From the IMG/VR virus record IMGVR_UViG_3300032240_000211, positions 1 through 31,393 of that record: a DNA stretch of 31,393 bases. One strand, written 5' to 3'. The position numbers were made by a program, and so were the translations under genes. The stretch's first letter is position 1; the number at the start of each line of letters is the position of its first letter. Positions 1-31,393 of this stretch are shown here, one piece after another. Under the pieces are notes generated by a model that did no database searches, was not told where the DNA came from, and saw nothing but the letters and a program-made list of their open reading frames with translations. The stretch comes from a virus.

Positions 1-145
1 ATTGCTCCCCATACTCTTTTATTGTCAGAAGTGGGTAGCCTTTTCTGACAATCCACTCACTCATCTGCCCATCTGTCTCGGGGTCATAGATAGCAGGGAA
101 TCCATGTTTCCAACCCTCGGGCGGGTCAACCCATAATTTAGTCAT
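1..145 (-). CDS. Partial small conserved phage protein (3' end outside window)
   Basis: A reading frame starts at ATG 145 and runs off the left edge of the window. The visible 48 residues begin MTKLWVDPPEGWKHGFP and continue IYDPETDGQMSEWIVRKGYP. It is rich in W, P, G and D. The start lies 2 nt after the stop of the 148-675 gene, so it looks translationally coupled as the last visible member of the leftward operon. The opening resembles short phage proteins of unknown function that I recall from aquatic phages. No catalytic motif is visible and I assign no function. Confidence 0.7.
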   Translation of the reverse strand, partial: MTKLWVDPPEGWKHGFPAIYDPETDGQMSEWIVRKGYPLLTIKEYGEQ

Positions 146-147
146 TG

Positions 148-675
148 CTAACCGCCAAATATCTTCTTGAGTTGATCGTACAGAGCGCGTGCTTCAACTA
201 CTGACATCGTGTCCAAGATGTTTGCCTTTGCTTCTTGTGGCTTCTTGATAACTTTGAGCGGTCTACCAACTTTATTTTTCTTTTTGGTTTTGCTTGGGCT
301 TGCCAGATTCTTTTGGCGTGCCGCTCTCATCTTCTTTAGTTTGTCTTCTTGAGAGCACTTTGGATACTCATCGCCCACCACATAGTTCTTGATTGGGAAC
401 GCTTCCTTGTCTTGTTTAATTAAGCCACGCTTTACCAGTTGGTTGATACGAGTTGCTACATTCTTGTAGTCAGGTATTGCTTTATTTGAGGCAACATCCC
501 GTGCAGCACAACCGGGGTTATCCCTAATAAATCGCCAAATAATTTCAGTTTGGTTAGTGGTGTCTTCTTCGACTGTAACCTCAACAGTTGCATTTATGTC
601 GTCATCAAATTTGAGTTCGTTTAGTTTCATTTTGGGTAAAACCTTTCTAAAAATTTCAGTTTGTAAGTCAGCCAT
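148..675 (-). CDS. Putative winged-helix DNA-binding protein
   Basis: 175 aa. Residues about 43-90 (TEIIWRFIRDNPGCAARDVA, then NVATRINQLVKRGLIKQD) look like a winged helix-turn-helix. One helix is followed by a recognition helix (NVATRINQLVKRG) and a short wing leading to IKNYVVG. The acidic N-terminus is followed by this domain and a Lys-rich tail (SPSKTKKKNKVGRPLKVIKK, about 127-146) that could bind nucleic acid. The ATG directly abuts the stop of the upstream gene (676). The MarR/replication-initiator-like fold is inferred from pattern only. It may be a transcription regulator or a replication accessory protein of the early operon. Confidence 0.6.
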   Translation of the reverse strand: MADLQTEIFRKVLPKMKLNELKFDDDINATVEVTVEEDTTNQTEIIWRFIRDNPGCAARDVASNKAIPDYKNVATRINQLVKRGLIKQDKEAFPIKNYVVGDEYPKCSQEDKLKKMRAARQKNLASPSKTKKKNKVGRPLKVIKKPQEAKANILDTMSVVEARALYDQLKKIFGG

Positions 676-945
676 TTACTTCTCCAGTTGATATTCCACA
701 AGGATAGCCACGAACGAATCTCTCAACTCGTTTATGTCTGTACATATTTTTGTTTTGGCTACGCCACCATCTTCTCTGCCAGCGCGCATGATGAATCCGT
801 TGTCCACCTTCTCGATCAAAAACCTAACGGAAGTGTTTAGTGCGACTGCTGTAGGGATTGACTGGAAAAACGGATTGATTTGAGTGTTAATAGTGTTTTG
901 CCCAAGCGTTATGCCTTGGTGTGGGTTAGTGACTGCCATTGTCAT
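676..945 (-). CDS. Hypothetical protein
   Basis: 89 aa, not recognised. The C-terminal half (TSVRFLIEKVDNGFIMRAGR, then KTKICTDINELRDSFVAIL) looks like a small alpha/beta fold. It overlaps the end of the DUF3310 gene by 20 nt. Two starts are possible. ATG 945 has the AAAGG box only about 3 nt upstream. ATG 939 (third residue, MAVTNPH) has the same box at a normal spacing of about 9 nt and is probably the true start. It sits between the DUF3310 gene and the winged-helix gene and is surely co-transcribed with them. Confidence 0.6.
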   Translation of the reverse strand: MTMAVTNPHQGITLGQNTINTQINPFFQSIPTAVALNTSVRFLIEKVDNGFIMRAGREDGGVAKTKICTDINELRDSFVAILVEYQLEK

Positions 946-1201
946 CAGCCTTTCGTTTGAGGCACTCTACCAACTTCTCTAAGTAGTGGAGACCTTTGCC
1001 TACCTCTTGGACTTCGTCGTCCTTGTTGCCCATACGCATGATGTACTTGAGAGCCCCGCCACGGTAGTAACCGATCTGTTGTTCGATAGGCCACGTGTCA
1101 ACTACATCCCACGGTTGAACTTTGAGTTTCTTGTAGTGATCTCCACCCACTTGGCGTAGGCTTGGTTGCGTGATAGGTGATTTGATTCTTATGTCAGTCA
1201 T
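926..1201 (-). CDS. DUF3310 family protein
   Basis: 91 aa. Residues 18-33 (VGGDHYKKLKVQPWDV) and 49-56 (GALKYIMR) match the DUF3310 signature: a GGDHY-x(n)-QPWDV start, then a conserved G-x-(A/L)-KY-x-x-R helix, then a Leu/Lys-rich terminal helix (residues 70-84). These short proteins are very common in phages and are sometimes annotated as nucleotide kinases because T7 gp1.7 carries a related region. That activity is not shown for this stand-alone form. AGGA lies upstream of the ATG. The gene follows the 1206-1856 gene by 4 nt. Confidence 0.85.
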   Translation of the reverse strand: MTDIRIKSPITQPSLRQVGGDHYKKLKVQPWDVVDTWPIEQQIGYYRGGALKYIMRMGNKDDEVQEVGKGLHYLEKLVECLKRKADDNGSH

Positions 1202-1205
1202 AGTC

Positions 1206-1856
1206 TTATCCTAGTTTTGCGCTTACTGCGGCGGCAGTGATGTTATCTGTTTGCATCTGAGCAAGAATCTCAGCGGCTTTAGATACTGTTGCACCACGTG
1301 ATACTTTGTCGTTGACACGAGAGATGTATGAATCGCTGATATACAAAGCCAATGCAGGCCACAGTTTGAGTGCTTCGTTCAATGACTTAGCAGATCGTAA
1401 GAACTTAATCACTTGCTCTTTGATGTCATTCCACTTGACATTGATCTCGTCATGAGTGCGTCTGCTTTCGACTAGTTCAGTTGCAAACTGTTTAACAAAC
1501 GGATGATCTTCGTACACCTTGATGTTGGCGTTGTTGTAACCATTGCTACGAAAGTTAGGCACAAGAAACTGTTTGTCTTTTGCTCGTATAGCAAAACTTG
1601 TGTCATGTGGTTGGTCATTGAACTTGTATGTAATGTTTACATAAATAGCATCGACTAACTGAGTCCAATCTTCAGGCAATGTACTTTTAAGGTGCGCATA
1701 CTCACCCCATGTAATATTTGTTGCTATTGGATCATCGTGATTAATCTTCATCTCCGTTACGGGTGAAGGCAGTTGGGTTTTCTCGCGGTCTTTCATACGA
1801 GAGATGTTGTGTTCGGTCTCACTGAGGAGAGCCTGAGATATTGCTACATACGCCAT
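1206..1856 (-). CDS. Hypothetical protein, possibly Nmad5-like
   Basis: 216 aa. The N-terminal helix (MAYVAISQALLSETEHNISR) is followed by a mixed beta region with SFAIRAKDKQFLVPNF. A helical C-terminus contains KFLRSAKSLNEALKLWPALA (about 153-172). The 'S-L-(N)-E-A-L-K-L-W-P' segment and the overall length recall the phage Nmad5 family (putative nucleotide-modification-associated domain). I could not verify this by alignment, so function stays open. It lies between an unknown 190-aa gene (one base gap) and the DUF3310 gene, in line with a role in nucleotide or host-takeover metabolism. That is context only. Confidence 0.6.
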   Translation of the reverse strand: MAYVAISQALLSETEHNISRMKDREKTQLPSPVTEMKINHDDPIATNITWGEYAHLKSTLPEDWTQLVDAIYVNITYKFNDQPHDTSFAIRAKDKQFLVPNFRSNGYNNANIKVYEDHPFVKQFATELVESRRTHDEINVKWNDIKEQVIKFLRSAKSLNEALKLWPALALYISDSYISRVNDKVSRGATVSKAAEILAQMQTDNITAAAVSAKLG

Positions 1857-1857
1857 G

Positions 1858-2430
1858 TTAATACTCCAGTTCTAGGGTTAATAAATCATTAGCAATGATG
1901 CCCTCGCACACTGCTTCATCACTTGTCAGGGAGTTGTACTCCTCTTGTAATTCACGGTACAACTCTCTCATGTATCCACGAATATGTTCTTTCATTTCTT
2001 CGGCTAAGTTTCCAAAATGATACTGGTCGATCTTCGCTTTCCAGATGTCATGTCTTAAGTCGTCAGGGTCATACGGATTCCACTCATCATCAAGATGTGT
2101 GTCATTGTCAAACCAAACGCTTCTCTCGTGGTAGTAGTGCCCCCTATGTACCCAGTTCATTTGCCAGTAATCTTCAGCAAGGTCGTGGAGTATAGGGTCG
2201 TCGTATCCTATGCTTTGTAAGTACTTTCCCCAATCCTCAATTCTTCCTTCAAAACATGCACCATCACCTTGAGACCAAAATCCATTGAAATAAATTTTAT
2301 GTACAAAGATTCCTTTACTCTCCATCCTTTTCTCAAAGCTTTCTTCTACATAATCCCACCAATCGTGCTGTATATTGATGTCTCTATGTGTCTCAATAAG
2401 TTCTTTAGGTATGTGTGGCTTGGTCGACAT
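1858..2430 (-). CDS. Conserved phage protein of unknown function
   Basis: 190 aa, acidic and rich in W, Y, D and E. Residues about 43-62 carry HKIYFNGFWSQGDGACFEGR, a motif I recognise from many phage proteins annotated only as hypothetical (some carry an unproven 'antitoxin-like' label). The rest is largely helical, with HRGHYYHE in the middle. The start is supported by GGAGGGCAAGA before ATG 2430, inside the last 26 nt of the 2405-2614 gene, which suggests translational coupling. No catalytic motif can be named. Confidence 0.7.
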   Translation of the reverse strand: MSTKPHIPKELIETHRDINIQHDWWDYVEESFEKRMESKGIFVHKIYFNGFWSQGDGACFEGRIEDWGKYLQSIGYDDPILHDLAEDYWQMNWVHRGHYYHERSVWFDNDTHLDDEWNPYDPDDLRHDIWKAKIDQYHFGNLAEEMKEHIRGYMRELYRELQEEYNSLTSDEAVCEGIIANDLLTLELEY

Positions 2431-2614
2431 TCTTGCCCTCCAGTTTTTCTATCCGCATAAGTAGGTCATAGACTATGGTTGTCAGCATATTGATCTCTAT
2501 CTCTAGAGTCTTTTGTCGATGCAAAGTCCAACGCACAGATTCTTGTTTGGCTCGGCTCTTCTGTTCTAAATTGTTGAAGTCGTCGTGCTCTAGTGGCGAT
2601 GCTAATTCGATCAT
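2405..2614 (-). CDS. Small helical protein, unknown
   Basis: 69 aa. Residues about 14-60 (NLEQKSRAKQESVRWTLHRQ, then LEIEINMLTTIVYDLLMRIE) form a charged amphipathic stretch likely to be a coiled coil. The ATG overlaps the TGA of the 2611-3504 gene (ATGA). AAAGGA lies about 8 nt upstream. Its 3' end overlaps the next gene by 26 nt. A small structural or adaptor role is plausible, but nothing identifies it. Confidence 0.65.
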   Translation of the reverse strand: MIELASPLEHDDFNNLEQKSRAKQESVRWTLHRQKTLEIEINMLTTIVYDLLMRIEKLEGKNVDQATHT

Positions 2615-3504
2615 ACTTTTATCCTTTCAAGTCCATCGGTTGTTTCATAGATGTAACGGCGTAACAGCTTCATGCCATTCTCGAGCGCATTGTCGATCAG
2701 CATAGCGCGTCGCTCTTCTTCCGATCGTTTAGTCCATGAGCCGTTGATGTATACGCTTTTATCAGGTCCAGTTGATTTCTCAAGACCGATCAAGAATACT
2801 GATTCAGCATCACTACCTAGTGGGGTTTTGTAGTTAACCTCTGCTAGATTGATTTCTCTCCTTGCACTGTGGTGCCACACGCGGTCAAGTTTGTCTTGAA
2901 TCTGTTGATCAAATACACCAAGCCTTGCCATGCCACGAATGAGTACACGGATAAGTTTGGTATCTGCTTTGGCTTGCTGAATGGCTTCGTTCTTGACTAA
3001 CAACTTGATATCTTCTTCTACTGTGATTAACTCGGTTGGGTCTCCGTTGGCGTCCATGCGGAACTGCATGCCACTAGAGAATGGTATGTTTGCTTTTGTC
3101 CAAGACTCATGCGGTGGACACCACGGCATAACTTTCCTACCACTCCACGATTTGCCAGACACACGAACTTTGTGCGTACTGGTTCTATGATGCGATGTAT
3201 CAGAGTACACCTCCATACCAATAATTTTACTTAGTCGATTCATAGAGGTCTGACATACCCCTTGCTTGAAAAGAATAGTTAATACATTATCAGTTGTGAT
3301 GTGCGCTAGTGGCTTACGCTCACCTCGTACATTTTTTCCCTTGCCTGTTGCTGGGTCTCTCTCCCAAATGTTGTATGCCCAATAGAGATTGAATGATCCA
3401 TCTTCTTGCTTGATGAGGTCGCAGTCTCTGAATAAGCGTTTGCAGTCTGCATTCTTGCGTTTGCGTTTCCAAAATGTTTCATAGTCTTGCCAATTAAATC
3501 CCAT
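2611..3504 (-). CDS. Conserved hypothetical phage protein
   Basis: 297 aa. The N-terminus (MGFNWQDYETFWKRKRKNAD, then LFRDCDLIKQEDGSFNLYWA) is rich in aromatic and basic residues. A later segment (KADTKLIRVLIRGMARLGVF, about 179-198) is helical. The family is not recognised. It could be a nucleic-acid-associated protein given its basic, aromatic character, but that is a guess. AAGGAG lies 6 nt before ATG 3504. It follows the VWA gene by 19 nt and is coupled to 2405-2614. Its constant company with the AAA/VWA genes in this operon may indicate a shared pathway. Confidence 0.65.
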   Translation of the reverse strand: MGFNWQDYETFWKRKRKNADCKRLFRDCDLIKQEDGSFNLYWAYNIWERDPATGKGKNVRGERKPLAHITTDNVLTILFKQGVCQTSMNRLSKIIGMEVYSDTSHHRTSTHKVRVSGKSWSGRKVMPWCPPHESWTKANIPFSSGMQFRMDANGDPTELITVEEDIKLLVKNEAIQQAKADTKLIRVLIRGMARLGVFDQQIQDKLDRVWHHSARREINLAEVNYKTPLGSDAESVFLIGLEKSTGPDKSVYINGSWTKRSEEERRAMLIDNALENGMKLLRRYIYETTDGLERIKV

Positions 3505-3523
3505 GACTTTCTCCTTATAAAGA

Positions 3524-4627
3524 TTACTCTAACTCGAAGTGAATGTTCTCACCGTGCGGGGCTTCAATGTCTGAGGAGATACACCACACGATGGGATATC
3601 CCTGATCAACTCCAAAATCTGTATAGCCGTCTGTGAGACATACAAATACCTGAGGGTCAATACCATGTTCAGCGCAATACTCAAACCCAGCAGGCATATG
3701 AGTACCCCCACCACTAAAGAACTCAAGGTTAACTTCTTCACCGCATTCAAACTCATCATGTCGTTGTACCTCTGTGTCTGTATAAAGAACGTGAACTTTG
3801 TCTGGTCTGCATTGGGCAATGATGCGTGATAGGTGACCGTTGTAATACGCTAGTTCAGTCTTAGAGATTGATCCAGACACGTCGACTTGCACAACAAGTT
3901 CTCCCATCTGTGGCAACTTATCTGTCGATGGTAGATAGTCCTCGAACCTACGATTGCGACGACGCCATGTCTGTCCTTGCTGTACACATGAGGTCATGTA
4001 CTTCTCGAGGATGTCGTGCCAAGGAGTCTTGACTTCCAATAAGTCGGACACAATCTCGGCTAACTTGCCTGATAACTTACCGCGCATCTTGGCAGCCTGT
4101 GCCGCTTCTGCGATCTCTACCTTCATACGACCCTCGATCTCTCGTATCTCATCAGGTGTAAGGGGCTTGCTATCTTTGCCCACACCATCTCCGTAGATGA
4201 TGTCTTCACCCGTACCATCGGGACCGTCTTGACCTTCAGGCAGTGAGTCGTATATCTGCTCAGTAGTCTGATCCTTGCTACCCTTCATGTCCACGCAGTT
4301 GGGTATACGCTGTCCGACATTAGAGTCATCGAGTGTGTCATTGATCCACGCATCACCTGCATAGTTCCACTTCTTGGGATTACGAGAACCGAGTCGAAGT
4401 GCATGCTGTGCGATCACATGACCCACCTCATGACATAAGCCCCATACGATCTGAGGGACAGTAAGTCCTTCAACGAACTTGGCGTTGTAATAGATATTGC
4501 CACGAGCATCGACTGCCAGTGTTGGTATCTCAGTAGTCTCGATCAACTTACGACGCAACAGGATTGCCGCGAAGAACGGATGATCTAGCACAATCTGTGC
4601 TTTCGCTTTGTCTAACTTGGTAGCCAT
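3524..4627 (-). CDS. Zincin-like plus VWA domain protein (DUF2201-type)
   Basis: 367 aa, two domains. Residues about 30-130 are a putative metallopeptidase domain with HEVGH at 66-70 and H75, followed by NPKKWNYAGDAWIND, the usual continuation in the DUF2201 N-terminal domain. The C-terminal part (about 240-367) is a von Willebrand A-like domain with an intact-looking metal-ion-dependent adhesion site: DVSGS at 249-253, T309 in SGGGTH, and D333 in LTDG. In bacteria such proteins pair with MoxR-type AAA+ ATPases, and one lies two genes upstream here (5532-6536). The ATPase probably remodels client complexes recruited by the VWA domain. The substrate is unknown, and protease activity is inferred only from HExxH. 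A strong AAGGAGG site precedes the ATG. Confidence 0.85.
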   Translation of the reverse strand: MATKLDKAKAQIVLDHPFFAAILLRRKLIETTEIPTLAVDARGNIYYNAKFVEGLTVPQIVWGLCHEVGHVIAQHALRLGSRNPKKWNYAGDAWINDTLDDSNVGQRIPNCVDMKGSKDQTTEQIYDSLPEGQDGPDGTGEDIIYGDGVGKDSKPLTPDEIREIEGRMKVEIAEAAQAAKMRGKLSGKLAEIVSDLLEVKTPWHDILEKYMTSCVQQGQTWRRRNRRFEDYLPSTDKLPQMGELVVQVDVSGSISKTELAYYNGHLSRIIAQCRPDKVHVLYTDTEVQRHDEFECGEEVNLEFFSGGGTHMPAGFEYCAEHGIDPQVFVCLTDGYTDFGVDQGYPIVWCISSDIEAPHGENIHFELE

Positions 4628-4636
4628 GTGTCCTCC

Positions 4637-5515
4637 TTAAGGTGTCATACCAAACATTGCCATTTTCTTGGCGATCTCATCTAACTTCTTAGCCGCTTGC
4701 TCTCTGACGATTGGCGACTGACGCAATACATCTTTGTTGTTGTCATACATCTTGATAGACGCCATCAGCACATCAGCCATGTTGTCCACGTCACTATCGC
4801 CATTGATGTTGAGCATCTTGGCTCGCTTCAAGCCCTCGACTACATTCTCCACAGCCGTGTCACGGAAGATAGAGTTCTCAGTACCGATCGGTTTGTTCAA
4901 CTTCTCGACTAAGTGTTGCAGTGGTTCTAACATACCCTTGATGACCTCAGTCCTCGCACTACGCGCCACGGAATCCATCGACTCATTGAATGCTTTCATG
5001 TCATCGTCGCTGATATCGAAAAGGAAGTGCTTAGCATCAGGTAGTGGAGTGAATCGCATGTCGAACCCCATACGGCTTTGGAATTCCTCTGAACTAGGAT
5101 AGTCTTCTACCTTGGCTCTGGAGTTCGGACTTAGGCTTCTGTGTTGTATGTCAAGTTGTACATATGTGTCGTACTTAGGCATATGCAGTGCCATCATGTT
5201 GTCCATCCCGTTGATACGCTGACGCATCGCTGAGGTGTAGTCCATGTACTGTTCGTTAGGCAGAATGCGTGGACCTTTGTCAATGTATGGCAGTGTGTGC
5301 GTTTTGTGATAGGTGTAGACCTCTGACGCGGCAGTCATGATTTTGTTGATGGGGTTGAGTTTGTCCCTAAACAATTTAGAGTTGACAACCAATGAGGTAT
5401 CGTCCATCTGTTGTTGGATCACAGCCTCGGCTATCGTGTCTCGCTTGGTTAGGTTGGCTCGGCGCACAGTCAGTTTGACTAGCATCGCTTTGGATGCAAG
5501 GGTGGTTAATTCCAT
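4637..5515 (-). CDS. Hypothetical protein between AAA ATPase and VWA genes
   Basis: 292 aa, mostly helical and charged, with no recognised motif. The N-terminus (MELTTLASKAMLVKLTVRRA) is basic. The centre contains PSSEEFQSRMGFDMRFTPLP. The C-terminal third (DNMADVLMASIKMYDNNKDV, then AAKKLDEIAKKMAMFG) is helical and possibly coiled-coil. GGAG lies about 7 nt before the ATG. It is sandwiched between the MoxR-like ATPase (16 nt upstream) and the zincin/VWA gene (9 nt downstream). The best inference is a third subunit or client of that module. Similar three-gene sets occur in other phages to my knowledge, but I cannot search for them. Confidence 0.65.
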   Translation of the reverse strand: MELTTLASKAMLVKLTVRRANLTKRDTIAEAVIQQQMDDTSLVVNSKLFRDKLNPINKIMTAASEVYTYHKTHTLPYIDKGPRILPNEQYMDYTSAMRQRINGMDNMMALHMPKYDTYVQLDIQHRSLSPNSRAKVEDYPSSEEFQSRMGFDMRFTPLPDAKHFLFDISDDDMKAFNESMDSVARSARTEVIKGMLEPLQHLVEKLNKPIGTENSIFRDTAVENVVEGLKRAKMLNINGDSDVDNMADVLMASIKMYDNNKDVLRQSPIVREQAAKKLDEIAKKMAMFGMTP

Positions 5516-5531
5516 TAGGGTTCTCCAGTGG

Positions 5532-6536
5532 TTAAGATAAGACGCTAGCGTTCTTCACAGCCCATGCTACGAATGCTTTGGTATTCACGATCTCAGGCTT
5601 GATCTTCTTGGAATCCAATACACACATAACTTGGAACTCGGGGGGCATACGGCCGATGTACTCGCATACACGATCGAAGTTGTCTTTGCTAACACGATGA
5701 GCAAGCGCACCAGTCAACGCAAACAACACGGGCATATCGTCAGGCACATTGGCTTTGGCGGGGTTCATCAAGATGCCATCGATGTCAGGCAAGTTCTCGA
5801 AGATGCGTTTGAATCCTGTGTACTCAGCCGCCGCGCCCTCGCCTACCAGACCTGCGATGTTGCCAAAATACAACTCGCTAGATAACTCAGGTGCAACCTC
5901 ATTGACCGCCGCCCATGAGCGAGGTGTTGGATTGATTGAGCGGTTGGAGTCGAAGTCCGATAGCAAGTTGGGTCTGAAACGCAGGAACTGAATGAGTTCC
6001 ACGGCTAGTCCGTTGTCCAATGCCCAACTACACCAGTCGTCCAAGTTCTCGTCGAAGGTCAGTTGTTGTAAGCGATTGCCCAGTTTGGTAGTCATACGGG
6101 TTGCGCCAGACTTGTCTTCTGTACGATTACCTGTCGCAATGATGTGCAACTTAGGGTGCAACTTCAACTCACCGGCATAGCGATCAAGCACTACCCTACA
6201 CATCGGATTTTGCATAGGTATCGGGGCATCTGTGAACTCCTCTAATATAAGAGCACACGGTTGGTCAGTCCCGTCATCGCGCAGTCGATAGAACTCTGAG
6301 GGTGGAACCCATCGAGAGAACTCACCGTCAGTCTTGGGCAAGCCCATAATGTCCACAGGATCACGCAACGATGGATTGAATTCAGTAACCCGCTCAGGGT
6401 TAATACCTAGTTCCTTCACAATGTCACGGGCTAGTGAACTCTTACCTCCCCCGGGCTTACCGAGGATTGCAGGCACAAGTTGGTTACCTCGTTGGAAGTT
6501 AGCCAATACAGATGTTTTAATGTCTGAGTATTTCAT
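5532..6536 (-). CDS. MoxR-like AAA+ ATPase
   Basis: 334 aa. Walker A GKPGGGKSS is at 26-34. Residues LILEE at 96-100 form the Walker B. HIIATGNRTED at about 131-141 is sensor 1. GATRMTTKLGNRL follows, as in MoxR proteins (P-loop AAA+ of the helix-2-insert clade). RDPVDIMGLP after Walker A is also MoxR-like. It probably forms a ring that uses ATP to remodel a partner, most likely through the VWA protein at 3524-4627. Length fits a stand-alone MoxR core. The ribosome site is weak (AAAGAAAG). The leader is unusual: a G-free, C-rich stretch about 30 nt long and a possible pseudoknot further upstream. Confidence 0.9.
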   Translation of the reverse strand: MKYSDIKTSVLANFQRGNQLVPAILGKPGGGKSSLARDIVKELGINPERVTEFNPSLRDPVDIMGLPKTDGEFSRWVPPSEFYRLRDDGTDQPCALILEEFTDAPIPMQNPMCRVVLDRYAGELKLHPKLHIIATGNRTEDKSGATRMTTKLGNRLQQLTFDENLDDWCSWALDNGLAVELIQFLRFRPNLLSDFDSNRSINPTPRSWAAVNEVAPELSSELYFGNIAGLVGEGAAAEYTGFKRIFENLPDIDGILMNPAKANVPDDMPVLFALTGALAHRVSKDNFDRVCEYIGRMPPEFQVMCVLDSKKIKPEIVNTKAFVAWAVKNASVLS

Positions 6537-6540
6537 TTCA

Positions 6541-6580
6541 GTCTTTCTTTAAGTTGATGAGGGTTGAGGGGTTGGTTGAT
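6541..6580 (-). promoter_or_regulatory. G-free C-rich leader of the AAA+ gene (possible Rho-binding segment)
   Basis: On the minus strand this leader reads AATCAACCAACCCCTCAACC, then CTCATCAACTTAAA, about 33 nt without G and rich in C. Unstructured C-rich, G-poor RNA is the hallmark of Rho utilisation sites, so it could permit conditional termination before the ATPase gene. No boxB/NusA-type element is recognised. This is inference from composition alone. Confidence 0.25.
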
Positions 6581-6585
6581 TCGTG

Positions 6586-6603
6586 CCGTGCCCCTCGTCA
6601 CGG
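6586..6603 (-). repeat. Small hairpin in the AAA+ gene leader
   Basis: Inverted repeat CCGTG (6586-6590) and CACGG (6599-6603) around an 8-nt loop. It lies between the putative pseudoknot and the C-rich leader. There is no T-tract on either side, so it is not an intrinsic terminator by itself. Confidence 0.35.
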
Positions 6604-6634
6604 TAGTTAAGGTAGTAACTAGTCAAACAGTCTC

Positions 6635-6715
6635 CCCGTAGTGGAAACTAGATACCTCAAGGCGTCAGTCACATCACCCACGCTAGACGCCCTGATGCTT
6701 TATGACCACTACGGG
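6635..6715 (-). ncRNA. Putative structured RNA: 10-bp stem enclosing an H-type pseudoknot
   Basis: A perfect 10-bp inverted repeat (6635-6644 with 6706-6715) closes an 81-nt element. Inside, read on the minus strand, GCATCA (6698-6693) can pair with TGATGT (6676-6671), including one G-U pair. GGCGTC (6691-6686) can pair with GACGCC (6666-6661). The four arms alternate, so both pairings together make a pseudoknot with linkers of 1, 9 and 4 nt. The G-U pair favours the minus strand, which is transcribed toward the AAA+ gene about 100 nt downstream. No known riboswitch or ribozyme core was recognised. The stop codon of the 32-aa gene lies in the closing stem. Confidence 0.4.
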
Positions 6716-6807
6716 TTAAGCAATCCAAAAATTAGACCGATGGTGGCAAGTGCCACAGCCACGCACCATATGATTTTGAATTCGGTTAAGTCGTCAGTTG
6801 GTTTCAT
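6709..6807 (-). CDS. 32-aa single-pass membrane protein
   Basis: The frame MKPTDDLTEFKIIWCVAVAL, then ATIGLIFGLLNP, is 32 residues. A short charged N-terminus is followed by one hydrophobic segment (residues about 11-30) and stop. AGAGGAATCACT precedes the ATG, and the ATG overlaps the TGA of the 86-aa gene (ATGA coupling). Both points argue for real translation despite the length. Its role is unknown. Small one-TM phage proteins include lysis regulators, superinfection-exclusion peptides and inhibitors of host membrane proteins. Nothing here selects among them. Confidence 0.6.
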   Translation of the reverse strand: MKPTDDLTEFKIIWCVAVALATIGLIFGLLNP

Positions 6808-7064
6808 AGTGATTCCTCTAAGCGTTGGTTTACAAAATAGGCGGTAGCGTAGGCTTTGGCTTCCTTGAGTGTTTTAAAACTGTAGTTACCAAGTTCGAAC
6901 GCATCGGGTCCGTTCGGTAGGATTTCGTATCTGTAATCCGCTTCCAAGTCAGGTATGTAGCGTATGGTGCAGACATCCGCATCGTCAATGATGAGATACC
7001 AAAATGCCCACCCCGCTCTATGTGTGTTGGCTTTTGCGTTGTATTTAAGTTTTGACCATTTCAT
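6804..7064 (-). CDS. Hypothetical protein
   Basis: 86 aa, not recognised. It has an alternating aromatic and charged composition (RAGWAFWYLIIDDADVCTIR) and a closing helix (SFKTLKEAKAYATAYFVNQR). This looks like a small alpha/beta domain in which a beta sheet is followed by a helix after 'FKTLKEAKAYA', a pattern common in small phage proteins. AGGAG lies 7 nt before the ATG. It is coupled to the 32-aa membrane protein by an ATGA overlap. Confidence 0.65.
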   Translation of the reverse strand: MKWSKLKYNAKANTHRAGWAFWYLIIDDADVCTIRYIPDLEADYRYEILPNGPDAFELGNYSFKTLKEAKAYATAYFVNQRLEESL

Positions 7065-7149
7065 GATGTCTCCTAAATACCCATCGGGAATCTATCCGTG
7101 TGGATAGCCATATGCTTAACTCACGGCATTCATCTTGCAGTAAGGTCAT
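7045..7149 (-). CDS. Possible 34-aa overlapping small protein
   Basis: An ATG at 7149 overlaps the TGA of the 68-aa gene (ATGA), as at other junctions of this operon. It opens MTLLQDECRELSIWLSTRID, then SRWVFRRHHEMVKT, ending 20 nt inside the 86-aa gene. It would fill an otherwise 81-nt gap. There is no good Shine-Dalgarno of its own, and the next gene has a separate strong one, so this may be an untranslated spacer. Confidence 0.35.
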   Translation of the reverse strand: MTLLQDECRELSIWLSTRIDSRWVFRRHHEMVKT

Positions 7150-7352
7150 CTCATTCTTTCGTGGGCTAGAGTTCTGATTTCAGGCGGGGGATACTCAAGT
7201 GTTGCCACCATTTGGGCTAGGTATACATCAGGTTTGAGTTTGGCATTGTTGAGGTAGTACCTGTATAGGCGTTGGATTGCATCTTCTGCATCTGTACCTA
7301 CACGCGCTAGTACTTTGTCTTCACAGATAAGTAGATATTCTCCGTTTTTCAT
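7146..7352 (-). CDS. Hypothetical protein
   Basis: 68 aa. The N-terminus MKNGEYLLICEDKVLARVGT forms a likely beta hairpin, followed by helices (DAEDAIQRLYRYYLNNAKLK, then VYLAQMVATLEYPPPEIRTL). Not recognised. GGAGG lies 6 nt before the ATG, and the ATG overlaps the preceding gene's stop (ATGA). Confidence 0.6.
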   Translation of the reverse strand: MKNGEYLLICEDKVLARVGTDAEDAIQRLYRYYLNNAKLKPDVYLAQMVATLEYPPPEIRTLAHERMR

Positions 7353-7528
7353 AGTTCCTCCACTGTGCGTTTGGCTTCGACTTTATAGCCTAGTTGTTTG
7401 ATGAGTTGGATTGCGTGATAGGTGAGCGTGGTTGTCTCTGCTATCTTGGCAAACAGTTTGGCTTGCTCGCAGATGGGGTAATACAGGGTATTCCCGTATA
7501 CGCTCTTGGGTTCAATCGTTATCTTCAT
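7349..7528 (-). CDS. Conserved small phage protein, 59 aa
   Basis: The frame begins MKITIEPKSVYGNTLYYPIC, then EQAKLFAKIAETTTLTYHAI, ending KVEAKRTVEEL. The 'I-E-P-K-S-V-Y-G-x-T-L-Y-Y-P-x-C' opening is one I recognise from many short phage proteins of unknown function encoded near replication or early genes, often about this length. AAGAGG precedes the ATG. Its end overlaps the next gene by ATGA, and its start lies within the last 17 nt of the 7512-7706 gene. The role is unknown. Confidence 0.75.
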   Translation of the reverse strand: MKITIEPKSVYGNTLYYPICEQAKLFAKIAETTTLTYHAIQLIKQLGYKVEAKRTVEEL

Positions 7529-7706
7529 ATGGCACCTCTTTAAAACCAGCGATGGATAGGATTACTTCTTTGCAGTTAGTATCAAACCCATATGTTTGGG
7601 CTAGATGATCCCAATCGTGGGGCAGTAGTTCTGGGTCGATGCGTATCCACCCGCTTTTGCCTAGGATGGTGAACCCAGCCTTCTCAAGTTGCTTCTTGGT
7701 TAACAT
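7512..7706 (-). CDS. Hypothetical protein
   Basis: 64 aa. MLTKKQLEKAGFTILGKSGW, then IRIDPELLPHDWDHLAQTYG. The opening 'K-K-Q-L-E-K-A-G-F' helix followed by a W-containing strand resembles small phage proteins but gives no function. AAAGGTGACTT precedes the ATG, which lies 23 nt inside the preceding gene. Confidence 0.6.
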   Translation of the reverse strand: MLTKKQLEKAGFTILGKSGWIRIDPELLPHDWDHLAQTYGFDTNCKEVILSIAGFKEVPYEDND

Positions 7707-7935
7707 AAGTCACCTTTCGGTCTGGGTTGATGGAGTCCATGAAGGCAAACTGCTCTTCAAAGTTATAGGGAAAGCGTCCACGCTCGTCAAAGAACCGCCA
7801 CATGTCACAGGTGTAGCATCCGATCTCGTATGACTTGCATCGCTTGTCGGTGTATCCACGCTCGTATGATCCTTTGAACTCTTCGCAGTGTTGCTTGACT
7901 GAATAAGCCCTACGCTTGTGTGCTCGTTGATTCAT
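7684..7935 (-). CDS. Hypothetical protein with four cysteines
   Basis: 83 aa. Cys at 17, 33, 40 and 43 (the last pair as CYTC) could bind one zinc ion or an Fe-S centre. The N-terminus is basic (MNQRAHKRRAYSVKQHCEEF) and the C-terminal half aromatic (MWRFFDERGRFPYNFEEQFA). Not recognised. GAAGG lies before the ATG. It could be a small nucleic-acid or protein-binding module, but this is only suggested by composition. Confidence 0.6.
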   Translation of the reverse strand: MNQRAHKRRAYSVKQHCEEFKGSYERGYTDKRCKSYEIGCYTCDMWRFFDERGRFPYNFEEQFAFMDSINPDRKVTYVNQEAT

Positions 7936-7936
7936 A

Positions 7937-8155
7937 CTATCGCCTTCCTTCGTAGAAGAAGTTCAGTTCGGCTTGTAGGTTGTCAATCTCGATTTGATTG
8001 GGGTCTTCAAAATCTAGACTCTCGGTCACGACATACCCTCTTTGACTGGCTAGTGCTTCGAGTGCGGGCAGGCATGCCATGTAGGTTGCTTCTTCATCAA
8101 ACTGTGCAACCATGTGTGCACCTGTTGGGCATTCAAAATAGACTGCTACTTTCAT
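7937..8155 (-). CDS. Hypothetical protein
   Basis: 72 aa, acidic. MKVAVYFECPTGAHMVAQFD is a probable beta strand pair, then helix YMACLPALEALASQRGYVVT and an acidic, Leu-rich end. Not recognised. GGAGATAAACC precedes the ATG, which overlaps the upstream gene by 4 nt. It belongs to the run of small coupled early-type genes. Confidence 0.6.
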   Translation of the reverse strand: MKVAVYFECPTGAHMVAQFDEEATYMACLPALEALASQRGYVVTESLDFEDPNQIEIDNLQAELNFFYEGRR

Positions 8156-8376
8156 GGTTTATCTCCAAATTGGTTTTCATGTAGCACAGGGTTGTCCAGT
8201 GCTTCTTTCATCCATTTAAGGATTCCGTGCAAGTCGTTGACTAACTCGCTACCAATACAAACATCGGAGTAGGCTAGAAGTTCGCGTTTATCGTTGTAAA
8301 AGACTTCCTTGAACTCGAGCCAGTCCTCTCCGCCATTCTCAGATGGGCAGTTGACTACCCTGATATTCCATTTCAT
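8152..8376 (-). CDS. Hypothetical protein
   Basis: 74 aa. MKWNIRVVNCPSENGGEDWL, then EFKEVFYNDKRELLAYSDVC; the end contains NDLHGILKWMKEALDNPVL. The strand-strand-helix layout with a final amphipathic helix ('HGILKWMKEALDNPVL') is seen in small phage proteins. I cannot name a family. AAGGTGGATCACT precedes the ATG, with a 4-nt overlap to the upstream gene. Confidence 0.6.
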   Translation of the reverse strand: MKWNIRVVNCPSENGGEDWLEFKEVFYNDKRELLAYSDVCIGSELVNDLHGILKWMKEALDNPVLHENQFGDKP

Positions 8377-8594
8377 AGTGATCCACCTTTGTGTGATGAG
8401 TTGAGTCCGAGCAGTAATGATTTGTCAGTTACTACTATGTAATTACTTTTTGGCATGGGCACGATGGTGTGCTTGCGTTGTTTGGCTAGGATTTCTCCAC
8501 AATCCATACATGTAGGGCGTAGAGTCTTTGCCCTGTGTGGTTCGACACGGACTGCGTAACAGTGTGTGCATATGGGCAAGTGATAGTCTTCCAT
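8373..8594 (-). CDS. Small zinc-ribbon-like protein
   Basis: 73 aa. CTHC at 9-12 and CMDC at 29-32 (followed by G33) form a CxxC-x16-CxxC arrangement typical of a treble-clef or zinc-ribbon fold. The rest (KQRKHTIVPMPKSNYIVVTD) is basic then beta-like. Such small ribbons in phages often bind nucleic acid or host transcription factors. No specific role can be read. No clear Shine-Dalgarno is seen before ATG 8594, unlike its neighbours. Confidence 0.65.
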   Translation of the reverse strand: MEDYHLPICTHCYAVRVEPHRAKTLRPTCMDCGEILAKQRKHTIVPMPKSNYIVVTDKSLLLGLNSSHKGGSL

Positions 8595-8609
8595 GATAGG
8601 TGCGCGCGT

Positions 8610-8771
8610 TTACGAGGTTTCCCAGTCAGCATATATAAACATGCCTACGATCGTGGCTGTGCACCCAGAGTAGAAGAAACAGATATCTCTAAGATATCCA
8701 TCGAAGTGGAGTCCAAAAGCGAATGACGCGCATGATATGGCTGTGGTTAGCACAAGGTGTATAGATTTCAT
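8610..8771 (-). CDS. 53-aa membrane protein, two hydrophobic segments
   Basis: The frame reads MKSIHLVLTTAISCASFAFG, a hydrophilic turn (LHFDGYLRDI), then CFFYSGCTATIVGMFIYADW and ETS. Two hydrophobic stretches (about 5-20 and 31-47) predict a small two-pass hairpin membrane protein. AAGGAAATCTGGTC precedes the ATG, which overlaps the stop of the previous gene by ATGA. Its role is unknown. A holin is conceivable, but early-operon position makes a host-membrane function equally likely. Confidence 0.6.
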   Translation of the reverse strand: MKSIHLVLTTAISCASFAFGLHFDGYLRDICFFYSGCTATIVGMFIYADWETS

Positions 8772-8926
8772 GACCAGATTTCCTTATAGGTTGCGTTGAT
8801 GGCATCGTCCAATGATTCGGTGGTCTCATCGGTGTTTGGTGTGTATTCGCATACGAATTCCTCATCGTCCATGAAGTCCAATGGGTTATCGGTTGTGCGT
8901 GGAATGACTAGATACATTAAAGACAT
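8768..8926 (-). CDS. 52-aa acidic protein, first gene of the leftward operon
   Basis: The frame reads MSLMYLVIPRTTDNPLDFMD, then DEEFVCEYTPNTDETTESLD, ending DAINATYKEIWS. AAAGGAAACGCTC gives a good ribosome site. It is the promoter-proximal gene of the long leftward operon and lies right next to repeat copy 8944-8963. Small acidic first genes in phage operons are often host-factor inhibitors. That is speculation; no family is recognised. Confidence 0.6.
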   Translation of the reverse strand: MSLMYLVIPRTTDNPLDFMDDEEFVCEYTPNTDETTESLDDAINATYKEIWS

Positions 8927-8943
8927 GAGCGTTTCCTTTGGTT

Positions 8944-8963
8944 GGTGTGGCAGATGTGTGTAT
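8944..8963 (-). repeat. Control motif copy R1
   Basis: The plus strand reads GGTGTGGCAGATGTGTGTAT, ending 17 bp before the start codon of the 8768-8926 gene (transcribed leftward). It is followed by GTAAATACAC, making a small dyad with GTGTAT. It is identical to copy R2. Confidence 0.65.
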
Positions 8964-8999
8964 GTAAATACACGGGTGAAATAGACGAGTGTCTATATA

Positions 9000-9019
9000 G
9001 GTGTGGCAGATGTGTGTAT
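9000..9019 (-). repeat. Control motif copy R2
   Basis: Identical over 20 bp to R1 (8944-8963), spaced 56 bp from it, and followed by ACATACAT. On the minus strand it is followed by CTATATAG, a possible promoter -10-like run. Confidence 0.65.
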
Positions 9020-9042
9020 ACATACATCAAACCTTGTGGTAC

Positions 9043-9063
9043 ACTTCTGCCTATGGCAGAAGT
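9043..9063. promoter_or_regulatory. Perfect palindrome, operator-like
   Basis: Arms ACTTCTGCC (9043-9051) and GGCAGAAGT (9055-9063) with a 3-nt centre TAT. It sits between motif copies R2 and R3. There is no T-tract on either side, so an operator is more likely than a terminator. Confidence 0.45.
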
Positions 9064-9064
9064 A

Positions 9065-9084
9065 GGTGTGGCGATTGTGTGTAT
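9065..9084 (-). repeat. Control motif copy R3 (variant)
   Basis: GGTGTGGCGATTGTGTGTAT. The left GGTGTGGC and right TGTGTGTAT match R1 and R2; the centre differs (GAT for AGA). It sits immediately before the LexA-like box at 9090-9109. Confidence 0.55.
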
Positions 9085-9089
9085 ATCGA

Positions 9090-9109
9090 TACTGTATTTG
9101 CATACAGTT
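9090..9109. promoter_or_regulatory. LexA (SOS)-like box
   Basis: TACTGTATTTGCATACAGTT. It contains CTGT-N8-ACAG with 7-bp symmetric arms ACTGTAT/ATACAGT, the arrangement of the proteobacterial LexA operator. It lies about 165 bp upstream of the leftward operon, among the repeated motifs. Binding is not demonstrated, and surrounding TGTAT-rich DNA raises the chance of coincidence. Confidence 0.4.
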
Positions 9110-9130
9110 TTTGCTGAGTTGAAAATTGAC

Positions 9131-9407
9131 CAACAAATTCAAACCCAATAGGCATGCGGGTTGCGAGAGAATTTGTGAATTTGCGGTGTTTTCCAGAGGG
9201 TCAGGCGGGTTACGCGATTATGTGATTGTGTGTATGTTATACACACCTCTGCGCATGTATCCAATACATACACTCTCTATATCTTTCTGACCCTTAATAT
9301 ATATAACAAATTCACAAATTCACAAATTACCCCTTGGCAACCCGCATGAAATCGACATTCTTGAATTTGCTGATGAATTTGCTACTTTTGGACACAACAA
9401 ATTCAAA
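9131..9407. other. Candidate replication origin: nested dyad with CAAATTC words
   Basis: Three nested inverted pairs share nearly one centre (about 9245-9250): 9153-9164 with 9337-9348 (12 bp perfect), 9169-9183 with 9307-9321 (15 bp perfect), and 9197-9204 with 9287-9294 (8 bp perfect). Within lie perfect small dyads 9228-9246 and 9255-9269. CAAATTC or its complement occurs eight times (9134, 9169, 9177, 9307, 9315, 9363, 9375, 9398), including a tandem 8-bp repeat at 9307-9329 next to an AT-only run. A 13-bp direct repeat flanks it (9131-9143, 9395-9407). Iterons plus an AT-rich unwinding-like segment are typical of origins. No initiator gene is identified in the window. Confidence 0.4.
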
Positions 9408-9427
9408 GGTGTGGCAGATGTATGTAT
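9408..9427 (-). repeat. Control motif copy R4
   Basis: GGTGTGGCAGATGTATGTAT, one base different from R1 and R2 over 20 bp, followed by ACACACGC. It lies immediately right of the candidate origin. Confidence 0.6.
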
Positions 9428-9528
9428 ACACACGCACTAGGTTTATGTGTGTCGCGGCGATCTTGGGTGATGCGCTTGTCGCGTTTGGACACGGTTGCCC
9501 AACGCTTATATGGTGTTCGGTTCGGCTC

Positions 9529-9544
9529 AGGGGGCAAGCCCCCT
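9529..9544. repeat. GC-rich hairpin downstream of 9623-10054
   Basis: Arms AGGGGGC (9529-9535) and GCCCCCT (9538-9544). It lies about 80 bp past the stop of the leftward 9623-10054 gene, so it could slow or end that transcript. There is no T-tract after it on the minus strand, so intrinsic termination is doubtful. Confidence 0.35.
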
Positions 9545-9622
9545 TGAACCTTCCGATTGTTTTCGCCGTCACGAAGTGGTGGCATTGGGGCGATTGATAC
9601 GCCCCGTGGCAAGGTGTGAACC

Positions 9623-10054
9623 TTAGGCATCAACTGTCTCAGACTTAGCAGACTCAGCGATACGCTCGACCAAGCCATACAAGAATGCATTCTGACCTTT
9701 GAGGACAAAAGACTTACCTGCTTGCTCTGCTTTCATGCGCTTAACTTGCACAGACTTTTCGACATACTCACACAGTTGCATGAGATTAGCCTTAGGCACT
9801 GGACCAGTTGGAGGAATGAACGCTTGAGCGACTTCACCCACGGCTTTCGGTAACAAAGACGATGACAAGATGTCATTGACGATAGGGCGGTATGTGCCAT
9901 TTGACAACTGGTTTACATAGATCATGCTTGAGAGATTCAAGCGTGACTGACGATCTGCAAAAGCGATAGCCTTAGCAAAAGAACCAGTTTTGCCAGTCTT
10001 GGTAGACATGACGACAGACTGCTCACCGTTAAACAATGCGATAGCATTAGACAT
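9623..10054 (-). CDS. Hypothetical protein isolated in the control region
   Basis: 143 aa. MSNAIALFNGEQSVVMSTKT, then a conserved-looking segment with SSMIYVNQLSNGTYRPIVND, and a helical end (AFLYGLVERIAESAKSETVD). Not recognised. AAGGGGA lies upstream of the ATG. It is the only gene between two long non-coding blocks that carry dyads and repeats, so a DNA-binding or replication-linked role is an attractive inference, not shown by any motif. It has its own 595-bp upstream region, so it is probably independently regulated. Confidence 0.65.
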   Translation of the reverse strand: MSNAIALFNGEQSVVMSTKTGKTGSFAKAIAFADRQSRLNLSSMIYVNQLSNGTYRPIVNDILSSSLLPKAVGEVAQAFIPPTGPVPKANLMQLCEYVEKSVQVKRMKAEQAGKSFVLKGQNAFLYGLVERIAESAKSETVDA

Positions 10055-10176
10055 AAAAATCCCCTTGAGTTAGGTTTCAAAGTAAATACTGCACCATGCA
10101 ATACCTACTTAAAAACCCACCGCCACACTTTGCCGAGCGTGTTTAGACCATGTCACGATTACATGAGTTAGGCCAT

Positions 10177-10193
10177 GCGGTAGGGTTTACCGC
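10177..10193. repeat. Perfect inverted repeat
   Basis: GCGGTA (10177-10182), 5-nt centre, TACCGC (10188-10193). It is followed at once by a second stem. Confidence 0.4.
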
Positions 10194-10216
10194 TCGCTTG
10201 CTTCACCCAAAGCGAG
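10193..10216. repeat. Perfect inverted repeat
   Basis: CTCGCTT (10193-10199), 10-nt loop, AAGCGAG (10210-10216), adjacent to the preceding dyad. Together they would give the leader of the 9623-10054 gene a compact two-stem structure. Confidence 0.4.
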
Positions 10217-10233
10217 AAAAAGTTAGGCCCATA

Positions 10234-10250
10234 GTATTACAAAGTAATAC
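10234..10250. promoter_or_regulatory. Perfect 7-bp-arm palindrome, operator-like
   Basis: GTATTAC (10234-10240), AAA, GTAATAC (10244-10250). A compact symmetric site in the divergent intergenic region, of the size a dimeric regulator would bind. Confidence 0.4.
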
Positions 10251-10390
10251 CGACACCCGAAAATAAATTGTTAAAAATCGATACGATCACGAAAAGAACA
10301 CCATGCGACCCATACATGAATGCGATAGAGTTACCCATGCAATGCGATATACGGACACAATGAACAATCGTTGCCATAAGGCGTGACGCT

Positions 10391-10408
10391 GAGAATGCGA
10401 TGATTCTC
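10391..10408. repeat. Perfect inverted repeat
   Basis: GAGAAT (10391-10396), 6-nt centre, ATTCTC (10403-10408). The right arm merges with the first copy of the 28-bp direct repeat. Confidence 0.35.
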
Positions 10409-10475
10409 ACTATGAGGTGGGCAAGTAGGTTTTAACTAATCGACCAGTCTCACTATTAGGTGGCAGGGTAGGTTC
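10405..10475. repeat. Imperfect 28-bp direct repeat pair
   Basis: TCTCACTATGAGGTGG... at 10405-10432 and TCTCACTATTAGGTGG... at 10448-10475, both ending in a GTAGGTT-type word. Spacing is 43 bp, about four helical turns, which suits two protein sites on one DNA face. Confidence 0.45.
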
Positions 10476-10499
10476 GGGCGGCAGGGGGTGGGGGGAGGG
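10476..10499 (+). other. G-quadruplex-capable tract
   Basis: Four G runs on the plus strand: 3 G at 10476-10478, 5 at 10484-10488, 6 at 10490-10495 and 3 at 10497-10499, with loops of 5, 1 and 1 nt. This meets the usual intramolecular quadruplex pattern. It lies about 150 bp upstream of the rightward genes. Confidence 0.5.
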
Positions 10500-10567
10500 A
10501 CACGGACAAGACGGGCCCCGCGCCTGTTTACGTATGGCGCACATAACAAGGTCAATTTTTTAGGAAT

Positions 10568-10586
10568 ATACATACATTCGCCACAC
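10568..10586 (+). repeat. Control motif copy R6, inverted
   Basis: The plus strand reads ATACATACATTCGCCACAC. The reverse complement (GTGTGGCGAATGTATGTAT) matches R4 at 17 of 19 bases. It faces the rightward genes just as R1-R4 face the leftward operon, about 65 bp before the 10650 start codon. Confidence 0.55.
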
Positions 10587-10649
10587 GTGCTCCCATACAG
10601 CTCTATGATTTAGTCATTAAACCTAAACAAACCCAGCGATAATGCGGGC

Positions 10650-11078
10650 ATGGCGTATAAAATCCAGAGAGCAAATTTAGGTTGCCTAGACGCGCAGCTG
10701 GAATTAACTCGACTCCAAAAACAGTGTTTACCCTATGACAAACCTTTTTCAACGATGGTGGGTTACTGGTGGATTGCCTACTCTGAAAGTGGTGTACCAG
10801 TTGGTTTTGCTGGTGTCGTTCCTTCTCAGCGCTGGAGTAATTGCATGTATCTGTGCCGCGCAGGTGTGCTATCTAGTCATCGTGGACAAGGACTGCAGAA
10901 ACGATTTATTAGGGCCCGTATTAAGTTGGCTAAAGAAAAACATATGAATTGGCTTGTAACGGACACCAACGACAACCCAGCGTCAGCCAACTCCCTAATA
11001 TCTTGTGGATTTAAAATGTTTGACCCAACTATTCCGTGGGCAGCTAAAGGCGCGTTGTATTGGCGCATGAAACTTTAA
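10650..11078 (+). CDS. GNAT family N-acetyltransferase
   Basis: 142 aa. The core runs from residue about 40 (WWIAYSESGVPVGFAGVVPS) through a strand with LCRAGVLSSHRGQGLQKRFI. HRGQGLQ at 77-83 is the acetyl-CoA pyrophosphate-binding motif (Q/RxxGxG/A). TDTNDNPASANSLISCGFKM is the usual C-terminal GNAT element (N-x-x-S-x-x-x-x-x-x-x-G-F). It probably acetylates an amine on a protein, aminoglycoside-like or metabolite substrate. The substrate is unknown. No clear Shine-Dalgarno precedes the ATG. It is the first rightward gene after the control region and looks like cargo beside the HNH gene. Confidence 0.85.
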   Translation: MAYKIQRANLGCLDAQLELTRLQKQCLPYDKPFSTMVGYWWIAYSESGVPVGFAGVVPSQRWSNCMYLCRAGVLSSHRGQGLQKRFIRARIKLAKEKHMNWLVTDTNDNPASANSLISCGFKMFDPTIPWAAKGALYWRMKL

Positions 11079-11134
11079 TGGATCATATATAGACCGTTAA
11101 GCCACTTAATGACACATTAATAGATCATATATGC
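11076..11134 (+). repeat. Direct repeat pair flanking the HNH gene leader
   Basis: TTAATGGATCATATATA (11076-11092) and TTAATAGATCATATATG (11118-11134), with GATCATATAT identical in both and 42 bp apart. The second copy supplies the HNH start codon. It may be an operator pair or a scar of insertion. Confidence 0.45.
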
Positions 11135-11520
11135 CCTACAAAGACCCAGACAAACGTAAAGCCGCATCTGCAAAAGGGTCTGCAACCTATTATGAAAAAA
11201 ACAAAGAAGCTGTAAAAGCAAGAACCAAGAAAAAGAGAAAGCAACAAAATGCAGAATGGCGGGCCTTTAAAGCAACGCTAAGTTGTACCCAGTGCGGGTT
11301 TAGCCACCCAGCGGCTATGGACTTTCACCATACAAACAAAGACGACAAAGAAGGCGGAGTGCACGAATTTGCCCGTATGCGCAACTACAAAAAAGCCTAC
11401 GAAGAAATAAAAAAATGTATCGTATTATGCGCAAATTGCCACAGAATTGTTCATTATACTGACCATTATCAAAAGAAAGCCGCCAAAAAAGCCAAGAAAA
11501 ACGGGGCCGAAGCCCCGTGA
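11131..11520 (+). CDS. HNH endonuclease
   Basis: 129 aa. A very basic N-terminus (residues 1-45, mostly K, R, A) is followed by the HNH core: CTQC at 52-55, DFHH at 64-67, and CANCHRIVH at 100-108. The two CxxC pairs bind structural zinc. H66/H67 and H104/H108 complete the beta-beta-alpha metal site. It cuts DNA, and the tail-like basic ends would add non-specific DNA affinity. In phages such genes act in packaging (next to terminase) or as free-standing homing enzymes. Here the terminase lies 2 kb downstream, and the gene sits in a cargo-like segment, so homing or cargo is favoured. No Shine-Dalgarno is visible. Confidence 0.9.
   Translation: MPYKDPDKRKAASAKGSATYYEKNKEAVKARTKKKRKQQNAEWRAFKATLSCTQCGFSHPAAMDFHHTNKDDKEGGVHEFARMRNYKKAYEEIKKCIVLCANCHRIVHYTDHYQKKAAKKAKKNGAEAP
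11496..11518 (-). terminator. Intrinsic terminator of the acidic-protein gene
   Basis: Stem ACGGGGC (11501-11507) and GCCCCGT (11512-11518). On the minus strand the loop is TTCG and the stem is followed by a T-run. It lies just past the stop of the leftward 11541-11894 gene and within the 3' end of the HNH gene. It lacks a T-run on the plus strand, so it acts mainly leftward. Confidence 0.7.
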
Positions 11521-11540
11521 AATACGGAATCTAAACCCGA

Positions 11541-11894
11541 TTATTTTTCTTCTGGAGCTTGAGTAATGTTGAAAATGTATGTATTTCCAGCGTCTTCTCC
11601 GACAGTTTCGTCTTCTTCTTCTGGATCGACTTCAAACCACTCGTCAGTTTCTGCATCGTATTGATACCATGCGTCATTCTCTGCATCATAGAAATAATCG
11701 CCGTCTTCGTCTTCGTACTCTTCGTCTTCGGCTTCTTCTTCGGTTACGACGTCATAGTCCACAGCCCAGCCGTGGTCTTTTTGGAAGTCGATAAATTCTT
11801 TGATGATTTCAATCTTGTCGAAATCAAAGGTCTCGATAGTCATTACTTCGTCTTCGGTACCCCAAGCGCTGAGGTCAATGGTGATTTTGTACAT
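11541..11894 (-). CDS. Very acidic small protein
   Basis: 117 aa. The N-terminus MYKITIDLSAWGTEDEVMTI and FDFDKIEIIKEFIDFQKDHG looks like a small alpha/beta domain. Residues about 55-105 are almost all D, E, Y and W (TEEEAEDEEYEDEDGDYFYD and similar), and the end is NTYIFNITQAPEEK. I chose ATG 11894 because TTGGAGAACCT precedes it and the N-terminus then forms a strand. A longer frame from 11951 lacks a ribosome site. It is oriented against its neighbours with its own terminator, so it is an independently expressed cassette. Such acidic proteins can mimic DNA or bind basic host proteins. That is speculation. Confidence 0.7.
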   Translation of the reverse strand: MYKITIDLSAWGTEDEVMTIETFDFDKIEIIKEFIDFQKDHGWAVDYDVVTEEEAEDEEYEDEDGDYFYDAENDAWYQYDAETDEWFEVDPEEEDETVGEDAGNTYIFNITQAPEEK

Positions 11895-12177
11895 AGGTTC
11901 TCCAAGGTTAAAAGGGATACAGCTTTGGGGCTGTAACGACATGCTAGACAACCTTTATTACTTCTGCAAGACAACACTTTAGTTTTAAATTTTGTGTTGA
12001 TATACTACGTTTGTGCAGTTGTTAAATCGGCGCAATGGGGATGGAGGATTTGGTTGTTTTCCGATTTTCAAACCAAGGTTCAACGAAATGGCAGGCGAGC
12101 TTCTTACCCGTTACTGCACTTGACACACCTTAAATTGGCGTTAACATACACACGTCATTAACTCAACGGAGCCCATC
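11895..12177. other. Divergent intergenic region
   Basis: 283 bp between the leftward acidic gene and the rightward head block. On the minus strand TTAACA followed after 15 bp by TATATC (about 12001-12028) is a weak candidate promoter for the acidic gene. The right part holds the better promoter at 12120-12147. A 32-codon frame at 12035-12133 has no ribosome site and is probably not translated. Confidence 0.4.
12120..12147 (+). promoter_or_regulatory. Sigma-70-type promoter for the 12178-13567 gene cluster
   Basis: TTGACA (12120-12125, perfect -35), 16-bp spacer, TAACAT (12142-12147, 4 of 6). A start about 7 bp later would give a leader of about 24 nt with GGAG before ATG 12178. The layout matches the promoter at 17144. 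Confidence 0.55.
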
Positions 12178-12408
12178 ATGGCAACCAATTTGAAAAAACT
12201 TTTTGCTGGGAAAGAATCTATGAAGGAAGAAACCAAAGAAGCTAAGGCTGTAAAGTCCAGCAAGATCACACCAAAGCAATACGTTGCAGGCGAAAAAAGC
12301 GAAGGTGAATCTACCAAAGGCAAAATGAAGGTTGCTGAAAAGCTCAAGTCAGGCAAGATGAGCCCAATGGCTTACGCTAAAAGCGAAGTCAAAAAAGAGA
12401 AAAAGTAA
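12178..12408 (+). CDS. Small lysine-rich protein
   Basis: 76 aa, about 28% Lys and rich in E, S and A. MATNLKKLFAGKESMKEETK, ending MAYAKSEVKKEKK. Two similar phrases (SKITPKQYVAGEKSEGE and SGKMSPMAYAKSEVK) hint at an internal duplication. The strong base/acid alternation suggests an extended helical or disordered protein that might bind DNA or the capsid interior. Good ribosome site (CGGAG). It opens a run of five small genes that ends at the terminase, whose stop and start codons overlap (TAATG type). Confidence 0.65.
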   Translation: MATNLKKLFAGKESMKEETKEAKAVKSSKITPKQYVAGEKSEGESTKGKMKVAEKLKSGKMSPMAYAKSEVKKEKK

Positions 12409-12560
12409 TGGCTACGAAGCCCGGACTTTATGCCAACATTCACGCCAAGCAAAAGCGAATAGCCGAAGGCTCAGGCGAGAAGATGCGAAAAGTGGGCACC
12501 AAGGGTGCCCCCACCAAACAAGACTTCATCAAGTCAGCTAAAACTGCGAGGAAGAAATAA
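12408..12560 (+). CDS. Conserved 50-aa basic phage protein
   Basis: MATKPGLYANIHAKQKRIAE, then GSGEKMRKVGTKGAPTKQDF, ending IKSAKTARKK. The pattern 'K-P-G-L-Y-A-N-I-H-A-K...GSGEKMRK-x-G-(S/T)-KGAPT' is one I recognise from very small basic proteins widespread in phages next to terminase genes. Role unknown; they may be minor virion or DNA-binding proteins. The ATG shares bases with the preceding stop (TAATG), so translation is coupled. Confidence 0.75.
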   Translation: MATKPGLYANIHAKQKRIAEGSGEKMRKVGTKGAPTKQDFIKSAKTARKK

Positions 12561-12739
12561 TGGCTACTAAAAATTGGATTGCTGGCGCTATCAAAAAGCC
12601 CGGCCAATTACACAAAGACTTGGGCGTACCAAAAGGCGAAAAGATTCCAGCTAAAAAACTCAAGGCTGCTGAAGCCAAGGGCGGCAAAGTTGGTCAACGT
12701 GCTCGACTGGCTGAAACCTTAAAAGGTATGAAGAAGTGA
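12560..12739 (+). CDS. Conserved 59-aa basic phage protein
   Basis: MATKNWIAGAIKKPGQLHKD, then LGVPKGEKIPAKKLKAAEAK, ending ETLKGMKK. The 'W-I-x-x-A-I-K-K-P-G-x-L-H-x-x-L-G-V-P-x-G-x-K-I-P-x-x-K-L' motif is common in short phage proteins of unknown function, usually near packaging or head genes. It is strongly basic (many K). TAATG overlap couples it to the previous gene. Confidence 0.75.
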   Translation: MATKNWIAGAIKKPGQLHKDLGVPKGEKIPAKKLKAAEAKGGKVGQRARLAETLKGMKK

Positions 12740-12939
12740 TTGGCTACATTCAAAAACAAATCGACGCTAGCGAAAAACTGTTCGAGATGATGCGAGCTGA
12801 TCATAAAGAACGGATGACGCAAGTGTTGATTTGGGCCGACATGAACGAAAGTTTGATGCGCAAACTGGAAGAACGTGACCGTGAGATTGAGCGTTTGCAA
12901 AGTCTTTTAAAAGCGCACGACACTGCGGAGAAGCTGTGA
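12736..12939 (+). CDS. Small coiled-coil protein
   Basis: 67 aa. GTG start overlapping the previous stop (GTGA). IGYIQKQIDASEKLFEMMRA, then TQVLIWADMNESLMRKLEER, ending REIERLQSLLKAHDTAEKL. Almost entirely charged amphipathic helix with a clear heptad-like end, so likely a coiled-coil oligomer. It could support the assembly of packaging components. No family recognised. Confidence 0.6.
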   Translation: MIGYIQKQIDASEKLFEMMRADHKERMTQVLIWADMNESLMRKLEERDREIERLQSLLKAHDTAEKL

Positions 12940-13079
12940 TGAAACGGTACAACTTTTTCTTACCCGACGCCGTTATAGAAGCTTTACGCCAAGAGGCGCA
13001 TCGCTCTGGCTTGACCATTTCGGAGATCATCCGCAAAGTCTTGACGGTCTATACCAACAAGTTGGTCGAGAAGAAATGA
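12939..13079 (+). CDS. Ribbon-helix-helix DNA-binding protein
   Basis: 46 aa. MKRYNFFLPDAVIEALRQEA, then HRSGLTISEIIRKVLTVYTN, KLVEKK. Residues 2-8 form the DNA-reading strand, helix A is at 10-22 and helix B at 27-42, with the G-LTISEIIRK turn typical of the Arc/CopG/MetJ fold. These dimers bind operators with the strand in the major groove. The ATG overlaps the previous stop (ATGA), and its stop overlaps the next start. Position before the terminase genes suggests control of late or packaging genes. Confidence 0.8.
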   Translation: MKRYNFFLPDAVIEALRQEAHRSGLTISEIIRKVLTVYTNKLVEKK

Positions 13080-13567
13080 CCGATGACATCAGTCATTACG
13101 CAGAACATTCTGAGTTTGCGCTATCGCCAAGCGCACCGGAAGCTCACGTCACGTTAGATGTGCCACCCCAGCTAGTCTGGGAGTGTGCAGCCGGGTTGGA
13201 AGACCCCGACCATATAGCGGCAAGATTTGGGTTTACGGATCAGAAGTGGGAGCGGCTCAAACAGTGGCCGCCTTTCATACATGCAGTTCAGAACCAGAAA
13301 GCGGAGTTTGACCGTAACGGGATGACTTTCCGCCTCAAGGCCGGACTCATGGCCGAGGAGATGATGACCCAGATGTTCAAGCAAGCCATAAGCCACGACA
13401 GCTCGATACTGCAGAAACTCAGTGTGTTTAATTCTCTTGTAGACGTAGCTGGCTTAAAGCCTGACAAAAAGGCTGTGGATACAAACGTGCAGTCAGCTCC
13501 GAAATTTAGTATCACGATCAACATACCACAAGCGACGGCCCCAACGCCGATCACCATAGATGGCTAA
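13076..13567 (+). CDS. Putative terminase small subunit
   Basis: 163 aa. Its position directly before the large subunit (8-nt overlap) is the main argument. Residues about 31-60 (PPQLVWECAAGLEDPDHIAA, then FGFTDQKWERLK) resemble a helix-turn-helix, and a helical centre (TFRLKAGLMAEEMMTQMFKQ) would form the oligomerisation region. The C-terminal tail ends in NIPQATAPTPITIDG. It would recognise the packaging site and load the large subunit. Sequence alone is not diagnostic. ATGA overlap with the RHH gene. Confidence 0.65.
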   Translation: MTDDISHYAEHSEFALSPSAPEAHVTLDVPPQLVWECAAGLEDPDHIAARFGFTDQKWERLKQWPPFIHAVQNQKAEFDRNGMTFRLKAGLMAEEMMTQMFKQAISHDSSILQKLSVFNSLVDVAGLKPDKKAVDTNVQSAPKFSITINIPQATAPTPITIDG

Positions 13568-14960
13568 CCTAGTCTACACACCACCCGTCTCGGTGGTCCC
13601 ATTTTTAACATCAACTAAGTTTGCTAACTTTATTGTGGGCCCCGTGGGCTCGACAAAGACAACAGCGTCGCTTATTAAGATCGGGTACGAGGCGGCGAAA
13701 GTGAAAGCCAGTCCGGACGGCATACGGCGTAGTCGATGTGCTGTAATTCGTAATACGCGTCAGATGCTATGGGATACGACCATACCTGACTTTTTAAAAT
13801 GGTTCCCAGATCAAGAGGCAGGTATCCTTGAAAAAACTAACTCAAAATTTATTCTTAAGTTTGATGACGTTGAATGCGAAATACTTTTTCGTGGTCTTGA
13901 TGACGCTAATGACGTTCGTCGCTTGCTTTCTTTGCAGCTTACTTTTGGTGTCATGGATGAGTTTAGAGAGATTAACCCAGATATTTACAACGCGCTTACG
14001 GGCCGTTTGGGACGCTATCCAGACAAAACGATGAACGGTGTCGGTGCTTGCGATGATGAAGGCAAGCAAGTTCATAAGGTGTGGGGCGCGACTAACCCGC
14101 CAGACGCTGATACGTTTTGGGAGACCATGCTGGCCGACCCGACAGATAACATGCACGTAACGATCCAGCCTTCGGGTTTATCCCAAGAGGCGGACTGGGT
14201 GCAATACTTGCCAGACGGTTACTATGAGAACCTGTGTGAAGGCAAATCGGAGGATTGGATCGATGTCTACGTCCACGGAAAATTTGGTAAATCGTTATCA
14301 GGGCAGCCTGTATTCCGAGCTTTTGATCGAGATACACACGTCTCCAAACAAACCCTTAACCACATCAAGCTACAAACACACCCACTCATCATCGGCATGG
14401 ACTTTGGACTCACGCCTGCATGTTCAATCAATCAGATTGATGCCCAAGGAAGATTCCTCACCTTCGCTGACTTGGTCTCAGAGGGTATGGGTACGCTACG
14501 TTTCTGTCGTGAGAAACTTAAACCTCTACTGGCTAACCGTTTTCCGGGGATGAATGTCTTGATTGTGGGCGACCCTGCAGGACAGCAAAGAGCACAAACT
14601 GACGAGCGAAGCGTGTTTGACATTCTTAGAGCCGAAGGGTTTCGGGTCATTTCTGCTAAGTCCAACAGTGTTGTAGCACGTGTTAATGCAGTCGACAAGT
14701 TGTTAACACGTACGGTAGATGGCAAACCCGGTCATTTGATCGATCCAAGCTGCACACATTTAATTGCTGCACTTCGTGGCGGATATAGGTATAAAATACG
14801 ACAAAATGGGGAAGCGGACGACAAACCCGAGAAAAATTCCCATTCACACATTGCAGATGCCCATCAATACGCGTGTCTGCACGCTGATGGAAACGTCACA
14901 GGTGATGCGTGGACCCGTAAGGCCGTCGAAGTGAAACGAGTTGACTACGTGTGGACTTAA
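13560..14960 (+). CDS. terL: Terminase large subunit
   Basis: 466 aa. The ATPase domain has Walker A GPVGSTKTT at 27-35 and Walker B VMDE at 131-134 (acid pair D133, E134). The RNase-H-like nuclease domain follows, with acidic residues at D281 (IGMDFG), D338 (IVGDPAG) and D433 (SHIADAHQY), the usual three-acid metal site. It drives DNA into the prohead and cuts the concatemer. Length fits a compact podovirus-type terminase. Walker A lacks the usual Arg before the loop glycines and reads G-P-V-G-S-T-K. The ATG lies in the last 8 nt of the small-subunit gene, so the pair is coupled. Confidence 0.93.
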   Translation: MANLVYTPPVSVVPFLTSTKFANFIVGPVGSTKTTASLIKIGYEAAKVKASPDGIRRSRCAVIRNTRQMLWDTTIPDFLKWFPDQEAGILEKTNSKFILKFDDVECEILFRGLDDANDVRRLLSLQLTFGVMDEFREINPDIYNALTGRLGRYPDKTMNGVGACDDEGKQVHKVWGATNPPDADTFWETMLADPTDNMHVTIQPSGLSQEADWVQYLPDGYYENLCEGKSEDWIDVYVHGKFGKSLSGQPVFRAFDRDTHVSKQTLNHIKLQTHPLIIGMDFGLTPACSINQIDAQGRFLTFADLVSEGMGTLRFCREKLKPLLANRFPGMNVLIVGDPAGQQRAQTDERSVFDILRAEGFRVISAKSNSVVARVNAVDKLLTRTVDGKPGHLIDPSCTHLIAALRGGYRYKIRQNGEADDKPEKNSHSHIADAHQYACLHADGNVTGDAWTRKAVEVKRVDYVWT

Positions 14961-15008
14961 AAGTAGACTCGGCCCCCATATACTACCCATATACGAAGTG
15001 ACGCACAT

Positions 15009-17147
15009 ATGCAATTAGGTTTGAACATTACTAATTCGAACGCCCCGGGTACTGTTACCACGGGTGGTATGGTCACCATTAAATCATTGAAAGCGTTGCA
15101 AGATGAGCAGCGCACAGCCGCGCAGCAACAGAACTCACAGCCTGTTGTCCAAGCCCTAGCTGGATATATTCGTAAAACTTGGATGTCATCAATGATGGCG
15201 AAGCAGCAGACATCCGAGATCAAAATGTTGAAGTCTGTTCGCGCGCGACGCGGAGAGTACGACCCCGATAAGCTTGCTCAGCTTCGGGAGCAGGGCAGTT
15301 CCACCATCTATATGATGTTGACATCGAACAAATGCCGTGCAGCATCGAGCTGGTTGCGCGACACGCTGGTGACTTCTTCTGATGAGAAGCCTTGGACAAT
15401 TAAGCCCGGTGCGATTCCTGATATTCCTCCAAATCAGATCGAGAGCATCATGCAGCAAGCTCAGCAAGAAGTTGAGCAGTTATACGCAGCAGGCCAACCG
15501 CCTACAGATCAGCAAGTGCGCGAGCGTTTGCTAGAGATGAAAGATATGGCGATGTCTCATCTAAAAGACATGGCGACCCGCACTGCAGAACGCATGGAAG
15601 TCAAGATGACTGACCAGCTGCAAGAAGGCGGCTGGAGCAAAGCGTTTAGTGATTTTCTAGACGACATTACTACATTCCCATCAGCATTTATTAAGGGGCC
15701 AGTTGTTCGCAAGCGCCCTAAAATGAAGTGGATACCAACGCAAGACGGCCAGTACCAGATCGACATCCAAGATCAGTTGTGCCTCGAGTGGGAACGTGTT
15801 GATCCGTTTAATATTTATCCTGCTGCAGATGCAAATGACGTCAACGATGGCTCATTGATTGAGAGACATAAGCTACAACGTAGCGACTTGCAAGCCCTGA
15901 TGGGCGTTGAGGGTTACAGCGACGGCGCGATTCGCATGGTGCTCGAGGAGTACGGCAAGGGCGGACTGCGCGATTGGATTTACGTTGACATGAACAAGGC
16001 TTCGGCTGAAGGCAAGTCAACAATGGGTGTGCAGCAAAACCCATCGGCATTGATTGATGCTCTACAGTACTGGGGCAATGTACAAGGCCAGTTGCTACGC
16101 GACTGGGGCATGACAGAAGACGAAATACCTGATCCTCTAATGGACTATGCGATTGAAGCATGGGTTATTGGGCATTGGGTTATCAAGGCTGTGCTAAATC
16201 CCGATCCACTGGGTCGTAAACCTTACTACAAGGCGTCATATGAAGAAGTTCCGGGAGCATATTGGGGTAACTCTGTTGCTGATCTCGCTAGGGATGCCCA
16301 AGATATCTGTAACGCTGCCGCGCGTGCGCTGGTAAATAACATGTCGATCGCCTCGGGTCCGCAGGTGGTCTACAACATCGATCGTTTACCACAGGGCGAG
16401 AACATCACACAGATGTATCCTTGGAAAGTCTGGCAAGTCACAAGTGACCCAATGGCTGGTGGTGCAGCTCCTATGCAGTTCTTCCAGCCTAGCTCGCTCT
16501 CCCAAGAGTTGATGGCTGTGTATGAAAAATTCTCTGTATTAGCCGATGAATATACGGGTATACCCCGATATATGACGGGCGATAGCGCTGCAGGCGGCGC
16601 AGGCCGTACAGCCTCAGGTATGAGTATGCTCATGTCTAACGCTGGCAAAGCCATCAAGCAAGTTATTGCGTCTATTGATGAGAATGTGATTCGCTTAGCT
16701 ATTGAACGGTTGTATTTTTACAACATGCGCTACGGAGATGACCCAGATTTGAAGGGCGATGTCAACATTGTTGCTCGCGGAGCCGTTTCGTTATTAGTTA
16801 AAGAACAAGCTCAGATGCGCCAGACTCAGTTCTTGCAAATTGCTTTGTCTAACCCGATGACTGCACAAATTGTTGGGGTAGAAGGTATTGCAGAACTATT
16901 GCGTCAGTCTGCTAAGACACTAGACTTGAATCCAGACAACATCGTGCCGCCCATCGAGATTATTAAGGCTCGTATGGCGCAGCAACAACAGCAAGCGGCC
17001 ATGCAACAACAGCAGTTGGAGATGGCTCAGCAAGGCGGACAAGCAGCTGCGGGTGGCACACCACCTAACGCGCGACCCGGTGCAACATTAGAAAATGGCG
17101 CACCTGTAACCAACAATTTCGCTCCGATGAGTGGAGTTGGCTCTTGA
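15009..17147 (+). CDS. Portal protein
   Basis: 712 aa. The N-terminus (MQLGLNITNSNAPGTVTTGG) leads to a large mixed domain. Key pieces include SNKCRAASSWLRDTLVTSSD, LCLEWERVDPFNIYPAADAN and SMSMLMSNAGKAIKQVIASI-type segments (at about 535-555) of the wing and crown. The C-terminus is Q-rich (MAQQQQQAAMQQQQLEMAQQ) then disordered. Size and order (after terL, before scaffold and capsid) match the dodecameric portal of podovirus-like phages. It forms the vertex channel for DNA entry and the joining site for connector proteins. The ribosome site is weak; the frame shows no earlier start. Confidence 0.85.
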   Translation: MQLGLNITNSNAPGTVTTGGMVTIKSLKALQDEQRTAAQQQNSQPVVQALAGYIRKTWMSSMMAKQQTSEIKMLKSVRARRGEYDPDKLAQLREQGSSTIYMMLTSNKCRAASSWLRDTLVTSSDEKPWTIKPGAIPDIPPNQIESIMQQAQQEVEQLYAAGQPPTDQQVRERLLEMKDMAMSHLKDMATRTAERMEVKMTDQLQEGGWSKAFSDFLDDITTFPSAFIKGPVVRKRPKMKWIPTQDGQYQIDIQDQLCLEWERVDPFNIYPAADANDVNDGSLIERHKLQRSDLQALMGVEGYSDGAIRMVLEEYGKGGLRDWIYVDMNKASAEGKSTMGVQQNPSALIDALQYWGNVQGQLLRDWGMTEDEIPDPLMDYAIEAWVIGHWVIKAVLNPDPLGRKPYYKASYEEVPGAYWGNSVADLARDAQDICNAAARALVNNMSIASGPQVVYNIDRLPQGENITQMYPWKVWQVTSDPMAGGAAPMQFFQPSSLSQELMAVYEKFSVLADEYTGIPRYMTGDSAAGGAGRTASGMSMLMSNAGKAIKQVIASIDENVIRLAIERLYFYNMRYGDDPDLKGDVNIVARGAVSLLVKEQAQMRQTQFLQIALSNPMTAQIVGVEGIAELLRQSAKTLDLNPDNIVPPIEIIKARMAQQQQQAAMQQQQLEMAQQGGQAAAGGTPPNARPGATLENGAPVTNNFAPMSGVGS

Positions 17148-17171
17148 CAACTGTAGAATGTTGTACATAAT
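17144..17171 (+). promoter_or_regulatory. Strong sigma-70-type promoter at the portal stop
   Basis: TTGACA (17144-17149) overlaps the portal stop codon. A 16-bp spacer is followed by CATAAT (17166-17171, 5 of 6). The expected start would give a short leader with CGGAG before ATG 17198. It probably drives the two small genes, scaffold and capsid. Confidence 0.7.
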
Positions 17172-17197
17172 CGCATCTAACCTAACGGAGTAAATCC

Positions 17198-17389
17198 ATG
17201 AAAGCAGTAAACCCAATGGAAAAGCGCAGCGCTGAGTACAAGCAAGAATCAGCCAAGACCGATGGCATGTCTAAAGGCCCAGCATCACAAGGTGCAGGCG
17301 GCAATGATGGCAACATCATCAATTTAGGCAAGCGTGGCGGTTCTGAGTACACAGTTGAAGTTGCTAAGACCGACGGATTGTGCAAATAA
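17198..17389 (+). CDS. Small hypothetical protein
   Basis: 63 aa. MKAVNPMEKRSAEYKQESAK, then TDGMSKGPASQGAGGNDGNI, ending SEYTVEVAKTDGLCK. The motif (E/V)AKTDG occurs twice, suggesting repeated short sequence. Glycine-rich and basic, so probably flexible. A good promoter (17144) and CGGAG precede it. Probably a small virion or assembly factor by position; not recognised. Confidence 0.65.
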   Translation: MKAVNPMEKRSAEYKQESAKTDGMSKGPASQGAGGNDGNIINLGKRGGSEYTVEVAKTDGLCK

Positions 17390-17620
17390 ATGGTGCGAGT
17401 TGACGAGCGTGTTGCTCGTTGCCTTACACTATTGAAATCGCAAGAGTTTCAACCACTGGTAGAATACTTGCAACTGATTCACGCAGATACGCTTCAGCGC
17501 CTAAGTGAGTCAAAAGATAAAGATGAAATGTGTCGGCTTCAGGGCCGAGCATTGCAGGTGAAGGACCTCCTTGACCTTGTTGACACAGGTAGTACTTTGT
17601 TAACTAAACTTCGCAGATAG
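17390..17620 (+). CDS. Small helical protein
   Basis: 76 aa. MVRVDERVARCLTLLKSQEF, then VEYLQLIHADTLQRLSESKD, ending KDLLDLVDTGSTLLTKLRR. It reads as three amphipathic helices, like many short head-assembly-associated phage proteins that lie between portal and scaffold. The start directly abuts the previous stop (TAAATG) with no separate ribosome site, so translation is probably coupled. Confidence 0.65.
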   Translation: MVRVDERVARCLTLLKSQEFQPLVEYLQLIHADTLQRLSESKDKDEMCRLQGRALQVKDLLDLVDTGSTLLTKLRR

Positions 17621-17727
17621 TCCGCAGACCGTAAAGTCGGAGCAGACAATCAAAATTTAAACGTAGTAGCTGACCGTAAGCGATGTGGTAGCAGACCGTA
17701 ACTGGAGCTGCCTAGCGTAGTCGGAGC
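17621..17727 (+). repeat. Short repeats in the scaffold leader
   Basis: GC(A/T)GACCGTAA occurs three times: 17624-17634, 17669-17679 and 17691-17701. AGTCGGAGC occurs twice: 17635-17643 and 17719-17727. All lie in the 122-nt gap before the scaffold gene. They may shape mRNA or be operator copies. Confidence 0.45.
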
Positions 17728-17742
17728 GAAGGAGATAGAGAT

Positions 17743-18702
17743 ATGGCATTGCCACGTGCTGTTCAACAGCAAGTTGAAGACGCTGACGCACTTGTTGCGC
17801 AGATGAATGGAACCCAACCTGTAAATCCAGACACTGGGGAACCGATAGTCACAGACCCTCAACCTACACCCGAACCACAACCGCAACCGATCTCGCAAGA
17901 GATAGAACCGAAGCCAGCGGTACCTGAAGAAACGTGGGAGCAACGCTACCACTCACTGAAAGGTAAGTTTGATGCTGAAGTGCCCCGTCTATACGCGCAA
18001 ACGCGTGAGCTGAATGACCAAATCAAACAGCTTATTGCAGAAAACGCAGTAGCCAAAGCACAACCAGTTCAAGCTGATCCGGCCCCGGGAAAAACTCTTA
18101 TCACTGAACAAGACAAAGAAGCATTTGGTTCTGATCTGATTGATCTAATCGAGCGAGCAACTGAGCAAAAATTAGCGGGCAACCGCCAACTAGAAGCCCA
18201 GCTACGCGCAGAGATTGATGAATTGAAGGGTAAGCTAGGTAATGTTTCAGATCGTCAAGTAGTGTCTGATAAAGATCGCTATGAGACTTCTCTGACAAAC
18301 GCAGTACCAGATTGGCAAGTCCTCAATGTAGACCAAGGTTTCTTGAATTGGTTAGCAGAAGTAGACCCTGTTTATGGTATGCCACGCCAGTATGCGTTAA
18401 CAAACGCGTATGAAGCACTGGATGCCACACGCACGGCTACCATCTTTAATCAGTACAAGAAGTCTATTGCGCCTGCACAAAATCAGCCAGCAAGACCTAA
18501 TCTTCAAAGTCAAGTAGCACCGACCCGCTCGCGTACATCGCCAGCTCCTACGAATCCAAACGTAGACAAACGTGTTTATAGCCAACAGGATATAGATTCG
18601 TTTTACACCGAATGGAGACGCGGGTTCATCGATGAGGCAGAAGCGGTGCAGATTGAAAAAGATATTCACGCCGCCACGACGGAAGGACGTATTCGCTACT
18701 AA
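17743..18702 (+). CDS. Putative scaffolding protein
   Basis: 319 aa. An N-terminal disordered P/Q/E-rich part (TGEPIVTDPQPTPEPQPQPI, about 32-51) is followed by WEQRYHSLKGKFDAEVPRLY and a long coiled coil (RELNDQIKQLIAENAVAKAQ and QLEAQLRAEIDELKGKLGN), then a basic C-terminus with DKRVYSQQDIDSFYTEWRRG, the usual capsid-binding helix pair. 'W-x-x-R-Y-x-x-L-x-G-x-x-x-x-E-V-P-x-L' recalls phage scaffolds. It would assemble the procapsid and then leave. GAAGGAG lies 9 nt before the ATG. It sits directly before the capsid gene, as expected. Confidence 0.75.
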   Translation: MALPRAVQQQVEDADALVAQMNGTQPVNPDTGEPIVTDPQPTPEPQPQPISQEIEPKPAVPEETWEQRYHSLKGKFDAEVPRLYAQTRELNDQIKQLIAENAVAKAQPVQADPAPGKTLITEQDKEAFGSDLIDLIERATEQKLAGNRQLEAQLRAEIDELKGKLGNVSDRQVVSDKDRYETSLTNAVPDWQVLNVDQGFLNWLAEVDPVYGMPRQYALTNAYEALDATRTATIFNQYKKSIAPAQNQPARPNLQSQVAPTRSRTSPAPTNPNVDKRVYSQQDIDSFYTEWRRGFIDEAEAVQIEKDIHAATTEGRIRY

Positions 18703-18721
18703 GCAGCGTTCCCAGACATGG

Positions 18722-18740
18722 CGGTAACCAAACCGTTTTT
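18722..18740 (+). terminator. Possible weak terminator before the capsid gene
   Basis: CGGT (18722-18725) and ACCG (18732-18735) form a short stem around a 6-nt loop, followed by five T. A stem of only 4-5 pairs makes efficient termination doubtful; partial attenuation is possible. Confidence 0.25.
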
Positions 18741-18757
18741 AAACAAAGAGGACCATC

Positions 18758-19780
18758 ATGTCTACAATTACCGCAGCAGCAGCGTATCCCATTAACTCCG
18801 GTGGCTTTAACACCCCCGGCGGTCAGGTAGCCTATTCAGGCACCGCGTATTCTGGTTCATTCATTCCAGCCCTCTGGTCTGGTAAATTGGCTCAGAAATT
18901 CTATGCAGCCACAGTGTTCGGCGAAATCGCTAACACCGACTGGCAAGGCGACATCACCGGAATGGGTGATACCGTCATTATCAACACGATCCCTTCGATC
19001 ACTATCAACAGCTACTCCATCGGTCAAAACTTGGCTTATGAAGTTCCTGCCCCTTCAACCATTTCTTTGGTTATCAACAAGGGTAAGTATTTCGGCGTGA
19101 ACGTCAACAACGTGTTGGAACTCCAAGCAAAGCCTAAATTGATGGACATGTTCACCAATGACGCCGCAATGCAAATGAAGATCAACATCGACAAAGACGT
19201 GTTGTATACCAACTTCAACCAAGGCGACTCAAACAACCAAGGCGCTACCGCTGGCGCAATCTCTGGTTCTTTCAACCTCGGTGTTGATACAGCCGCAATC
19301 ACATTGACTGCTGCTAACATTCTGCAAAGCATTACTGCCTTGTCTAGCGTGTTGGACGAAGCCAACGTGCCTGAAACAGATCGTTGGTTGATCATCACCC
19401 CAACAGAGCGTCAAATCTTGATGCAATCGAACTTGGCTCAAGCCCAGTTCATGGGTGACGCATCTAGCGTTTTGCGTAACGGTAAGATCGGCATGATCGA
19501 CCGCTTCACTGTGTATGTATCTAACTTGGTACCACGTGGTGCAGCTGGTAAGACTTGGATGAACCCAAATACCGGTACTGACGCTACATCTTCTAACGCT
19601 GTCAAGCGTCACGCTGTTATCGCTGGCCACAAGTCTGCAATCACTTTCGCTTCGCAAATCGCTAAAGTTGAGAGCTTGCAAAACCCTAACGACTTCGGTA
19701 CTTTGGTCCGTGGTTTGAACGTGTACGGTAGCCAAGTTGCTCAGCCTAAAGGCTTGGCATTGTTGGTCGCTGCAGGTTAA
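18758..19780 (+). CDS. Major capsid protein
   Basis: 340 aa. The layout fits an HK97-fold coat: a Gly/Ser-rich N-arm (MSTITAAAAYPINSGGFNTP), then 'FIPALWSGKLAQKFYAATVF' and DWQGDITGMGDTVIINTIPS, a spine helix (TDRWLIITPTERQILMQSNL), and a last strand HAVIAGHKSAITFASQIAKV. The P- and A-domain phrases GDTVIIN and GRLGMID-like 'GKIGMIDRFTVYVSNLVP' are typical. It would form the icosahedral shell. A strong AGAGGA box lies before the ATG. It has preferred codons and is likely highly expressed. It follows the scaffold, as expected. No separate protease gene is seen, and no long delta domain is present. Confidence 0.88.
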   Translation: MSTITAAAAYPINSGGFNTPGGQVAYSGTAYSGSFIPALWSGKLAQKFYAATVFGEIANTDWQGDITGMGDTVIINTIPSITINSYSIGQNLAYEVPAPSTISLVINKGKYFGVNVNNVLELQAKPKLMDMFTNDAAMQMKINIDKDVLYTNFNQGDSNNQGATAGAISGSFNLGVDTAAITLTAANILQSITALSSVLDEANVPETDRWLIITPTERQILMQSNLAQAQFMGDASSVLRNGKIGMIDRFTVYVSNLVPRGAAGKTWMNPNTGTDATSSNAVKRHAVIAGHKSAITFASQIAKVESLQNPNDFGTLVRGLNVYGSQVAQPKGLALLVAAG

Positions 19781-19789
19781 TAGTGCAGG

Positions 19790-19812
19790 TGGGGCTTCGG
19801 CCCCATCTCTTT
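19790..19812 (+). terminator. UUCG-loop terminator after the capsid gene
   Basis: TGGGGC (19790-19795), loop TTCG, GCCCCA (19800-19805), then TCTCTTT. The T-run is imperfect, so it may terminate partly and also protect the capsid mRNA 3' end. Confidence 0.65.
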
Positions 19813-19836
19813 AAACCATTACACATAGGATTTATC

Positions 19837-20208
19837 ATGTCTCAAGAATATAAAGTTGTCGGACAAGGTATCTGGGGTGAAGCAACTCAGCAGTTGATTA
19901 TTGGTGACGTTTTGACTGGTCAAACAGCCAACGCTACTACACAAGCAACTGCTACTGCAATCACCGCTGATATCACTGTCTTCTCTACCGTTGCCTCTAC
20001 TGGCGCAGCAATTTTGCCTAACAACTCAAGCGCTGCTGACATTCTGGTAATGAATGGCCAAGCTACCAACGCTTTGATCGTGTTCCCACCTGTTGGCGGC
20101 ACTATCAATGGCGGTTCAGCCAATGCATCTTACTCACAAGCCGTTTCTAAATGCGCTCGTTATGTAACTGCTGATGGCTTGAACTGGTACGCCATGATCT
20201 CGGCCTAA
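19837..20208 (+). CDS. Small virion protein, possible capsid decoration
   Basis: 123 aa from ATG 19837 (MSQEYKVVGQGIWGEATQQL), chosen because AGGA lies about 9 nt upstream. A longer frame from 19783 would run through the terminator hairpin. It is beta-rich and low in charge, with many A, T and N (TQATATAITADITVFSTVAS, then ASTGAAILPNNSSAADILVM). A late phrase DGLNWYAMISA resembles ends of small beta-barrel virion proteins. It follows the capsid gene and is bounded by two UUCG hairpins, which suggests high-level, tuned expression. Decoration is an inference from position. Confidence 0.65.
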   Translation: MSQEYKVVGQGIWGEATQQLIIGDVLTGQTANATTQATATAITADITVFSTVASTGAAILPNNSSAADILVMNGQATNALIVFPPVGGTINGGSANASYSQAVSKCARYVTADGLNWYAMISA

Positions 20209-20211
20209 TCA

Positions 20212-20233
20212 AATAGGGGCTTCGGCCCCTATT
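20212..20233 (+). terminator. UUCG-loop hairpin, second copy
   Basis: AATAGGGGC (20212-20220), loop TTCG, GCCCCTATT (20225-20233), a 9-bp stem. It is followed only by ACTTG, so the T-run is weak. Likely a partial terminator or mRNA-stabilising element. Confidence 0.6.
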
Positions 20234-20249
20234 ACTTGAAAGAAGTTGC

Positions 20250-20939
20250 ATGGGTACGGTAACCGCGAAAACCATTATTGATAAAGCAACGATTCAGCTA
20301 ATCGACTTGACCAACATCCGTTGGACGCGAGCCGAATTGCTATCTTGGCTCAACGATGGAATGCGCCAAATCGTACTTATTCAGCCAAGCGCTTCATCGA
20401 CTACCTCTGTAATTTCTTTGCAGTCTGGTACTAGACAATACATCCCAGACGACGGATGGTTGTTGCTCAATATCTACAGAAATATGGGGACTACTGGGTC
20501 AACACCCGGGCGTGCTATCCGTATTATTTCTCGTGAGGTATTGGATAACTTCAACCCGAACTGGCACACGGCTACTGCTACAGCAGAAGTTCGCAACTAC
20601 ATGTATACCAACCAAGACCAGTTGGCGTTTTACGTGTACCCACCAAATACAGGCACGCAGAAGATTGAAATCAATTACTCTGCGCAGCCAACAGACTTGA
20701 CTGCTGAATCGCAAGCCATTCCAATTTTTGATGTGTTCCAGTCTGCTTTAGTGGACTACATCATGTATCGTGCTTGTAGTAAAGATGCTGAATACGCCCC
20801 CGGCGTTCAGTTGTCCCAGAGCTATATGGCTACATTCGTTGCTGCGGTTCAAGGCAAGACACAGTCTGAAATCTCTAACGACCCATCGCAAGCGCTCAAC
20901 CCGCCTAACCCCGCAGCCCGTGGAAGTACCTCAGCATGA
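20250..20939 (+). CDS. Putative phage adaptor (head-tail connector) protein
   Basis: 229 aa. 'IIDKATIQLIDLTNIRWTRA', then ELLSWLNDGMRQIVLIQPSA is the usual N-terminal helix pair of phage adaptor proteins (DUF6682-like). A beta middle (GWLLLNIYRNMGTTGSTPGR) and a closing helix (ALVDYIMYRACSKDAEYAPG) follow. The C-terminus is P/N/A-rich. It likely binds below the portal. ATGA overlap with the next gene (20936) shows tight coupling. Confidence comes from the N-terminal pattern and position. Confidence 0.75.
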   Translation: MGTVTAKTIIDKATIQLIDLTNIRWTRAELLSWLNDGMRQIVLIQPSASSTTSVISLQSGTRQYIPDDGWLLLNIYRNMGTTGSTPGRAIRIISREVLDNFNPNWHTATATAEVRNYMYTNQDQLAFYVYPPNTGTQKIEINYSAQPTDLTAESQAIPIFDVFQSALVDYIMYRACSKDAEYAPGVQLSQSYMATFVAAVQGKTQSEISNDPSQALNPPNPAARGSTSA

Positions 20940-21586
20940 CCGCAGTTTCATACGAAGTCTTTTTGCCGGAAGTTATGCCATATGTGCACGACGCGCCCGA
21001 GATCGTGGCGGTGCAGGCTATTCGAAATGCGTGCATTGAGTTTTGCGAGAAGACACACTACCTACAAGAAAAACTTGACCCAATCACTGGAATCAAGGGG
21101 ATTGGGTTGTACGACCTAGATTCAAACGATAACAACTACAAAGTTGTAGAAATCATGCAGGCGTACTACGGGGATCAATTATTGATCCCAAAGGCGCAAG
21201 AAGAACTTAACCAGATTTACCGCACATCAAACTGGGAAAACCTAAGCGGAAACCCTTATTACTATTTTCGTACGAGGGCAGGCGAGATTCGTTTAGTAAC
21301 AATACCAACAGTAACAGAAGCAAACAAGCTAAACGTAAAAGCCGCAATTGCCCCGAAAAGGGCATCTACTACAGTTGATGAAGAGATGTTTGAGCGCTTT
21401 TTAGAATATATTTCTTACGGCGCACGCGCACGTTTGTACAATACACCTAATCAACCTTACTACGACGCCAAGACTTCTATGGAATATACCAAGAGGTTTT
21501 ATGATGCGATCGGTGAAGTACGCACACGAGTGTACAAAGGGTTAACCCGTACAGCAGTGAACATCGAATTCCAGAGGTTTGTATGA
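20936..21586 (+). CDS. Putative head-tail connector / neck protein
   Basis: 216 aa. The N-terminus (SYEVFLPEVMPYVHDAPEIV, then AIRNACIEFCEKTHYLQEKL) is a helical bundle typical of neck proteins that follow an adaptor. The C-terminal half (AIAPKRASTTVDEEMFERFL, then YISYGARARLYNTPNQPYYD) contains a helix of the type 'I-A-x-G-A-x-A-R-L-x-x-x-P'. These bind the connector ring and build the tail stump. Its start overlaps the stop of the adaptor gene, and its end overlaps the next start by ATGA. Confidence 0.7.
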   Translation: MTAVSYEVFLPEVMPYVHDAPEIVAVQAIRNACIEFCEKTHYLQEKLDPITGIKGIGLYDLDSNDNNYKVVEIMQAYYGDQLLIPKAQEELNQIYRTSNWENLSGNPYYYFRTRAGEIRLVTIPTVTEANKLNVKAAIAPKRASTTVDEEMFERFLEYISYGARARLYNTPNQPYYDAKTSMEYTKRFYDAIGEVRTRVYKGLTRTAVNIEFQRFV

Positions 21587-21915
21587 CCGACAAAATTAAA
21601 CTTGTTCAGCACGACACGCGCCCCGCGCTGGTTTGCACAATTACAGACGATACCACTGGTGCTGTTGTAGCCCTTACTGGTGCTACAGTTTTGTTGAAGT
21701 TCCGAGCTGCAGGTTCTACAACCTTGCAAGCCACTGTGACCGGAACTGTGACCGATGGACCTAACGGTGTCGTTGCGTTCTATCCTGCTTCTGCACCTTC
21801 AATGCTTAGCGGGGATGCAGGGGACTACGAAGGCGAAATCCAAATTACTTTTGCTGATGGCCAAATTCAAACCGTGTATGACCTACTAAAGTTCAAGGTG
21901 CGGAGTGATTTCTAA
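21583..21915 (+). CDS. BppU-like N-terminal Ig-fold protein
   Basis: 110 aa. 'QHDTRPALVCTITDDTTGAV', then VALTGATVLLKFRAAGSTTL and GDAGDYEGEIQITFADGQIQ follow the layout of BppU N-terminal-type domains: D-T-x-P-x-L, then L-T-G-A-T-V-x-x-x-x-R, then G-x-Y-x-x-E-x-x-x-x-x-x-D-G. These sandwich domains link receptor-binding proteins to the tail. Its position, after connectors and before fibres, fits a mounting adapter. It overlaps both neighbours by a few bases. Confidence 0.7.
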   Translation: MTDKIKLVQHDTRPALVCTITDDTTGAVVALTGATVLLKFRAAGSTTLQATVTGTVTDGPNGVVAFYPASAPSMLSGDAGDYEGEIQITFADGQIQTVYDLLKFKVRSDF

Positions 21916-22823
21916 TGGCCGCACAAATAACCGGCAATAGCACAGCTGCGTCGGTTGCCCCAGTAAAACTGCGGGCAGGAATCTCCACGGTCATTCCAAT
22001 AGTAGGGCTTACTAGGGTTTACCCTGTAGCTGATGTAGCTTACATTCTTTTGGCTACAAGCGCTTATTTAGATACAACCGGCCGGTTCAAATACATTACT
22101 GACATCTTTAGCGTTGCTGATTTGGCAGCCTTAAACACAAGCAAAATAGCTGATCCAGATGCATTCTCACTGACAGACTCTCAAGTTTTCAGTACAGATA
22201 AAGGATTGTCGGATTCGACAACTATTCTTGATAGCGTAGTAACAGTTCTGATCTTTATCCGTAATTTTGATGAGACAGTCAGCCTTGCAGACTCCAAATC
22301 GCTTCTTGTTAGCCCGGCCTATTCAGATGCATTTACTACGAGCGACACTACTACTAATTTAGTAAGTAAGGCTTTGAGCGATGCTTTTGGGCTAAATGAC
22401 CTAGCAGACGTAGGCGACGGAATCGCTTTCCAGTTTGACGACTACACCAATAACATAGTCACGATTAGCGACGGAACGGTAGTTGCAACTTCCCCAGCTT
22501 ATTCTGATAGCGTATCTTTTGCAGACGGCACAGTATTTTCTGTCTCCCAGTCGCAAGCCGACTCTATATCAGAGGTAGATAGCCTTGCTATTTCGTTCTC
22601 TGGCGCATACACTGACAGCGCAACTTTAGTGGATAATCCAGCTATAAGTTTTAGTACGGCGTTTGCAGATTCATTTGGACAAAGCGATGCTATCCAGCTG
22701 AACCCAGCGCTTGCTAAAGCAGATTCTTTTTCTTTCACTGAAGCAGGGGTCATCTTAATTCAAAATTATGCTGACCCAACATATTTTCTAGAAGATTATG
22801 TGGGCGCTTTATACACTTTCTAA
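21915..22823 (+). CDS. Virion protein built of about 18-residue repeats
   Basis: 302 aa. After an N-terminal domain (residues 1-75), the chain repeats every 18 residues with consensus S-D-S-x-S-x-x-D-x-x-x-h-S-x-x-x-A (h is hydrophobic). Examples include the runs beginning SDSVSFADG, ADSISEVDS, TDSATLVDN and ADSFGQSDA, each D to D exactly 18 apart. About ten copies are visible between residues 78 and 285, with one irregular insert. This regular D/S/A pattern suggests a beta-solenoid or a metal-binding stalk. Its start overlaps the previous stop (TAATG). Probably a tail-spike stalk or fibre rod. Confidence 0.7.
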   Translation: MAAQITGNSTAASVAPVKLRAGISTVIPIVGLTRVYPVADVAYILLATSAYLDTTGRFKYITDIFSVADLAALNTSKIADPDAFSLTDSQVFSTDKGLSDSTTILDSVVTVLIFIRNFDETVSLADSKSLLVSPAYSDAFTTSDTTTNLVSKALSDAFGLNDLADVGDGIAFQFDDYTNNIVTISDGTVVATSPAYSDSVSFADGTVFSVSQSQADSISEVDSLAISFSGAYTDSATLVDNPAISFSTAFADSFGQSDAIQLNPALAKADSFSFTEAGVILIQNYADPTYFLEDYVGALYTF

Positions 22824-22836
22824 ACAGGAGTAGTTC

Positions 22837-23283
22837 ATGGTAAACGATAGCATCAAAATTACTGGTAACGTCAAGATTGACATCATCGGTGCAGACGGAG
22901 CCGTGAAGGACTCCCGCGAAATTAAAAACCTAGTTGTCACTTCAGGCAAGACATTCATTGCTTCTCGTATGGTTGGCGCATCTGCCACCGTTATGGGTTG
23001 GATGGAACTTGGCACTGGAACTACAGCAGCTGCTGTTGGCGATACTGCATTACAGACTGCCATTTCTGGCTCGCGCGTAACGCTGACAAGTGGTACAAGC
23101 TCAACCAACGTAGTTACATATGTAGCAAGCTTCCCAGCTGGTACAGGTACAGGCGCTGTTACTGAAGCAGGCGTATTCAACGCGTCTAGCGCAGGCACAA
23201 TGCTTTGCCGCACAGTATTCTCAGTTGTCAACAAGGGCGCAAACGATGCAATGAGCATCACTTGGACAATCACTGTCAGCTAA
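22837..23283 (+). CDS. Tail-associated beta-rich protein
   Basis: 148 aa. 'IKITGNVKIDIIGADGAVKD', SREIKNLVVTSGKTFIASRM, then GWMELGTGTTAAAVGDTALQ, ending with FSVVNKGANDAMSITWTITV. The sequence 'M-E-L-G-T-G-T-x-A-x-x-x-x-D-T-x-L' is one I know from phage structural proteins near tail fibres. It is beta-rich throughout. AGGAG lies 7 nt before the ATG. Role: probably a small fibre-connecting or baseplate-like part. Confidence 0.7.
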   Translation: MVNDSIKITGNVKIDIIGADGAVKDSREIKNLVVTSGKTFIASRMVGASATVMGWMELGTGTTAAAVGDTALQTAISGSRVTLTSGTSSTNVVTYVASFPAGTGTGAVTEAGVFNASSAGTMLCRTVFSVVNKGANDAMSITWTITVS

Positions 23284-23293
23284 GGATTAGCTA

Positions 23294-23584
23294 ATGTCAA
23301 CCATCGTTCTTCGTTCGGTTAAAGGGTCTCCGCTGACCAACACGGAGGTCGATACAAACTTTAGCAACTTAAACACAGACAAGTATCAGGCGGGAGGGGC
23401 GTTAGGTACGCCTGCTTCTGGAACAATGACTAACGTCACTGGCCTTCCGCTTACTACTGGTGTTACAGGCACTCTGCCTCTTGCTAACGGCGGTACAGGT
23501 GGAACAACGGTTGCTACAGCACAGACTAATTTGCAGGTTGATCCTGCTGGTACGGCAGTTGCAATGGCAATCGCTTTAGGATAA
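23294..23584 (+). CDS. Short tail-fibre protein
   Basis: 96 aa. 'VLRSVKGSPLTNTEVDTNFS', NLN is a common N-terminal fibre motif (K-G-x-P-L-T-x-x-E-x-D-x-N-F-x-x-L). It is followed by LGTPASGTMTNVTGLPLTTG and LPLANGGTGGTTVATAQTNL, the GTPASG/GGTG repeat modules also found in 29603-30289. AAGGA precedes the ATG. It lacks a receptor-binding head, so it is either a stalk stub or an attachment piece. Confidence 0.75.
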   Translation: MSTIVLRSVKGSPLTNTEVDTNFSNLNTDKYQAGGALGTPASGTMTNVTGLPLTTGVTGTLPLANGGTGGTTVATAQTNLQVDPAGTAVAMAIALG

Positions 23585-23587
23585 GAC

Positions 23588-23914
23588 ATGGCAAATACAT
23601 TCACACGCTATATCAACCGAGCAGTCGGTACATCTCCAGTAACAATGGTTACTGCTGGCGCATCAACACAAACTACGGTTATTGGACTAACAGCCTCCAA
23701 TACAACTACAAGCCCTATTACTGTAGATGTATATCTAACAGTATCTTCTGCCAACTACTACCTTGTTAAAGGCGCTACGGTGCCTGTGGGCGGATCATTA
23801 GCCTTGTTTGGATCAGATGGCAAGTTGGTGTTAAACACTGGTGATGCTTTTGTTGTAGTGGCTAGTGCTGCAACATCTGCTGACTTTATTCTCTCTGTAC
23901 TGCAAATAACATGA
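23588..23914 (+). CDS. Small beta-sandwich virion protein
   Basis: 108 aa. 'MANTFTRYINRAVGTSPVTM', then VVIGLTASNT-type strands (STQTTVIGLTASNTTTSPIT), then VDVYLTVSSANYYLVKGATV and GDAFVVVASAATSADFILSV. The alternating hydrophobic pattern predicts an all-beta fold. Similar small proteins sit among fibre genes in other phages. AGGA lies upstream, and its stop overlaps the next start (ATGA). Confidence 0.65.
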   Translation: MANTFTRYINRAVGTSPVTMVTAGASTQTTVIGLTASNTTTSPITVDVYLTVSSANYYLVKGATVPVGGSLALFGSDGKLVLNTGDAFVVVASAATSADFILSVLQIT

Positions 23915-25155
23915 GTTACATAGGCAACTCCGCAACCACTCAGGCTTTCACGCCAGCCGTTGATTACTTCAGCGGTAACGGGTCAACTACGGCATTCACG
24001 CTGTCTCGCCCAGTTGCGTCTGTGGCGCAAGTGCAAGTGGTTATTGATAACGTAGCCCAGAACCCCAGTTCAGCCTACACAGCCAGCGGTAGCACCATCA
24101 CGTTCACTTCTGCTCCACTGAGCGGGACTAACAACATTTATGTTTACTACACAAGCCCAATAACACAGGTGATTGCACCGGGTCAGGGTACTGTTGGGTC
24201 TACGGCTTTGGATGTGTATGGTGGGGCTGGTACGTCTGCTATGAATTTGCCTTCGGGTACTACTGCACAAAGACCAGCAAGTCCTGCGGCTGGGGCAAGT
24301 AGGTACAACACCACGCTTTCTTCTTTGGAGTTGTATAACGGCTCAACTTGGCAAAGCGTTTCTGCCGCTAGTTCTACTTCTTACACCGTAACCTTTTTAG
24401 CGGTAGCGGGTGGCGGTGGTGGCGGTGGGGGTGAACCAGCATCGGGTAAAGGTGGTGGAGGAGGTGCTGGTGGTTATGTAACTAACTCAACTTCTGTTAC
24501 CACTGGTTCTACATATACAGTTACTGTTGGAGCCGCTGGAACTGCTGGTATTGGCACAACAAGTACAAACGGAGGTAATGGTGGTGATTCCGTTTTTGGT
24601 TCAACAACAGCAACGGGCGGCGGTGGTGGCTCTGCATATAACAAAGCCGCCAACAGTGGTGGCTCTGGTGGTGGAGTAGGGAACTTAGCAACTTCACAAT
24701 CAGTTGGCTCTGGAACGTCTGGTCAAGGTAACGCTGGCGGTGCTGGTGGTGGTTATCCGGGTAATGGCGGTGGCGGTGGCGGTGGAGCATCTGCTGTTGG
24801 TAACCCCAATAGCGGTATTACTGGTGGCGCTGGCGGTGCAGGCTCAACTTGGATAAATGGTGTTGCTTATGCTGGTGGCGGCGGCGGTTCTGACGGTGGC
24901 GCTGGTGGTACAGGTGGTGGAGGTGCTGGCGGTGCATTAGGTTCTGCTGGTACTGCTGGTACTACAAACCGTGGCGGTGGCGGTGGCGGCGGTTCTGCTA
25001 ACGGCGGCGCTACTGCGTACAACGGTGGCGCTGGTGGCTCTGGAATTGTTATTGTTGCCTATCTTGGCGCAACCAGAGGTTCTGGAGGAACCATAACAAC
25101 TGCTGGCGGGTACACCTACCACACATTCACATCTTCTGGCACTTACACAGCATAA
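23911..25155 (+). CDS. Glycine-rich tail fibre adhesin, copy 1
   Basis: 414 aa. An N-terminal fibre domain (about 17-85: DYFSGNGSTTAFTLSRPVAS and TITFTSAPLSGTNNIYVYYT) is followed by an ASRYNTTLSSLELYNGSTWQ module, then from about 165 a glycine-rich domain with long G runs and 'GGSGIVIVAYLG', ending with YTYHTFTSSGTYTA. The poly-Gly part resembles distal adhesins such as T4-type gp38, where parallel polyglycine helices form the receptor-binding tip. It is the first of four such proteins in the window. The beginning (ATGAGTTACATAGGCAAC) is identical to that of 26526. Confidence 0.8.
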   Translation: MSYIGNSATTQAFTPAVDYFSGNGSTTAFTLSRPVASVAQVQVVIDNVAQNPSSAYTASGSTITFTSAPLSGTNNIYVYYTSPITQVIAPGQGTVGSTALDVYGGAGTSAMNLPSGTTAQRPASPAAGASRYNTTLSSLELYNGSTWQSVSAASSTSYTVTFLAVAGGGGGGGGEPASGKGGGGGAGGYVTNSTSVTTGSTYTVTVGAAGTAGIGTTSTNGGNGGDSVFGSTTATGGGGGSAYNKAANSGGSGGGVGNLATSQSVGSGTSGQGNAGGAGGGYPGNGGGGGGGASAVGNPNSGITGGAGGAGSTWINGVAYAGGGGGSDGGAGGTGGGGAGGALGSAGTAGTTNRGGGGGGGSANGGATAYNGGAGGSGIVIVAYLGATRGSGGTITTAGGYTYHTFTSSGTYTA

Positions 25156-25166
25156 AGGAAAAACAC

Positions 25167-25520
25167 ATGTCACATTTTGCAAAAGTAGTAGACGGCATCG
25201 TTACACAAGTTATCGTTGCTGAACCTGAGTTCTTTGAAACATTTGTGGACTCAAGTCCCGGTGAGTGGATTCAAACTTCGTATAACACACACGGTGGTGT
25301 TCATGCTAATGGCGGCACTCCACTGCGTAAGAACTACGCTGGTATTGGCTATTCATACGACCGCACAAAAGACGCATTCATCCCACCAAAGCCATTTGCA
25401 AGTTGGGTATTGAACGACGAGACTTGTCTATGGGGCGCACCGACACCGATGCCAACAGACGACAAGCGCTACGAGTGGGACGAAGCCACTACGTCTTGGA
25501 AAGAAATAACAAAGGCTTAA
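25167..25520 (+). CDS. Fibre-linked protein of unknown function
   Basis: 117 aa. 'MSHFAKVVDGIVTQVIVAEP', then EFFETFVDSSPGEWIQTSYN, then 'RKNYAGIGYSYDRTKDAFIP', ending KRYEWDEATTSWKEITKA. The 'S-H-F-A-x-V-x-x-G-x-V-x-x-V-I-V-A' opening and the 'R-x-N-Y-A-G-I-G-x-x-Y-D-x-x-x-D-A-F' middle are shared with many aquatic phage proteins placed beside tail fibres. Some are detected in virions; a chaperone role is also possible. AAAGGA lies upstream. Confidence 0.75.
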   Translation: MSHFAKVVDGIVTQVIVAEPEFFETFVDSSPGEWIQTSYNTHGGVHANGGTPLRKNYAGIGYSYDRTKDAFIPPKPFASWVLNDETCLWGAPTPMPTDDKRYEWDEATTSWKEITKA

Positions 25521-25521
25521 T

Positions 25522-26529
25522 ATGGCTATTAGCACCATAGGCACAAACGGGTTAACAAATCCGTTAACTTCACCGTCAAGCGGGAATATTCTTGCTTCTT
25601 GGAGTACTGCCGGTAGACCCGCCTCCCCCACTACTGGGCAGATAGGATATAACACCACGCTAGGTGTTATGGAGTTTTGGAGTGGTACTGCTTGGAATTT
25701 AATTAACGCGGGCGCACAATATTCTTCTGACTTTTTAGTAGTTGCTGGCGGCGGTGGCGGCGGAAACCCCAGTGGCGGTGGTGGTGCAGGTGGATTTAGA
25801 ACATCCGCTGGAACTTCTGGTGGAGGCGCTTCCGCAGAACCTCAGATTACTCTTACAGCCGGAACAAATTACGCAATAACTGTAGGCGCAGGTGGTGCTG
25901 GTGCGCCGTATCCAACGCAAGGTTCACCCGGTGCAAACTCATCTATTGGTTCTTTAATTGTTTCTACTGGCGGCGGTGCTGGTACACATAATGGAGTTAC
26001 ATCAAATAGCAATGGTGGCTCAGGAGGTGGTGGCGGTTATTCCGATTCAACTGGTGGTACTGGCACAACTGGTCAAGGTTACGCTGGCGGTGGCGGTTCT
26101 AATGGTGGTACATATCCCGGAGGTGGTGGAGGCGGTGCTGGAGCCGTTGGCGGAAATAGTCCTAACACCTCTACTGGCGGTAATGGCGGTAATGGGGTGT
26201 CTTCATCTATAAACAACTCTGCTACAACTTATGGTGGTGGCGGAGGTGGCGGTTCTCGCAACGGAAATAATTCTAGCGGTGGTACTGGCGGCGGTGGTGG
26301 TGGCACTAATGGAACTAGCAGTAATGGTGGTACGGCAAACACAGGCGGCGGAGGAGGCGGTGGTGGATATAGCGCCGGTACATCAGGCGCTGGTGGTTCT
26401 GGCATAGTTATTATTCGTTACGCAAACGCAACTCAAAAGGGTTCTGGTGGGTCTGTGACTTCATACACATCTGGAGCCACGACATACTGGGTACATACAT
26501 TTACAGCCTCTGGGACATACACAGCATGA
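25522..26529 (+). CDS. Glycine-rich tail fibre adhesin, copy 2
   Basis: 335 aa. The N-terminal region has a short leader, then SWSTAGRPASPTTGQIGYNT and TLGVMEFWSGTAWNLINAGA (a module shared with 27579 and, in part, 23911). A Gly-rich domain begins at about 73 (FLVVAGGGGGG) and closes with GSGIVIIRYANATQKGSGGS and WVHTFTASGTYTA. The DNA contains many GGT/GGC triplet runs that could slip or recombine. The stop overlaps the ATG of 26526 (ATGA). Confidence 0.8.
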   Translation: MAISTIGTNGLTNPLTSPSSGNILASWSTAGRPASPTTGQIGYNTTLGVMEFWSGTAWNLINAGAQYSSDFLVVAGGGGGGNPSGGGGAGGFRTSAGTSGGGASAEPQITLTAGTNYAITVGAGGAGAPYPTQGSPGANSSIGSLIVSTGGGAGTHNGVTSNSNGGSGGGGGYSDSTGGTGTTGQGYAGGGGSNGGTYPGGGGGGAGAVGGNSPNTSTGGNGGNGVSSSINNSATTYGGGGGGGSRNGNNSSGGTGGGGGGTNGTSSNGGTANTGGGGGGGGYSAGTSGAGGSGIVIIRYANATQKGSGGSVTSYTSGATTYWVHTFTASGTYTA

Positions 26530-27578
26530 GTTACATAGGCAACGCCCCAATCTCAGCAGCATTCCTGACTGACACGTTCAGCGGGACAGGCTCACAAACA
26601 GCGTTCACCATGACGGTGGCTCCTGCCAATACGTCTTCAATAATTGTTGCTGTAACGGGCGTACTCCAAGACCCATCAACCTATTCTGTATCAGGCACAA
26701 CCCTGACTTTCTCTGCCGCGCCTCCAAGCGGTACTTCAAACATCAGCGTCAGATACCTTGGCATCCCAGCCAGCGGAGTAACGACTACAGCCTACAGAAC
26801 AGTAACCGAGTTCACAGCAACATCGGGGCAGACATCATTCAGTGTGCCTTCATATACTGTTGGCTACATTGACGTTTATCGTAACGGCGTGATGCTTGGT
26901 ACTGCCGACTTCACAGCCACAACAGGCACAACAGTAGTCTTGGCTACAGGCGCAACAACAGGCGACCTAATCCGCACAGAGAGTTTCTATGTAAGTTCGG
27001 TGTTGAATGCTATTCCTGCTACGGCTGGTGCGGTTAACTCTACTTATTTAACTGATGCGTCTGTGACCACCTCCAAGATTGCAGATGCAAATGTGACTCA
27101 GGCTAAGTTGGCTACAGGTGTGGCGGGTAACGGGCCCGCGTTTAGTGCAAATAGGGCGGCAGACCAAAGCATAACCCAGAATGCTTATACACAAATTCAA
27201 TGGACTGCTGAAACTTTTGATACTGGCGGTTGTTTTAATAATACAGGAAGCACTGTTACGCTTAATGGTATATCTGCTCCAGCATATACATTTGCGCCAA
27301 ATGTGGCTGGATATTATTTGTTTTTTGCTAGTTGTTACAACAATCCAGCAGGTTCTGGACAGTATGTTACTGCTATTAGAAAAAATGGTTCTAATCAAGC
27401 ACCAGCGGGTAATTTAGTTAATACTGCTGTTGGAGGGGGTTCAACAGTTTCAGCCACAAATTTACTTTATGCAAATGGAACATCCGATTATTTTGATGTT
27501 GTTGTATACGCTAGTACGGCATCACCTACAGTTCAGAGCGGTTCTACGTTCTTTGGATATATGGTAAGGAGCGCATAA
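26526..27578 (+). CDS. Tail fibre with C1q-like C-terminal domain
   Basis: 350 aa. It shares its N-terminal domain with 23911 (DTFSGTGSQTAFTMTVAPAN, TLTFSAAPPSGTSNISVRYL). A second fibre module at about 95-160 (FTATSGQTSFSVPSYTVGYI, DVYRNGVMLGTADF) follows, then a linker (STYLTDASVTTSKIADANVT). The end (about 210-350) resembles a C1q/TNF-like trimeric head: 'ANRAADQSITQNAYTQIQWT', AETFDTGGCFNNTGSTVTLN and FAPNVAGYYLFFASCYNNPA, the G-Y-Y-x-x-x-A strand being typical. It probably binds the host surface. Confidence 0.8.
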   Translation: MSYIGNAPISAAFLTDTFSGTGSQTAFTMTVAPANTSSIIVAVTGVLQDPSTYSVSGTTLTFSAAPPSGTSNISVRYLGIPASGVTTTAYRTVTEFTATSGQTSFSVPSYTVGYIDVYRNGVMLGTADFTATTGTTVVLATGATTGDLIRTESFYVSSVLNAIPATAGAVNSTYLTDASVTTSKIADANVTQAKLATGVAGNGPAFSANRAADQSITQNAYTQIQWTAETFDTGGCFNNTGSTVTLNGISAPAYTFAPNVAGYYLFFASCYNNPAGSGQYVTAIRKNGSNQAPAGNLVNTAVGGGSTVSATNLLYANGTSDYFDVVVYASTASPTVQSGSTFFGYMVRSA

Positions 27579-28427
27579 ATGACAAACGCAGTAAACATCG
27601 CGGCTTCTGGTTCTTTGGGTGGGACAGTACTTACATCTTGGAGTACACGACCCGCGTCACCTGTTGCTGGTTTAATGGGCTACAACACATCGGCTAAAGC
27701 TATTGAGTTTTATAACGGCACTACTTGGGTGTATACAAGCACAGCACCTACGTTTACCGTAAGTTATTTTGCGATTGGCGGAGGCTCAGGTGGAGCGGGT
27801 GAAACAGGACAACCTCAATTTGGTGGTGGCGGTGCTGCGGGTGTGTCAAGTTCTGGCACTTTGAATTTAAGTGCAGGCGTAGTTTATACAGCCACTATCG
27901 GCGCTGGCGGTGGATCAAGTGTAAGTAGTACTTCAAGTGCAGGTGGCAATACAACCATATCAGGTACAGGCATTTCAACGGTTACTGCGACAGGTGGATA
28001 CGGGGTTGCTAGTCTAGGTGTCGGCGCAAGCAATGCGTTGTATTCTGGTGGTGGTAATCCCGGCGCTCCTTATGCTGGTTCTGGTGCTGGTGCGGCTGGT
28101 AACGGAGGCACAAACGGTGGCGCGGCAATTACTAGTTCAATAACAGGCTCTAGCCAAAGTTATGGCGGCGGTGGTGCTGGATACGGTGGCAGTCCGGGTA
28201 CAGGTGGTGGATATGCGGGGGCAACTGCGGGCGATGCAAATACTGGTTCTGGTGGTGGCGGTGGCGTCAACAGCGGAAACTATGGTGGAAATGGCGGTTC
28301 TGGCGTAGTTATTTTGTCTATCCCTACTGGAATCTACACAGGTACGGTTACAGGCTCACCAACAGTAACAACATCTGGCGCTAACACCATTGTTAAATTT
28401 ACCTCAACTGGTACATACACCTCATAA
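27579..28427 (+). CDS. Glycine-rich tail fibre adhesin, copy 3
   Basis: 282 aa. 'SWSTRPASPVAGLMGYNTSA', KAIEFYNGTTWVYT matches the module in 25522. It is followed from about 65 by FAIGGGSGGAGETGQPQFGG and a long Gly/Ala/Ser region, ending GGSGVVILSIPTGIYTGTVT and FTSTGTYTS. The organisation is the same as in copy 2, but the Gly domain is less pure. GGAG lies before the ATG. Confidence 0.8.
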   Translation: MTNAVNIAASGSLGGTVLTSWSTRPASPVAGLMGYNTSAKAIEFYNGTTWVYTSTAPTFTVSYFAIGGGSGGAGETGQPQFGGGGAAGVSSSGTLNLSAGVVYTATIGAGGGSSVSSTSSAGGNTTISGTGISTVTATGGYGVASLGVGASNALYSGGGNPGAPYAGSGAGAAGNGGTNGGAAITSSITGSSQSYGGGGAGYGGSPGTGGGYAGATAGDANTGSGGGGGVNSGNYGGNGGSGVVILSIPTGIYTGTVTGSPTVTTSGANTIVKFTSTGTYTS

Positions 28428-28436
28428 GGAACAAAC

Positions 28437-29408
28437 ATGGCTTTAACGCAAGTTGACCAAGGTCTGCTGGGTACATACGCCCAGTACACAGGGTTTAAAA
28501 ATCGGCTCATAAACGGCCAAATGGCGATTGACCAAAGGAACGCAGGCGCGGCAGTATCGACAGCGTCTACAGGAGTTTATACAGTAGATAGATGGGCTAC
28601 TATTTCTGGAGGGGCGGCAGCTTCTTTTCAGCGTGTAGCTGGTTCCACTTACCAATATGCAATGCAAATTACGGGCGCAGCAAGTAATAGCCAAGTTGGA
28701 ATTTTTCAAAGAATTGAAGCAGCCAACATTTGGGATTTGGCAGGTCAAACCGCCATTTTGAGTTTTACTGTAAGCTCGTCCACACTTACATCTCTTGGTG
28801 TCCAGTTTGGTTACCCATCTGCGTCAGACAACTGGACTTCTGCCACAACTTTTGGTTATACAGGTTTAACAATTTCAAGCACTCCAACACGCGTATCCGT
28901 TTTAGTTTCTGTACCCTCTGGCGCAACGAACGGCCTTTCCGTGCAAATCGGAACGGGGGCTTTAACTAGCGGCACATTGACCATCACAGGCGTACAACTA
29001 GAAAAAGGCAGTACCGCAACATCGTTTGATTACAGACCTTATGGTACTGAGTTGGCTTTGTGTCAACGGTATTATGAAAAATCTTACAACACTGATGTAG
29101 CACCCGGAACTGCTTCAACAACTTACTCTGAGTGGTCATCGTCAGGAAGTGCTGGTGGATTAACTACTGCTTACCTTGATGGTCATGTTCCATTTAAAGT
29201 TACCAAAAGAGCAACCCCAACACTTGCTGCTTGGGACGAGGCAAATGGTTCGGGAACTTGCACAAGAATAAGTCCGGGAATATTAGCAACAAGTGGTCAA
29301 GCATTAGGGTTTGCCTCCGCTGGAATGAATAGTGTTGTTTCCACTTCTTCAAACGGCACTAGTGCTGGTAGATTTACTTTTAACTGGACTGCTTCTGCGG
29401 AGTTATGA
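28437..29408 (+). CDS. Tail fibre with carbohydrate-binding-like domain
   Basis: 323 aa. '[20 protein letters not shown]', then [20 protein letters not shown] open a beta-sandwich of the kind seen in many phage fibres (N-R-(L)-I-N-G-x-M-x-I-D-Q-R-x-x-G). The sandwich ends with [34 protein letters not shown], the usual closing phrase of these domains. The C-terminal part (about 225-323) is another beta domain. It probably binds surface sugars. AAGGA lies before the ATG. Its stop overlaps the next start (ATGA). Confidence 0.8.
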
Positions 29409-29581
29409 TTATGTATAAATTACAAGCACCTATCTTCCCCAATACTGTTTCAGATGTTGTTATTCGCATATCTGACACTGCATTTATCCCATTTGACCCC
29501 GCTAACACAGACTACCAAGCCTATTTAAAGTGGCTGGAAGAAGGCAACACGCCTTTACCCGCAGATACGCCACAGGCATAA
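29405..29581 (+). CDS. 58-aa fibre-associated protein
   Basis: The frame opens [20 protein letters not shown], then [20 protein letters not shown], ending [18 protein letters not shown]. The motif 'P-x-D-x-x-N-T-D-Y-Q-x-Y-L-x-W-L-x-E-G-N-x-P-x-P-A-D' occurs in many fibre-linked or fibre-chaperone proteins. ATG 29405 overlaps the stop of the fibre gene (ATGA); a second ATG lies at residue 3. It may assist folding of the preceding fibre. Confidence 0.75.
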
Positions 29582-29602
29582 TCTACCCAAAGGAAACAGA
29601 CT

Positions 29603-30289
29603 ATGGCAGGACTACTTTTTACTAACAACGCTTCGGCGGCATTGGCGTCGTCGATCACGACTTCAAGCACAACAATTACTGTTACTACAGGCGCTGGCGC
29701 ACAGTTCCCTGCTATTACTGGCGGTAACTACTTCTACGCTACGCTAACAGACTCAAGCAACAATTTAGAGATTGTAAAAGTTACTGCTAGAACTACTGAC
29801 GTTTTAACTGTAGTTCGTGCCCAAGAAAGCACAACTGCTAGAGCCTATGCCGCTGCCGACAAGATTGAGTTGCGTGTAACTGCCGCAGGTATGAATTCGT
29901 TCCCGCAGTTGGGTTTGGACAATACCTTTACAGGCGTCAACACGTTTAACACCCCCATCGCTGTAGCTTCGGGCGGTACAGGCTCTTCAACAGCTGCAAC
30001 AGGAACGGGAGGAGTAGTTCTCGCTACTAGCCCCACAATAACTTCTCCTACGCTTGTTACTCCTGCACTTGGAACTCCTGCTTCGGGGGTTATGACTAAC
30101 GTCACAGGAACAGCTGTGGGTTTATCTGCGGGCAGCCTGACTACTAGTGCAACAGCAGCTACAGCTTGGACTGTTACCCAGTCTGGTACAAAGTTGAATT
30201 TTGCCTATAACAGCGTAGTTGTTTTCTCGATTGACTCCAGTGGCAACATCATTGCCAAGGCCAACATCACTGGATACGGAACACCATGA
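29603..30289 (+). CDS. Tail fibre / structural protein
   Basis: 228 aa. The N-terminal part 'GLLFTNNASAALASSITTSS', TTITVTTGAGAQFPAITGGN, then LEIVKVTARTTDVLTVVRAQ, ESTTARAYAAADKIELRVTA is a well-known phage fibre domain. It is followed by GVNTFNTPIAVASGGTGSST and 'ALGTPASGVMTNVTGTAVGL', the same GTPASG module as in 23294. A short tail (SVVVFSIDSSGNIIAKANIT) closes it. AAAGGA lies upstream; it ends inside the start of the next gene (ATGA). Confidence 0.78.
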   Translation: MAGLLFTNNASAALASSITTSSTTITVTTGAGAQFPAITGGNYFYATLTDSSNNLEIVKVTARTTDVLTVVRAQESTTARAYAAADKIELRVTAAGMNSFPQLGLDNTFTGVNTFNTPIAVASGGTGSSTAATGTGGVVLATSPTITSPTLVTPALGTPASGVMTNVTGTAVGLSAGSLTTSATAATAWTVTQSGTKLNFAYNSVVVFSIDSSGNIIAKANITGYGTP

Positions 30290-31173
30290 CCTTACCAGTC
30301 ACACCGGGGAGCTCGTTATCTTTATCTCAAGTTAACACTGAGATATTGGTTAGTTCTACAGCCACAATTTCTTTAAACGATGTTAATGTTCGTTTTGTTG
30401 CTGGCAGGCAAACGGCTGGGTCTTCTGTAGCCTTTTCTGATTTAAGCGGTAAGTCCTACGTGATTGCAGCCAATAGCGGTGTAATTACTAGCGGGTCTTC
30501 CTACACATTACCGGCTACATCTGGCGCGACAATTAAAGTTCTTGCGATAGGCGGTGGAGCAGGTGGCGGTGGCGGTTCAGGTCGTTCGTCTTTCTCTGGA
30601 TTCTTCACTGGCGGCGGTGGCGGTGGCGATGGCGGTAACGCATATACAACTGTTTCTGTAACGCCCGGACAAACCATTTACTTCTCCATAGGGGCAGCAG
30701 GTGGGGCAGGTGCATCCCGCGATGGTATCTATTCATCTGGTAGCGATGGCGGGGCGGGTACTACAACAACCATAACAGTAAACGGCACGAATGTAGCCGT
30801 TGCAACAGGCGGCGGTGGCGGTGCTGTATCTCCTAATGCTTCTGGCGGTAGCGGCGGAGGCACATCTGCAGGTTCTGCTTACATCTCTTCTAGCGCTGGC
30901 GGAACTGCTGGGGATAGCACGCAGACAGGTGGTAATGGTGGTTACGGCTATAACATCAATACATCTGTAGGCGCTGGGACAATTGTTACTGCTGGTAGTT
31001 CTGCGGCGGGTGCTGCTGGACCGGGTGGTGGCCCAGCTACAGGCGGATATGCTTATGGTGGTGGAGGCGGCGGCGGAGGTACTTGTCAATCTGACCGAGG
31101 TGGCCAACAAAACGGGGCTCAACAAGCTGCTAATGGTAGTGGCGGTGCAGTCTTTATCTGGTGGGGCTACTAA
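30286..31173 (+). CDS. Glycine-rich tail fibre adhesin, copy 4
   Basis: 295 aa. The N-terminus (MTLPVTPGSSLSLSQVNTEI, then ISLNDVNVRFVAGRQTAGSS) differs from the other three copies and resembles 'I-S-L-x-D-x-x-V-R-x-x-A-G' fibre starts. From about 85 a glycine-rich domain runs (IKVLAIGGGAGGGGGSGRSS) to the end (GSGGAVFIWWGY). It lacks the H-T-F-T-x-S-G-T-Y-T-A end of copies 1 and 2. Glycine runs again favour a polyglycine-helix tip. Confidence 0.78.
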   Translation: MTLPVTPGSSLSLSQVNTEILVSSTATISLNDVNVRFVAGRQTAGSSVAFSDLSGKSYVIAANSGVITSGSSYTLPATSGATIKVLAIGGGAGGGGGSGRSSFSGFFTGGGGGGDGGNAYTTVSVTPGQTIYFSIGAAGGAGASRDGIYSSGSDGGAGTTTTITVNGTNVAVATGGGGGAVSPNASGGSGGGTSAGSAYISSSAGGTAGDSTQTGGNGGYGYNINTSVGAGTIVTAGSSAAGAAGPGGGPATGGYAYGGGGGGGGTCQSDRGGQQNGAQQAANGSGGAVFIWWGY

Positions 31174-31176
31174 GGT

Positions 31177-31393
31177 GTGGACCCATTCTCTCTTCTCATG
31201 GCAGCCCAAGCAGCTGTTGGCTTTATCAAAGCAGGATGCAACATGCTCCACGAAGGACGCATGGAACTCGAAGGAGCCAAAAAAACAGTCGAGGGCGTCA
31301 TTGATGACGTCAAGGCTATCAAAGGCATATGGGATTGGGTTGTCGGGCTTTTTAAGTATACAGTCCCCGAAAATAAGTATACAGTGCCGCCCA
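31177..31393 (+). CDS. Partial protein at the right edge, possibly virion-internal
   Basis: GTG 31177 opens VDPFSLLMAAQAAVGFIKAG, then CNMLHEGRMELEGAKKTVEG, and continues to the edge (VVGLFKYTVPENKYTVPP). An ATG at 31198 in the same frame is an alternative start. It is an alanine-rich helix with a hydrophobic heptad pattern, then a W-containing helix. The opening 'D-P-F-S-L-L-x-A-A-Q-A-A-V-G-x-I-K-x-G-C' is familiar from phage proteins next to fibres. Function unknown. KYTVP occurs twice at the visible end. Confidence 0.6.
   Translation, partial: MDPFSLLMAAQAAVGFIKAGCNMLHEGRMELEGAKKTVEGVIDDVKAIKGIWDWVVGLFKYTVPENKYTVPP

Follow-up and report, generated by a model that had tools for sequence, protein, structure and literature searches.

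Copies of a 19-bp motif stand upstream of two divergent transcription units in a 31,393-base stretch of viral DNA (the window, which is the whole IMG/VR record). The window is apparently a fragment of a podovirus-like phage. The questions raised by this locus are what the copies are for and which protein reads them. The sequence-only reading had taken the motif as a phage-specific operator or promoter element facing both units. As described below, the motif is real, conserved and ordinary in kind, a putative phage operator, but its conserved setting is unusually elaborate. Searches of the isolate phage collection found no DNA-level match to the region, and no close homologue of the ribbon-helix-helix (RHH) protein considered below was found among isolated phages, so that no annotated relative helps. 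The genome collection contributed only one distant terminase, in a Cloacimonadota bin. The motif was compared across about 80 uncultured relatives.

Copies of the motif in the window

The motif occurs five times in the window, four times on the minus strand and once on the plus strand (Table 1). When up to three mismatches were permitted, six matches were found in the 31,393 bases while 0.10 were expected. None of 100 shuffled sequences gave six matches, and a backwards-pattern control had no match in the window. The sixth match, located at 11566, has three mismatches and is without the GCCACAC half. The five copies recognized earlier from the letters exist, and the coordinate of the right copy was exact, but those of the four left copies were 1 base low. 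The left copies, seen as GTGTGGC... on the plus strand, are ATACAYACANNNGCCACAC on the minus strand. Partial copies had also been reported near 9223-9237; they are real and are better seen as an inverted pair at 9228-9246. As the sequence-only reading would have it, the motif is clustered and not scattered over the window.

All four left copies lie between the leftward gene 9623-10054 and the ATG at 8926, and are therefore upstream only of the operon starting at 8926. The dyads at 9012-9025 and 9420-9433 are near-perfect, and since the copies at 9001 and 9409 are halves of them, the orientation of these two copies depends on the GCCACAC half. The claim that the motif faces both divergent units stands as far as copies and orientation go. 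However, the symmetry is partly an accident of this genome. The right copy is part of a conserved block of the terminase operon and not an element of the GNAT gene, and the left array is a clade-specific expansion around the origin-like region that more distant relatives, with an identical gene order, do not have in that form.

Table 1. Features of the locus, with positions in the window
Feature	Position	Strand	Description
First leftward-operon gene	8768..8926	-	52 aa
Motif copy 1	8945..8963	-	18 bp from ATG at 8926, immediately 5′ of the ribosome-binding site of the first leftward gene
Motif copy 2	9001..9019	-	ATACAYAC half within dyad GTGTGTATACATAC at 9012-9025
Palindrome CTTCTGCCTATGGCAGAAG	9044..9062	.	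In relatives, directly after the -10 of a sigma70-type promoter
Motif copy 3	9066..9084	-	Flanked by the LexA-like box and palindrome CTTCTGCCTATGGCAGAAG
LexA-like box TACTGTATTTGCATACAGTT	9090..9109	.	Adjoins motif copy 3
Origin-like non-coding region	9117..9407	.	GGGTCAG core surrounded by inverted arrays of AATTTGTGAATTTG-type repeats
Inverted pair of ATACACAC half-sites	9228..9246	.	GTGTGTAT-GTT-ATACACAC, core of the origin-like region
Motif copy 4	9409..9427	-	Beyond the origin-like region; half of dyad GTATGTATACACAC at 9420-9433
Conserved block	10480..10586	+	G-tract, GGGACACGG, GC stretch, TTTACGTATNGCNCAC, AACAAGG, T-tract, motif
Motif copy 5	10568..10586	+	3′ end of the conserved block 5′ of the terminase operon
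Sigma70-type promoter	12120..12147	+	TTGACA-N16-TAACAT; serves the operon with the RHH and terminase genes
Core word CATACACAC	12145..12153	+	Spans -10/+1 of the terminase-operon promoter
RHH protein, candidate reader	12939..13079	+	46 aa; stop overlaps the start of the next gene
Probable small terminase subunit	13076..13567	+	31% identity to the product of the gene before the Rollin large terminase
Large terminase	13560-14960

Conservation of the word in relatives

An alignment of 35 distinct sequences was used to define a conserved block of about 100 bp, composed of a G-tract, GGGACACGG, a GC-rich stretch, TTTACCTATTGCNCAC, AACAAGG, a run of A or T, and ATACACACGT. Within the block, two clades differ in the second half of the motif, one having GCCACACC and the other CTACATACAT. 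Over the relatives as a whole, the core of the motif is the 8-mer ATACAYAC and the GCCACAC second half is clade-specific. The ATACAYAC site of the block is present in 43 of the 48 distinct upstream regions. A loss of the motif from close relatives had been named as evidence against a control element; the right copy is kept at one place 5′ of the terminase operon in relatives with terminase identities mostly of 87-100%, but retention of the left array is limited to the three closest relatives (G013 and L086, and partly L007). The four-copy array is absent from G003 and G007, where GAATATTC repeats are found in its place, and one or two leftward-facing words occur in the left region of some other relatives. 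More widely, the word recurs at control regions of dozens of related phages, chiefly just 5′ of DNA-packaging genes.

The block is separated from the terminase-operon promoter, both in the window and in its closest relatives, by a GNAT gene, an HNH gene and further sequence; the appearance of the GNAT gene as the target is therefore incidental. No notable single-strand DNA fold of the block was found (z 0.45). The GC-rich stretch at 10500-10530 is near-constant in length and variable in sequence between conserved flanks, and the contigs of several relatives start nearby.

The word was found in exact register on TTGAC-N16-(T/C)ANNAT promoters in 34 of the 48 regions. It has the same register at the G007 promoter located 5′ of a PD-(D/E)XK exonuclease gene and at matching promoters in G003 and G001. 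L088 differs in having the word within the -35/-10 spacer, and G010 carries two copies immediately 5′ of the RHH ATG. Promoters for a single-subunit phage RNA polymerase are another possible identity of the word; a search for such a polymerase gave no PF00940 match in 15 records, with control genomes equally silent. These comparisons showed that the motif is clustered, conserved and oriented, and that it is located at the block, at -10/+1 of the terminase-operon promoter and in the origin-like region. The proposal of a lineage-specific cis-acting element at phage control regions is well supported because the motif is not scattered, occupies fixed places in many relatives, and has a core that is one-way upstream of the RHH gene in phages retrieved by that gene alone.

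The RHH protein and the predicted operator

The 46-aa product encoded before the terminase genes matched Pfam RHH_1 (PF01402) with 21.9 bits, above the curated cut-off of 20.5. Its predicted model (pLDDT 90.4) has the RHH fold, with TM values of 0.76-0.81 to CopG and 0.65-0.76 to Arc; Foldseek E-values were about 0.03 or weaker owing to the short chain. Residues R3 and N5 are invariant in all members compared and align with the DNA-reading strand of the CopG/Arc fold. The RHH gene is near the gene for the small terminase subunit (TerS) in nearly all relatives with a complete region, often overlapping it or less than 20 bases away. The large terminase shares 41% identity with that of Pseudomonas phage Rollin and 38% with that of BcepC6B. 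No useful report of an RHH protein linked to a pac site or a terminase was found among the literature matches listed.

Loci were retrieved through the RHH protein alone, so that the test did not rest wholly on the original motif; 14 of them were distinct and divergent. Within 900 bp upstream of the RHH gene in these 14, ATACAYAC was found 10 times in the forward and never in the reverse orientation, while 0.43 occurrences were expected and the maximum in 300 shuffles was 3. A control of the 900 bp downstream gave six forward and no reverse matches, and the forward bias is therefore not confined to the upstream side. Among all 8-mers upstream of the RHH gene in 29 loci, ATACACAC ranked first (20 forward, 0 reverse). 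Two results count against the RHH link: the RHH-bearing loci L234-L237 lack a site within 900 bp upstream, and G014 carries the word, yet no RHH gene was found in its terminase locus, L084. The RHH protein and the word may also both have been inherited through shared lineage descent. Besides the RHH protein, another conserved DNA-binding candidate is the MarR/activator-like product of 148-675. By association within one lineage, the RHH protein is a strong candidate, the leading one, for the reader of the motif.

We hypothesized that the operator is built on the half-site ATACAYAC, used one-way as ATACAYACRTNNGCCACACC and in places as the dyad GTRTGTATACAYAC. The small phage RHH repressor, produced from the same operon as the terminase, would bind these sites, repress its own operon and regulate further control regions of the phage. 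The four-copy array of this clade would bring the leftward operon and the origin-like region under the same control. On the evidence of sequence comparison, we give an even chance to this reading, a predicted phage operator with the RHH repressor as its reader. Three further observations count against it. A simple operator would not require a block as elaborate as this one of about 100 bp, no helical phasing was seen in the spacing between the block site and the TTGACA promoter (p 0.77), and no recognisable sigma70 promoter was found under the left copies.

Known systems offer partial parallels. As in the case of P22 Arc and Mnt, there is a small RHH protein, phage promoters and short half-sites, and the predicted fold matches Arc; unlike in P22, the candidate RHH gene is located with terminase genes, and a large conserved block and an origin-like region are among the sites. 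CopG, a 45-aa RHH repressor of plasmid copy number that represses its own promoter, has the nearest fold among well-studied proteins (32% identity across 41 residues). However, it belongs to a plasmid system, its operator has a different sequence, and autoregulation in the phage is putative. The prediction provides a candidate operator and regulator for an uncultured podovirus lineage that is found in many metagenomes and has no close isolate in the collection searched.

Alternative readings and neighbouring elements

The setting of the block also brings packaging to mind. The block that ends in the motif could be a packaging initiation site (pac or cosB-like), the motif being the word recognized by the terminase complex, possibly through the RHH protein, and the other sites being secondary. 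This is in agreement with a non-coding stretch that is deeply conserved directly 5′ of the terminase operon, with an architecture still recognisable in several phages that have distant RHH proteins, with an RHH gene that often overlaps or abuts the TerS gene, and with several contigs that begin within the block. The general layout of lambda cosB (R sites) and pac is similar in having an oriented word beside terminase genes and an A/T-tract between conserved segments, but no defined genome end was found at the block. Most contigs span it, and the starts of the others are at differing positions and may only reflect poor assembly of the G-rich stretch. Furthermore, G023 closes on itself by a 127-base overlap and is unbroken at the block, and the word is also present at the exonuclease promoter and in the origin-like region. 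On balance we consider a packaging site unlikely. A broader version, in which the block and ATACAYAC are the packaging initiation site of a large uncultured podovirus lineage, the RHH protein is both the sequence-reading part of the terminase and the operon repressor, and one word joins packaging, late transcription and replication, is in our opinion quite improbable. Should the block also be a packaging site, it would represent a new mode of DNA recognition by a terminase. Headful packaging has been proposed for Bcep22-like phages (PMC9144972).

The exact register of TTGAC-N16-(T/C)ANNAT followed by ACACAC at many promoters, together with such a promoter at the upstream site in L226, would be understandable if the word were part of promoters read by the host (the -10 end and discriminator), and not a protein operator, and if the block were itself a promoter. 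However, other strong-looking promoters of the same phages do not have the word. The word is missing from the one at 17144 (TTGACA-N16-CATAAT) and from the probable equivalents of that promoter in relatives, which indicates that it is not a general sigma70 feature. The spacer location in L088, the lack of TTGACA at the matching distance from most block sites, and the existence of dyads and inverted pairs also argue against this explanation, to which we assign a rather low probability. Alternatively, the sites could bind an activator of a -35-less promoter for the Atu_At1-like RNA encoded downstream of the block. The promoters of this RNA have no clear -35, and the distances from site to RNA -10 (28, 30, 40, 41, 42, 51, 52, 60, 62, 71 and 86) fit a 10.5-bp phasing (R 0.69, nominal p about 0.001), but p rises to 0.047 when distances that are nearly equal are merged, an initial automatic set of distances gave p 0.042, and the -10 elements were picked by eye. 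In addition, no copy of the RNA was detected in several block-bearing loci, and in the window it is 1.4 kb from the block, all of which leaves an activator site highly improbable. The left array might also be a set of iterons for a replication initiator, with regulation being incidental. Its copies flank the origin-like region, which we infer to act as an origin, together with other repeats, and the core of that region has an inverted pair. Nevertheless, more distant relatives keep origin-like repeats (GAATATTC) without the left array, and the most conserved site is that of the terminase operon, so we regard iterons as very unlikely. DnaA boxes (TTWTNCACA, with CACA invariant) were rejected as the identity of the word because CACA is disrupted in the ATACATAC variants and conservation does not extend to the leading TT.

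Other elements were observed at the locus and in its relatives. The ends of G023 (L267, L268; 59,775 bases) share 127 identical bases, which makes it likely to be a complete genome, of about 59,648 bp, that assembled as a circle. Positions 12011-12117 (+), which fall between the block and the promoter of the terminase operon, matched Rfam RF02496 Atu_At1 with 69 bits (cut-off 60), as did sequences in L033, L054, L055 and L028. This family is described as a Rhizobiales sRNA, and the literature searched contained nothing on it. In the relatives inspected, a -10-like TATACT or TACAAT lies 6-7 bases 5′ of the start of the RNA. The LexA-like box at 9090-9109, placed between the origin-like repeats and the leftward operon, agrees with the E. 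coli consensus at 16 of 20 positions; similar boxes are present in G013, L086, L007, L021, L028 and L049. The box suggests a possible SOS link. The palindrome CTTCTGCCTATGGCAGAAG has matched changes in both arms among relatives and is located just 3′ of a sigma70-type -10 in G002, G003, G006 and G009; an operator and a leader hairpin are possible readings. The gene at 9623-10054 (-) encodes a 143-aa protein with no family assigned. It is kept between the two modules in G007, G009, G010 and L088, and no homologue of its product was detected in G003. Finally, a cluster at 3524-6536 (-) that is kept in relatives comprises an ATPase-like gene (5532-6536), a DUF2201 VWA-like gene (3524-4627) and a gene for a 292-aa product between them, and resembles a MoxR-VWA pair.
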